NCBI GenBank assembly: GCA_963082975.1
Contig: OY720344.1
Location: forward strand, 71,886,546-71,950,545
Direction: 5' to 3'
DNA: 64,000 nucleotides
Source: Labia minor
Lineage: Eukaryota; Arthropoda; Insecta; Dermaptera; Spongiphoridae
The number at the start of each line of letters is the position of its first letter. Positions within the stretch are counted from its first letter, which is position 1. The position numbers and the translations under genes are program-made. The notes under the pieces were generated by a model. The model was not told the DNA's origin. It was given only the letters and a program-made list of their open reading frames with translations, and made no database searches. This document shows, piece by piece, positions 1 to 64,000 of this stretch.

Positions 1-68
1 ATTTAAATATAATATATGTTAATTAATCCAATTCAAATTTGCGAAATAGTCGAGTGGAGACACTCCAG
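1..68 (+). repeat. Copy 1 (partial) of a 140-bp hairpin-ended repeat
   Basis: The first 68 bases match the right half of two longer copies at 39791-39930 and 58664-58803. The shared part runs through an AT-rich stretch into a short GC-richer end containing GAGTGGAGACACTC, which can fold on itself. This copy carries small differences and lacks the CTAA found at the end of the other two. The left part lies outside the window. A short hairpin followed by CTAA is reminiscent of Helitron 3' termini, but that is inference only. Confidence 0.6.
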
Positions 69-89
69 ATTTTTTTTAATTTCTAGTAA

Positions 90-1925
90 ATTTGTGTATT
101 TTTGCAAGAAAGGGCACAAAATTTTTTTTTGCCCATAACTCTAGAACCGGCCCAGCTTAAAAATAGATAATTAAACAATGCAACTGCTAAACAGGGTTTC
201 AAATTTATTTTAATAAGAATGAATTATTTACAAATATATTGAGACTTATTTCTAATGAATTATTTTAAAATAAAAAACACATAAATACCATAATTATTAA
301 TTTATTTTCTAGTTATTCTCATACGATAGTACTTATCTTTTATTTTAAAAATATTTTTTTTCCCTTCATCATACTCATATGTATAATTATTAATATTTCA
401 AAATGTATAAAAATATTTAATTTTAAATTAAAAATTGACTAAATAAAGAGAATAATTAAATATTTATCCTGTTCAAATAAATAAATGTTAACCATTTGAA
501 AGGAAAGGGTAATGTACAAGTATTAAGTTTCCAACCTTTTTAGAGGGCCACGACCTCATTTTCTAATCAGCGAATAACCAGCGACCTTTTCGCCTTTCAC
601 ACATAAATGCAAAAGAGGGGAAAGTAGAAGATATTTTTTTAACAAATATTAATTTTAATATTATGTGAAAATAAATGTAAATTCATTTTTTTTACTATTT
701 AAATAGACAAAATATAGATTTTACCTAAATAAAATATTTTTTTGTTTGAAATTTAATTAGGTATAAAATGATGACAAAAAGTACATAAATATAATATTGT
801 TTTTTTAAAGAAGATACTTTGTTTTTATTTATTTTAATAAAAAAATCTTTGACATACTAGGCAAGGACAACGCCTATCATGTCGGTTATATTAATTAGGT
901 GTCCTTTGATCAGTTGAACCAGGAACCACTAGGATGTGAGTTAACGTGGTTAACCCCCAATCTGCGTGGTGTCTTTTATATATTTTAATAGTTATTTAGT
1001 AAAAAATATATATTTAATTAAGTAACATTATTTTATTTCAATCGATAACTTTTATAAGTAATAACAGCTATGTCATTTAAAAATATTTATTATATTTATT
1101 TTTCTAAATTAATTTTATTAACTATTTTATTATTTTTTATTAAATTATTTTTAGTAGTCAGTAACCGTCGAGATTCTTTATTATCATTTAAATATTCTTC
1201 TCTTTTTATTCCCACATTTTTTTATTATTTTAAATTTCCGGATTATCTTAAATGTCTTCTTGTTTAACGATTTTGTAATTGGAAGATGATATCGGACAAA
1301 AAGGTATTACTTAAATTCAACTGCTTTTAAGACCAATCTGATTTATTATTAGAGTTTTTTTGCTTATTTTCAAAATATCGTAATAATTATTTTTGTTTTT
1401 CCTATGATTTTATTGTTCTTTTTGTTTTTATTTCCATTTAAATCGTTCATTTCATTCAATTTTTTAAAATTAAAATTTAATTAATATGTTTTGACTTTTA
1501 GTATCATGCAAAGAGCTCCTTTTTTAATTATTTTATTTTAATAATTTAGCAATGTGAGATACCGACTTCTCCAGAAATTTTGTAGTTTTTGAGTATTATA
1601 AAAATGTTTCGAGAGAATTATTGAACTATGGCACAAATTCTTAGTAGTTATTACTTTCACAATGCATTGTTGCTTCTTCTTTATACTGAAACTGTTTTGC
1701 TGATGCACCTGTTTTTTTAAGCCATATTGACTTCAATGACTACTCTCGACCCTTCCTCCGACGACCCTCTTGTGAAAATTGTCAGATATTTTGGCCGCAC
1801 CCTATATAAGGCTAAGGTTTATTAGTTCCTTAAGCTATAACCTGTTATTAATTTATTAATAATTATGAAAATACTTGTACCCAGGTGGGATGGTCCTGAA
1901 CTCGGGTTACGTGATTTCTATTATA
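90..1925. other. AT-rich intergenic DNA, no gene recognised
   Basis: Nearly all A/T with short homopolymers. Open frames here are low-complexity (Ile, Leu, Phe, Lys) and carry no motif. A slightly GC-richer stretch near 854-960 resembles one near 11640-11690 over about 24 bases, suggesting an old shared repeat. Another near 1738-1815 was not recognised. Confidence 0.6.
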
Positions 1926-2614
1926 CAGGGTTATCATAAAAGAATGGTGCGGTTTCGAACATTGTTTAAAGAAAAACAGAATTACTAACAGTTAATGTTG
2001 TTTATTAATATAATTTGTCGTCTCATACAGTTTTTTTTACATAATTAATAAATTTCAATTTGGGCGCCCTTAGTCCAAACGAGAATCAACTTCTCTCCAA
2101 ACATTCGCTAACATTTCTTCGGTTACGGTTGTCATTGCTTCATTAATCCTGTTTTTTAAGTGGTTCAGATCTCGAAGTTTTTGTGAATAAACAATGTTTT
2201 TGATGTAACCCCACAAAAAAAAAATCGCAAGGTGTCAGGTCTGGTACACTTGGTCTGCCGGTTGATTTCCGTTTCTGAACTGATCCAGTTTCTTCAAATT
2301 GTTTAAACCAGCGTGTTATGTTATTTTTGTGTGGTGGATCTCTTTCAAATTCACGTCGGAACGCACGTTGAACTAAAATTACGGATTTTAATTCTGCCAT
2401 CAATAAAACACACTTGCTTTATCTTTAACAGAGAACATAGTAACTCACTAAACCCACCACAACAACAGTACAAGAACTGATGTTGAGGTTAGAACAGCTT
2501 ATAAACAAACTTTTGGGTTGTAGGCTTTCAGATATACCAATATAACATTTAGAAATTTCCCTACAATCTTCCTACGAATTACTGAAACCGCACCATTCTT
2601 TTATGATAACCCTG
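1926..2614 (-). mobile_element. Deletion derivative of a mariner/IS630-type DNA transposon
   Basis: A 31-bp perfect terminal inverted repeat (begins CAGGGTTATCATAAAAG) lies at 1926-1956 and 2584-2614, and each end abuts TA, the usual target duplication of the Tc1/mariner superfamily. The minus-strand interior (2403 to about 2060) encodes the N-terminal helix-turn-helix part of a transposase (RAFRREFERDPPHKNNITRW ...) fused directly to the C-terminal PDLTPCDFF region. The central catalytic domain is missing. A run of ten A/T near 2215 shifts the frame, after which the remainder of the usual C-terminus can be read. It cannot make active transposase but could be mobilised by a full-length relative because both ends are intact. 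Confidence 0.85.
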
Positions 2615-2959
2615 TATATTATATTGAAATCCTGAGGTATTTTACTTATTAGATAAATAAAGAAAAGAGTTTGAACTCTGACATATATTATTTCTTCTTC
2701 ATTAATTATTGACTAATTAAATTTACTTTTTTGTGATGGAATAAGCTTTTAATTAGCATAAAGATATTAATCATCTTATTGTCTTATTTAGAATCAAAAT
2801 TAACGAATACTCTAAATTTTATAAAAGAGTCAAACAGAAAAGAGAGAATATAAATGAGAAGCTCAATGTTATTTCATTGGAATTCATTTTCATTTTAACT
2901 TTTGAAGCAAACATAATTCTATTAATTTTTACACATTCCTTTGAAGCGATCTCTTCATT

Positions 2960-3075
2960 ATGGATAATATATGGTATTTACCAAATGATAGAATCAAAAC
3001 ATTATATAAGATTCGTACATTAATGAGACATGACGCTTTTATAGTAAATCCATGGTGCTTTTCAACTAGCGAATG
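2960..3075 (+). CDS. Proposed first coding exon of a small LRR-like gene
   Basis: An ATG at 2960 opens 38 codons (begins MDNIWYLPNDRIKTLYK), then GAATG|gtagat offers a splice donor just before an in-frame TAG. The exon ends in phase 2. Joined to the exon at 7734 it makes a TGT codon and the frame stays open through that exon into the LRR-like exon at 8002. The leading LPND is reminiscent of how F-box proteins begin, but no F-box can be demonstrated. The link across a 4.7-kb intron is inferred; further exons in between, or a different first exon, are possible. Confidence 0.4.
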
Positions 3076-3077
3076 GT

Positions 3078-3974
3078 AGATTTTTTCATTCATATATATT
3101 CTAATCATTTTCTTAATACATTACAAAAACAGTTAAAAATGAATCATTGAACAACATAAAAGAAGTTTATAATAAAAATTAAATTATTTTCTCTTTGATA
3201 TTAAAAAGTATGAATTGGAATATTAAATAAAACATCAGAAATTCTTTGTGAATTATATTTTAATATTTTTTTTTAACTAAAAGTTGGTCTTTAAAAATTT
3301 GTATATTTATTATTTAAATATTTTATAATAATAGAAAAATTGTTTCATTTAAAATTATTATATTGAACTATTCTTTGAACTTTATTACATATTTTCTTAT
3401 TAATTATAGATATATAATATTTGTAAAAGGTTAGCAATATTAGTTTTATGAAAAAAGATAATTGAAAATGAAAATTAAATAAATTTGATAAAATTAAAAA
3501 AAAATATTAAAAAAAATAAAATATTTCACCTATTAAAGAAACCAGCCAAGGTCTAATGTATACAAATTAAATTGAAAAATTAATTTGATAAAAAAAAATA
3601 TTATGAATATTCATAAGTAAATTTAGACAATGAATAGAAAAAAATTAAAAATTTTTATATCCATTTTTTTTTTTACACAACATTGTTTGAAGGGAAGAAA
3701 TGCATAACCGTGAGAAATTCTGATATTTATATGGGATGGTTTCGGTTCTTTGGGAGATTCCATTATGTTAACATAAAAAGAATTTAATTATTCCAAAATT
3801 TGAGAAATCTCATGTTATATTCTACTCAAAAGTGCTTAGCTCGTAAAAACAATTTTTTTTAAATATATAAATAATTTTATAAATTAAAGTAAATGAACCC
3901 TTTTTTAAACTAGTATTATTTTATTTTATAAAATTCAATAGTTTTAATAAGCCATTTTATATTGTATATATACG

Positions 3975-4017
<43 letters not shown>

Positions 4018-4600
4018 GTAGATGACTTAGAATTGAAAAATTAAAATCAAATATGATAAATATTGATAGATTTGATTTTAATTTAATCTTCATAAAATTA
4101 TAATTTCTTTCAAAAATAAATTTTATTATAAAAAATTTAAAAACAAGTGTAATTCAATAGATATCTCTCTGGACCGTTAAAATTTGAACGAGGGATCGAA
4201 CTTAGGCAATATCAAGATTTTAAACTTATTTCAAGTTAAATATTATATCTAAAGAAAAAATATGTAGCGTAGCAAAAATAAATTTTATCTTTCATTTGAT
4301 AAAATAAAAAAGTAATTTTATTATGAATGAATAAATAAAATATAATTAATATTCTAATAATACATTTAGAATTATTGTGAATTATCTATATTTATAGATT
4401 TCGTTTATATAACACTTTTAGAATTACTTAATATTTCTTAATCTCGATTATTTAAAATGGATTTTAAATACATTTATATAAATTATATATATATTTGTAT
4501 TCATTTCATTGCAGTAAAGTAACTTTATTAGCATCCAGCCCTGTTCACTTAACTTTAGCCTGTCGTATTATCTTAAAATTAAAAATATTTATACATAATA
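3078..4600. other. Proposed intron 1, left part; AT-rich with a long (AT) run
   Basis: AT-rich with an (AT)n microsatellite at about 3975-4012. Around 4185-4205, in reverse, a stretch containing GTTCGATCCC resembles a tRNA-type B box, perhaps a worn SINE. No coding sequence recognised. Confidence 0.5.
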
Positions 4601-5167
4601 ATACGGGTGGACCAAAAGTCCGGTAACATTTCAAATGGTTATAAAAATTACAAAAAGAGATATGAGAGAAAATAGGTTTATTTATTATAAAAGTACAAAA
4701 ATCAGCATTTTATTTTTTAAAAATAACGTCGTCCAAATGTGCCCCTTGTTTAGTTTGCTGAAATTTTCCATCACCGCCCGACAAGTGTTTGGAGAAATGT
4801 TCTGAATTTCCTCGCGTATATTTTCTTTTAATTCTTCAATAGACTGAGGGTTGTTATTAAAAACTTTACTTTTGAGGTATCCCCAAAAGAAAAAGTCCAA
4901 TGGTGACAAATCCGGGCTGTGGGGTGGCCAGTTAATGTCACCTCTTTTGGATATGACTTGTTGCCCAAAAATTTCACGAACCGCTGCTATTGAGTCGTTG
5001 GAGGTGTGACATGTGGCCCCATCTTGTTGAAACATGTTCGTTGATTAAAACCATAGTAGTCCTGTAATGCTGGAGCAAAAAAGTTCTGTAGCATGGCAAT
5101 GTATCGCTGTGTATTGACGGTAACGGGACGGCTTCTCTGATACTCATAAAAATACGGACCAAAAATA
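4601..5167 (-). pseudogene. Mariner-type transposase fragment, C-terminal half
   Basis: Minus-strand frame 5035-4685 reads a Tc1/mariner DDE domain: FQQDGATCHTSND with the second catalytic Asp, then PPHSPDLSPLDFFFWGYLKS with the third acidic residue, followed by a family-typical C-terminus. A second frame (about 5165-5040) supplies the preceding part (RPVTVNTQRYIAMLQNFFAP), so a frameshift lies near 5036. The left edge has a plausible terminal repeat (CGGGTGGACCAAAAGTCC near 4602), but no partner is seen on the right: the N-terminal half and 5' end are gone. A dead remnant inside the proposed intron of the LRR-like gene. Confidence 0.8.
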
Positions 5168-5350
5168 AAAGGAAATACTGGCTAAAAAAAAATTAGAACA
5201 CATTCATCAATCAATCAAATAAATTTACCTAAAAATATTTGGATATAATAATTATATATAAAATTATTATTGAATTAGACTATAATTAATTAATACAATT
5301 CATATTATAATTTAGATTATTATTATAATATTAATTTCTGACACATGGTT

Positions 5351-5382
5351 ATGGCAATGTATCGCTGTGTGTTAACGGTAAC
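5351..5382 (-). repeat. Displaced 32-bp scrap of the adjacent transposase
   Basis: These 32 bases match 5093-5124 (inside the transposase remnant) with two mismatches, in the same orientation but about 225 bp away with unrelated sequence between. It looks like a leftover from rearrangement or gap filling. Confidence 0.6.
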
Positions 5383-5384
5383 TT

Positions 5385-5465
5385 AAATATTATATTTGAA
5401 AATTCTCGTATACATATTTTTTTAAAGTTGAACAACTTGAATCAGTTCAATTTTATTATTATAAT
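5385..5465 (+). repeat. 81-bp direct repeat, left copy
   Basis: Nearly identical to 6228-6308. The pair brackets the Helentron-like element at 5471-6096 and about 130 bp to its right. Far longer than a transposon target duplication, so a local duplication is more likely. Confidence 0.75.
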
Positions 5466-5470
5466 ATATA

Positions 5471-6096
5471 TTTTTACCGACCGACGATAGTAAGGGAGGT
5501 ATTGTTTTCACACCAAATTTCACATGTGGAGATTTTTACATATCTCCACGAATCATGCATTTTCTAAACAGAAAAAAGTATTTTTAGCATGATGTCTGTC
5601 CGTCCGTCTGTCCGTCCGTATAGATGTGTACAGCCTGAACGGCTCAACCGATTTTGATGAAATTTGGTATATTTACTTAATGCATCAGTGGGATGAATTG
5701 ATCAACTTTTGGTGCAAATCCGTGAACCGGAAGTGGTAGTATTAGCGATCCTCGATAGGAAGGGAAGGGTTATTTTCACACTAAATTTCACATGAGGAGA
5801 TTTTTTTATATATCACCACGAATCATGCACTTTGCATTGGTTTTATCCTCGGGAAAATCATATTTATTAGTTTTTTCTTGATTTAAAATTATATTACGTC
5901 ATCCAGCAATTCATGACGTCACAGCCTGGTCTTACATATATATTATAAATAAAATAAAATTAAAAATATTTATGTTATATGCCTATATGTTTTTTATTAC
6001 ATTAATAGATATATTAAAATTATTTGAAATTGTTTCTGTAGCTGGAAATTAATTTACTTCAAACCGTCGGTCGGTTCGGACCTGGCCACAGGTCAA
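5471..6096 (+). mobile_element. Helentron-like miniature element, copy 1
   Basis: Begins TTTTTACCGACCGACGAT and ends with CGTCGGTCGGT, a short gap and the palindrome GACCTGGCCACAGGTC. The 11-bp ACCGACCGACG near the left end is exactly inverted near the right end, but the right side alone carries the extra hairpin. A GTCC/GTCT microsatellite lies in the left third (about 5590-5617). Subterminal inverted repeats, a microsatellite and a 3' hairpin form the layout described for DINE-1/HINE elements, non-autonomous partners of Helentron rolling-circle transposons. No protein is encoded. Sister copies: 8869-9500, 47469-48125 and a reversed fragment at 61344-61429. Edges may be off by a few bases because the flanks are T-rich. 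Confidence 0.7.
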
Positions 6097-6227
6097 ATTA
6101 TTTAATTTATAACCTTTATATAGTTATAGATATATACTTACAGTCAAATTTATAAAAAAAATGAACTTGTAATTGTTTTCTAAAAAAAGACTTTCGTTGA
6201 TTAACGATTTAAATTTAAAAAAGGGTT

Positions 6228-6308
6228 AAATATTATATTTGAAAATTCTCGTATACATATTTTTTCAAAGTTGAACAACTTGAATCAGTTCAATTTTATT
6301 ATTATAAT
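6228..6308 (+). repeat. 81-bp direct repeat, right copy
   Basis: Partner of 5385-5465, differing by about one base. It carries no coding potential and continues into unrelated AT-rich sequence on its right. Confidence 0.75.
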
Positions 6309-6309
6309 T

Positions 6310-7733
6310 TTTTTTATTAATTGACACCTGTTGATTAATTTAATGACTTGAATAAAAACAAACAATTAAAGAATTTAATGAAGATTGGCCGAAGATGTAT
6401 AAGAGAGTATATAAGAGTAAATTAAATTATTTTATATTTTATTTAAATGTGCAATTTATATTTTTTAAAAATAAATTTTTAGTTTGACATCGTTTTAATT
6501 CATTAATTATTTATTTTGGTTTCAATCTAAATAATCGTTATATTATAGTAATTCATACAAGATTAATTAAATCCTATTTTTATTTCACTTATTGAAATAT
6601 GCCTGAAATTATAAATAATAAATTATTAATTATCAGATTTTATTTTAATAATTAAAACCTATTTATAAAATTTCTTTCTATTTATATATGAAAATAATCC
6701 ATTAAAATATTTTTTTAATTTATAACCTTTAAAATTATCAAATCAAATTGATTGGTTATTTAATTGATTTGAATAATTATTAATGTGAAATAACATTAGG
6801 GAATTTTCATTAGAGTAGGTTTGTATTCCTATATTAAATTGATAAAATAATTTTGAGATAATTCAGATATTATTATTTTGTGATCTGAATTTGTATTTGA
6901 AAGAGTGGTGACCAATTTTGAGATTGTAGAAGTTCTAAATAGTATTATTGATTTCTTCAGGTATAATTTATTTATTTTTTTTTTATTCATATTAAAATCA
7001 GATTTGTATGAGAATTTGCAAGGGATTTCTACCAAGGACCCAGTCCAAAATTGATACAAAAGGAAATTTTTTTTTTATATACCCATGTGTCATGACAAAA
7101 ACCGTATTTTTACTTTGTACCAATTTTGGACTGCACTCCAAATATTTTAAATTATATTATTTTTTTTAAAATTAGTCATGAAATGTAATTATTAGAATGA
7201 GGATTTTAATATTTTTTTCAATATACAAAAATCATATCAATATGAAAATCAGTATTTATAAATGATTTTCTATTATAATACTGAATGTATAAAAAGTTTT
7301 CTTGAAATTTTTATGTGATTAAACTATAAGTTATTATTAAAAAGAATCAGAGAATAAATTATAATAATATTTAATTTGAATTTAAAAAAATATAATTAAG
7401 ATTTCATATTTCATCAGCCTGAGCTGACCCAAAATGATAGTTCTGAATTAATTTTAATAAATATTTATCTATAGATAACTTTTATATAATCAAATTATCA
7501 TATAAAAATATAATGGCATACAAATAAATTTTAAAACATTTATCCTAAAATAAAGACAATATAAACAATATTTTATTTTTATGGAATTTTCAGATATTAA
7601 TATTTTTAGCTCTTAAGGGCTGTTTTATTTCAAGTTTGAATTTTGGTATAAAATTGAATCTTGATTATAATGTGATCTATTTTATTTACATGTTTCTATA
7701 TTACTATAATAATTAAATAATTATTTTTTTCAG
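6310..7733. other. Proposed intron 1, right part
   Basis: AT-rich DNA with no recognised coding or repeat family. A 76-codon minus-strand frame at 6829-7059 is Lys/Asn/Ile/Ser rich and has no motif. Ends in a polypyrimidine tract and CAG at 7731-7733. Confidence 0.5.
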
Positions 7734-7788
7734 TAAGGTTTATTTTCCATCAAAGAATATGTTTTATGGTGGTATACCTGTTCAATGC
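7734..7788 (+). CDS. Proposed second coding exon of the LRR-like gene
   Basis: A 55-bp stretch bounded by a good acceptor (T-run then CAG at 7731-7733) and a consensus donor (TGC|gtaagt at 7789). In the only frame that links both neighbours it is open and reads KVYFPSKNMFYGGIPVQC. Entering in phase 2 and leaving in phase 0, it joins in frame to the exon at 8002. A perfect donor in otherwise featureless DNA supports it as a real exon. Confidence 0.5.
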
Positions 7789-8001
7789 GTAAGTAAATTG
7801 TTATATATTTAACAATTAATTAATTCAATGAAATTAAATATTTTAATTAAAAATGATTCAATAAAATTAAAAAATAAATTAATTATAAACAAAGATTTAA
7901 GTTTTTTTTATAATTTCTTTTAGAAATTACTTATTTATTAATAAAAGATTAAGTAAATATTATTGTAATATATATATTATAAATTTACTTTTTTTTTGCA
8001 G

Positions 8002-8562
8002 GTGCCTAGCTTAAAAGATCTCTCAATGACAATGGTAAAAAATAACCTTTTTTTATATTTAGAATCTGATGCTCAGTTAAGCCAGAAAAAAGGAGTAATT
8101 AATAAATTAAAAAAAGTATTACCGTACAATTTGTATCAGAACCTCTTAGAAGTAATATTATTGACACCTCATCGTACCTTAAAAAAAGGCCTCCTTTATT
8201 GTATACATCCAAATTTAAAAGAATTCTATCTTCTCTATAATGTATATTTTGATAAATATTTATTTAAAGCCTTAAGAAAGTGTAAAAATTTAGAAGTACT
8301 AAATATTTCCTATATTAATAACAATCAAAATTATCTTCATCATTTTCTTATACTGTTAAAAGAATTGCCTAATTTACGCATTTTAGAATTAAGAAATGTT
8401 GTTATTACACTACGTATTTTTAAACTAATTTGTAAAATATGTACAAATCTGATAGAATTAGATATACAACATTGTACTATAAATTTATCAATTCAAGATA
8501 TGAAAAATCATGGGCATCCAAAATTATTAATCCTTCGTCATGGTTTGCCAATGTTTTTTTAA
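8002..8562 (+). CDS. Terminal coding exon of a leucine-rich-repeat-like protein
   Basis: Follows a strong acceptor (T-run, GCAG at 7998-8001) and is open for 186 codons to a TAA at 8560-8562. The frame extends only a few codons upstream and has no ATG, as expected for an internal exon start. The protein has three leucine-rich units of LxxLxL form: NLEVLNISYI, NLRILELRNVVI and NLIELDIQHCTI. Spacing is irregular, as in F-box/LRR-type proteins, where such repeats make a curved protein-binding surface. AATAAA at 8582-8587, 20 bases after the stop, is a plausible polyadenylation signal. With the two upstream exons the product would be about 243 residues. No orthologue is recognised; it could be a fast-evolving or lineage-specific gene, or a fragment of a larger one. 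The sequence is AT-rich like its surroundings, unlike the transposons. Confidence 0.6.
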   Translation: MPSLKDLSMTMVKNNLFLYLESDAQLSQKKGVINKLKKVLPYNLYQNLLEVILLTPHRTLKKGLLYCIHPNLKEFYLLYNVYFDKYLFKALRKCKNLEVLNISYINNNQNYLHHFLILLKELPNLRILELRNVVITLRIFKLICKICTNLIELDIQHCTINLSIQDMKNHGHPKLLILRHGLPMFF

Positions 8563-8581
8563 TTTAATGGTATTTATTTTC

Positions 8582-8587
8582 AATAAA
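8582..8587 (+). promoter_or_regulatory. Candidate polyadenylation signal of the LRR-like gene
   Basis: AATAAA 20 bases after the stop codon at 8562, with another AATAAA a few bases later. In such AT-rich DNA the motif is common by chance; position after the open exon is the only support. Confidence 0.35.
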
Positions 8588-8868
8588 TAATAATAAATTT
8601 AAAAAATATTAAGTTTTCGTAAAATATGTCGTCATATTTTCGTTATATATATATATATATATCCTATATATATTATTTCTTTTTAATGTATATTCGAATG
8701 TATATTTTTAAGAAATAATCATAGAAATAAAATTATAATTATTATCATTGCATAATTAAATTTATTATAAAATATTTTTGTGTGTGTATAATAAAAATCT
8801 AATTTTTACAAAAATCTATCTCTTGTAATCTTTTCTAAGTTTATTTAATAATAAATAAATACAGGTGC

Positions 8869-9500
8869 TTTTTACCGACCGACGATAATAAGGGAGGTAT
8901 TGTTTTCACACCAAATTTCACATGTGGAGATTTTTAGATATCTCCACGAATCATGCATTTTCTAAACAGAAAAAAGTATTTTTAGCATGATGTCTGTCCG
9001 TCTGTCCGTCTGTCCGTCCGTATAGATGTGTACAGCATGAACGGCTCAACCGATTTTGATGAAATTTGGTATATTTACTTAATGCATCAGTGGGATGAAT
9101 TGATCAACTTTTGGTGCAATTCCGGAAACCGGAAGTGGTAGTATTAGCGATCGACGATAGGAAGGAAAGGGTTATTTTCACACCAAAGGAGATTTTTTTA
9201 TATATCACCACGAATCATGCACTTTGTATTGGTTTTATCCTCGAGAAAAATCATATTTATTAGTTTTTTCTTGATTTAAAATTATATGACGTCATCCAGC
9301 CATTCATAACGTCACAGCCTGGTCTTGCATATATATTATAAATAAAATAAAATTAAAAATGTTTATATTTATTATTTATGTATCCATATCTGTTTTTTAT
9401 TACATTAATAGATATATTAAAAATATTTGAAATTGTTTCTGTACCTGGAAATTAATTTATTTCAAACCGTCGGTCGGTTCGGACCTGGCCACAGGTCAAC
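8869..9500 (+). mobile_element. Helentron-like miniature element, copy 2
   Basis: Full-length sister of 5471-6096, with the same ACCGACCGACG left subterminal repeat, inverted right counterpart and final GACCTGGCCACAGGTC hairpin. The microsatellite near 8995-9023 is longer than in copy 1. A short part near 9183 (the second 'caaatttcacatg' block) is deleted relative to copies 1 and 3. It lies about 300 bp after the stop of the LRR-like gene, in the same orientation as copy 1. Confidence 0.7.
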
Positions 9501-10050
9501 TTATTTATATAAATGTTATGTAGATTGATGTTTATAGGTAATTTTGTTTTAATACCATCATCAAAATTAATTTTAATATCCAATATATGTATATTTTGTC
9601 AACCATATGAGTAGCCCAGAATAAGCTCGTGTAATTAACATTTTTTTTCATAAACCTATTAAATTGGATTTAAGGATTTATATGATGGTAATTAGGGTGA
9701 TATCCAATGGTAATATGATATTTTTACTTTTATCTTTAGTGAAAATGAAATTATTGCAATTATGATAAAAAGATTTTAATAAGTATTTATTTTCGTTGTA
9801 TGGATCTAAAAATGTATTTCTTATAATTTTTAATATAATAGAAAATAATCACAAATATAATATTAAATATTTTTTTATAATTATATTTAATTATTATTAA
9901 TTATTCATTTTTATAATAATTGCTATTATTTTATAATAAATAAATTTAAAATAATCATATATTTCAATATTAAAATTAAAATTTGTATAAAAATTGTTTT
10001 CTTTAGTCTGAAGTGGGAAGGGGTTAAGTGAATTTGTTTTCCATTATATA
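9501..10050. other. AT-rich spacer
   Basis: No gene, repeat family or RNA recognised. Confidence 0.5.
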
Positions 10051-10059
10051 TTTCTACTT

Positions 10060-10640
10060 ACTTACTTACCATCTCTCGCCAACCTGACTAGCATGTTGTT
10101 GTTCATTCGGATGATATGCTCGCCTCAGCCACGTCTTCGTCGTTTAACCCCGTGGACCTCATCCTCAACTACGCCATATCTCTCAAGGCGTCGTTCCTGA
10201 CCATGTCCAGCGTGTTTTCCCAGCTTTAGTGCTTAAAATTTTCATTTATGATGCCTTAAGGCAGCGTTTTCGAACTTGGTGCTAAAAAAATAAAGGTCAG
10301 ATGATTTTGCGATGCTCTGAACCATGGCCTACCCCTGTTGTTATATTATTTCAGAAATGTGCCCGACTATTGAAAAAGGAAATTAGATTAAATCCGCGCT
10401 TTGCTCTAGATTCTAGATATTCACGTGTTTATTTTTCGATACTGTACTCCTTAAACAGCCTTTGATGTTTGTTGGAACACTTCTTCGACCAGTCGTCCAT
10501 GGCTTGACACTTCTACTCCTAGGTATTTAAGGGACATGATATTGTTGTTTATCACAATTTTGCATCTTCTTGGCTCCTTCGATATAACCATACTTCGTGG
10601 CCTCCATCCAGAATCCGTTAGCCATTTCATTCATTTCTAA
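10060..10640 (-). pseudogene. Degenerate LINE reverse-transcriptase C-terminal region
   Basis: GC-richer than its surroundings. The minus strand reads, in broken frames, NNNIMSLKYLGVEVSSHGRL and EEVFQQTSKAV, the segment after the catalytic core of RTE/jockey-like reverse transcriptases. Further on come IRMNNNMLVRLARDGK (LINE C-terminal region) and several stops. A long-dead 5'-truncated copy; no tail or target duplication could be fixed. Confidence 0.6.
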
Positions 10641-11454
10641 AAATAATTTTTTAGTATAGTGGCTTTATTAATAAAAAATAAATAAAATTGGTTTTTACAT
10701 TTAAGTATTTGTTTTGAAAGTTAATGGAGATATTATAATATTTTATTTAACATAATAGAATCCACAAATTTAAGTAAACATAAAAAAAGTTTATTTTTAA
10801 TAAAGATTCTTTTTAAACAGACGGATTATAAATGATGTGTTGTACTAGTACATTCACAAATTGGTTTAATCAATTTTTAATGTATTGAACACAAATTAAT
10901 GTTTTTGTTTTTTAATTTCATAATAGCAACAATTATTATTTCATTGATTTTATTATAATTATTAGAATTACTATATTTTGCAAATTAATATGGAATTCTT
11001 TTGTTTCCACAATATAAATATATAATTTATTCTAAAATGTAATACCAAAAAAGGTTAGATCGGGTTCACAATCCCTCCTCTCAATTTCAATTCATTATCT
11101 TCATTAATATTGAAAGGACAAAAAAAGTATTCATTTGGCGGTAACGTTAAAAATCTTTTCTCAGATAGAATTTATAATTTTTTTTAATGGAAAAGAAAAA
11201 GTCAATTATCCAAGTTATGCAAATGGAGAGAATGAGAGGGAATATAAGTAAAAGAGAGGAACAGGAGAAAACACACACAAAAAAAAACACAAAGATAATT
11301 CACTTTTTGATCTTATTAAATTAAAGAGCCCTCTTTTAGATTAATTAATTGAGTTCATTTCCTTTTGGATTTGGTTACGATTTACGATATCTTTCTCTAG
11401 CTTAGCTTGATTCGAATAGATTTTTTTGATGCAAAACCCATTTAATATTTCATT

Positions 11455-11505
<51 letters not shown>

Positions 11506-13800
11506 TATATGGATCAAGATTACTGGATTATAACACATGTATATTTTAACTGTTTATTGTTTATTATTATGTCCTACTCAAAGTAAAAAATACTGGGTAT
11601 CTCAATTTTATATTATAATACTGACATTTATACATTCTACGAATGGACAGCGTCTATCAAGTCGGTTACCACCTACAAGTGGTAAAGGTGTTCTATTATC
11701 AATATAACGGATCAATTTAATCTTGTTTTTCTTGATCAGGCCTTTAGATTATAATAACCCATATTATTAGTTTAAATTACGAGTATATTATTTTTCCTTT
11801 TAAATATAATTAGCCTCCGATTTGTATTAATCATTATTCGAAGATTACTTTTATATTTATTGAATTCCTTAGGGTACAATAATTATAGGCATCTTTAACG
11901 TATCTTCATTGTGAAAAATATATAAAATTTTTAATTTTTTTATAAAAAATTGAATTCTGATGTTTTTTGATTTGTTTATTTTTTTATTTAATTAAATTTG
12001 TAATGAATTTCATTAATTATTTTATACATAGTTTACATTTTTACACGCTTTTATTTAGCTTACACCCGTTTCCGTGTCGTCAAATCTTGCAACGTTAATT
12101 TGACCCAATGTTCGAATGATCTGAAATTTCGCATACATATGTAACTCCGATGACAATGCAATATTCTGATTCAAATTAGGTCATAGGTGACCTAGGAGGT
12201 ATTATATTTATCAATTACTAATTACATATTGTATAATATTGATACAAAATAGTAAGTATATATTGAATAATATTGAAAAATTGTAAGTACATATTGCATA
12301 ATATTGAAAAATAGTAATTAAATATTAATATAATATTAATTTAATAACCAATAATCTAATAATAATAATAATAATAATAATAATCAGCCCCCTATGCTGC
12401 CGATTTGATATATAGTATTTTGAGGTTAAGAATCGACTTGAATTAGATTCTTTCAACATTCACACACTAACCTGAAATAAAAAACCGGGCGAAATTTCTA
12501 TCAAGACTAAAAATTAGGAAATAAAAAAAATATAAAAAAAAACTTTTTAAAAACACGCTTTTATTTAAATGCACTAAAAAGGAGAAAATAATTTCTCTAC
12601 ACACACCACAATTTCCTTATAATTAATCATATCTAAAAATGAAAGCCAAACATGCAAAGAAAGGAAAAGAATACGAAGGACATTTCATTGTATATCCATA
12701 ATCCTTTCTGTTTTTTTTCATTTTTTTACTATAATTGATAACTATGTCTATTCGAAGTAGAATTTACCTTATTCCCTGCATGTTTGGTGCCCACTCAAAA
12801 TTCGTTCTATATTGATATATATGGCAGCAATGTACTGAAAAATTCTAGACTGCATTCAACCCCAACCATCTCTAATCCAAATCAACTCCATTTAATTCTT
12901 TTAATATATGCCTATTTAAATTGTCAGTTCATTGTGTTCTAGGTATTTGGTCACTTTTCTCACACTTTTGGACCACGTGTGTGCATAAAGTAGATGTAGG
13001 CCATTAGTAATCTACATCAAAACTATTCCATATATAGGGATATATATATGAAAAGTATAAACATGTAATTTTTCTTCTCTGATTATATTAAAAGTAATTA
13101 TAATGGGCTTTTCCATTTTACCATCCTCACAATGTTTCCCTAATCTACCCTTTAAACCATGAAAACATCATTAAATTTTTAAACATATTATGGAAGATTC
13201 TTGTCTTTAATTTTTTTAATTAATATAATAAATAATTATTATTTATGTGTGAAAATGTTGTGTATTTTTGTTTAAATGATTCAATTGATTAAAATACTTG
13301 AGACTAATCAAATAATTCGATTTAGTCAACTCAATAGTCTTGTTTGTAGAAAAGAGCACCAATTGACTTGTCTTGTCTTCTACCTCAAGGGAGATTGTAT
13401 GTGGGATTTGTTGTTGTTTGTTTTAAGCATTAATTCTCCCATGAAAATCTCGAAGGAATTTAACTGTCTGACTCAGCTGCTCCCACTTTTTTGTTACAGT
13501 AATGGATTGTCACTTTTTTCCACTTTTTCATTATTAATATTTTAAATTTAAAAAAAAATTCAATTACAACAATTAATCTATTATTTATATATGATAAATA
13601 TATGACTAGTAAATAGAGTAGTTGTTTTGCAAATTTTATCACATCATAAGCAATTATAGTTTATTAATATTTAGTTTGATTTTCTCTAATTAAATTTGAA
13701 ATACAAAAAATAACTAGATAAAAAATTTTGAGATAATTAACTTCAAATTAATACTTAAATGTTACTGAAAGAAAAAACATTTTAACTTTTTAATAAAATA
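10641..13800. other. AT-rich intergenic DNA with microsatellites and repeat scraps
   Basis: Holds a long (AT)n run at about 11459-11504 and (TAA)n at about 12355-12384. Two stretches containing ACACGCTTTTATTT (12045 and 12553), the latter followed by GCACTAAAAAGGAGAAAATAA, recall the arms of the inverted repeat at 29091-29949, so an older relative may span about 12045-12600. A frame at 13276-13545 has no recognisable motif. Confidence 0.4.
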
Positions 13801-13814
13801 GTTCATTTATTTAC

Positions 13815-14370
13815 AATAAAAGGAGGGTACGCAGTTTTTTGGAGGGATAGTACCTTTCATCAAGAACGATCGCTTCTGACAGCATAGCTGGTCCCCAAGA
13901 AGTGCTCAATTCCTACGTACCACCCTCCTGCAACTGTATCGGCCCACAGGCTAAACTAGATGAGAAGTTGGTTCTGGGAAACAGCGGGGTCAATTCTGCA
14001 TGAAGAACAATTCGTGATATCCAATTTCAAGCTGATTCCATTACGCTTGAACACGTGGAAAGCACCAGGCGATAAACAAGAAAATATATTTCGATCCAGA
14101 TTGAGTATATCTTAATAAATGAACGATTCAAAAATAGTGTGTTGTAAGATAAAACTTGCCCAGGGGCAGATGTTCCGCCTGAACATAATCCGCTAGTGGG
14201 CTAGTGTATTGCCTTCGAGCTAATCCTAGGAAACTAGTCCAAACACGAAGACGAAAGAAAAACAATCCTAAGAAACTTCAAGATGAAGAAATAAAATTGG
14301 AGGTTCAACAAGCCCTTGCCGATAACTTTAAAGAAATCCGGACAAGTCCAACAATCATGAAGTGAGATTA
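13815..14370 (+). pseudogene. Probable worn retroelement fragment
   Basis: A GC-richer block in AT-rich DNA. One reading gives a WKAPGD-like string near 14058-14075, reminiscent of the KAPG motif of LINE reverse transcriptases. Another gives an open basic stretch (KNNPKKLQDEEIKLEVQQAL, about 14258-14320). Frames are broken throughout and the assignment is tentative. Confidence 0.3.
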
Positions 14371-14399
14371 AAAATTAATATTAAAAAAATAACCCAAAT

Positions 14400-14520
14400 T
14401 AATTGTACTATCAATATAGTAGAGAACTGGAGTGAAAAAACAAAGGATCGTTCCCTATGGAGGCAAATTTGTTCATCATCAAGCGGTCCTTTGGGCCTAC
14501 TCGCGTAGTAGTAGTAGTAT
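14400..14520 (+). pseudogene. 3' end of a LINE with (TAG)n tail
   Basis: Reads VENWSEKTKDRSLWRQICSS, resembling the last residues of LINE proteins with a C-terminal DR..W motif, and runs into GTAGTAGTAGTAGTAT. A simple-repeat tail right after the coding end fits target-primed insertion of a 5'-truncated LINE. Confidence 0.4.
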
Positions 14521-15647
14521 CAATATAGTACAAAATATACATAAAAATTGATAACTATTATTAACTATATACATAACTATGAGTATAGTAAAAACTTCTG
14601 ATGATAACATAACAGTCGAAATGATCATAATGTTTAATAAAAAAAAATTTACTTTGAAATATAAAACCGCGTGATTTAATAATTTTCCTTTAACATTTTT
14701 AATTTTATAATTAATTTTCATTTTCATTTATAGATTGAAAATGATTATAAAAGAAAAGCTTTCAGGTTGAATTTACAAATAAATAAAATATTTCAACTAG
14801 AGTTCGCAGTCCAATCTTTAAAAATATTTTAGATATATTCATTAAAAGGGTAAATATGTTCTACAAAAGTAGAGATTATTATTGATTTTCATAAATGTAT
14901 TTATTAAAGCTTTTGTGGTTATTGTTTGTATAAAATTATTTATTAAATTAAAATAATTACAATGTGGTCTTTAATAAAAATTCCCTTAATAATTATTGAT
15001 TTTGTTCCACACATAACCTCCAAGTCTCTCTTTTATATGACAATCAAAATTATAAGTTATGAAAGAAAAAAATTGCAGGTCAGTTACTGTTGGAATACTC
15101 TTGTTAATAGGCTTCCTATTTGAAAATATGTTATTCTAAAGCATTCTTAGTATAAAATTTCTTTTAGTTGATACTTTTTTGATCTTGTGTTATTATTATT
15201 ATAGAAGTTGCATATTTTAACTAAGATGCTGGAGAAAACCTCAATTATTTTATAAGCAGTTAAAATCGTATTTAACAAGTTCCAAGTAATAGCGAAGTTA
15301 TTCGACGTCACGCTAGGTTAACTATATGCTTCTTAGAAGAAAACTTCTCTCAGGGTAAGAAGAGGATAAACACTCATGCAAATTACTAAAGTAGATTAGA
15401 ATTATGCGGGTCTATTGTGACAGAGATAATCTAACTTCTTTTAAAGAATAGATTAAATTTAAAATTAAGTTGGAATTATCTAAAAAAAAAATGAAACCTA
15501 GCTAGACTTTCATAATTCTTGAAAAAGTTTCCCAAAAATAAAATTAAATAAAGCAAGTAAATGTAATAAATATAAACAATAATTAAAAATAGTTTCATGA
15601 TTAACTTATTTCAATTATGTTTTAATATAAGTAAATATATATATATA
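14521..15647. other. AT-rich spacer
   Basis: No feature recognised beyond a low-complexity minus-strand frame at 14497-14727. Confidence 0.5.
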
Positions 15648-16605
15648 CAGTGGAACCCCAGGTTACAGAATTACCCTTATCAAACGAAAAACTCGTAAAC
15701 CGAATCAAGTTTTCCATAAGAATTCGTTTTGGGCTGCAAAATATTACTATGAAAAAAATTATTTTCTATAATTAACATTATTTATTAATGCTTATAATAA
15801 CATAAATTGATTAATATAAAATATAAAAACAATTGGTTATTTATCTTTTCTATGATATTGGTTCACATTTATCAGCTTTTCTCTTAAGGGAATTAGTAAT
15901 TGGCAATTGAATTTGACGACTTTTTATCTAGGAGATGAAATTTTCTAATAAATAAATAACCTTAATAGCATCTTCATGGTTTTCTTTTAGAAATTGTTTT
16001 ATTTATTCAACTATTGAACAATGTTAATGAATTTCTGATGTACTCAGTTTCCTTTTTTCGACCCTGAAGTCCATTTTATGTCCTGCAACGATATCTTCGA
16101 TGTCAGTTTTGTCTATATCAAGACCTACTGATTTTCATTGTAACACAATTTCTCCGATAGTACCTCTAATTACAACGTCCACTAAGTTCCTTTTAAAAAC
16201 CACCTAAGGCCACAATTTATCCAAGCAGAGCTGAGTGTTATTTTTGTGACACTCTGCCATGCTGTATAGATGAGTTTTAAGCAATGTTGCTAATCTAGGA
16301 GGCAGCTAGCCGAGAGTGTAGCATAGCAATTTTCTACACAAGAAGTCGGCGTTCGATTCCAACTAAGAACAAATTTTTCTAGTAAAATTCAATTTAACAT
16401 CAGCCTCTGGCTCCAAGACGGCATCTTAAGAAGAAGAAGAGCTAATCTAAGGAAAGCACATCGTATAATATGCAAAGAAGGCAACGCGGTGAAAAAAAAT
16501 GCCCGCCAAAAGCGCATATCGACTCGTAATACGAAATGTTGCTCGTAAACAGAAACACAGGATTCAAGCTCGTAACCTGAAAACTCGTAACATGAGGTTC
16601 CACTA
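15648..16605 (-). mobile_element. Pogo/Tigger-like DNA transposon, degenerate
   Basis: Starts CAGTGGAACCCCAGGTTAC and ends with GTAAC...GAGGTTCCACT, with TA on both sides, the layout of pogo/Tigger elements. CTCGTAAC-type motifs are repeated inside both ends. The minus-strand interior reads, in broken frames, LDIDKTDIEDIVAGHKMDF and nearby segments resembling the acidic C-terminal part of Tigger transposases. The DDE core is absent. A tRNA-derived SINE is inserted at 16298-16440, so about 815 bp belong to the transposon itself. Non-functional. Confidence 0.75.
16298..16440 (+). mobile_element. Complete tRNA-derived SINE inside the Tigger-like element
   Basis: Flanked by a 9-bp target duplication GCTAATCTA (16289-16297 and 16441-16449). 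The head has an A-box-like TAGCCGAGAGTG and a B-box-like GTTCGATTCC about 40 bases later, the internal RNA polymerase III promoter of tRNA genes. A body of about 70 bp follows, then a tail of AAG repeats. SINEs make no protein and borrow LINE machinery; which LINE is not evident here. The head departs too far from a cloverleaf to be a working tRNA gene. Confidence 0.75.
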
Positions 16606-16619
16606 TATATATATATTAC

Positions 16620-17570
16620 AACGTGCCCATCTAGGTATTGTATGTTCTATGCCATTTAACCATATTTCCCATCGCAAGAGAAAATAGTAATTACACATAA
16701 TAAACTTAATGAAGATGGCAAATTTTATTAAAAGAAATATAGCCCTTTCAAAAGTTTTTCTATGTATAGTTAATGTGTGTTTTGGAGACAGAGTGAGACA
16801 GAAAGAGTAATGAGACATACTCTCAAGAACTCAAAAATTTTATGTGTACCCCTTTTTTCTTTTAAATATTTTGGTAAAATTTTTGACAATATAGAAACTA
16901 TTTATTTGTAAGATTAATTCTTTATATATATGAATTTAAATCAACTATAATTTTTTATTTGTATGTATATCATATTTCTTCTAAAAACATTTTTTTAGTT
17001 ATAAATTACTTTCGAAAAATAAATCTTCTCTCAAATATTACTATGACTTTTAACTGGAATAATCAATTTGATTTAACTTTGAACTGGTTTCAAGTATTTT
17101 TAACAAGAGCTCAAAAAGATCAATTGAAATGAAATTTAATATTTGATAAGAAATATATCTTAGCGTATGTGTTTGTGAATATAAATACTTGATTCCATTC
17201 AAGTTTTAAATCGTTCGTTTGATCTCCACTTCACTTTATTAAAGAATTCACTTTTAATAGAAATTATATGGCTTGAAAATTTAAAAAAAATTAAACTTTT
17301 TTCTTGGTAGTGAGAAAAGGGAAAGTTATTCTATAGAATTATATAGTATATAATTCTTTTAAGAGCTAATTATAATAAAAAAAACGCTCATTTAATACTA
17401 TAATATACTTAAAAATGAATCATTATCATTATTAAATGGTTTTCCTATACTTTACAAATATCTATTAAATGCAAAATCCGAAGAAGGAATTTTGGTGTAA
17501 ATTACAAATTGGGAGTATTTCTGAATCTATTTGGTCTTTTTTAAATAACATTAATCTTATTTATTTTTCT
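16620..17570. other. AT-rich spacer
   Basis: No gene or repeat recognised. Open frames here are low-complexity. Confidence 0.5.
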
Positions 17571-17578
17571 GATATACT

Positions 17579-17849
17579 CAGTGGTGTATTGGGAGGGGAA
17601 CGCGGGGGAACGACGTTCCCTTACCTTTTTTCAGAACCGGAATGCGTTCTAGTACTTTTTCATGTCCCGTCAACTCCCACTTAAATCCACTTTTAGAATT
17701 TCTTTTTTTTTGTGTTCATTAATATATTTTGTATATTAAAAATAAGAAAAAATAAAAACTTATATGGAAAAAATAGTTTGCTGAAAATAGGACTTTTTTT
17801 TGCTCCCACTATGCGTTTCCTTACTTCTTATTTTACCAAAACATCACTG
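17579..17849 (+). mobile_element. hAT-type miniature element
   Basis: Ends are CAGTGGTGT... and ...ACATCACTG, short imperfect inverted repeats. They are flanked by 8-bp duplications GATATACT (17571-17578) and GATTTACT (17850-17857), one mismatch. Eight-base duplications and CAG..CTG ends are typical of hAT transposons. No transposase is encoded. A GC-rich block lies just inside the left end. Confidence 0.65.
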
Positions 17850-18082
17850 GATTTACTACTATTATTATATATTTTATAAAATTATATATTTAATTACATT
17901 CATATTCGTTTAAAGACAATATATAAAAGTGATTTATAATTTGTTAGAAAATTTATCTATTCTATACCTACTCGAAATTTCCAGTTTATTCTTAATATTT
18001 TTGAAGATATTATATTAGAATTTTATAATTTAATTCATTCATATTATTTAAGATTAAATGTATATACATTCCTATATCATTA

Positions 18083-18221
18083 TTTTTATTATTTGTGGAT
18101 TGACCCTGAGGATCAGGCAGAGCTTTAAAGAGAAATTATTAATTATTGAAGTTCCTTAGGCCCAAACTCGAGTCTTCAGTGTGGTAGACTGTCGTGCTAA
18201 CCACTAATCCACTGAAGAGTA
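18083..18221 (-). mobile_element. Complete tRNA-derived SINE, second family
   Basis: A 12-bp target duplication CCTATATCATTA lies at 18071-18082 and 18222-18233. On the minus strand the head reads CAGTGGATTAGTGGTTAGCA, close to a tRNA D-arm/A-box, followed about 35 bases on by a B-box-like GACTCGAGTTTGGGCC. An unrelated body and an A/T-rich tail follow. Sequence differs from the SINE at 16298, so two families are present. Confidence 0.7.
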
Positions 18222-18233
18222 CCTATATCATTA

Positions 18234-20585
18234 GTATATATTTTATTATTTTCTTCATTTCTGACTCTCTTGATACTCTTGCATCAATTAATATTTTGAT
18301 AATTTTTTATTTTTATAGGAAGGGGTAAATTTTTCCTATAATACTTTTTTTAGCAGTTTGAGATGTATATTCTCTAAAAAACTCCTTATTTTTAATTATA
18401 GGTAAATATTTATATAAAATAACTTATTAACTGATTTGCAATAATTATTTTTATTTTTTTTTAATATTTAAATAATTTTTCATTATTTTATTTAAATAAT
18501 CCAAAGTTAATATGATTAGTAATAGTTAAAACGTTCTATTTGCTATGAAGTGATTTCTATTCCTTTAAATTCCCAAAGGGAACTAAAATAAATGTCTGAA
18601 ATGTAATAATAGGATGGCAAGATGTCTCTCTGTTTGTTTGCAAGTTATTGACTTCAACTTTAGTTATTGCTATTCGATTCGCCTGCATTCCAAGGTATTA
18701 GATTGAAGGGGTTGATTCGACTTATATAATATCTCAAAATTGCATATTGAATAAAGACTTGTTTTCCAAAGTTCTATGCAGATTAAATTAACATGATTAT
18801 TATTAGTTAATCCAATAAGCCAATAAAAGACAACTTATAAATCCAAAGAATAAGTTATCTTTAGAAAAATGACATTAATAATATTAATTTCTCCTTTCTA
18901 ACAGAAGAAATTGATTTATATGAAATTAAATAAATAAATAAATAATCATAAATTTTATGATCTATAGTATAGAATAATTAGTCTTATAATTTTGAAAACA
19001 TTCAAACTTTTATAAAGAATTTCTAAATTTTTCAAATAATTTTTTATATTTTTGTAAGTCAGGGCAAAAAGATTTTCCAGCTATTTTAATATATTTACTA
19101 TACCAATTTATAAATAATTTATATTATTTTATTTATTATTTTTAACTGCGAAAACAAGAGTTTTTCTAAATGTATGTGTTTCCTCCTTTCAGTCAATTCT
19201 TTTATAAAACATTTTATTTTGAATATTTCCAATCCCTGTTTTACTCGATTCTCCAACCCTAAGTGATCAAGATGGGGAAGATACTAAAAAAACAAGTAGC
19301 CAACTCCGAAAAAAGCAATCAAGATAAAGTTAAGAAGATCCGTTGTAATTATCTAACAACACCTCTATCAACTTGATAGTCACTGTCTTTTTATATGTAG
19401 TTCAAAATTCATAGGTTATTGTTATATTTTTATATGTATATGTATTGTAAAAAGAAATAAATATTTTCTTGTTGAAAATTATTATTATTTATCTAACTGA
19501 TGTGATAAATTGATTCAGAAATTGAGCACGATTTGAAGACCCATGACTGTTTAAGCCAATGGTTGAATATATTGATGGGAATGTAAGAAAAATGAGGCCC
19601 GCATCGAAAGCGACGAATTTTTCTGCCCGGGCTATCAACACGTGCTTTATCAATGCCTGATCCCTATAAGACGGTCTCTATAGATTTTGTATAGACTTAT
19701 GAATGGGGTGGTCTGGCTAGCAAAAAAATAAAAAATAAAAAAAAAGATACACGACGCCAGACCATTAACAATACAATCGATTGGAATAAAATAACAACAA
19801 AACATTCGGGCAGGGAAAAAAATTTAAGAGCCAATAGATTTATTTCTATTAGGAGCCACTTTTCACTCGTTTGCCATTGAAATATTGCTACGAATTAAGA
19901 TATTTATTTTATTTCACTTATTTATTAGAAACGATTTCGATAAAAAATGGATGGATTAGAGGGTGATTTCTGGAGGTGCCCTTTTGACTAAAAAACGAGT
20001 GTGAAATTTTAGTATTTTGGGAAAAGAAGATGTAAATATATATTCATCTGACAATGAGAGTAAATTTTTAGATTTATTTATTCATTTATAAATTTTTTAA
20101 GAATAAATAGGCATTTCAATTGGAAATTAGAAAATAATGTATTTTAACGGTTTGAAAATAAAAAAAAAATACTCAACTTATAATAAGTAGAATAATTATA
20201 ATAATAATATATGTAATATAAATCCGATATTAAAGTATTCCTTTTACATTTTTCATTTAAAAGTTTTTAAAATTTATTTCATTTATATTATAACAGCGGG
20301 CGGGAAACATTTTTAGGTATTACTTTAAAATATTTTTCGAAGCCATTTGTATACAATGAGCTAATTTATGTTTTTGTCACATTCCATCTAATTTTTATGA
20401 TTTTCTCATGATTGTAAAATGTACTAGAATACACTTTTCTAACCATTTAATGTTTTGGATTGAAAACTGGTACCCTTAAATAAATATTTTATAACTTTTT
20501 TCTTGTCTAAAGTAAACAGTAAAAATTTTTATGGCACCTCGATGAAAATATTAAATGTAAACTTAAATGTGGCAAAAATCAATTT
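18234..20585. other. AT-rich DNA, no gene recognised
   Basis: A short open frame near 19271-19375 (MGKILKKQVANSEKSNQ...) is basic and only 34 codons, with no support. A GC-richer patch at 19590-19690 and a 'TAAGAGCCAATAG...AGGAGCCAC' patch near 19827-19860 look like worn transposon ends but were not identified. Confidence 0.4.
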
Positions 20586-20591
20586 AGGAAC

Positions 20592-20804
20592 GATAGCCAT
20601 TGGTGGGGTAAAGGTGCGAAGGTGATTGATTTTGTTTAAATGCTTTTACTACTCATATGTTACTGATTTAGAAACTAATAAAATCACGAAAGATGGTTGA
20701 AATATCAGGATTTCAAGTGAAGTTTCAACCTATATAGTATCTTTCATAGAAAATTCAAAAAACAATCTCGAACAAAAACTGCGGATCTTTGCCCCACCTT
20801 ACTC
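20592..20804. mobile_element. Possible small inverted-repeat element
   Basis: GGTGGGGTAAAGGTGCG at the left matches, inverted, GCGGATCTTTGCCCCACC at the right with a few mismatches. No clear target duplication and no coding sequence. Possibly a miniature DNA transposon of unknown superfamily. Confidence 0.35.
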
Positions 20805-20805
20805 T

Positions 20806-21900
20806 ATTGCTATTAACCCTACATTCCCAAAACCAAGTTAAATGAATATTAATTATTAAATTATTTGGAATTTAACTCGAAACTATTTTAATTATATAAA
20901 AATTGTAAAAATTAATGATTTAATTAATGTTTTAATTAATGATTAATATCAATTTTTGGATTATTTTTTCCCCACAAAGGCCCACAAAATATTACTTCAT
21001 ATAATCCAGTTCAATCAACATGAAGACGCCAGGCTCACAAAAGAACAGGGTGTTTGTTATAAATGAAGATATAATATATGTGTATGAAACACAAAGCAAC
21101 TTTGGAAAAAACACCTGTGAAAGATATCGGACTTTGTTAAAAAAAATTGTAATATAAGGGACCCGGCAAACAATGATACAATAATAATGTATCCAAATTT
21201 AAATAGTAAATGATTAAAATAATAAAACAATTGATGTTGGTTTGAATATGTAACAAAACGAACGATTTAATAAAAAATAAAGCAAAATGAAAAAGTGGGT
21301 ACGAACAAATGATTACAATAATGATTTATAATGATAATATGAGCAATTTAAGCAAAGAGAAATTCCTGGTAGGAAAAATTAATAAAACCCCATTAAAATA
21401 TAATGATTGAAATATCTATAATAATGGAATCGGATTTGTTTGATAAATTGAAACGCAAAATAATATTAACAAATAAAAAAGCCCTTTGTACAGTAAATCT
21501 AAAGTAAGATTTAGTTATACAGAAATTAATTTTAAAATAAAATTAATTCCAACAAATTATAGCCCAAGAAAGTCTTGTGTGTGATTAACGCTTTAATAAT
21601 ATACTCCCATATAAAGTATTGAAGGAGGCCCTCTTGTTTACCAAAAGCAGGTTGAACCAAGAAAGAGATCGAGCCACCATTTGATGCACTGAGGTGAATA
21701 ATAAAAATTAGAAGGGAGAGTTAAATTCAAAAAGACCAACCCCTGAAAGTTTTCTTTGTTTTTTAGAAAGTTTCATTATTATAGTAATTTAATTATATCG
21801 ACGATAATATCTAATTATAATATGAAAATTGCATAAAAGTTATCAAATATCTATTAACTAAGTATTATTTATAATTAATTTTTTGCATAAAAAGTATATA
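20806..21900. other. AT-rich spacer
   Basis: No gene recognised; a slightly GC-richer stretch near 21600-21720 has no motif. Confidence 0.4.
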
Positions 21901-21901
21901 A

Positions 21902-22080
21902 CAGGAGTGGCCAGACTTGGTGATACACTTAGAGCCATATTGAAAAATCGAAAATGTTTAAGAGCCAAATCGGAAAAAAATGTTACCTTTATACCATAAT
22001 GCAAAATCGAAAATGTTACCTTTTTGTGTCATGACTTTAAATTTTTTAATTGAGCCACAATAAACTCGCGTTCGAACATT
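21902..22080 (+). mobile_element. Left end of a hAT-type element
   Basis: CAGGAGTGGCC at the left edge matches the ends of the hAT miniature element at 46060-46311. Repeated GAGCC-containing motifs follow, as in many hAT subterminal regions. No right end or target duplication was found, so it is truncated. Confidence 0.45.
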
Positions 22081-22084
22081 CCGT

Positions 22085-24490
22085 CCCCCGACATCTCTTT
22101 ATTCGGCATGCCAATTGATTCAATAAATTAATATAATAATTTTTACAACTAATTTTCAAAAATATAGTAATATCCTTTAAAAGCAGTGGCATCTATTAAA
22201 TTAAAAAAGTTATTAAATATTTAATCAATTTCACTAGAAATTTAACAGAAAAATGAATTTGAAGTTTTATTAAATTTATATCATGTAAGTATATAATTAA
22301 AATATAATTTCAGATTAAAATTACTTATATTAATCATTTATGTTTTGAATATGCATTATTTATATTAAATTATATTAACTATCAAAATTCTAATAATCGA
22401 AATGGATAATAAAATATTAGTCTTAATTTTACTCAAAATTTTCTAATAAGATTCTGGAAAACTCAAGATTGGTTGTTTCCAATTTTGACTAGAATTACAT
22501 AAAGGTTATATACCATAGCTGATGACGGAGTTAAATGACTGTTTAATAAACAATTATAATTTTTTAATTTTTCTTAATTTAGTCGTGAAATATACATATT
22601 TAATAATTATATTCAAAATCGAGTTATTAAACTCACAAAATATTTCCAGATTTAAGATAAGATATGGTGACTTTCAACTTGTTTTGACATTATCAAACAA
22701 TAATAAGAAAATAAAAAGTTATATGACATAGAATAGATTCAAAGATATTTGGATGTAGTAAATCCAAGTCGGACATTTTCAGATCATTGATTATTTGTAA
22801 AAAAATAATTTCTATAATTTTATTTAAAAAGTAATTTGTGCTATTTATATAATATTGCTAGATAAAAGAAAAACAGTTCTAAAATTTAAATTTGACTGAT
22901 GAGAGAGTTAGGGAACCTGATTCGAATCAACATTAAGGTTTCAAATAATGTTTAGTATAAAAATATATAAACATAAAATTTTAAATATACTAGTATTATT
23001 CTGTAAATGATAAAGTTAAGTTATTTGGATAGTAAGATAAATGGGAATGTGTTGGGGCACTTTCTAATGAATTAATACAAAAGAGCATTCTAATTTAAGA
23101 CTTTCTTCGTTATCTGCTTCTTAAGGTGAATAGGTGTACAGGTTTTTATTTACTTTAATTTAAAATTCAAAGATAAATTCAACTATAAAATTTATTAGTC
23201 TGGTGATAGACTATTTAACAAAAAACAAATGGAATAAAATTAAAGTTAGGAAATTTAAATTTTTACAAATATAATATATATTTATGTATCAAATAGTACA
23301 TTATACATATATGTAATTTTATATATTCTGATAATAGTACATTAAAATTTTAAAAGAAATTAAAGATTATAATAATTCCGTAAATTTAATAAATATGTCT
23401 TGCTTTTCTCAATCCATTTAATTTCCTTATATCATAACAATCAAATACTTATATCTCAAACATTAGATTATTTAAAATGCTTATGATTTGAAAAGTGTAG
23501 CTTAGCTTAAAATTTAAGTCTGAAACCTTAATTAAAATGTTCTAAGAAAAAAAAATTTAAATGGTTTGTTATGATTAGTATTATTAATTCACAAACTCTT
23601 TAGAAATATTCTTTCATAATATTTTTTTCAACTATTATAAATATTATATAAACAAAAACATATATCTCTTTATTAAATAAATTAAATAATTAAATTAATC
23701 CATTAAATGTAAGAATTTGTATTTTTATTTTACATTAATAATGATATCAAATAAAAGGGAAAAATATTAAAAATAAAATAAAGATACATTACTCTAAATT
23801 TAAAATATTCAATCAAAAAATAGCATAAACATATATGCTTCTTTCTGCAAGAAGCAACTCTCTCATAAGTATGTGGATCACACAGTTCTTCACCCTTGAC
23901 AATATTAACTACAACAATATTTATTATTTAATTTTAAAAAAAGACAAATTAGTCAATCAAAATTTAATTAAAAGGATCTAATGAAGACAAAATTATATTT
24001 TATTTAAATATTTCAAGAATGATGAACGTTTTCCAACATTATACAACAATATACAATATTAAATTATTTTACTTTTATTTCTATTTATAAAATATTCGAA
24101 TTAACGTTATTTTCTATTAGGCGTAGTTAAAATTGAGAAAAAATTCAATAAGATTTCGCGTTTAAGATATATATATATATATATATATATATACTAAGAG
24201 TATAATATAAGCTTTTTTGCATCATTTCATGACTCCTAACTATAATAGGAAAACTAAATTCAATTATTTTTTAAATTATGAATTATTAAATTCCCTGTTC
24301 ATTACTTGATTTTCTAAATAAACCGCTATTTACTATTTAATCAATTTATTTATGATATAATATACCTACCCTTTATTTTATATTTTATTAATTTCACTTC
24401 ATTAATTATTTATTAGTAATATGAATTAAAAGAAATTCAAATGTTTTTGAAATTATTTTTTTTCGTTTTGAGAAATTTGCTCATGTCAGA
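22085..24490. other. AT-rich DNA, no gene recognised
   Basis: Contains an (AT)n run near 24166-24193. Open frames such as 22522-22731 are low-complexity and unsupported. Confidence 0.5.
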
Positions 24491-24499
24491 AGCCAAGTA

Positions 24500-24785
24500 T
24501 CAACTGACTCTTATCAAAATTTGAACCAGCTGGGTCTTTTTGTTTTGGTTTGACAACCATTAATAACAGACTACCTCGTGAATTGAGAAGAAAAATGGAA
24601 AAAAGTGAATTGCCATGAAAATCCATGAATTGGGATACGAATTGCTCCCTCATCCGCTCTATTCTTTGAATTTAGTCCCAAGTTACTATTTCTTGTTTCC
24701 AAACATGACTCCAATGATGTAATCATCTCACAAATAAATACCTATTTGATTTCCTCGAAAAATCTTATTTTTTGGAAGGGATAAA
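24500..24785 (+). pseudogene. Mariner transposase C-terminal remnant
   Basis: Reads KIHELGYELLPHPLYSLNLV and then YYFLFPNM, matching the end of mariner transposases in which a conserved LLPHPPYSPDLAPSDYFLF motif carries the last catalytic Asp. That Asp is lost here (SLNL), and a frameshift and stops follow. No terminal repeats found. Confidence 0.65.
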
Positions 24786-24887
24786 AAAATTATTATTATT
24801 CAATAATTTATTCTTTTTTGATTATATTAAAAATAAGATGTTCCATTTTTTTAACTATATTTTGAATTATTATACAAATATATATAT

Positions 24888-25135
24888 CGAGGAGGCTGCG
24901 ATGGACAGGTCACGTGGCTAGAATGGGAGAGGAAATAATGGCGAAAAATATATTGGTAGGAAACGTCCGCTTGGAAGTCCAAGAACGCGGTGGGTGGATA
25001 ATGTAGAGAGCTAGGAGAGACTGGAGGGTTGGGGCTCAGGATAGGGATACTTGGAGAAGTGTGGTTGCTGCGGTCAAGAACTTTCGAGTTCCGTAGAGCC
25101 ACAGAGATAGATAAATAGATTGATAGATATACTTA
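24888..25135 (+). pseudogene. LINE-A copy, 3' end only
   Basis: Shares its sequence with copies at 27344, 28795, 30625, 49411 and 61890. It reads RLRWTGHVARMGEE, the C-terminal motif of RTE-like reverse transcriptases, and ends in an AGAT/AAAT simple-repeat tail after the stop. 5'-truncated, frames broken. An (AT)n and (AG)n microsatellite follows at about 25160-25205. Confidence 0.7.
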
Positions 25136-25161
25136 TACATTTATGTATAAATATATACGAG

Positions 25162-25204
<43 letters not shown>

Positions 25205-25209
25205 GGAGA

Positions 25210-26265
25210 AAGGGTGAAGAGAAATCCAAGAGATAATAAATATAATTTGTAAACAAAATGTCGAATGATTTTTTTATTACATTCACCTGATAATATATAA
25301 CAAAGAGCAAGAAAATTCAATAAATATTAATACTTTTATATGAATAGAAATATAACAAGAAAGAACATTTTCCATTAAAAAAATTTTTTTATTAAATAAA
25401 AAAATATTGCTTTTTAAAAGAGATCTTTTAATTAGATCATGAAAGTTGATTTAAAGCTCAACGCTAAGATGTACTAAATCATTTAAATTTTCCAAGAATT
25501 ATTTAAAGAAAATAAAAATATCATGTGGATTATAATAATAATTTTAGAATGTTAGAAAAATAATCTTATTCAAATTATGATCGAATCAGCTGTCAAAAAT
25601 CATTTGTATTATATATGAAGATCTGTGAAAATTTATCTAAACAGTTGTGGCTAAGTGACTGCTACCTAATTCAGACATGAAAAAAAACATTGTTTGTATG
25701 ACTGTCAGTTAAAAAGTTTGGACTTATTAAATTTGTATAATGCATTTGCAAGCAGAAATGTCTGTTTGCTTGGCAGCTCTTTTAATTTCTTATTCTATTT
25801 TCAAACTGATCGGAAAATCCTGTAAATAAATAATCTATTTTAATCTTTCTTCCTAGAATATAGAGATAAACAGATATATATATATTCACTACATGTATAT
25901 ACACCAAATCCATAAGATTCAATCTAGTAAACCCCTTGTGCTTGAATAAACTTGAGTTCTTTTTATATGGATTAACTTTAATCAAAATTGGCAAGAAAGT
26001 TTTTGTCTTTTCGAAAACAAATGCATGACGAGCTTTTGTTAAAACATGCAATCTCATTATAATATTGAATAAAAATTTTGTAACTAGAGGGGATTATCAA
26101 TTTTTCAAGTCCATCTATTATTTTAACCCATGCAATTTCATTCAGTAACAGTATTGGTGATTGAGTCATTTCATTGATTTTTGTCAAATTGGTTATCTTA
26201 GTTTTATCTCGTAAAAAGGAGGTGGAAAGTGAGGTTCACAAATAATTAAAAAGAAATACATTTGT
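25210..26265. other. AT-rich spacer
   Basis: Minus-strand frames at 25782-26187 have no recognised domain. Nothing else identified. Confidence 0.4.
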
Positions 26266-26269
26266 ATGT

Positions 26270-26465
26270 TAAGACTTTGTGTGTTAATACTATTCCTCTC
26301 TGTTATTAAATAATTTGTCTTTGCACTATTAATTTCCAGCCCACCTCTTCTCCTGCTTCAATTAATTTTTCTACGCTATCTTTAATTGCAATTGCCGAAT
26401 CTCCTATTATATTTAAGTCGTCTGCTTAGCCTAATACTTGAATATTTTTGTTTAATTGGATTCCC
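26270..26465 (-). pseudogene. LINE-A reverse-transcriptase core fragment, inverted
   Basis: The minus strand reads, across small frame breaks, ADDLNIIGDSAIAIKDSVEK and then INSAKTNYLITERNSINTQS. The ADD matches the catalytic Y/F-ADD box of reverse transcriptases. Its end overlaps, in opposite orientation, the start of the plus-strand LINE-A fragment at 27344: about 48 bp are shared as an inverted repeat (26273-26320 with 27355-27402). Confidence 0.7.
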
Positions 26466-26479
26466 CGTTTGATGTATAA

Positions 26480-27330
26480 GTATATGATTTATTTAAGTTA
26501 TGATTTAAAATTTTTCAGGTTTTCAATTGTCAAATTGAACGCTCTCTATGAGGCTTTAGACACTTTTTGTTTCTTGATTTTTCTAAGTACTAAAACCTTT
26601 CTCAGGTAGCCTGAAGATTAAGTTTCATCCGACGTTTTTTAAAAGGCATATATGCAAGGAAACCCGTTTGTCGGTGATTATATTTTATACGGGTCTCGAT
26701 GAATTCTTCATTTTATGCAATCAAATTCATAAAAAAATAAAATTATAATCGAGTATTGTTAATGACTTGTTTATGACTCCTTCCCTCTCCAAAAAAGTTA
26801 ACCGATTTTGTCTTTTCTCCAGGTTATGTGCCGTTACAAAAAAATTTGATGATAAAACCAAATTATGAATATAAATAATTAATAGCTGAAAATATAAAAT
26901 TCCCAATACAGTAAAACAAGCGTGCAGGGTCTCCCCAGGCGCTATTTATCGATAAAAAATAACCTCATGTTAACGGATTATGCAAAACACCTGCTGAAAC
27001 ATTGTTAATAACTAGCTTAATCTTTTTATTTCATTTTAATTAATGTTTATAAATGAATGTACAACTTGTAACATAATTTATTCATTCAATTGAAATATTA
27101 CATTTATAACGTTTTTTGAATTCTGCTTTTTTCATTTCTATTAATATACCTTATTCTGTTTTATCACAAGGCAACCTTATAGCACCTAGGTTTTGTAACA
27201 ACGAAAGGATTAAGCAACAACCTGACAATCATCGGAACCTTCCTTCGCAGACTACTTCTAGTAGTCGCCCGATTGAAGAATTTTTTGTAGTGTCCTTGCT
27301 ACTCATTGTGGTGTAGGTCTATTGATATTT
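26480..27330. other. Unidentified spacer between inverted LINE-A pieces
   Basis: Moderately AT-rich. No LINE-A sequence recognised; short open frames only (e.g. 27116-27316, no motif). Could be an insertion that separated the two LINE parts. Confidence 0.35.
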
Positions 27331-27343
27331 TCAATATCTCATT

Positions 27344-27990
27344 TTGGCTTTACTAGTAACAGAGAGGAATAGTATTAACACACAAAGTCTTAACATACAA
27401 AATGTAAAATTCGAAAATGTAGAAAAATTTAAATATTTATGTTCTGTAATCACGAAGGATAATAATATTCGAGAAGAATTTAAAGCGAGGTTACAATCGG
27501 GAAACGCCTGTTATCATGCAGTAAAGGGATAAAATATATAAAAATATATATATAAAACAATTATTTTGCAGGTTGTATTATATGGGTGTGAGGCATGGTC
27601 TATGACCTTAAGAGACGAGAGTATATTTAGAGTATTTGAGAATAGGATTCTATGAAGCATTTATGGGTCAAAGAAAAATGAGGTCACCGAGGAATGACGG
27701 ATACTGCATAACGAGGAATTGCATGACCTCTATCCATATCCAGATATAGTTAGAATTATAAAATCGAAAAGGCTGCGATGGACAGGGCACGTGGCTAGAA
27801 TGGGAGAGGAAAGAATGGCGTAAAATATATTGGTGGGGAGACCGAGTGGGAAACGCACGCTTGGAAGACCAAGGATGCGGTGGGTGTATAATGTAGGAAG
27901 TGACGTGAGAGAGAGGGGATTGGAGGGTTGTGGATCAGAATAGGGATACTTGGCCAAGAACTTTCGAGTTGCGTAGAGTCACAGAGATAG
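27344..27990 (+). pseudogene. LINE-A copy, C-terminal third plus tail
   Basis: The longest plus-strand copy. It starts ITERNSINTQSLNIQNVKFEN, continues FKYLCSVITKDNNIREEFKA and ARLQSGNACYHAVKG, then after a stop YGCEAWSMTLRDES, RLRWTGHVARMGEER and GKRTLGRPRMRWV. These are the post-catalytic and C-terminal blocks of RTE-like LINE proteins. Several stops and a frameshift. Ends in AGAGATAGATATAAAT, the LINE-A tail. Upstream endonuclease and catalytic core are missing except for the inverted piece at 26270. Confidence 0.75.
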
Positions 27991-27991
27991 A

Positions 27992-28790
27992 TATAAATAT
28001 TAAAAGATATAATTAATATAGAAACAATTATAATAAATTTAAATGCATATTTTCTTTTTGTAAATGTCATGTACATTTTTAATTTTAATCATATATCCAA
28101 GCTCATTTCGACATCAACTTTATTTTTTTTTATACAAATACAAACATATAATAGATGAAATTTTTATGGAAGTCAGAAAAGGACAACGCAATAGCCATTA
28201 ATATAAATTGACAAGCGTTATACACATACATTTTAAAATATCATTTATAACACATCAATTTCAAAAATAAAACAGGGTACATTCAGCATAAAATATTTTA
28301 TAACTTTTTAAAACATTACATGACTTATAATAGTAATCTTATATGTTAATTTATTATATAAAATTATATAAAGAAATATAAATACTTAAAAAATTGATAT
28401 TATTTAATAAATAATTTAAATGTAATGTCTATATGAATAAATATTTACTAGACATATTATTATATTTTATTTTATGTTCATTTAAGTTTATGTGTATGTT
28501 TTGATTATGGAAAGGGTTGTTTTCACGTAGTTTAATGAGAGTTGAATCTCGACGTTCGGGTGCCATTTTACATATTAATATTTATGGTATAATATGGGAA
28601 TTTCACCCGACGCCAAATTGCCAATATATATATATATATATTCTACAAACATACACATAAGATTTTTTAAAAATCAATTCATTTCTTTAAATGATATTAA
28701 TTTATAATGATAATTTAAATTATACACTCACATAAAATCTCTTAATTAACCCATGTGAAAGATTATAATTATAAATTAAATTTTTATTAT
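27992..28790. other. AT-rich spacer
   Basis: No gene. A patch at 28510-28620 contains CGTTCGGGTGCC and, farther on, CACCCGACGCC, loosely inverted, but no element could be defined. Confidence 0.4.
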
Positions 28791-28794
28791 TAAT

Positions 28795-29090
28795 ATAAAT
28801 ATATTTGAATATACAAAGCCTTAATATACAAGACGTAGAATTTGAAAATATAAAAAAAATTAAATACTTTGGTTTTTTAAACACGAAGGATAATAATATT
28901 CGAGAAGAATTTAAGTCAAGGTTGCAATCAGTTATCATGCAGTAAAGGTGCTTATCTCGTCAAAATTATTATCAAAGGGAATCAAAATTAAAATATATAA
29001 AATAATTATTTTGTCGGTTTGCATTATATAAAATCGAGAAGGCTGCGATGGGGAGGCCACGTGGCTAGAATAGGAGACGAAATAATGACG
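28795..29090 (+). pseudogene. LINE-A copy with internal deletion
   Basis: Aligns by eye to 27375-27820 but jumps from the HAVKG block to the GHVAR block, omitting the YGCEAWS segment. It stops abruptly at 29090, exactly where the long inverted repeat begins, so that element probably cut or replaced its 3' end. Confidence 0.65.
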
Positions 29091-29949
29091 AAATAATACT
29101 TTATATAAAAAAAAAACTTTTTTAAAAAACCACGTTTTTAACGCACTAAAAAGAAGAAAATAATTTTTCTGAAACCCCATAGGTACTGACATTACAAACA
29201 AGAGATATGATTTGAAGAAAATTTTCTATAACGTAAAACGTGGGGCGCAAATAATAATAAATTTTTTAAATGCAATATAATTTCTTTGATTAATTTATTT
29301 CAATATCCATGGATTTATATTTTAAGTTTTATATTTTTTACCAGACTTTTTGTAAAAGGGAATATTATTAGTAATCCAACAGAATACTTTTATTAATGTA
29401 AATTTTTTTTGGAAAATTAATTCCTTAATATTAAATAAACATCTTCAATTTACACTTTAGAAATTTTATTAACATAAATATTAAATATTTGCTAGAAGTT
29501 TTGCAGTAGCAAAATTTAGTTTTAGATTTCTTCAAGTTAAATTTCTTATATTATTTACCAGAATATTGTTAGGATGTCATTTTTTATCAGAATTTTTTAA
29601 AAGTGAATATTATTAGTAATCTAAAGGTAATCTTTTCATAAATTAAATTTACCTCTTTTAAAAATTTCGATAAGTTATAAGCTTTACTTTTTGAAGCTAA
29701 TTAAAATATGAATTCATTTATCCTATTAATTTGTACCTAATAACATTTATTTATAAATTTTTATACGATACAGAATATTTTAGCCATAGTTGCGCCCCAC
29801 GTTTTACGTTATAGAAAATTTTCTTCAAATCATATCTCTTGTTTGTAATGTCAGTACCTATGGGGTTTCAGAAAAATTATTTTCTTCTTTTTAGTGCGTT
29901 AAAAACGTGGTTTTTTAAAAAAGTTTTTTTTTTATATAAAGTATTATTT
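29091..29949. mobile_element. Foldback-type element with perfect 160-bp inverted repeats
   Basis: Arms at 29091-29250 and 29790-29949 are identical reverse complements by direct reading, separated by about 540 bp of AT-rich DNA with no coding sequence. The arms contain a GC-richer core ending TGGGGCGCAA. No target duplication was found, and the left arm abuts a truncated LINE-A copy. Perfect identity implies a young foldback/MITE-like insertion, gene conversion between arms, or possibly an assembly artefact. The superfamily is not identified. Confidence 0.6.
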
Positions 29950-30620
29950 TCTACTTTTTAGTCTTCATATATTGCAATCGATTTCACTTGACCTATACTA
30001 CTTTTAAGTTTTTTGATTGACTTTAATAGTCATGAAATACTATTATCCTGAAAGTAATAAATTTAAATTGAATTATAAAGAGAAATTTTTAAATTTGTCA
30101 TATTTTAATTCTTTATTGCCTAAAACTCATCATAAATTTAAATTTTGTTTTCTAAATTACAGTACAAAATATTAATATACCTTCTTGGTTTCCATAAATT
30201 TGGAGTGCCAGGTCTAACCGCGTGGAGGTGAGGTATATATAGACCCAACACAGACAAACACAAACAAAGGGACAAAGACCAACAAGGATAAATAATTAAG
30301 AAGAATTATTTTAATCATGGCAGTACAAAGATTAATAATTAAGAAGAATTATTCTTTTAACGGGTTTTTAACGGTTTTTTTCAAATTTAAATATTTACAC
30401 TTTTTGTTTTGATTTTCCCATACAAAATTATATTCATTAATTATGCTCTAATTAAACACTTGCAAGCTACGAATGTGTTATTTTATTGTATTGTCATCCA
30501 GAATACATAACTCTGAAAAGTTTCAGAGCGATTGGATGACTGGAAGTGGTCGAAATTTCGATTGCAAGATTTGACCCGAACAGATAAATAAACAAACAAA
30601 CAAACAAGAAAGCAAGCTAA
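29950..30620. other. AT-rich spacer with a worn repeat
   Basis: A stretch at about 30480-30610, GAAAAGTTTCAGAGCGATTG followed by AAACAAACAAACAAACAAG, resembles the end of a common arthropod interspersed repeat but was not classified. Confidence 0.35.
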
Positions 30621-30624
30621 GAAA

Positions 30625-30806
30625 AACGTGGTAAAATATCTTGGTGGGTACGTCCGCTTGGAAGTCCAAGAACGCGGTGGGTGGATAAAGTAGAGAGTTG
30701 GGAGAAGGTAGGGATTGGAGGTTGGGGCCCAGGATAGGGAGAAGTGTGGTTGCTGCGGCCAAGAACTTTCAAGTTCCGTAGAGCCACAGAGATAGATAAA
30801 TAGATA
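30625..30806 (+). pseudogene. LINE-A copy, 3' end only
   Basis: Matches 24945-25120 (GTCCGCTTGGAAGTCCAAG, CGGTGGGTGGATAA, then TCCGTAGAGCCACAG and the AGAT tail). Heavily 5'-truncated; no usable frame. Confidence 0.65.
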
Positions 30807-30809
30807 TAA

Positions 30810-31555
30810 CATATACAATAATAATATTTATATTGTTATTTATATTTATTGTTTATGTAATGTATTTTAGCCTTTGAGGCAATGCCTCCATTTTATGTCC
30901 ACAGACTATAATTTATATAATAAATTACGCTTTACATAATTTTGATTATTTTTTTATTATTGTTTCCCATTCTATTTCGTATTTTGGATTCTTTATAGAT
31001 ATTTTTTAATTTCCCCACCTCCAACACTTCATTTAAATAATTATAAAAAAAACATCAAACAAATAATTCTTAAAATTTATTTATCAATTAAAACTTTTCA
31101 TTTTAATTAATTCACTCGAGTTTTTTATTTTTATTGAATATTATAACACATATAAAATTATATCTCTATTTATAAATATTATGGTATATACACAAGACAT
31201 TAAAAAAATATCGTTAAGCGTCCACAAAAATAAAAAATATAAAAGATAACAAGCGGGATATAATGAATATTCAATTAATATTCTGCTATGATTTAATATA
31301 TATGGGGTTACAAAAATATATTTCTCCCTAGAGACGTATTAATTACAATATGATATGAAATCTTATAAAGTATAGGTTATAAAATTCACTAACCTTAAAT
31401 TTAATTCTCTTGAGTGATATATGACAGTTCATAGGAGAAAGAATGATAATGGATTTATAAAATATATATTATACTATATATATAATTTTATATATAAATA
31501 TATTACAAATATTTATCTTCTATTTCATTGTAATGATATACGAGTATATTTATTC
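30810..31555. other. AT-rich DNA flanking the copia element
   Basis: No gene recognised. The copia target site TATAC lies at 31559-31563. Confidence 0.5.
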
Positions 31556-31563
31556 ATTTATAC

Positions 31564-31876
31564 TGTTAAAGTAATTTTTATATTATTACCTGACATATGG
31601 TAAACTTGACAAAAAGGAAAAAGGGAGAAAATTTAATTTTTTTTTGTTTCTTTTTTTATGTTGGACTCCTTGTTTTTTTATGTTGATAATATAATAATTC
31701 ATGCTGTTAGAAATATATGTAAAACCTTTTTTTTTTAACTCTTATTAAAGTGAAGCATTTTGTTCTTGATATGTAATTGTGTTATTTTTTTATTGTCTAT
31801 ATTAATTGGCTAATATACTTGTTTGGACACATTGAAGAATTCATATTGATATTATATTATTACAATATATTTAACA
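31564..31876 (+). repeat. 5' LTR of a Ty1/copia retrotransposon
   Basis: 313 bp, beginning TGTTAAAG and ending TTTAACA, with the TG...CA boundaries of LTRs. Differs from the 3' LTR (36088-36399) only by one T in a homopolymer as far as I can read. Preceded by TATAC, repeated after the 3' LTR. Confidence 0.95.
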
Positions 31877-31893
31877 GGTTATGAGCCCAGGTC
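31877..31893 (+). promoter_or_regulatory. Primer binding site, half-tRNA type
   Basis: GGTTATGAGCCCAGGTC directly follows the 5' LTR. It is complementary to the anticodon arm of initiator methionine tRNA (the CAT anticodon pairs with ATG here) rather than to a tRNA 3' end. Drosophila copia is known to prime from such a 5' half of initiator tRNA. Confidence 0.75.
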
Positions 31894-32041
31894 GCCTCTG
31901 CTGCGTAGTAGCAACAGTAAGCTAAATTTAGAATAATTAAAAATTTGAATTAATAGAAAATTTGATTTTATATTTTTTTAAAAAAAAAAATAAAAAAAAA
32001 AATAAAATAATAATTTTTAAATTGATTATAGAAAATCAAAT

Positions 32042-34228
32042 ATGGAAAATCTAGCTAATCAAATAGAATTCTTGTGTGGAAAACAAAACTTTGATGATTG
32101 GAAATATTTAATCCAAATCAAATTAAGAGGAATACCTGGTGCTATTGACTCAATTCATGGTAAATTTAAAGCCCCTATTGAACCCAAGGAAGATGTTACA
32201 GAAGAAAAGCTAAAATTATATTCAAAAGAAGTAGAAAAGTTTAATAAAACTCAATCTGATGTAATGTTCTTATTAGTTTCTACATTGAATTCCAAAATTA
32301 GAAGTCAAATAAGAAATTTGAATCATCCTAATGAAGTTTGGACAGAACTACATAATTTGTTTTCAGGAGTCGAAGAGAACAAAGCATTTGATATTTGTTC
32401 AGAATTCTTCAAATATAAATGGAGAAATGAGTTAGATATGGCAGGAAATATGTCAGCTCTCAAACAATTATGGAATCAACTTCAAGAAGAAATAAATAAA
32501 AGAGATGAAGAAAATATTGGAAATCTTCCAACAATGTTTCTTATTTGCAAGGTATTTGAAATACTTCCAAAAGAATATGTTCATTTTCAAACAACATGGT
32601 TAATGACTCATAAGAAAAATGATAGAACAATTGAAAATCTTACAAATTGGCTTTGTACCGAAGCAAATAGATCAAATTCGATGTCTGAAGATCATCAAGA
32701 AGCTTTATTTCTTAAATCATCAAATGCTTCTGGTTCTAAGTCAAATCAAAGAACACATGATAGAACAGAAAAGCAAGACAACAAACAGAAATATCCTTGT
32801 CATTATTGTAAAAAAAAAGGTCATTGGCTTAATGAATGCAGAAAATGGATAGCAGATGGACGACCGAAGAAACATCAAAAGTTTAGACAAGATCAATCTA
32901 GAACTCCAAATAATGTTGAAGAAACAGTTTCTGTCATTATGACTGTAGATGACGTTTTCAACATAGAAGAAAATACTAATTCAGATGAATGGTACGTTGA
33001 CAATGGAGCAACTAGGCATGTTACTAACAACAGACATTTATTCAATACATACAGCAAATTTGAAAATTCTGTAATGATAATGTCAGCAAATGGACAAAAG
33101 ATAAAAGTCTTAGGACATGGCGATATAGAAGCTGAGTCTATTGTTGATGGAAAAACTACCAATTTGACTTTGAAAAATGTTTGGCATGTTCCTGATGTTA
33201 AGAAAAATCTATTTTCAATCTTACAAGTTCAAGATAAATATGCAAATAGTGAATTTATTTCAAAACAAAATGAATGTTGTCTAAAAATAAATGGTAAAAC
33301 TTATCTACAAGGATATCGTAAAGCTGAAGGAGGCTTATATAAATTAAGAATGACAACCATGATAAATGAAACAAATAAAATTAATTGTTTAGAAACAAAA
33401 GAAAGTTTACAATTATATCATGAAAGAATTGGTCATCAAGATAAAAGACATGCAAAGAAATTATTTGGAAATAATTTGAAATTTAAAACAAACGAAGAAA
33501 ACATATCTTGTATGGGGTGTATTAATGGAAAAATGCATCGACAAGTTTTCGGAACAAGACCAAGAGCAACTCAACCTGGAGAAATATTACATGCTGATGT
33601 ATGCGGACCCTTCGCAGTTAAATCTTTTTCAGGATTTAGGTATTTTGTTTGTTTTAAAGATGACTTCACAAGAATGAGAATTACATGCTTAATTAAAGAA
33701 AAATCTGAAGTAATTGAAGCAATTAAACAAATTCTAGAAGAAGCGAAGACCCAAGGCCACCCAATTAAAGAACTGCTAAGTGATAATGGAAAAGAATTCG
33801 ATAACAATCAAGTAAAGGCATTGTTAGCAAAATATGGATCAAGACATCGATTGACAACGCCTTATACTCCTCAGCAGAATGGATGCGCGGAAAGGGAAAA
33901 TCGTACCTTATTAGAATCTGCTAGATCTATGATGTATTCAAGAACAAAGTTTTCACAAGAATGCTGGGCAGAACTAATTAAAACAGCAACCTATCTTTTA
34001 AATAGAACTGGCAAATCATCAGTTGAAGGAAAGTCACCTTATGAACTCTGGTATGGAAAAAGTCCTAGAATTAAACATTTAAGAATAATTGGAACAGAAT
34101 GTAGTGCATGGATTCCTGATCAAAAGAGATCAAAATTAGAATCAAAAGCACAGTCTGGAATTCTTATTGGTTATAATGGAGATGATAGTTATAGAATATA
34201 TAATGCAGAAGGCAATTTTATTTTTTGA
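32042..34228 (+). CDS. Copia gag-protease-integrase, ending at a premature UGA
   Basis: 728 codons from the first ATG after the leader. Residues 1-240 are gag-like. A CCHC zinc knuckle (CHYCKKKGHWLNEC) lies near residue 252 and binds RNA. The aspartic protease motif WYVDNGATRHV is near 317 (DNGA instead of the usual D-S/T-GA). The integrase has an N-terminal HHCC finger (H.....H near 460, CMGC near 490) and a catalytic triad: Asp in HADVCGP near 518, Asp in LSDNGKEFDN near 581 and Glu in CAERENRT near 617. The frame stops at TGA 34226-34228 after GNFIF, then resumes in the same frame with SRDVIFQEEK, which normally follows without interruption. Apart from that codon the polyprotein looks complete. 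CGA to TGA by loss of a CpG is the simplest explanation; read-through is possible but unsupported. Confidence 0.93.
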   Translation: MENLANQIEFLCGKQNFDDWKYLIQIKLRGIPGAIDSIHGKFKAPIEPKEDVTEEKLKLYSKEVEKFNKTQSDVMFLLVSTLNSKIRSQIRNLNHPNEVWTELHNLFSGVEENKAFDICSEFFKYKWRNELDMAGNMSALKQLWNQLQEEINKRDEENIGNLPTMFLICKVFEILPKEYVHFQTTWLMTHKKNDRTIENLTNWLCTEANRSNSMSEDHQEALFLKSSNASGSKSNQRTHDRTEKQDNKQKYPCHYCKKKGHWLNECRKWIADGRPKKHQKFRQDQSRTPNNVEETVSVIMTVDDVFNIEENTNSDEWYVDNGATRHVTNNRHLFNTYSKFENSVMIMSANGQKIKVLGHGDIEAESIVDGKTTNLTLKNVWHVPDVKKNLFSILQVQDKYANSEFISKQNECCLKINGKTYLQGYRKAEGGLYKLRMTTMINETNKINCLETKESLQLYHERIGHQDKRHAKKLFGNNLKFKTNEENISCMGCINGKMHRQVFGTRPRATQPGEILHADVCGPFAVKSFSGFRYFVCFKDDFTRMRITCLIKEKSEVIEAIKQILEEAKTQGHPIKELLSDNGKEFDNNQVKALLAKYGSRHRLTTPYTPQQNGCAERENRTLLESARSMMYSRTKFSQECWAELIKTATYLLNRTGKSSVEGKSPYELWYGKSPRIKHLRIIGTECSAWIPDQKRSKLESKAQSGILIGYNGDDSYRIYNAEGNFIF

Positions 34229-36052
34229 AGCAGAGATGTTATATTTCAAGAAGAAAAATTAGCATTCTCAAGAACATTTTTAGAAAAAGGAATGTTAGAA
34301 CAAGAAATTAAGAATCAATCTGAAGATGAAATAGAGGAAAACTTGATTAAAGATGATTTTGGAGAATCAAGTGAAGATGAACAATTGCCGAGTGAAGATA
34401 AAGAATTATCTAATGATAATGAACAATCATTCTCAAATGAAAATAGAAATCTAAGAAATAGAAACACTATTCAAGTTCCATCAAAATATAAAGATTATGA
34501 ATTATATTCAATTCAAGAAGAAAATGATGAACCTAAGAATTTTGAAGAAGCTATGAAATCAAATGAAAAACAAAATTGGACTGAAGCAATGATTTCTGAG
34601 ATGGATTCATTAAAACAAAATCATACATGGGAATTAGTAAATTTACCAGCTGGAAATAGACCAATACAAAATAAATGGGTATACAAAATTAAAAAAGATT
34701 CAAGAGGAAATGTCAAAAGATTCAAGGCAAGACTAGTAGCAAAGGGTTATACTCAAAAGAAAGGAATAGACTATGAACAAACTTTTAGTCCAGTAACAAA
34801 CAGAAGTACAATAAGAACCTTGATAAGTGTGGCAGCTAGTGAAGGAATGCATTTAATGCAATTTGATGTCTCAACTGCATTTCTGTATGGAGAGTTAGAA
34901 GAAGAATTGTACATGTCACAACCAGAAGGTTTTGAAGACGGAACAAGAAGAGTCTGTAAGTTAAAAAGAAGTCTATATGGACTCAAACAAGCTCCAAGAT
35001 GTTGGAATAAAAGATTTGGAAAATTTCTGGATCAAGCAGAATTCATAAGAAGTGAAGCAGATCCATGTCTATTCTATAGAATAAGAGAAAATCAGAAGTT
35101 AATATTAGCCTTATATGTGGATGATGGTCTTATTGCATCTACTGATAAGACACAAATGACAGAATTTCTTAATGAATTAAAAGAAGAATTCAAAATAACT
35201 TATCATAAAGCAAATAATTTCTTAGGAATTGAAATTGATCACAGAGAAGATGGTTCAATTAAATTGTCCCAATCAAGATACCTTATAGAAATGTTAGACA
35301 AATATAATATGCAGGACTGTAATTCTGTAACAACTCCTATAATTAAAGATAATAATCAAAATTCCAATAATATAGAAATGAGGGAGAGCTTTCCTTACAG
35401 ATCAACAATTGGAGCTCTTCTCTATCTTTCTTCCGGAACTAGACCTGATATAGCTTTTGCAGTAAATTTATTAGCAAGAAAAGTTGAAAATCCAACTAAA
35501 GAAGATGTCATGAAATTGAAAAGAATATTTAGGTATCTGAAAGGAACACCTGAAAAGGGAATAGTTTATCAGGGAAATAGTCAACAAATTTGTCTTGAAG
35601 GATATAGTGATGCAGATTTAGCTGGAGATTCTAACACAGGAAGATCTACAACAGGAATAATTAGTATCTATGCAGGAGGAGCAATATCCTGGACAACTCA
35701 AAGGCAAACCTCAGTAGCAATTTCTACAACTGAAGCTGAAATCATGGCTGCCAGTGAGGCTGCAAAAGAATTAATCTGGCTTGATAGACTGCTAAAAGAA
35801 TTGACAACATTGAATGGACTTCCAGTATTATGGATTGATAATGAAGCAGCAGTAAAGCTTACAATGAATCCTGAATTCCATAAAAGGACAAAGCATATCC
35901 AAAGAAGACACTTCTTTGTTAGAGAATTGGTACAGCAAGGTCAACTAGAAGTAAAGAAAATTGATGGCAAGTATCAACTGGCTGATGGACTTACCAAACC
36001 TTTACCAAGAGAAAGGTGTGAAATGCTCAACACCAAGATTGGTTTAAAGTGA
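34229..36052 (+). CDS. Copia reverse transcriptase and RNase H (continuation of pol)
   Basis: In frame with the preceding ORF; the first internal ATG is at 34292, giving 586 codons. An acidic linker covers the first 90 residues. Reverse transcriptase follows: WVYKIKKDSRG and RFKARLVAKGYTQ (about 128-155), QFDVSTAFLYGELEEELYM with its catalytic Asp (about 190), and YVDDGLIA with the catalytic Asp pair (about 274). RNase H has YSDADLAGD, a TEAEIMAASEAAKELIWL block and IDNEAAV. The protein ends KPLPRERCEMLNTKIGLK, a typical copia end. No frameshifts or stops. As it stands it would need read-through of the UGA at 34226, or separate initiation, to be made. Confidence 0.93.
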   Translation, partial: SRDVIFQEEKLAFSRTFLEKGMLEQEIKNQSEDEIEENLIKDDFGESSEDEQLPSEDKELSNDNEQSFSNENRNLRNRNTIQVPSKYKDYELYSIQEENDEPKNFEEAMKSNEKQNWTEAMISEMDSLKQNHTWELVNLPAGNRPIQNKWVYKIKKDSRGNVKRFKARLVAKGYTQKKGIDYEQTFSPVTNRSTIRTLISVAASEGMHLMQFDVSTAFLYGELEEELYMSQPEGFEDGTRRVCKLKRSLYGLKQAPRCWNKRFGKFLDQAEFIRSEADPCLFYRIRENQKLILALYVDDGLIASTDKTQMTEFLNELKEEFKITYHKANNFLGIEIDHREDGSIKLSQSRYLIEMLDKYNMQDCNSVTTPIIKDNNQNSNNIEMRESFPYRSTIGALLYLSSGTRPDIAFAVNLLARKVENPTKEDVMKLKRIFRYLKGTPEKGIVYQGNSQQICLEGYSDADLAGDSNTGRSTTGIISIYAGGAISWTTQRQTSVAISTTEAEIMAASEAAKELIWLDRLLKELTTLNGLPVLWIDNEAAVKLTMNPEFHKRTKHIQRRHFFVRELVQQGQLEVKKIDGKYQLADGLTKPLPRERCEMLNTKIGLK

Positions 36053-36078
36053 ATTTTTTTTTAAGAATGTCAGGTAAT

Positions 36079-36087
36079 AAGGGAGAG
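36079..36087 (+). promoter_or_regulatory. Polypurine tract of the copia element
   Basis: AAGGGAGAG abuts the 3' LTR. This is where plus-strand DNA synthesis is expected to start in LTR retrotransposons. Confidence 0.75.
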
Positions 36088-36399
36088 TGTTAAAGTAATT
36101 TTTATATTATTACCTGACATATGGTAAACTTGACAAAAAGGAAAAAGGGAGAAAATTTAATTTTTTTTTGTTTCTTTTTTTATGTTGGACTCCTTGTTTT
36201 TTTATGTTGATAATATAATAATTCATGCTGTTAGAAATATATGTAAAACCTTTTTTTTTAACTCTTATTAAAGTGAAGCATTTTGTTCTTGATATGTAAT
36301 TGTGTTATTTTTTTATTGTCTATATTAATTGGCTAATATACTTGTTTGGACACATTGAAGAATTCATATTGATATTATATTATTACAATATATTTAACA
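36088..36399 (+). repeat. 3' LTR of the copia element
   Basis: 312 bp, identical to the 5' LTR by eye except for nine instead of ten T in one run near 36250. Followed by TATAC (36400-36404), matching 31559-31563: a 5-bp target duplication, as expected for copia integrase. Confidence 0.95.
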
Positions 36400-36404
36400 T
36401 ATAC

Positions 36405-36969
36405 TATCAAAATTCCTTTAGTGATATTTAGTATTTTTGACCATTTGATATAATCATTATTAAAATATATAAATATATAAAGTTAATATATGTTAAGAAG
36501 TTAAAGAAGTTTTATACTTTATATTTCATTTTTAATGGTTATAAAAAATTATTAATTTATTATTTTTAAAATATTTAATATTGTAATTTAAAGAAAAATA
36601 GTTATTTTCAATTTTTAAAAGAATCAATAATTAGGGAGAAATAAAATGCAATTTATGAATTAATTAATTAAAATTAGATATGTAGAATAAAGTCAAATGA
36701 TTCTCATATTTATTGATCTAATACTTAGTTTTGATTGATTAATCCACAAATATGAACAATAGAAATCAAAAATCATATGATTGTGAAAAATTTTAGTTAA
36801 ATTTTATTTATTAAAAATAATCAATTCAATTTCCTTATAATATTTTGATACTTAAATTTAAATTTTTATATAAATACCCTACATATATGAAAATGTATAA
36901 ACTAAATTCTAACAGAATTGCATGGGATTCTGAAACAAAACATAGAAAGAAAAAATTAAATTGATGATA
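36405..36969. other. AT-rich spacer
   Basis: No gene or repeat recognised. Confidence 0.5.
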
Positions 36970-36977
36970 CTCTAAAT

Positions 36978-37663
36978 CAAGGGTCTCCAAACTTTTTTGA
37001 TCTACGACCCCTAATATAACTTTTCGAAATCTCCATCGACCCCCATAATGGTAATTTTCAGGTAATTAAAATAAAACTATTTATTAGGCTTAATATTTAA
37101 TAAATCAGAAACAATAATTAAATCAGCTTTATACTTCTTAATTAGATGGATGTGCCTGGTGTTTCTTTGCAAAGCTCACTATATTGGGCTCGAAATTAGT
37201 TAATTTTAACCGTAAATCCCCCTGAAGCTCCACATTTAATTTATTTCTGTTTTTAGATAAAATTGAATTAACGTGACTGAAACCGGCTTCAACCATATAG
37301 GAACTTGGAAACGCCAGCATAAATGGCTGAGCTATTTCGTAAAGTTTTACATATTTTTGCAATTATATTTATATTCGTTCAAAATGTATGGTATGTATTG
37401 TTAAATTTTTACTAAGCTACTGCTTCAAAATCTGCCGATAATTCAGCAAAGCCATCTTGCAAGTTGATTGATGTCGACATTATCAATTGCGCCAAAAATC
37501 CAATCAGGGATGTCGATGTTTTCCAAATCAACATAGCACAGATTAAGAACTGTTTTCCCTTCGAGTCTCAATCGACCCCCATTCAAACCTTTGGGCCAGG
37601 GCGACCCCTACTGATGTTAAATAGACCTCTGGTGGTCTATATAGACCACTTTGGCGACTCCTG
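36978..37663 (-). mobile_element. hAT derivative with transposase C-terminal remnant
   Basis: Bounded by an 8-bp target duplication CTCTAAAT (36970-36977 and 37664-37671). The ends CAAGGGTCTCCAAA and, inverted, CAGGAGTCGCCAAA form the terminal repeats. The minus strand at 37362-37138 encodes about 74 residues including FPSSYMVEAGFSHVN, NRNKLNVELQGDLRLKL and a short end: the dimerisation domain at the C-terminus of hAT transposases (ZBED/SCAND3-like group). The rest of the gene has been lost, so it is non-autonomous but retains both ends. Confidence 0.85.
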
Positions 37664-37671
37664 CTCTAAAT

Positions 37672-39790
37672 TATCGGATGTCATAAATGTAAGATAGGTG
37701 GTGCTCCACAAGTTTACTTTATTATAAGTTATGGTTAAATTTTTTTGGCTTCACTTTCAGATGCACATGTTACAATATTGAATATAACATTCAAAACAAA
37801 GAATTGATAAAAAAAAGAAAAAAATTACCATATATGAAATTGTTATTTATATGGATCTCTTTCTGTATAAATTCATTTTATTGTATTATTGTACAATAGG
37901 AGCCATTCTTATTTTATGAAACAAACATATCAACATCAATAAACTTAATTTTATAATATGTGTAAAATTAAAATGTATAATTATAAGTTATGATTTTTTT
38001 TATTTAATTAGGTTTTTATACTAGTTCAATGAATAAAAATATTATTTTCAAGTATCAACTTTTATTAAGACAAATACTATAATTTTCTTATATTTATTTT
38101 TTATTAGAATTTATTATACTAAGTTCTAGTAAACCACCAAATGATAATTATTCCACCCAATCTGGAATGGAATAACTATGTAACTATACAACTGATTAAT
38201 AAGAATTCATCATTGATTTTAATGCTATGAAATATTTTTATATACGTTCAAAATGAATATCTATCCTGAAATCAATATTTATGTTTCAAAATCCGTTGAA
38301 AAATTAATCGGAGCAATACAAAAGGAGTTAGTTACTAAAAGTAATTAATCGCTAATTAATTACAATTAATTAATTATAATTCAATTATATTTCTTCTATA
38401 CCTTCTAGGGATCCATTGAAATATCTATAAACATTTTCAAAAGTCTTTCTCAATAAAAAGTCGATGAAAAATCGATTTCAATTTGTCAAAAGAGCGAACA
38501 GACAGAGAGACAAAGAGACGTTAAAAGTTAAGAAAAACAATACAACTAATACATTCACCTTAATATCCTACAATTAATTTCAAATAATCATAATATTATA
38601 AAAATAGTAATATATATATATATATATATCATAACCAAAAGTATATACTATGAGGTTTTAATTTTATGATTAGTCGTAAATTTATTAATTTTATTACTTT
38701 ACTTTCACTATTCATCAAATTGCATTTCCCCTAGCAATATAACTTTTAATGAAAACATTAAAAATACATGAGTTATACTTGGTTGTATTTATAAATAAAT
38801 AATTTAAGATATGAAAGGAAGACCTTATACCAATATATGAATATATATAAATTATTTATTAAAATTTTCGATTTTGTTCTTCAGCCATTGGAAAAGAAAA
38901 TTTTGAATTTCTTAAAATTTAAATTTCTATATTTATTGTAAAAAAAAATAAAACGCTTAATTTTAAAGCTCAATCATGAAAAAAAAATTTTTTTTTCAAA
39001 ATGTATAGTAAAAAGAATCAGCCAAATATGAAGAAATCTCAAAATCTAATAGTCATATATTTGTTATGATTTCTTTACTATGATTTCGCTTTATAGGATC
39101 AGTGACTTCTAAAAACAAATTTTCGTAGAAATCAGTATATCATATATATTAATACAATTAATATAGTAATGTAATATTATAAAAACAATATACAAAGAAA
39201 TATTATAACCAATGTATATATATATATATATATGTATATATACAGAGACACACAAAACAATAAAAGCGCAAGTATAAATTCATGTAATTATGGAAATGTT
39301 AAACATTTCATTTAAATTTAAATGATATATTCATATTGTTAATTTGTCGCTTGATGGCATTTAGAATATAGACAAAACGTTTGATCTTTTATATTTGCCA
39401 TATTTATAATTACTCTTCTACATAATAAAATTTTCTGAATACTTTTAATATGAATATAATTCTATTAAAAGTATAAGCATTTGACAGATGCATTAATGTT
39501 ATAGCTATAATAAAGTAATGAGATAATTAATATCAAAATTATTTGATGCATTCAATAAATTGAATATTTCTTTTTCTTCAAGATTTAAAAAAAATTCAAG
39601 ACTATAAAAAATATTCAAATTCAAAACATTAAAAAATATTTATTAAAGTATCTATTCTTATTCAATGTTAATTGTATTCTTTGTATTCTTTTTTATTCCT
39701 CGATTATTATTATATTCTTTGGTTGTTGTTTGTCTTATCTTATTATACTAGCAAAAATTGTATGTATATATATTGTATATATATATATAT
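37672..39790. other. AT-rich DNA with short (AT)n runs
   Basis: Microsatellites near 38613-38630, 39207-39240 and 39765-39790. No gene recognised. Confidence 0.5.
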
Positions 39791-39930
39791 ACATGCACTG
39801 GTTTAATAAATATTATTTATTAATTTTAATTTATAATTTATAATTAATTAAATTTAATTTAAATATAATATATTATGTTATTTAATCCAATTCAAATTGC
39901 GAGATAGTCGAGTGGAGACACTCCAGCTAA
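39791..39930 (+). repeat. Copy 2 of the 140-bp hairpin-ended repeat
   Basis: Begins ACATGCACTGGTTTAATAAA and ends with GAGTGGAGACACTCCAGCTAA. Nearly identical along its length to 58664-58803. AT run on the left, T-rich on the right. Might be the 3' terminal part of a Helitron-type element (hairpin then CTAA); no helicase or 5' end is visible. Confidence 0.65.
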
Positions 39931-39931
39931 T

Positions 39932-42060
39932 TTTCTTAATTTAAAATATAAATTTTAATAATAAAAAAATGGCGCCGGGTAAAGCCGATCAGAGCTTTAT
40001 TAAATACAAAATATTATAAATAAAATAAAATTAATGATCTTTATTTTAATAATATTTTGTAATCAATTTAAGAATTTGATATTATGTTCTATCCACAGAC
40101 CATACTTGTCTTTCTTTCAGTGCATGAATACGAACGTTTATGAGCTGTATCTTTTATGACTATTTTTTTTAATTTATGTTCTTTTAAATTATTTGAAATT
40201 ATTTCATATATTTTGTCGTTTATTTATTTTAAATAATAATCTTAATCTTAAATATTCATAGTTCATAAGGAATAATTTTATTAAAGTACCGAGAGGCGGC
40301 TCGGTGAACCAGGTACGATGAATTTAAATGTGATAAAATATAAAAACAAGATTCAATTGATTCTATTTAATTTTTAATAAAATAAAAATTTTAATCCATG
40401 TTCACGCACCAATTTTCAAATATCAATAATATGAATGCTATTTAAAAATAAAAATACAAATTGTAAATATATTAATCTACCTATGTTTTTATTTTTTTAT
40501 ATAAATAGTTAAAATTTAAATATAAAATATATAATCTGAAACAAATAAAAGTAACTATAAGAATATTTTATATTTTAAGATATTTTATTAATTACTCATC
40601 ACACAATATTAAAAGAACCTCTACCATAAATTAAATCCAAAATTGTACTTATTCTATATTTATTGTTGTTATATGCTTTTAAAAACAAAACATAAATTTG
40701 CAGTTGGTATTAATTAGAAATTTGTGAATTGTTTAAGACGTGGTGTAAACATTTCGGTCTATATGACTTGGATGTCATAATTTTTGAAAGTGTTGTGAGA
40801 TTTAAAGTTGGCTGTGTTGTGCGTAGCAGGTGCAAAAAGGGTGGGCCGCGTGAGTTCCTACAGGAAAAGGGAAAAAGGAAACCTCGAATGAGTTATGTAT
40901 GTTCAAGCAATAACTCAGAAAAAATAGAGCATAGACTTACACACCTCGCCATTTATATTGTATAAGGCATAACTTGTGTATAAGCTTGAAGGGCGAGGAC
41001 AAAAAAAAGCTCAAGCGAGCGCTCATACAAATAGAACATGGTTGCTGAGGGTGTTTAATTTTAAATAGCCTAATGATTTACTGATTCTATTTACATAGGA
41101 ATTAAATCAAGTCGTTTAAGCGAGAGTAGATATGGAATATATTAACATATTCGAAGAAAAGGGATCGTTTTTTGTTTTTATTGCTGACGAAAATAAAATA
41201 AGAAAAGGATTGAAATAGATTCAAAATTGTTTTTTATCAAAAAATTTATATTGTAAGAATTTTAATAATTAATATTAAAAAATTGAAATAATTTGTAAAA
41301 ATTTCTATAACCGAATGAAGGGTATAAGCTTCTTTAACATGATAAAATAGAAAATTTTTTAACAGTTGACAACTATTAATATAATATAAGTACATTTTGA
41401 ACAATTTGATCATTATAGCTGGAATTCATTAAAATTTAAAAACTTAATTGGAATGATGTGCCAAAAACATCCTATCATATTTTTATAAAAATTTTCCAAA
41501 TAGAAGATAAAATTTACGAAAATGAGCTAGCTTATTAATGAGGTATCATTATTTGAAACAAATAAATTAGTAAGGAAAGGGTTAAATCTTGAGCAGCAGC
41601 AAATAGAGAATACAATAAAGAAACAATCAATAGAAATTATTTTAACGTAGATTTGTATTTCAGAAATTCAAATAGAATATATTATTTTAGTTAATTCTAA
41701 ACTGCACACACAAAATTATTATTTAATATTCAATTTAATTATTATTATCATTATTATCTAATCTTAATAGGGTAGGTTCAATAATTTTTAATCTTGACTT
41801 CAAATTTTCCTTGGTATATATTAAAATTTTTTTTTTTTGCCTTGTCTCATATTATAAAAATTCAAATTATTATAATCATTAAAATTTTTATTAATTTAGT
41901 TTTTTTTAGATTTTATTTATTATATATTTTAATTGATAAAAGATTTTCTATATAAATAAATAAATTTAAAAATAAATATCAATTTCATAATTTATTATTA
42001 CTAATAATAATAATAGCCTTTATTAGTTCTTAAATATACAGAATCATATTAAATAGTAAT
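39932..42060. other. Mostly AT-rich; unidentified GC-richer island at about 40700-41060
   Basis: A patch near 39970-40010 and another near 40285-40320 (GAGAGGCGGCTCGG) are GC-richer but unidentified. The island 40700-41060 holds a 78-codon frame (40729-40965, no normal ATG start) with no known motif, and a GCGAGCGCTC palindrome near 41018. It could be a worn transposon or a conserved non-coding region; I cannot tell. Confidence 0.35.
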
Positions 42061-42068
42061 AAATACAA

Positions 42069-43490
42069 TTTACAAATTTATATACTTTTTTTTTTTTTTT
42101 AAATTTTGTATGGAACCAGGCCCTTTTAGGGCATAGGCCTCTCCCAGTCTTTTCCATTTTGGCCTATCTCTTGCAATCATCATCCAGTCTATTCCGACCT
42201 CTCTAATGAACTCTTTAAACCATCTATTTGGCGGTCTTCCTGGATTCCTAGTTTTATCCAATGGACACCATTCGGTAGTGATATTTGTCCACCTATCATT
42301 GTTCATCCTCGCCACATGTCCTGCCCATCTCCATTTCAGCTTCCTTAAAGCTATGATGATATTTTCCACTTTCGTTTTCTTGTAAATATCGGCTATTCGA
42401 TGTTTATTCTTCCTTCTCACACCAAGAATACTTCTTATCATACTTCTCTGAGTAGTTTCTAGTTTTGTCGATATTTTTTCTATCATCGTCCATGTTTCTG
42501 AGCCATAAGTAACTGTTGGTAGCATACATTTTTTAAAAACTTTTATTTTAGACGATATATCTAGTTCATTCTTCTTTAAGATAAATTTCAATCCCCAAAA
42601 CTTGCTCCAAGATATTCCTATTCTTCTTGTTATTTCTTCATATGTTTTTGATTTTTTAAAATTTATTTTTTGACCCAGGTATATTATTTCGTTTTTACAT
42701 ATGATGGGCGGTTCATTTTTTTCATAAAAAATATCTCTTTCGTCGCAGTTTGTAAGTATCACTGTTTTTTCATTGTTGATTTTGAGGCCTATTTTTTTAC
42801 TTTCTTGGTTTAATTCTCTAATCATAATTTTTATTTCCTTTTTTGATGTCCCTATAACGACTACATCGTCAGCGAATCTGATATCGTCCGTTCACTCTTA
42901 GGCCCCTCTTTTCCCATTTTAGTTGACGGAACACTTCTTCTAGCGCACAGTTAAATAGCAATGGCGACAATGGATCCCCTTGTCTAACGCCTCTCTCCAG
43001 GATCATCAATAATAACTCTTGCCTGCGAATCCTCATATATTTTTTTGATTAGGTTGGTATATCCAGTGTCCACACCTTGAGATATCATAGCGTGAAAGAC
43101 ACTCTCTTGATAAACCGAGTCGAAGGCTTTCTCCTAGTCTATGAACGCTAGGTAAACTTCTATTTTATATTCAATTTTTCAATTATTTGATTTAATGTGT
43201 GCAGATGGTCGCATGTTGAATAGTTTTTCCTGAATCCGGCTTGTTCTACTGACTGCGAATTTGTAAGGATATTTTCCAATCGATTATTAATTAGTTTCAT
43301 AAATATTTTTCCGATATTCGAAGTAATTGTTATCGGTCTGTAATTTTTAATATTCTTTGGATCACATTTTTTAAATAAGATCATTATATTGGAAGTTTTC
43401 CATTGTTTTGGTATAATTTGACTTTTAATTATATTATTAAAAATAGATGTAAGTGGCTTTTTAATTAGTTTGATTGAGAGTCTCAATATT
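42069..43490 (-). pseudogene. LINE-B reverse transcriptase, degenerate
   Basis: The minus strand reads the RT of an RTE-like LINE across several breaks. 43486-43160 gives the fingers region (WKTSNIMILFKKCDPKNIKN, YRPITITSNIGKIFMKLINN). About 43155-42830 gives FID*EKAFDSV with a stop in place of Tyr, VRQGDPLSPLLFN and FADDVVVIG, so the catalytic Asp residues survive though the frame does not. 42825-42070 gives the thumb and C-terminus, with KLKWRWAGHVARMNNDRWT and RDRPKWKRLGEAYAL. A T-run near 42086-42100 (A-run on the coding strand) lies at the 3' end. Non-functional. Confidence 0.85.
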
Positions 43491-43576
43491 TCATTAAATT
43501 AAATTTTTGATTTTTATTTTCATCCTTGAGACATGGAATTAATGTAATTCCCGTGGATAATTATTTTTTTATTTTT

Positions 43577-45182
43577 GAAGTGAAACTTCTTTAGCGGCGT
43601 CCTGACATTTGGTTGAGAATGGAGAGTGAATTGAAAAATTGAAATTTCGTAACGCATTCGTAACGCAAGAGAGAAAAAAGATATAGATATAACGAGTGAG
43701 AATGAGATAGCCTCTATCTCCGTCTCTCTTTTGTGCGGTGTTTCGTTCTTGAGAAAGAGGCTATCTGCGTCTTTCTTTTGTCCGGTCTTTCGTCTTTGAG
43801 AAAGAGGCTATCTGCGTCTTCGTTTTGTGCTGTCTTTCGTTCTAATACCCTCTCGCTAGGTCCAAAGCCCACGGCGCGCATGCGCGCTAGTACGTTGACG
43901 CGGAATAATATTTCTCAGCCTCTGCTGGGTCAAAGAATAAAAATTAGTATGTGACCTCACAGTTACCGCCTTTTAGATATATATCTATTCTTAAAATAAA
44001 ATTAAAAATATTTATATTATATTCATATATATGTAAAATAATAATTATATTATTTTAATATTCCTATAAGTTGGTATCACAATTTATTATTATTATGAAT
44101 TATTTATAAGTAATTAATATTATTAATTGGTATTAATAAATAAATAATATTAATTATATTAACTTAATATTTCTAACTTTTATTACAATAATGAGACGGA
44201 ATTGTTGTGTGTTAAATTAGATTTAATTAAAGATTGAATTTAGAATAATTAAAAGGGTTATTGAAACCGCGTATGCTGATTAGGGAATGACAAGATTGAA
44301 TAGGTTCAATTAAAAAATGCTTATATAAAATTATAACTAAAAATGATTTATTTAATAAAACTATAAGAATTTAAATTACAATTTAATTAATTTTTTGTGA
44401 ATAAATAAACATATATAAAAAACTATATATAAAATTTGAATTTTCATTTATTCATTCATTTAAAATTATTTTCCGATTGTTCCTTTAAAATAACCCCTCT
44501 TAGGGGGTCGGAAGGGGAGGCAACATAAGGGAATTTTCTTTCACTTTGTTATTGGGAAAAACCAGGGGGGGGGACAGTCTTACCAGGAAAAACCCAAATT
44601 GTCAGCGTCCACTCTGGGGTTTTAAACAGTTTTAAAGGAAATGTTAATTATAAGTTCATTTCTCAACGAGTTGTATCTTTAAATTATTTTTATTAATTTA
44701 ATTAATTTTAATTAATTTATAGCCAATAATAGTTTATTATAGCTAATAATTTTTTAATTTTTAGTGTAATTTGCATGATCATTATTTATATAAAAAAATA
44801 AACACATTTTGCAATTTCCCAGAAAGGCTTATAATGTCAAGCTCCCACATGTGTCCATTACAATTAAGAATAAGTAAGTTATGTTTGTCACGTTCACACT
44901 TCCACATGTGAACATTACATTTGAAATAGTAAGTTTATGATTCGACATAATTTGCAATATATCAATCAACCTCTTAAAATTAAGGTTCTTAGCATTTAGC
45001 AGGTAAAACACTTGGCGAGAGTCATTCAATTGAAAATTGCAAGGGTGGACTTGTTAATTGTATGTGCTTGGAAATATTCTTTGTAGGAGAGGGCAGTGTG
45101 GTTTATTTTTCTCTATTTCTCTCTCACTCACACTCTCAACTAAAATTTATCTTATTCTCTAGATTGTAAGAAGTTTCACTTC
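43577..45182. mobile_element. Probable 1.6-kb inverted-repeat element inserted in LINE-B
   Basis: GAAGTGAAACTTCTT at 43577-43591 is exactly inverted at 45168-45182, and similarity continues inward more weakly (GTTGAGA...GAGAGTGA). LINE-B reading frames stop near both edges, fitting an insertion or replacement there. The interior has GA-rich stretches (43665-43850), GC-rich 43860-43900 and 44490-44620, but no transposase. No clear target duplication, so the boundaries and class are uncertain. Confidence 0.45.
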
Positions 45183-45195
45183 CGCCACGTGTACG

Positions 45196-45363
45196 ATGCT
45201 GCACATTTTGCTTTTTTTTTTAATAGAATTATATGGTTCTAGATAATTTTTTATTATGTTATCATTATAATCTTTTAAATCTTTTCTTATATGATATTTA
45301 ACCAATTTACAAAGAATATTATGTTCGATTTTACCATCTATTGTGTTTCTTTTTATTCTTAAT
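45196..45363 (-). pseudogene. LINE-B linker between endonuclease and RT
   Basis: The minus strand reads RIKRNTIDGKIEHNILCKLV followed by KYHIRKDLKDYNDNI, which resembles the linker upstream of RT in RTE-like LINEs. It joins the endonuclease part at 45443-46968 to the RT part at 42069-43490, showing that they belong to one broken element. Confidence 0.65.
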
Positions 45364-45440
45364 CAGGGCCGCCCTAACCACAGGGCTAATTGGGCTATAG
45401 CCCTAGGGCGCAAGCCTTCTGGGGGCGGCATTTTTTATTG
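45364..45440 (+). mobile_element. hAT-end fragment in LINE-B
   Basis: CAGGGCCGCCCTAACCACAG followed by GGGCTATAGCCCTAGGGCG interrupts the LINE-B linker. The CAGGGCCG start and GC-rich palindromic interior are typical of some hAT miniature elements. The right edge and target duplication could not be fixed. Confidence 0.4.
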
Positions 45441-45442
45441 GT

Positions 45443-46059
45443 TTATATATTTTTACTAACTATTCTGTGTAATTTCTTATGAAAAGGGGCGCAAAATTCT
45501 TCGGATTTATCTTGCAACATTTTTATATTTTTTTCAAAAATATCGTATTGATCCTGTTGAATATTGGAGAATTTGATATTTTTAAGTTCATTTTCTACTT
45601 TTAAATGAATTTCTGTTGTTACATTTTGAATATTTATTATTTTCATGATTTGTTTATTACATTTTGGATTTGGTCTTCCTAAAATTACACTCGAAGATAA
45701 TTGTACCTTTATTAAACGATGGTCGGTGAAAAATGCAAATTTGTTATCAATTTCAAATTTACGTATCAAATTCATATGAGGAGATAGAATGTAGTCAATT
45801 TCGCTTTTATAAATTCCATTTAGAGCCATCCAAGTCCACTTTCTACCTGCTCTCTTCTTATAAAATGTATTTACAATTTTTAAATTGTTTGTTTGTGTGT
45901 GACAGAAGTGTACCAATCTAACTCCATTTTCACTTCTTTTTCCATAGCCATAAGGTCCGATGATCATCTTTTCTTCTTCTATTCTCTTTCCTACTTGGCT
46001 CTTGAAGTCTCCAATTAGAATTAATTTATTTTTAATATTGTTATGGTATTCGTCTACAA
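45443..46059 (-). pseudogene. LINE-B endonuclease, C-terminal half
   Basis: Reads NNIKNKLILIGDFKSQVGKR, where GDF-N is the usual motif and Asn is replaced by Lys. FCHTQTNNLKIVNTFY, WTWMALNGIYKSEIDYIL and FFTDHRLIKVQL follow. These are the later blocks of apurinic/apyrimidinic-type endonucleases found in RTE-like LINEs and in craniofacial development protein 2-like sequences. It continues the domain that begins at 46968 on the other side of the hAT insertion at 46060-46311. The altered GDF motif makes nicking activity doubtful. Confidence 0.8.
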
Positions 46060-46311
46060 CAGGAGTGGCCAACCCGCGGCCCGCCGTAAACATTTTTGCG
46101 GCCCGCGAGATTCATCACACTTTTATCATTATTATTATATTATATATGTTTATATGTAAAAATAATAGTAAACATAATAAAAATTCATTATTTTTCAATT
46201 TGTCACACCAAACAATATCTACAATGGGTATGTATAATTTTATAAGCGGCCCGCGAAGTTATGATGCATTTCCAAAGTGGCCCGCAAGATCATTTGGGTT
46301 GGCCACCTCTG
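46060..46311 (+). mobile_element. hAT miniature element splitting the LINE-B endonuclease
   Basis: 252 bp with ends CAGGAGTGGCCAAC and, inverted, CAGAGGTGGCCAAC. It is flanked by a perfect 8-bp target duplication GTCTACAA (46052-46059 and 46312-46319). GCGGCCCGC-type motifs lie just inside both ends. No coding capacity of its own. Removing it and one duplication restores continuity of the LINE-B reading frame region, so the insertion is younger than the LINE. Confidence 0.9.
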
Positions 46312-46319
46312 GTCTACAA

Positions 46320-46968
46320 CATTGGCGAGCAAAATATAGAAGTCGTCGGTTGTTTGTTCATCAGCCTCCGCTGTTGGTGCATTAACTTGTACTATTGTTA
46401 TAGTACAATTGTTTTTATAGGCAAGTTTCAAAAGTGCTATTCTATCCGAAAAACCCCTAAACTCTACAATAGATTTTTTCATGCTATTTTTTACCATGAA
46501 ACCCACTCCTCTTCTACCTCTCATCTGACCAATGTAATAAAAAATATAGCCAGATTTCCTTTGTAATATTTTTTCACCTATTCTCTTTACTTCTGACAGC
46601 CCCAAAATATCAATTTGAACACCTTCAAGAGCATTTTCAAGTTCGATTAATTTTTCCTCGACTTTCAGACTGCGAACATTTAATGTTGCTAGTATTATTT
46701 TTTCATATTTATTTTTATTATTTTTTTCCTTTGAATTATTTTTATTTAAGTTTCTATAGGTATGTTTCTTTTTAAATGAATTCTTTTGTTTTAATTTATT
46801 CTTTTCAGTATTATCATTAATTCTATTAAGGTTAGTATGGTCGAATATATTATGAATTGGGAGGTTTTGGTCGGTTATGCCAGAGTTGACCAGACTTACT
46901 GGGCAGGAGTCGAGATTTTGAGTATTTTTTTCTTTCAGATGTTCTAAAGACCTAGCTCCTATGATCAT
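46320..46968 (-). pseudogene. LINE-B endonuclease, N-terminal half
   Basis: Reads KIILATLNVRSLKVEEKLIE, VQIDILGLSEVKRIGEK (catalytic Glu in SE-K), RGRRGVGFMVKNSM and NNCTITIVQVNAPTAEADEQ, the ordered early blocks of the LINE endonuclease. It is preceded by a Lys/Asn-rich linker. The remainder lies at 45443-46059 beyond a hAT insertion. Confidence 0.82.
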
Positions 46969-46971
46969 TTC

Positions 46972-47466
46972 CTATTCATCGTCATCACTCTCGTCAGGCT
47001 TTTGGGACCCATCACATTTTTCTATATTATTATGAAATGATGTTATTTTGCCTTCATTTCGTCTAATTCTCTTTTCTTTATTTTCTATTTTATCATTTGA
47101 TTTATCATAAGTAGAACTATTTTTAGAATTTTCAGGAGAATTTCTTAATGCTCTTTTTTTAATATTTTTATTTTTATTCGATTCATTATCAAATTTTTCT
47201 ATAATAAGTTGATCGTATTTTAATATGGCAAATTTGCCTTCTTTCCTTGTCTTTATTAATTTAGGAATTAATTCTTTCCTTCTAGCCAATACATCTTTGG
47301 GAAAATCATCAGTAATATAACACTTCGAATTTTTAAATTTTTTATTATTTCTGAGGATAATTTTTTTATTTCTCAAAGACAGCATGGATATTAGAACTGG
47401 TCTTGTTTTCTGAGGGGCGTCCTATGCGCTTTATAATATTAATATGTTCAATATTAATCTCATTAT
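46972..47466 (-). pseudogene. LINE-B N-terminal RNA-binding-like region
   Basis: Reads SMLSLRNKKIILRNNKKFKN, CYITDDFPKDVLARRKELIP and KEGKFAILKYDQLII, similar to the part of L1-type ORF1 proteins downstream of a coiled coil. HINIIKRIGRPSENKT comes just before it in another frame. A basic, charged tail follows and runs toward the endonuclease. Interrupted upstream by the Helentron-like element. Confidence 0.65.
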
Positions 47467-47468
47467 TG

Positions 47469-48125
47469 TTTTTACCGACCGACGATAGTAAGGGAGGTAT
47501 TGTTTTCACACCAAATTTCACATGTGGAGATTTTTACATATCTCCACGAATCATGCATTTTCTTAACAGAAAAAAGTATTTTTAGCATGATGTCTGTCCG
47601 TCCGTCTGTCCGTCTGTCCGTCTGTGCGTCCGTATAGATGTGTACAGCCTGAACGGCTTAACGGATTTTGATGAAATTTGGTATATTTACTTAATGCATC
47701 AGTGGGATGAATTGATCAACTTTTGGTGCAAATCCGGAAACCGGAAGTGGTAGTATTAGCGATCGACGATAAGAAGGGAAGGGTTATTTTCGCACCAAAT
47801 TTCACATAAGGAGATTTTTTTACATATCACCACGAATGTATTGGTTTTATCCTCGGGAAAAATCATCTTCATTATGTTTTTCTTAATTTAAAATTATATG
47901 ACGTCACCCAGCCCTTCATGACGTCACAGCCTCGGGTAACGCCGGCAACGCCGGCTACTTCAGCTATATATTATAAATAAAATAAAATTAAAAATATTTA
48001 TGTTATATCCATATCTGTTTTTTATTACATTAATAGATATATTAAAATTATTTGAAATTGTTTCTGTAGCTGGAAATTAATTTATTTCAAACCGTCGGTC
48101 GGTTCGGACCTGGCCACAGGTCAAC
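47469..48125 (+). mobile_element. Helentron-like miniature element, copy 3, inside LINE-B
   Basis: Full-length copy with both ACCGACCGACG subterminal repeats, the final hairpin GACCTGGCCACAGGTC, and the longest GTCC/GTCT microsatellite of the family (about 47594-47633). It cuts LINE-B between residues read as SIVKENK and NNEINIEHI. TTATT occurs on both sides (47463-47467 and 48126-48130), but because other copies also end ...CAACTTATT this may be element sequence rather than a duplication. An extra GCCGGCAACGCCGGC block near 47941 is absent from the other copies. Confidence 0.72.
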
Positions 48126-48535
48126 TTATTTTCTTTTACGATTGATATCACCTTATCCTCCAGTTCGCCAGGATGTTCCTCGTCTTCATCCAACCCATGT
48201 AATGTAATGTTTTTTGATTTATTTTCATGTTCCATTTTCCTCATTCTTTGTTCAAGTCGAGTAGTCTTTTTTCAAATGTTTTGAATTTTTGTTCTACGAA
48301 AGAGAATAACTTAGTTTCAAGATGTTCGTTATTCTTTTTTATTGTATTTTTTATATCATCCTTCCACTCTCGTAAGAAATTCAATAATCCGGTTCTTTCC
48401 ATTATTTTCCCCAAAATATTATATAAATGAGTCTCCTACCTGACAAAGTGAGAATGATAAGCAGATGCCCACTATAAGTTTCGGCAGCTCTCTCGAAATG
48501 CGTCCGTTCAGCTTGGACTCTCGCACTCGACCAAT
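48126..48535 (-). pseudogene. LINE-B 5' end: coiled-coil start and leader
   Basis: The minus strand from about 48400 reads MERTGLLNFLREWKDDIKNT, a coiled-coil-like ELETK..FVEQKFKTFEKRL region, and after a frame change MRKMEHENKSKNITLHGLDE. This resembles the start of L1-like ORF1 sequences. The region 48440-48535 probably is the 5' leader, GC-richer than the AT-rich flank at 48540. Confidence 0.6.
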
Positions 48536-48539
48536 TTAT

Positions 48540-49250
48540 TATTACTATAGTCCAAATACATATATTGTCATTGAATAAATATATGAAATATATAATAATA
48601 ATTAATTATATAACATAAAATAAATTACAAAAATTTATCGATTAAAATTAAAATGATTTCTTTAAAATATGAATTAATATAGATTGTTAAAAAAAATAAT
48701 TGTCATATACAGATTAGTTTTATGTATAATATATGTTTATTAAAACAAATAATATACAATATATGTACAAACACATATAAAATGTTTGACAAATATATGT
48801 TTGTTTTTTCTGCTTTGATGAGGTGGTGAAATCATCCTGGATTAACCATTAATGATTGTTATTTAACAAGATAGGACCGGACTTTTTCCGGCTAAAAACC
48901 CTACCACTTCATGCTTGTAAAATAGCTTCTGGTAGAATTTTTATACCGACTTTGGAAATTGATGGAAAATAAGCTATATCGTTATTTTCTTTCATTATTC
49001 CAAATAAACTATAAATGAACAAAAAATATGAAAACGTATTATTCAAATGCTGTTTATTGGAATACTTTTGAAATAAAACACTGTTTATATGTTTTATGTG
49101 CCTTTTGTACAAACTTTAATTCCCTCTCTAGTACTTTTTTGTCTTGCAGCTGGGCATTGAATGTTGTAGAAGGATAGTGAACTCGTTGATCAGTTTCCAT
49201 TCTCGTTTCCCAGAGCTCTAATTATTCAGATATGCGCGGGCTTGGCCAGT
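48540..49250. other. AT-rich spacer
   Basis: No gene recognised; GC-richer patch at 49140-49250 unassigned. Confidence 0.4.
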
Positions 49251-49254
49251 TAGA

Positions 49255-49410
49255 GATGCTAATAATAATTTGAAAACAGACGCGGGCGATATTAAAAATA
49301 TATGGAGGAACTATTTTGAAAAATTATTAAATTCGAATCTAAGTAATAGATCAGAAACCTTATCAGTAGACTCAGCAGAAATTAATCTCGAAGAACCAAC
49401 GTTACAGGTA
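49255..49410 (+). pseudogene. LINE linker fragment upstream of RT
   Basis: Reads GDIKNIWRNYFEKLLNSNLS followed by SAEINLEEPTL, matching the segment just before the RT domain of RTE-like LINEs (a W..YFE.LLN motif). It ends abruptly where a LINE-A tail begins, so that LINE-A copy probably inserted here. Confidence 0.6.
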
Positions 49411-49632
49411 GAAATCTATCTATCTCTGTGACTCTACGGAACTCGAAAGTTCTTGGCCGCAGCAACAACACCCCTCCAAGTCTTCCTATTCTGAGCCACA
49501 ACCTTCCAGTCCCTATCCTCTCCCATCTCTCTCACAAAGCCCGCTTGGAAGACCAAGGACGCGGTGGGTGGATAATGTAGGAAGGGGCGTGAGAGAGATG
49601 GGAGAGGAGAGGGATTGAAGGGTTGTGGTTGC
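49411..49632 (-). pseudogene. LINE-A copy with inverted 5' part (head-to-head)
   Basis: 49411-49539 is LINE-A 3' sequence on the minus strand, ending with the tail GATAGATAGATTTC. At 49540 the orientation flips and 49540-49632 reads LINE-A on the plus strand (CCGCTTGGAAGACCAAGGAC, CGGTGGGTGGATAATGTAGG, AGAGATGGGAGAGG). About 35 bp are present in both halves. A 5' part inverted relative to the 3' end is the known product of twin priming during LINE insertion. Confidence 0.7.
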
Positions 49633-49809
49633 CCACCAAATACACATAAGGTTTCCGGAAGCCAAAGAGAGCAAGTTCGATTCCCTTCCTTCCGCTCAAC
49701 GCCTATCCCCACCAAGCGACCTTCAATCAATCACCAATCACTTATTAGCATTTCAGCCACGCGGGATCACATGGTGTCGCGCCGACTTAAACTAAACCAC
49801 ATTAACTAA
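49633..49809. other. Unclassified stretch with a B-box-like motif
   Basis: GCAAGTTCGATTCCCTTCC near 49671 resembles a tRNA B box, hinting at a SINE remnant. No A box, tail or target duplication found. A second GC-rich part ends near 49795. Confidence 0.3.
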
Positions 49810-49811
49810 TA

Positions 49812-50007
49812 TGAATAATCTGGACGAACAGAGCCCATGGGCCAACATCATAGCCATGGCCCCCTGATAGCCCCATTCGGTTAGAGTCATAATTCCTCCG
49901 ATTACTAATCTTATATGGGAAACAGAAGAATAAGCTACCAATCTTTTTATGTCGACCTGTCGAACGCACAAAATGCTAACCCATGCCCCTCCTACCAGTC
50001 TTAATCC
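49812..50007 (-). pseudogene. nad4: Nuclear mitochondrial insertion: nad4 fragment
   Basis: The minus strand reads a central block of NADH dehydrogenase subunit 4: LVGGAWVSILCVRQVDIK, LVAYSSVSH, LVIGGIMTLTEWGYQGAM and LAHGLCSS. Three AGA codons fall where nad4 usually has Ser or a small residue (K-S-LVAYSS, SH-M-S-LVIGG, CSS-x-LF), so the sequence makes sense with the invertebrate mitochondrial code (AGA Ser, ATA Met) and not the nuclear one. It then ends in a TAG and unrelated DNA. About 65 codons; no start or complete domain. Untranslated DNA of organelle origin, GC-richer than its surroundings. Confidence 0.85.
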
Positions 50008-50009
50008 AA

Positions 50010-51495
50010 TTCACCAGCCCCCCCACTTTATGGTTCAACTTCCACTAACTTTAAGGTTCGCATTTTAAAATCCATTTTTAAATGTTTAAAATTTCCCTTC
50101 AATATATCGGGATTTTGGGTTGATAGGTTGGGTGGTTTTGTACTCACTGCGTTGCTCGGAGCTCTACAGACCTAGAATCCCAAAAATATTCCCACCTAAA
50201 TAACCTCTTGAAAATGGTGCCAAAATGGGTGCAGAAACGTCTAGAACAATCTCACAACTATACGTGAACATATTCCGGATAAATCCGATAATAATCATTT
50301 ATATATATATGCGATTATTTAATAATATTTTTTTATAAAATTAGAAATTTTTATGACATAATAAAGTGAAAAATAAAATTATAATTTAATAATTTATAGG
50401 TGATTAATAATAATATTTTTAAAGTTTGCAATCAATTTTATATTATTTGGTTATGAAAAATATATGATTGGAAAGTCATGGAAAAATTTTTTATTTTAAA
50501 TTAATCTCACACTCCCTCTTAAAAATTATGATAAAGTAAAAATATTAAAATCCATGAATATTAAATAGTTATTGATTTTACATTTACTTACCTAATATAT
50601 GTATAATTTTTGCTGATCTTTTCACTATATATATATATATATATAATATTTCTATATTATTATTAAAAATTAATTTGAAGGGATTCTTTTGGTAAAATAA
50701 ATACCGTATATTTTTAATAAAATGTAGAGATAGGAACATAAAATTTTCCTGATTTGCAATGAGTTTGGCAATCACTCATCCAATATTACTTTCTTATTCT
50801 TTATTCGCATCATATTGGCATTTGTCGCTTTGTTTTGCCAAGAAGAAAATTAATATTGATTTTCAAGAATAAATTGTGGCTTCGAGCTCGGGGGCAGAAG
50901 TCCAGACATCCATTATGCATGTTCCAGTGACCTTCCCAATCCTATGACCCCTCTAGCATTTCCAGCCTTGTATTATTTCCTCAAGCGGCAAACTTGTTGA
51001 TAAACTTCTTGAGTGAAGAACACAACTTTAGCAGAATTAAATATTGAATTGAACACCAACTCATCCACTTGTTTTTATACGATTAAATCGTTCTTCTTTA
51101 ATAAATTAAATTACTTGAAATACACTTGACTATATTCGCAAGAATAGAAACGATTTTCATAAGATGTTAAATCAGCATTTAATTACTTTGTAATTTAATT
51201 TAATTTTAAAGAATACTTCTAGATTAAATAAAATATGATTTCGAAAAAGATTAATCATATTATTAATATTCAAAATGTTCACTTCTATTATATTATATTA
51301 ATTATTTGGCAGATTTTCTAGATATCTATTCAAGGAAACTAAATTTTGAAATGAAGTTTTCAAAATAAAATTAATTTAATAGATAAATGAAAGATAATTT
51401 ATATTTGGATTTATATAAATGTGTTTCCAAATATCAACCGAAGAAAGATGCAATCAATGACGAATAGCTAAGCATGATTTCTATGCACATCTAGA
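50010..51495. other. Mixed AT-rich DNA, no gene recognised
   Basis: A moderately GC-rich part at 50010-50280 follows the nad4 piece and another lies at 50876-51000; neither was identified. An (AT)n run lies near 50624-50645. Confidence 0.4.
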
Positions 51496-51499
51496 CCTG

Positions 51500-51745
51500 A
51501 ATAGGGTTTTAAAATCGAGAAGGTTATGCAAGGCAGGGTACGTTTATAGAATTGGTGGGATAAAACTAAAAGAGAAATTTATTTTGAAAGTTTCTTGATG
51601 GTAGAACAAGAACGCCATGTTCATGCTATATAATGATGGATTTTGGAGAGTTGAAAGAGAATAAAAGTTGGATATTAATGGTAAAGCAAAGAAACACGTT
51701 TGGAAGGTTGGTTACTGAGTCCGGTAGCCGACAAAAGATAGATGC
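51500..51745 (+). pseudogene. Worn LINE C-terminal remnant
   Basis: GGTTTTAAAATCGAGAAGGT followed by a CAAGGCAGGGTACGTTTATAG stretch lines up with the IKSKRLRWxGHVxRM block of LINE-A-like copies but is strongly diverged. Further matches near 51690-51745 are weak. Probably an older relative. Confidence 0.35.
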
Positions 51746-51749
51746 TGCA

Positions 51750-53090
51750 AATTAAAGAAATTATTTTAAAAAATGAATAAAACAAACAAAATGCTAAAAT
51801 GAAATCTATATATATCAATATTATATTATAAGTGGGTTATTATTTATATTTGGTATATAAATTTATAGTGAGCATAGGATTGAAATGAAATTTTCTACTA
51901 TATAATTCTAGGATAATTTTATTTTAATAATTTAGAGGGAAAGCCAAAAAAATTGTTAATTGTCTTTTACTTCTAAGTGGAAAATTATGAGAACTTGTAA
52001 AATAGAAAATTAGTTCTCAAAATTTAAAAAAAAATTTTAAATTTACAATCATCAGTTATAGAAGTGTCTGAATTTTAACCACAGAATCTTTCCAACCGAC
52101 TGTTATATATATATATATATATATTATAAGATTAAATGGATACAATTATCTTTCATTTACTTTGATTTCATCTATACTTAAATTTACTAGCATTAATTTT
52201 CTAAATTATCAGAAAAAAAAAATTCCATTACTATGAAAGAAAAGAAATGGCATTGAAGTTTTTTTATTATTAATCCCTATATATACGAGATATAATTAGT
52301 TATTTATTTTATCTGCGAAAGTGGTTCACCCTCCCTCCCCCCTCCTTTAAATGAAGCCATTAGAGCGCTTCCCGATCTAGGAATTGTGACAGAAAAACTT
52401 TGAACGTAGTTTTTTTTTCTTAAATCATTGGCTGTGATTTTACTTTTGTCATACATTTTTTTCTTTTTTATTATTTTCTTTCATTTCATTTTCGAGCAAT
52501 GCACCTTCAAGGAAAGGGGAAACGATGATCAGAAAAAGAGAGAAAGAGAGAAGCCAAGAGCTCGTTCAAGCGTAGCTTTTGCTATATTTTTACCAAACGA
52601 GCCCCCACCCATTCTCTCCCACATCCAGGACCAAACCAATGTCACGGGTTATTTATCTACCCCAGGGGCCAATGCTCCCTTCGTCTCACGTCCCCTGTCA
52701 CCAAAGTCGCGTTCACTCACATCAAATTAAACACAAACGCGAAAAGTTGTTGACGTTCTTTATGAATCATAGATAATAGAGCTAAGTTTTATATTTTAAT
52801 TAAATTTACAAATGATTAGCTATAAATTTTTTGTAAATAAATGTATTAATTATACTATAATTGAATGATTAAAAGAGTTAAAAGTTGAGATCTATTGAAA
52901 ATTCCTAAAAAAATTTATATTTATTTATAGGTAGGTTAAAAGAGTAATAAAAACAAAAATTGTATAAACATATCGAAAGTTATATATATTTATAAAGTTT
53001 TGAATTCTCAATTAATAAATATAATGTTAAAAGTATTAAAAACGATAAAAGAGAAGGAATATATGGATTTTTCTGATGGATTATTTAAAT
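51750..53090. other. AT-rich DNA with a GC-richer block at 52320-52740
   Basis: The block 52320-52740 has C-rich runs and a purine-rich AGAAAAAGAGAGAAAGAGAG stretch. Open frames there (52428-52730, 52579-52776) are unsupported shadows. It might be a promoter or 5' exon region of a host gene, but nothing confirms this. Confidence 0.35.
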
Positions 53091-53247
53091 GATTTTAAAA
53101 AAAATATAATTACTCACTTTTTACTATCTCGTAAGAGATAGTATTGCGATCACGAAAATTTTCGATGTTGAGATTTTGATGTTTTTATACGTTTTGATGG
53201 TTCCTGAATCATTTTCACTAAGGTTGAGAAAAATGTCTCTCTGTGTG
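53091..53247 (+). repeat. Left flank of the R1 insertion: older repeat with hairpin
   Basis: Contains a strong small hairpin TACTATCTC-GTAA-GAGATAGTA (53124-53145) and runs into TGTCTCTCTGTGTG. With 58254 onward it probably formed a single (GT)n-bearing repeat before the R1 element inserted. Confidence 0.5.
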
Positions 53248-53476
53248 TTTTTTTTTTTTTTTTTTTTTTTGTATAGCGAAGGAAATACATTTACGTATCA
53301 TTAGGTTTATAAGGTTTGCCTAGTATGTCGGACTCAAGATGTTAATACCGACTAAAACCTCCGCTTTCCTCCAACCTCAATCCCTCACGGGAACCGCCGT
53401 TAGGCATTACTTCGTGGGGGGAGGACATAGCTAATGCTCTTCCTTCAGGTAGCTAAGGTGTTATTTTTCCTTTCTC

Positions 53477-56458
53477 CTAGTTGTTATCATTAGCTCTTTT
53501 TCTTTCTATGTAACGCAAGTCTGTAAGAACTTGTGTTGCAAATATGCTGATTGCGTTCCAGGCAGCCTCTGATGACAACATTGCTTCCACTATAGACTCT
53601 GGATAGATTCCTGTGTTTATAGATTTCTCTACATCATCTCGCTGTTGAGAAAAACGTATACACTCAAAGAAAACGTGTTCCGCATTTTCTATAACTCCTG
53701 GACAGGACGGACACTCTGGAGAATCGTCATGCTTGAAACGGTGAAGATACTCACGAAAACAGCCGTGCCCTGACAACATCTGTGTTAGGTAATAGTTGAC
53801 CTCGCCGTGACTCCGGTTCAGCCAAACATCAATCCTTGGTATTAGACGGTGCGTCCATCTACCCTTTTCCGCGGCATCCCACTGTAACTGCCATCGTGAA
53901 ATACTATGTCGCCGTTCTTCTGCTTTCAGTTCTTCGGTGCTCATTATGTTTGACCTCTTCCGATGGTAGAGGTTCCGTCTTTCTTCAGCCAGAACTCTAA
54001 GTGGCAGAGTTCCTGAAATGACACACACCGCTTCCTCTGATATTGTTCGGAAGGCGCTGGCCACTCTTAACGCGCTTAACCGATATACCGGACCAGCTCT
54101 TCTCCGCGATTCCTGGATCTCAAGTGCGTCAGCCCAAATGGATATACCATACGTGAGGACCGATGTAACCACTGATGATAGCAATAACCTCCTCGTGTGC
54201 TTTGGGCCTCCGATGTTAGGCATAAGTCGTGATAGGCTAGCTACTACTGCTGATGCTTTAGCACTCACGTGTTCCACCTGCTGCTTAAACTTGAGCCGAG
54301 CATCAAGCATCACTCCCAAATATCGGATATAAGGTTGTGATGTGATCTCTTGTAGGCCGACTTTCAGTTTGATGGTCTCTATCACTTTCCTGCTTGTAAT
54401 AAGTACAGCCTCCGTTTTCTGTTTAGCCAGTTGAAGGTTCGCTGTATTCATCCACCGGTTAACTTGCTCGAAGGTGGTATCGAACATGTGGTTGATCTCA
54501 TCAAGGTGTTTGGCGACCACTACCACGGCTACATCATCCGCATATGCTACGAGTTTAACACTCCTTGGCAGATTCAGTCTCAACAACCCGTCATACATGA
54601 TATTCCAGAGAAGTGGACCCAGTACAGAACCTTGTGGTACTCCTCCAGTAACATCATACTCCTTTGCACCGTTCTTCGTGTCGTATTTCAGGACTCTATT
54701 TGTAAAGTAGCTAGCCACTATCCTTCGCAGGTATCCTGGTACGTTCTTCTCTTCGAGGGCCTGCATGATGCAATCCCAGTTGGCGGAGTTGAAGGCATTT
54801 TTGATGTCTAACGTTGCCACCAGACAATATTTCTTCGTTCCACCCTTCCATCTGGTACCAGAAATTGCGTCCTTGGCCGTACTGACAACCAGATCGATCG
54901 CGTCCAGAGTTGATCGACCCCTTCGAAAGCCATACTGATTGTCCGCCAGAAGTGGGTCAACAATTGCTTCGATTCTCTGATGGATAATGCGCTCAAATAT
55001 CTTACCCGCCGTGTCCAGCATGCAAAGTGGACGGTAGGATGACGGTTCTTCCGGTGGCTTTTTTTTCCCTTTTGGAAGTAGTACCAGCCGTTGTTGTTTC
55101 CATTTCCTTGGAAAAGTCCCCTCCTTAAGGCAGGTGTTGTAGACGTCAAGGAACAATATTGGCTCTGCCTTTATAGATGTTTTTAAGGCAATATTAGGGA
55201 TTCCGTCCAATCCCGGCGCTTTATTATTCCCGACGCGGTTGCATGCCTCCATCAGTTCGTCTTCTGTGATAGGTGGAATGTCATCCAGCTCGTCCCGAGC
55301 CAACAGGTAGTTGAAAACGCGTTGTTGTGGGAACAGCGCAGTCACGATCTTTCCCAACAGTCGAGGACAAGTTGGTGACGGCATTGGCTGGTATTTTAGG
55401 TGCGTCATGACTACCCTGTAAGGTCTGCCCCACAAGTCTCTGTCCACCTCATTGATGAGATCTTTCCAGCAGTTCTTCTTGCTATCCTTGATGGCTTTGT
55501 TTAAGCATCGACGAGCTTGTTTGTACTCTGCGACTAGCTCCGCCGAGTTAGGTCGCCGATAACCACGCTGAGATATTCTCCTTTTCTTGAGACATTCCTT
55601 ACGGAGGGCGCTGATATGATCGCTCCACCAATAAACCGAGGATCCCCAATTCATGCAACGTTTACGGGGCATGCAAACGTCACAAGCCCGGGCCACTCTC
55701 TTCATCAGGTCCTTGGTCATTTCTTCTGCGGATCCAGCTATGATCGGTTCACTATTTAAGGCAGTTACTAATACACATGGGTCAAAAGATTTCACCTTCC
55801 ATCCGATGGTGTTAACTTTCCTGGTTGTTCTTCTAGAATTCTGGCCGTTGGGCATCTCCCAGAGAATCGCATTGTGGTCACTGGCTGTGTAAATATCCAT
55901 CACCCTCCATTTGTAGTTACCTCGGGCGAGGCTGCTGCTGACAAAGGTGAGATCCACAATAGAACTTGCGTCGCCCTTGGTGTAAGTTGGCGTGTTGCCA
56001 CTGTTGAGCAGAACCACATCCAGTGCAGTAAAGGCTTCCAGGAGTGCTCTTCCTCGTGCGTTGGTGTGCCTGCTTCCCCAGTCCACTGCCCAGGAGTTGA
56101 AGTCTCCGGCTATTGCCACTGGATGGTGTTGCTTCGCGTCCTCGGACAGCCGATCCAAGAAGTCACTAAATTCAACAATAGAGAGGCCGGGTGGAGCGTA
56201 GCAGCTGTAAAAACGAATGCCATTCACCGACGCCGCCACAAAGCCGGCGCTGCCATTGCTAACGACACTCCCGAAGGGAATCCTGCCACAGGACCATATG
56301 ACAGCTTTGGTGGTGCTATCAGTCTCCCATGGTTGACCGCTTAGGTGCTTATACGGTTCTGATAAAAGCACAAGGTCAAGCTTTAGCTCTCGTACCGTCT
56401 GCATGAGCAAATGATGTGCAGCCTCGCAGTGGTTGATGTTTATCTGCAGTATTCTCAT
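53477..56458 (-). CDS. R1-clade ORF2: endonuclease and reverse transcriptase
   Basis: 993 codons, starting at the ATG that overlaps the ORF1 stop. An APE-type endonuclease occupies about residues 1-205: LQININHCEAA at the start, SEPY (32-36), AGDFNSWAVDWGSR with catalytic residues (117-130), SIVDLTF (166-172) and SDHNAILW (193-200). RT follows: NNKAPGLDGIP (411-421), ATLDIKNAFNSANW with the first catalytic Asp (548-561), GGVPQGSVLGPLLWN (605-619) and AYADDVAVVV with the Asp pair (638-647). Near 914-933 is a C..C....H....C-type zinc finger (CPSC...HVFFEC), characteristic of the R1 group. The enzyme nicks the target and primes reverse transcription there. No disabling change seen; length fits the family. 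Confidence 0.96.
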   Translation of the reverse strand: MRILQININHCEAAHHLLMQTVRELKLDLVLLSEPYKHLSGQPWETDSTTKAVIWSCGRIPFGSVVSNGSAGFVAASVNGIRFYSCYAPPGLSIVEFSDFLDRLSEDAKQHHPVAIAGDFNSWAVDWGSRHTNARGRALLEAFTALDVVLLNSGNTPTYTKGDASSIVDLTFVSSSLARGNYKWRVMDIYTASDHNAILWEMPNGQNSRRTTRKVNTIGWKVKSFDPCVLVTALNSEPIIAGSAEEMTKDLMKRVARACDVCMPRKRCMNWGSSVYWWSDHISALRKECLKKRRISQRGYRRPNSAELVAEYKQARRCLNKAIKDSKKNCWKDLINEVDRDLWGRPYRVVMTHLKYQPMPSPTCPRLLGKIVTALFPQQRVFNYLLARDELDDIPPITEDELMEACNRVGNNKAPGLDGIPNIALKTSIKAEPILFLDVYNTCLKEGTFPRKWKQQRLVLLPKGKKKPPEEPSSYRPLCMLDTAGKIFERIIHQRIEAIVDPLLADNQYGFRRGRSTLDAIDLVVSTAKDAISGTRWKGGTKKYCLVATLDIKNAFNSANWDCIMQALEEKNVPGYLRRIVASYFTNRVLKYDTKNGAKEYDVTGGVPQGSVLGPLLWNIMYDGLLRLNLPRSVKLVAYADDVAVVVVAKHLDEINHMFDTTFEQVNRWMNTANLQLAKQKTEAVLITSRKVIETIKLKVGLQEITSQPYIRYLGVMLDARLKFKQQVEHVSAKASAVVASLSRLMPNIGGPKHTRRLLLSSVVTSVLTYGISIWADALEIQESRRRAGPVYRLSALRVASAFRTISEEAVCVISGTLPLRVLAEERRNLYHRKRSNIMSTEELKAEERRHSISRWQLQWDAAEKGRWTHRLIPRIDVWLNRSHGEVNYYLTQMLSGHGCFREYLHRFKHDDSPECPSCPGVIENAEHVFFECIRFSQQRDDVEKSINTGIYPESIVEAMLSSEAAWNAISIFATQVLTDLRYIERKRANDNN

Positions 56459-57897
56459 TTCCGTCTAATGGTCATCTTCTTGAGTGCTTCTTGGTATACC
56501 GGGCATCTACTTGTGCCGGCATAGTGAGCAATATCCTCTGTGCCGAGCTGTTCAGCACACAATGCACATTTAGCTGGTTTATCGCAATTGACCAACTTGT
56601 GACCCTCCTCTCCACACTTGATGCAGAGTTTGGATCGGTCTTTTCCGCCTTTACACTGGGCAGCCCGGTGTCCAAAATGCCAGCATTTGAAACATCGGAT
56701 TGGCTTTATTATCGTTCGAATTCGACAGTTTACCCAGCCAATCCTGATCTTGCCGTGTTCTCCGATCACTTTCGTCGCTGTTGCTGCCGCCAATACCACC
56801 GACGCAATTTGTGTTCCTCTAAAGGCTTTTCGGATTTTTATAGCCTCTACTGTGACACCACAATCGCCTCCGGCTGCCATTTTCAGAGCATCCAGAATAT
56901 CGTCTCTTGTTGTGATATCGTCGAGGTCACGAATTTCCAGGTTTTCTTCTGGTCCCGTATTGATGACTTTTGCATCATCTTGGAGTATGCCCGCGATGGT
57001 TTCCTGCAAGGCTTTTCCATTGTCAGCACTGCCTTTTAACAGCGTAATAAGCATGTCTCCTGCTGCTGTCTTGCGAATTTTGTCGACAGTGGCGCTGACC
57101 TGCTCCGGGCGCACGCCTGCCTTGATCCGGGTGAGTATTTCGCAGTACTTTGTTTTGTCTGTCGGGCGAATGATCAGCACGTCAGGTCTCATTGCTGCTC
57201 TTTTTGGGTTCTTCTGGTTCCGCTTAAATGGAGGCGCTGGAGGTTTATCTGGAGGCTGTTTTTTGCGCTCCTTTCTCCTATCCCCTCTCGATTGCACCAT
57301 CACCCAGCCTGGACTCTTGTTCTGCTTAACGGAGTTTTGAATAGGCTCTTTATCCTCTACATGCTTCTTGGTAGGAAGGCTAGGTCCCGAGTCCTTCAGC
57401 TTCTTTGTCGTCTGTTGATTCGAGCTACCAGGAGAATTAGTTTTCCTTTTTTCTCCCCTTACAGTAAGGGCTTCTTGAGCTGCAGATTCCTTAAAAACCA
57501 GACACTTGTTTGTTTTGTCTGGGGATGTTTGTGTGCTCCTTTTCTCTGTAGTAGGGCGTGACTGAGATCGTGGTATCTTTTCTTCTATATCCTTCAACCG
57601 GCCGTACATGCTTCTGATTGAGCGTGCCATTTTCTTTATCTCACCATGTACGTTATGCCTAGGCTCAACAAACTCCAACAGTTCGAAAATTTTCTTCCCG
57701 AGGTCTCCAAGAACCTCCTTTCTCTCCTCTTCACTTGTAGCAATAAATGCTACAGGGGCCAAGTTTTCCACCCCTGCAGCACTGCGGTCGCCAGCTAACG
57801 ACATCCCGGGGCCCGCTTGCTCACCCCTGACGGACGCCGGCACTGGGCATCCGAATCCCTGCGCCGTAACCTCTCCTTCCCTTTCGTCGTCTCTCAT
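56455..57897 (-). CDS. R1-clade ORF1: gag-like nucleic-acid-binding protein
   Basis: 480 codons. The N-terminal half is charged and low in structure (Lys/Pro/Ser-rich, about 120-240). A middle domain of about 150 residues begins near RPDVLIIRPTDKTKYCEILT, a segment conserved in ORF1 proteins of R1/SART/TRAS-like elements. Three zinc knuckles follow at the C-terminus: CFKCWHFGHRAAQC, CIKCGEEGHKLVNC and CALC...H....RC. The protein is expected to coat element RNA and carry it to the target. The final TGA shares bases with the ORF2 ATG (ATGA at 56458-56455 on the coding strand), suggesting translation by termination and re-initiation. The start is the first in-frame ATG after the leader. Confidence 0.94.
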   Translation of the reverse strand: MRDDEREGEVTAQGFGCPVPASVRGEQAGPGMSLAGDRSAAGVENLAPVAFIATSEEERKEVLGDLGKKIFELLEFVEPRHNVHGEIKKMARSIRSMYGRLKDIEEKIPRSQSRPTTEKRSTQTSPDKTNKCLVFKESAAQEALTVRGEKRKTNSPGSSNQQTTKKLKDSGPSLPTKKHVEDKEPIQNSVKQNKSPGWVMVQSRGDRRKERKKQPPDKPPAPPFKRNQKNPKRAAMRPDVLIIRPTDKTKYCEILTRIKAGVRPEQVSATVDKIRKTAAGDMLITLLKGSADNGKALQETIAGILQDDAKVINTGPEENLEIRDLDDITTRDDILDALKMAAGGDCGVTVEAIKIRKAFRGTQIASVVLAAATATKVIGEHGKIRIGWVNCRIRTIIKPIRCFKCWHFGHRAAQCKGGKDRSKLCIKCGEEGHKLVNCDKPAKCALCAEQLGTEDIAHYAGTSRCPVYQEALKKMTIRRK

Positions 57898-58253
57898 GTT
57901 TGGTTTATCTTCGGGGTTCCTTCCCCTAGCGCATTGGCATCGGTGACTATGCTTTTACGAGGGGTGGAGCTCGAACCACCACCTCAACCCCCATCCTTGG
58001 AGGGCCGATGGGTGGGTGTTTGCACTTATTTGATGGCGGTGCATACTCGCCATGTCTAGAATCCGTCATAGGCATTTGTGGTATTTTCTAGAGCCTAACT
58101 TTTACCCGAAAATTAGGCCCGCCACAGCCTGATGGAGCCTATCGCCTCGGTCCGGCACTGCTTATTCAGTATTCGCAGCTGGCCTACATATCTGCAGGTC
58201 GTTCCCCTATCCGCCACCTGGGGACCCGCCCGGTAGCTGAGGCCCGCCCCGGG
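57898..58253 (-). promoter_or_regulatory. 5' untranslated region of the R1-clade element
   Basis: GC-rich leader with no long open frame, running from the target junction to the ORF1 ATG. R1-clade elements usually carry transcription signals here; none can be pinpointed by eye. Confidence 0.55.
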
Positions 58254-58256
58254 TGT

Positions 58257-58332
<76 letters not shown>
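58254..58332 (+). repeat. Long (GT)n microsatellite, insertion target of the R1 element
   Basis: About 36 GT units without interruption after TGTCTCT. The left remnant of the same tract is at 53239-53247. Past it, GTAGAAAAGATTACGCAAAA begins a non-coding stretch that continues to about 58660. Confidence 0.85.
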
Positions 58333-58335
<3 letters not shown>

Positions 58336-58663
58336 AAAGATTACGCAAAAACAGTTGGAGCTAGAATCATGAAATTTGGTACATGGACATTATTCAAAAT
58401 TCGTAGTTTTCTATCAACTTTTGAGAAATGCAGCTCAACCGGAAGAGGGTCATTACCTACAACGTTTTGATTTTTTTTTCCTCTAAAGTGACCGTAAAAA
58501 TAAAGATACATGTTTGATAATTTTTCACATGTTTAAAAATTGTATAAAACTCTATATATGGAATTTCAGCTTGATTGAATCCCTGAAAGTACCAGAATTA
58601 ATTTTTTAACACTTCAAATCTCACGCGCCAACACGTGACGTGGTTCCATCAACAAAGAGCCAA

Positions 58664-58803
58664 ACATGCGCTGGTTTAATAAATATTATTTATTAATTTT
58701 AATTTATTATTTATAATTAATTAAATTTAATTTAAATATAATATATTATGTTATTTAATCCAATTCAAATTGCGAGATAATCGAGTGGAGACACTCCAGC
58801 TAA
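58664..58803 (+). repeat. Copy 3 of the 140-bp hairpin-ended repeat
   Basis: Nearly identical to 39791-39930, again ending GAGACACTCCAGCTAA before T-rich DNA. The sequence on its left differs from copy 2, so 140 bp is the shared unit, or this copy extends farther left than copy 2. Confidence 0.65.
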
Positions 58804-59925
58804 TTTAAATTTGAGAAATTACGATTTTAATAATAAATACTATAACAAAAAGGATCTATTGAACGTTATCACTTTAGCACTACTGATAAAAAGACTTGGC
58901 CTCAAAAATCTATTCTCTCTTGTCTCTTCCATTCCATTCCTTTCCCCTTTCAAATACTTTATTTTGTTTTTTCCGATACTGTTTTTAAAGTGCAGTTTTT
59001 TATCTCCTTTGTGCTACATCTTAAACGGTCGATTTTATATTTCATTATACAACCCACTTTTTCATTTGTTCAAAAATTTAATTTAATTTTATAAATTATT
59101 ATAAAACAAAAAATTATTTTCCTAGGTTTCTTTAAATATATTTAAACTAATTTTGTATTTTTTAAATTTATCTTACTAATACCTATCAATATATTATCTT
59201 ATCAATAATCTTATTAAAATACAAAAAATATAATCAATAATAATAATTAATCAAGTTTTATATTATTAAATGATAGTTTGTTTTGGTGTCACATAAAATG
59301 AGTCAAAATTTGTTTTAAAGTAAATATATTTAATAATATTTAGAATTATTTAATAGTATTCAATTAATTAATTTAAAGAATTTTTTAACTAAATTTAAAA
59401 CCTTATTTGATTTAATTTTTCAATGTATACCTACACATATTTGTAATTTCATTTGGCTAGTATTATACTGATTACATTTTTACAATCCTTTTTCCAAATT
59501 AAATGTAATGAATACACATAACTTCATCTTCAATTCAGCAGAGTGGAAGAAGAGAGTGCCTATTATCGTAGAAAATAGGGTTTGAGGGTAGAAAGAAAAA
59601 GACATTTAGTAGTGATGATCGGCAATCCATCGCAGCTTGACGCCCTGATGAGTTTTCCAGTCGAGTTGTAAATTGGGCTAGAACCTAGAACGCATAAGAA
59701 TTTCTCTAAATCAAGGGGAAATTCTGCATTACATTTGAACGAAACATGAAAGACACTTCTCTAATTTCAAACCCTGCAACTAAACAATTTCTTAAAAAAT
59801 AAAATAATAAAATAATATAAAAATAGTATTTTAGATTCTTTAAAATTAATTTTTTAATTTAATTATTTATCTCTTTCAATTCCAAGACAATAAATACATC
59901 ATATAAATATAATATATTATGAGAT
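58804..59925. other. AT-rich spacer
   Basis: A frame at 58811-59086 is hydrophobic and low-complexity, with no support. A GC-richer patch near 59530-59750 is unidentified. Confidence 0.4.
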
Positions 59926-59929
59926 CAAT

Positions 59930-60148
59930 CAGTGACGTAGCGTGATCTATTATGTCTGGGGGTACTGGTAGTACGGGTGTCTCCCCTGAAAAAATTTTGA
60001 CAAAATAAATTATTTAATTATTCATAAGATGTTTTGTTTTCTTTAGGGTTCTCAGTTACAAAACTAATCTCTTTTAAATTTATTTTTGCACAATGTTGGG
60101 GGGGGGGGGGCACGTGCCCCTCCGTGTCCCCCAGGCCCGACGCCACTG
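59930..60148 (+). mobile_element. hAT-type miniature element
   Basis: 219 bp with ends CAGTGACGTAGCG and, inverted, CAGTGGCGTCGGG. Flanked by AGATCAAT (59922-59929) and AGGTCAAT (60149-60156), seven of eight bases equal. A G-run near 60098-60111 and CCCCC motifs lie inside the right end. No coding sequence. Confidence 0.7.
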
Positions 60149-60167
60149 AGGTCAATTATTCTTAGGA

Positions 60168-60634
60168 CAGAGGTTCTTAAACTTATGTACTCCGCGGACC
60201 CCCACTTGGAGAAATTTTTTTTGACGGACCCCATCCCAACTTTAGGTACTTTACGTCATTTTATTAGTTATAATTTCTGGCTTACGATCTCATAAGAACA
60301 AGGATATATGTTGAATATTTCTAACAGTGATTGGTGAATAACGATTTTTTTGCATATTGTAGAACACATTTTATTAGAAATTATAATATTGAAGAAAGAA
60401 AATTCAGCTAAATATGAAGATGGAAACGGTAGCAATAGTTTTCTTGCACATTTCGTTGAATTTGGGTATTTGATCTCTGTTTCCTCACAAAGCCATGCCA
60501 TACCTCCTTTTATATTAAATAAAGTTTTAACTGACTCATTATTTTCTCGTGCACCTGTACGATGGCTTTGCGGACCCCCAGTAAAGTCTTCGCGGACCCC
60601 CAGGGGTCCGCGGACCACAGTTTAAGAACCTCTG
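60168..60634 (-). mobile_element. hAT deletion derivative with transposase remnant
   Basis: 467 bp with inverted ends CAGAGGTTCTTAAAC and a perfect 8-bp target duplication TCTTAGGA (60160-60167 and 60635-60642). GCGGACCCCC-type motifs are repeated inside both ends. The minus strand (60530-60370) still encodes KYPNSTKCARKLLLPFPSSY followed by LAEFSFF, a piece of the hAT C-terminal dimerisation domain. The left 235 bp are nearly identical to 62676-62912, the end of a transposase-bearing element, which marks this one as a possible non-autonomous partner. Confidence 0.88.
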
Positions 60635-60642
60635 TCTTAGGA

Positions 60643-61340
60643 TATAAATCAAGAGGAGAAGATAAATAATATTAATAATAATAATTCATATTTAATTGTT
60701 AGAATAAAAACATATAACATATCAAATAATATTTTTAAAAAATTATGTGTATATTGTTTAATTAAAATACGAACCTTATACTAATTACTTTTTTGAAATT
60801 TAAACAAACATCAACCGAAAAATTCTACTGAACTTGAAAGTTCCAATTACTTTAGGATAGTATTTTTAAATCCAATAAAATAATTTTTTTTTTAATGTCA
60901 AATATACTAATCAGGTTCGGTGTCTATATATTTTACAATTAGCTAACAAAATATATTTGAAAATAGCAATGTTAAAATATTGAAATTAAAATATATTATA
61001 TTTTATTTATTATTATTATCATATTAATTTAAAATTCAATTTTAAATTTGAAATTAATTTTCAAATAAATTATAATATGATATGAATGTTTTATTTTTTT
61101 TTTTTTTATGAAGTAAAATTCTCTTCCATAAATACTTAAAATGTTAATATCAAAACAATGATTATATTTTTTAATTCTAAAGATTGACTTATTTATTATT
61201 TTCAAGTATATGTTGTAATTATATATTTTTAAAATAGGTGATATTAAACCAGATAAAATTTTTAATTTAAAAGTTTTATATTTAATCTTATTTTCATTGT
61301 TATAAAAAATAGAAACAATTTCATTTATTAAAAATATAAA
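60643..61340. other. AT-rich spacer
   Basis: No gene or repeat recognised. Confidence 0.5.
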
Positions 61341-61343
61341 TAA

Positions 61344-61429
61344 GTTGACCTGTGGCCAGGTCCGAACCGACCGACGGTTTGAAATAAATTAATTTCCAGC
61401 TACAGAAACAATTTCAAATAATTTTAATC
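61344..61429 (-). repeat. Helentron-like element, 3'-end fragment (copy 4)
   Basis: Reverse orientation: begins GTTGACCTGTGGCCAGGTC, then the ACCGACCGACG repeat and about 60 bp matching the right end of copies 1-3. Similarity fades into a diverged block after 61430. Shows that the hairpin end is a discrete, recurrent terminus. Confidence 0.75.
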
Positions 61430-61885
61430 TATATATTTAATACGATAGTGTCCGTCTGTACGCAAAAAACTCCAGAGCCTAAACTACAAGGAGTAAGGTA
61501 ACCAAATTTTTCTGAGGTGAAGGGTACCTCAAATGATGAAAAATAAAAAAGAAATTAGAATCTTAGGTAACTCCTGAGCTGAGCTGCGGGTGTTCCATTT
61601 TCCAGAAATATATATAAAGGAGAGTTTGTATGAATGTAATTTGTTTACTTTTTTGCTGTCATAGAAACAGATATATATATATATATATAATTAGAACCCC
61701 TCTCTCTCTCCCTCTATTTAAAATTTTAAAAAATGGAGTGTTCTAGCCAAATTAAGAAATTTAAATTCCTTATGCAACATTGATAGGTAAATGAATTGGA
61801 CTGGAAGAGGAGACATATGATTAGAGAAATTGGGGAAAAATCAACCGAAATGTAATTAAACAAAAAAATTCAAGAATTATGATAC
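61430..61885. other. Unclassified, with a worn repeat near 61448-61550
   Basis: GTCCGTCTGTACGCAAAAAA and following bases resemble the interior of common arthropod interspersed repeats. An (AT)n run lies near 61672-61690. No gene. Confidence 0.35.
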
Positions 61886-61889
61886 GGAT

Positions 61890-62675
61890 ACGACTTACAT
61901 ACAATTAAGATACAAAATGTAGAATTTGAAAAAGTATAAATATTTAAATACTTAAGATCTCTAATCACGAAGGATAATAATATTCGAGAAGAATTTAAAT
62001 CGACGTTGTAATTGAGTAACGCCTGTTATTATGCAGTAAAGGGGCTTATCTCATCAAAGAGGATCAAAATTAAAATATATATAAAACAATTATTTTTCAT
62101 GTTGATCGATGACTAGGGTGACCATATTTCGAAAACACCAACCCGGGACAAACGGTATACCTTTTTTTTAGAACTAAATTGAAAAAATTTTGAAAAAAAA
62201 ATTACGAAATGTCCTAAATATTGAAAAAACGGGACAGTAGGGTGTCCCGAAGACATTTTTGGGACAGAGCACCTAAAGACGGGACGTTTGGTCAACCTAT
62301 CGATGACTCTGGGAGACGAGAGTAGATTTGGAGTATTTGAGATTAATATTGTTCGCAGCATTTATAGGCCAAAAGAAGATGAGGTCACAGGGGGATGTCG
62401 GAGATGGCATAACGAGAAATAATGTCCAGATATAGTTAAGGTTATAAAATCAAGAAGGCTGGGATGGGAAGGGGACGTGGTTGGAATTGGAGAAAATAGA
62501 AATTGGGAGAAACCGATTGGGAAACATCCGGTGGAAGACCAATGACCAAGGTGGGTGGACAATGAAGGAAGGGACATGGGAGAGATGGGACAGGGTAGGA
62601 TTTGGTTGTAGCTCAGGATAGGGACGCTTAGAGAAATGTGGATGCTGCGGCTAAGAACTTTCGAAAACTGTAGAG
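61890..62675 (+). pseudogene. LINE-A copy interrupted by two hAT insertions
   Basis: Reads in broken frames the same blocks as 27344-27990: NVEFEKV-like start, TKDNNIREEFK, then (after a hAT miniature element at 62114-62299) LGDESRFGVFEI-like, a degraded KSRRLGWEGDVVGIG block and a 3' end with AACTTTCGAAAACTGTAGAG. It is cut at 62675 by the left end of a larger hAT element. Confidence 0.7.
62114..62299 (+). mobile_element. hAT miniature element inside LINE-A
   Basis: 186 bp with ends TAGGGTGACCA and, inverted, TAGGTTGACCA. Flanked by a perfect 8-bp duplication TCGATGAC (62106-62113 and 62300-62307). GGGACA/TGTCCC motifs recur inside. No coding sequence. The TAG start differs from the CAG of the other hAT elements here. 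Confidence 0.85.
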
Positions 62676-63995
62676 CATAGGTTCTTAAACTTATGTACTC
62701 CACGGACCCCCACTTGAAAAAATTTTTTTTGACGGACCCCCATCACAACTTTAGGTACTTTACGTCATTTTATTAATTAATTTCTGGCTTACGATCTCAT
62801 AAGGACAAGGATATATGATGAATATTTCTAACAGTGATTGGTGAATAACGATTTTTTTGCATATTGTAGAACACATTTTATTAGAAATTATAATATTGAA
62901 GAAAGAAAATACAAACATTGTCATAGCAACAAATCTCACAAATTATAATGGGTACTTACATTAAATTCATATAAATATTTTATAATTTTTTTCAGAAAAT
63001 ATTAAATAAGAAATATTTTAAAAAATAACTGCATCTATCTCATTAAATATAACTTACATATTTAATGATGTATGCAGTTGTTTTCTTGAAACAAGAATCT
63101 CAATATCTGGCTTAATATTGGAAACTTTTAATCTAAGATCCGGCTCTACATTTAATTTGTTTCTATATTTAGACTTAATATAAAATAGTACCGAAAAAGC
63201 TTGTTCGCATAAATATGTTGTGCAGAATGGAATCAAGTGTTGAAGTGCTTTATTTGCAAGCGCAGGATAATCTGACCTGAGAAGTAACCAAAAGTTGCTC
63301 AATTCAGTTTTGTTAAATTTTAGTTTATAAGTTGTATCACATGATAATTCCACGAGAATATCTTGTTCAGGTGCAGATAAATGTTTAGTATTTGTAATTT
63401 CCATATTAAATGGATCTCTGATCCAGTTATTGCAAGGATCAGGAGTAGAAAAATACTTCCTGAAGTTGCTTTTCAAAGTAATTAAATGTTCAACAAATAA
63501 TTGACGCGTTTGATTAAGCAATTTTTCACTGGAGCTTTCTATGAAATCATTGAGAGTTGGAAAAGACTCATATACACCGTTCTGGATGCGTTTCGACCAC
63601 AAGTCGATTTTTTTAATCATTGCTTCTATTTTATCTTCAACTTTAAATATATTTACAACAGTACCTTGCAGGCTCAAATTAAGTTCGTTCAATTTTGTAA
63701 AAATATCAGTCAAGTAAGCCACCTTAGCTAACCAGATAAAATCATTGAAACATTCGGTCAGTTCAAAATGCGCATCTATTAAAAACAATCGTATTTCATC
63801 TCGAAGCTCAAAAAGGCGAATGAGTACTTTCCCGCGGGACAACCAACGTACATCTGTATGTAATAATAAATGTGTATGTTGACTACCCATTTCCTCACAC
63901 AAAATTTTAAAAACTCTGGAATTAAGTGGACGAGCCTTAATGAAATTGACAATTTTAACTACTTCGTCTAATGTTCTTTTCAAATCTGGTGACAT
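62676..63995 (-). mobile_element. hAT transposon with transposase, truncated by window end
   Basis: The left end CATAGGTTCTTAAACTTATG (62676) matches the end of the 60168 element, and about 235 bp follow in common. The left target-site candidate is CTGTAGAG (62668-62675); the other end lies beyond the window. The LINE-A 3' end it interrupts shows it inserted into existing repeat DNA. Confidence 0.75.
63054..63995 (-). CDS. hAT transposase (ZBED5/FAM200/SCAND3-like), C-terminal part
   Basis: 313 codons, open without stops. The first Met shown is internal; the N-terminus, including any BED zinc finger and the first catalytic Asp, should lie beyond the window. Visible blocks: IVNFIKARPLNSRVF, a LLLHTDVRWLSRGKVL motif strongly conserved in this group, FIWLAKVAYLTDIFTKLNEL, and the dimerisation domain with FWLLLRSDYPALANKAL, LCEQAFSVLFYIKSKYRNKL and EPDLRLKVSNIKPDIE. 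The protein cuts and rejoins element ends in the nucleus. Lineages of this group have also been domesticated as host genes, but the transposon end 380 bp downstream of the stop argues this copy is still part of an element. Intactness cannot be judged from a part. Confidence 0.88.
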   Translation of the reverse strand: MSPDLKRTLDEVVKIVNFIKARPLNSRVFKILCEEMGSQHTHLLLHTDVRWLSRGKVLIRLFELRDEIRLFLIDAHFELTECFNDFIWLAKVAYLTDIFTKLNELNLSLQGTVVNIFKVEDKIEAMIKKIDLWSKRIQNGVYESFPTLNDFIESSSEKLLNQTRQLFVEHLITLKSNFRKYFSTPDPCNNWIRDPFNMEITNTKHLSAPEQDILVELSCDTTYKLKFNKTELSNFWLLLRSDYPALANKALQHLIPFCTTYLCEQAFSVLFYIKSKYRNKLNVEPDLRLKVSNIKPDIEILVSRKQLHTSLNM

Positions 63996-64000
63996 ATTTT

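Follow-up and report, generated by a model that had tools for sequence, protein, structure and literature searches.

What kind of mobile element occupies positions 8869 to 9506 of this stretch, and what does it do to the sites at which it lands? In the window, meaning the whole 64,000-nt stretch analyzed here, the first-pass annotation had listed three full copies (starting at 5471, 8869, and 47469) and one reversed end fragment, and had read them as non-autonomous Helentrons with the DINE-1/HINE layout. The inventory was borne out: copies A, B, and C are 94–96% identical (588–597 aligned columns, microsatellite excluded), and fragment D corresponds to 97–100 nt of the right end, reversed. The copies and the parts of the element are as follows.

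5471..6103, plus strand: copy A, full element (sequence, alignment)
8869..9506, plus strand: copy B, full non-autonomous element, with terminal Ts assignable to element or host alike
47469..48132, plus strand: copy C, full element in the coding frame of a minus-strand LINE
61338..61437, minus strand: fragment D, reversed, right end only
8874..8884, plus strand: left subterminal repeat of copy B, ACCGACCGACG (motif scan)
8924..8947, plus strand: 5′ hairpin of copy B, GTGGAGAT...ATCTCCAC (folding done on copy A)
8992..9021, plus strand: (GTCY)n microsatellite of copy B
9141..9228, plus strand: internal second 5′ end of copy B, about 75% identical
9468..9478, minus strand: right subterminal repeat of copy B, inverse of ACCGACCGACG (motif scan)
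9482..9497, plus strand: right-end hairpin of copy B, GACCTG-GCCA-CAGGTC, a candidate replication terminator
5739..5833, plus strand: internal second 5′ end of copy A, 82.6% identical
47753..47840, plus strand: internal second 5′ end of copy C, about 83% identical, end approximate

The left end of the family reads TTTTT ACCGACCGACG, with the subterminal repeat 5 nt in from the left end, and the right end reads CGTCGGTCGGT TCG GACCTGGCCACAGGTC AACTTA TTT (AAATTA in copy A), with the inverse repeat approximately 25–29 nt from the element's right end. ACCGACCGACG had been described as lying near the left end with its exact inverse near the right; its seven matches in the window fall in these places and orientations, a count that was reached in none of 100 shuffles (mean 0). 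The microsatellite of GTCC/GTCT units also stands, as (GTCY)n in all three full copies of the window, and its length ranges from 12 to 40 nt among 11 full copies compared (mean pairwise identity 95.6% over 55 pairs, range 92.1–98.4%). The palindrome said to be confined to the right end calls for a distinction. GACCTGGCCACAGGTC itself, searched in the window with up to three mismatches, gave four matches, all exact and all at right ends (4/4; 0.03 expected), but the left end has a hairpin of its own, GTGGAGAT/ATCTCCAC, about 54 nt in, which 8 of the 11 full copies carry exactly. The right subterminal inverted repeat (subTIR) also folds on itself (AACCG-TCGGT-CGGTT). In folding, three right ends exceed shuffled sequence (z −2.9 to −3.1), while the 5′ region does so only weakly (z −1.6). 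Beside the 5′ subTIR, the inverted repeat is at best TACC/GGTA, 4 bp with an imperfect fold.

Copies A–C are non-coding, with no stop-free stretch longer than 61 codons, and the whole window gave no Rfam match at gathering scores. The AT-rich part of copy A (approximately nt 371–566) resembles repeats at other genome loci, a likeness that ends near nt 566, at GTTTC. Copy A is bracketed by an 83-nt direct repeat (5383–5465 and 6226–6308, 98.8%) that stops a few bases short of the left end, and at 47933–47955 copy C has a GC-rich insertion, CGGGTAACGCCGGCAACGCCGGC, that is missing in copies A and B. Past fragment D, at 61437–61560, the sequence is different and holds a short GTCCGTCTGT motif inverted relative to D. 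Fragment D was also considered as the 3′ terminus of a longer autonomous partner, and this was dropped: compared with the RepHel genes fetched from the genome, its neighbor sequence matched nothing inside the genes, only repeats outside them.

This layout was compared with three described systems. The HINE of mite, mosquito, and Drosophila, in the sections of PMC4067079 that treat them, likewise have subterminal repeats that lie close to the 5′ end and farther inside at the 3′ end, a 3′ palindrome, a T-tract target with no non-T target modification, variable terminal Ts, and no coding capacity. The present family differs from that account in its own subTIR and hairpin sequences, in a right subTIR at 25–29 nt rather than the 38–60 nt of the mite elements, and in the internal second 5′ end. 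Drosophila DINE-1, as characterized in PMC2374699, shares the GTCY microsatellite in the left block, the subTIRs, the 3′ stem-loop, and the TT target, including the same ambiguity of two Ts between element and duplication. The same paper gives DINE-1 a 13-nt subTIR (11 nt here), a partial inverted repeat next to the 5′ subTIR (not clearly present here), and central tandem repeats (none found in the window copies). Among Drosophila, DINE-1 elements have a conserved core of about 90 bp in common; the likeness noted here is one of layout. For Cg_HINE of Crassostrea gigas, PMC7492417 describes GTCY/GTCC/GTCK microsatellites, subTIRs of 11–12 nt, a 3′ palindrome, and a T-rich target, as here, and a partner that their authors likewise did not link; the oyster elements have satellite-like arrays, unlike the window copies.

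The family is abundant. The source genome searched comprises 604,477,936 bases in 71 contigs, and in these 604 Mb the right-end hairpin has 18,582 exact matches, against none for the backwards control. A left end lies within 1.5 kb of 11 of 13 exact hairpins in the fetched loci, a non-random sample. By our own arithmetic the family makes up roughly 2% of the genome, provided that most copies are full length. With it, a large AT-rich genome gains a HINE family of high copy number. Exact family patterns had no match in viral contigs, nor had an exact family pattern in prokaryote genome contigs, both scans possibly excluding the source-genome records. A literature text search with the family's sequence motifs matched one short motif and returned no transposon paper by title.

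Inside the element lies a second copy of its own beginning. In copy A, nt 272–363 duplicate nt 4–93 at 82.6% (E about 1e-22), the duplicated unit being the 5′ 92 nt. Copies B and C contain the internal end as well, at 75% and 83%, and it is present in all 11 full copies compared; its folding is not notable (z −0.8), and its alignment extends through a decayed subterminal repeat up to the T-run. Since the internal duplicate (75–83%) is more diverged than the copies are among themselves (mean 95.6%), the duplication is older than the amplification. Tandem Helitrons whose inner copies are truncated at the 3′ end (described in PMC7492417) and arrays arising from bypassed termination (treated in PMC4067079) offer a precedent. 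On these grounds we infer, as the best reading, that the internal 5′ end is the fossil of two tandem copies, the upstream of which lost its 3′ end, later amplified as a unit.

The nature of the target site is revealed by copies that landed in other copies. At locus L001, a family copy is inserted in another in the opposite orientation. All 11 full copies compared, as well as two partial ones, have six Ts (T6) in the host tract inside the element, and the left-junction pattern at this T6 site has 414 exact genome matches (control 0), representing antisense copies in other copies. Among 100 listed of these 414 sites, sorted by hand, the left junction has 5 Ts in 62, 6 Ts in 32, 7 Ts in two, and 4 Ts in one, with three variants. 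Thirteen right-side stretches were chosen from the 100 listed sites to span 4, 5, 6, and 7 Ts, and six of them gave pairs; the others (L082, L083, L085, L088, L091, L092, and L094) contained no right junction and stand outside the eight pairs available in all. The left/right T counts are 5/3 in L001, L087, and L089; 6/2 in C1:725863 with L070, and in L084, L086, and L090; and 7/2 in L093. Seven of the eight pairs thus sum to 8, that is, 6 + 2, and one sums to 9, and in seven of the eight no change other than the two-T gain is found beside the junction. The 5/3 and 6/2 splits show that the insertion point shifts within the T tract, the total being the host Ts plus two. The family lands inside T runs, and the evidence for this is unusually clear. 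With 18,582 exact hairpins and no fewer than 414 nested insertions, the family makes an unusually good natural data set on the unsettled target behavior of Helentrons, as a single known empty host site yields hundreds of junctions.

Outside the nested pairs, the left T run of the 11 full copies is exactly 5 in eight, 6 in one, and TTATT in two, and the right runs of 20 further copies (L070 included) are 2 Ts in five, 3 in six, 4 in five, 7 in one, and 8 in three. Copy C and the eight left runs of five had hinted that the element brings in all five left Ts, in place of three host bases, an idea that we rejected because the nested junctions split 5/3 and 6/2. The two Ts gained may either be carried by the element or arise as a TT duplication, and both readings fit. 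Yang and Barbash, in the section of PMC2374699 on ten polymorphic DINE-1 sites, met the same two-T ambiguity, and Thomas et al. describe T-rich targets, no modification, and variable Ts in section 6 of PMC4067079.

Copy C provides a second kind of empty site. It splits an apparently ORF1-like coding frame of a minus-strand LINE, and the flanking frames read ELEDKVISIVK and NEINIEHINIIKRIG. Its flanks, joined with an arbitrary four Ts into a 404-nt query, gave 33 genome matches, two of them the window's own halves, and 20 cover the full 404 nt. Thirteen paralog junctions were read (12 of the 20 full-length matches and one partial), and 11 have ATTATTGG-T6-CTTT and two are variants; many of these LINE paralogs have like scores and are not independent of one another. 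The junction of copy C, ATTATTG-T5-(element)-T4-CTTT, is two bases longer than the paralogs and has its second G replaced by T. Given that the 11 exact paralogs carry GG (GG-T6-C) where copy C has GT, the rule of two added Ts requires one G-to-T substitution here, which is its weak point.

Insertion between T and T without duplication, as anticipated in the first-pass annotation, is therefore upheld as regards the T tract and the lack of any non-T duplication, but the two net Ts may be a TT duplication. Clear (non-T) target duplications, which the annotation had named, together with a cut-and-paste transposase partner with the same ends, as the finding that would speak against it, were absent from the nested sites and LINE paralogs examined. 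The two-T gain at T tracts equals what a cut-and-paste MITE would leave, if it had subterminal inverted repeats, a DDE transposase, and a 2-bp TT target duplication, and DINE-1 was formerly classed in this way, as recounted in PMC2374699. We nevertheless consider such a MITE improbable here. The element has no terminal inverted repeat, the outer left TTTTTACC and the reversed right AAATAAGTTGACC being mismatched; its inverted repeats are asymmetric, and the extra length at the right end contains the hairpin; and insertions fall at different Ts of the tract, some 5/3 and others 6/2. Landing in T runs at a variable T, with two Ts gained, is the DINE-1/HINE pattern and argues against cut-and-paste movement by terminal inverted repeats.

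The number of nested copies raises a separate question. With T tracts counted in the window and the fetched loci, and all tracts treated as equal, a naive expectation for one T6 site in every copy is about 108–122 nested copies in all (tracts of at least 6) or 46–52 (tracts of at least 5); the 414 exact matches exceed this several-fold. The estimate is rough, and some copies may not be independent of one another, so the excess is treated as a lead only. The family might use its own body as a landing pad, its T6 tract being hit far above other T tracts in varied T registers and building nested composites, with the fixed tandem 5′ ends a relic of the same self-association; we hold this to be rather unlikely. 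That the 414 copies reflect the amplification of one or a few composite elements instead of repeated landing is a serious possibility, if short of probable, and it would account for a count above the naive 46–122. Against it, the junctions fall into no fewer than two classes, 5T and 6T, whose right sides match, and the host sequence next to the junction occurs in several variants (CTGTTAAG, CTGTTTAG, CTGTTATG, and CTGTAAAG). The question concerns the nesting alone.

A non-autonomous family of this kind calls for a RepHel protein, and the first-pass annotation had proposed a search for one carrying the same subterminal repeats. Pfam Helitron_like_N has 104 matches in the source genome and none in 14 control genomes; none falls in the window, whose open frames of 100 aa or more number 29. 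We examined 10 of the 104 matches, with about 20 kb at each locus. RGSPH, diagnostic of Helentrons according to section 7 of PMC4067079, occurs in five of the 10 genes, two of them near-identical, and RGLPH, diagnostic of Helitrons in that section, occurs in five, one of these motifs being read in locus L022 outside the frame read as J35. DUF6570 and PIF1 matches are present in all five RGSPH genes. Helentron-type RepHel genes are thus present in the genome, but both family ends flank none of the 10 loci, either in an exact search or with mismatches allowed (left up to 4, right up to 2). Among the 10, the following gene is the one with a family left end upstream.

L047:5395-10000 and L048:1-1937, minus strand: Helentron-type gene, 2181 aa, with DUF6570, Rep (RGSPH), and PIF1 helicase

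Its C-terminus has weak matches to Exo_endo_phos_2 (E 3.2e-4, below the Pfam cut-off) and to a Ulp1 protease (E 0.004); the C-termini of three other Helentron-type genes had no endonuclease match, leaving one of four tested weakly positive. The first 528 nt of the element lie upstream of this gene, with the left end at the border of a local duplication, and no family right end was found within 5.4 kb downstream. For want of a right end, and because of where the left end lies in relation to that duplication, we rejected this gene as an unproven autonomous partner; its left end is probably a chance neighbor.

Helitron-type RepHel frames of 1651–1652 aa are intact and have identical scores at L015–L018, L020, and L021 (L019 and L023 are similar), which, judged from the frames, would fit recent activity. 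Their presence, together with a 3′ hairpin near the end such as is common to Helitrons, could suggest that the family derives from a canonical Helitron and is moved by an RGLPH-class RepHel of the same genome. We find this highly improbable. The canonical definition, as set out in a part of PMC4067079, requires 5′ TC, 3′ CTRR, and an A-T target; the ends here are not of this form and the target is T-T, and both family ends were found at none of the five RGLPH-type loci among the 10 examined.

Structure, target behavior, and the Helentron-type RepHel genes of the genome together lead us to conclude that the elements very probably constitute a single family of HINE/DINE-1-like non-autonomous Helentrons, new in itself but of a known kind. 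The original assignment is thereby supported by most features of the layout and by the empty sites. For such an element, a RepHel supplied in trans, presumably of the Helentron kind, would nick the T-rich 5′ end; one strand would be peeled off, probably from left to right, until the putative terminator at the right-end hairpin stops it; and the released strand would be inserted between the Ts of a T tract.

The window also holds other features. A Copia-type LTR retrotransposon spans 31564–36399, and its repeats are almost identical (172 nt at 100% and 155 nt at 99%). In a LINE at 53477–57954, a 995-aa open frame encodes endonuclease and reverse transcriptase domains, and a second frame, of 499 aa, has no Pfam match and shows zinc-knuckle-like motifs by eye. 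The open frame at 7969–8562, 0.3 kb upstream of copy B, has a below-cut-off match (PF24758) to the leucine-rich repeats of F-box proteins. Finally, the repeat pair at 39791–39934 and 58664–58807 (143 nt, 98% alike), with a short palindrome-like GGAGACACTCC, is possibly another small mobile element.
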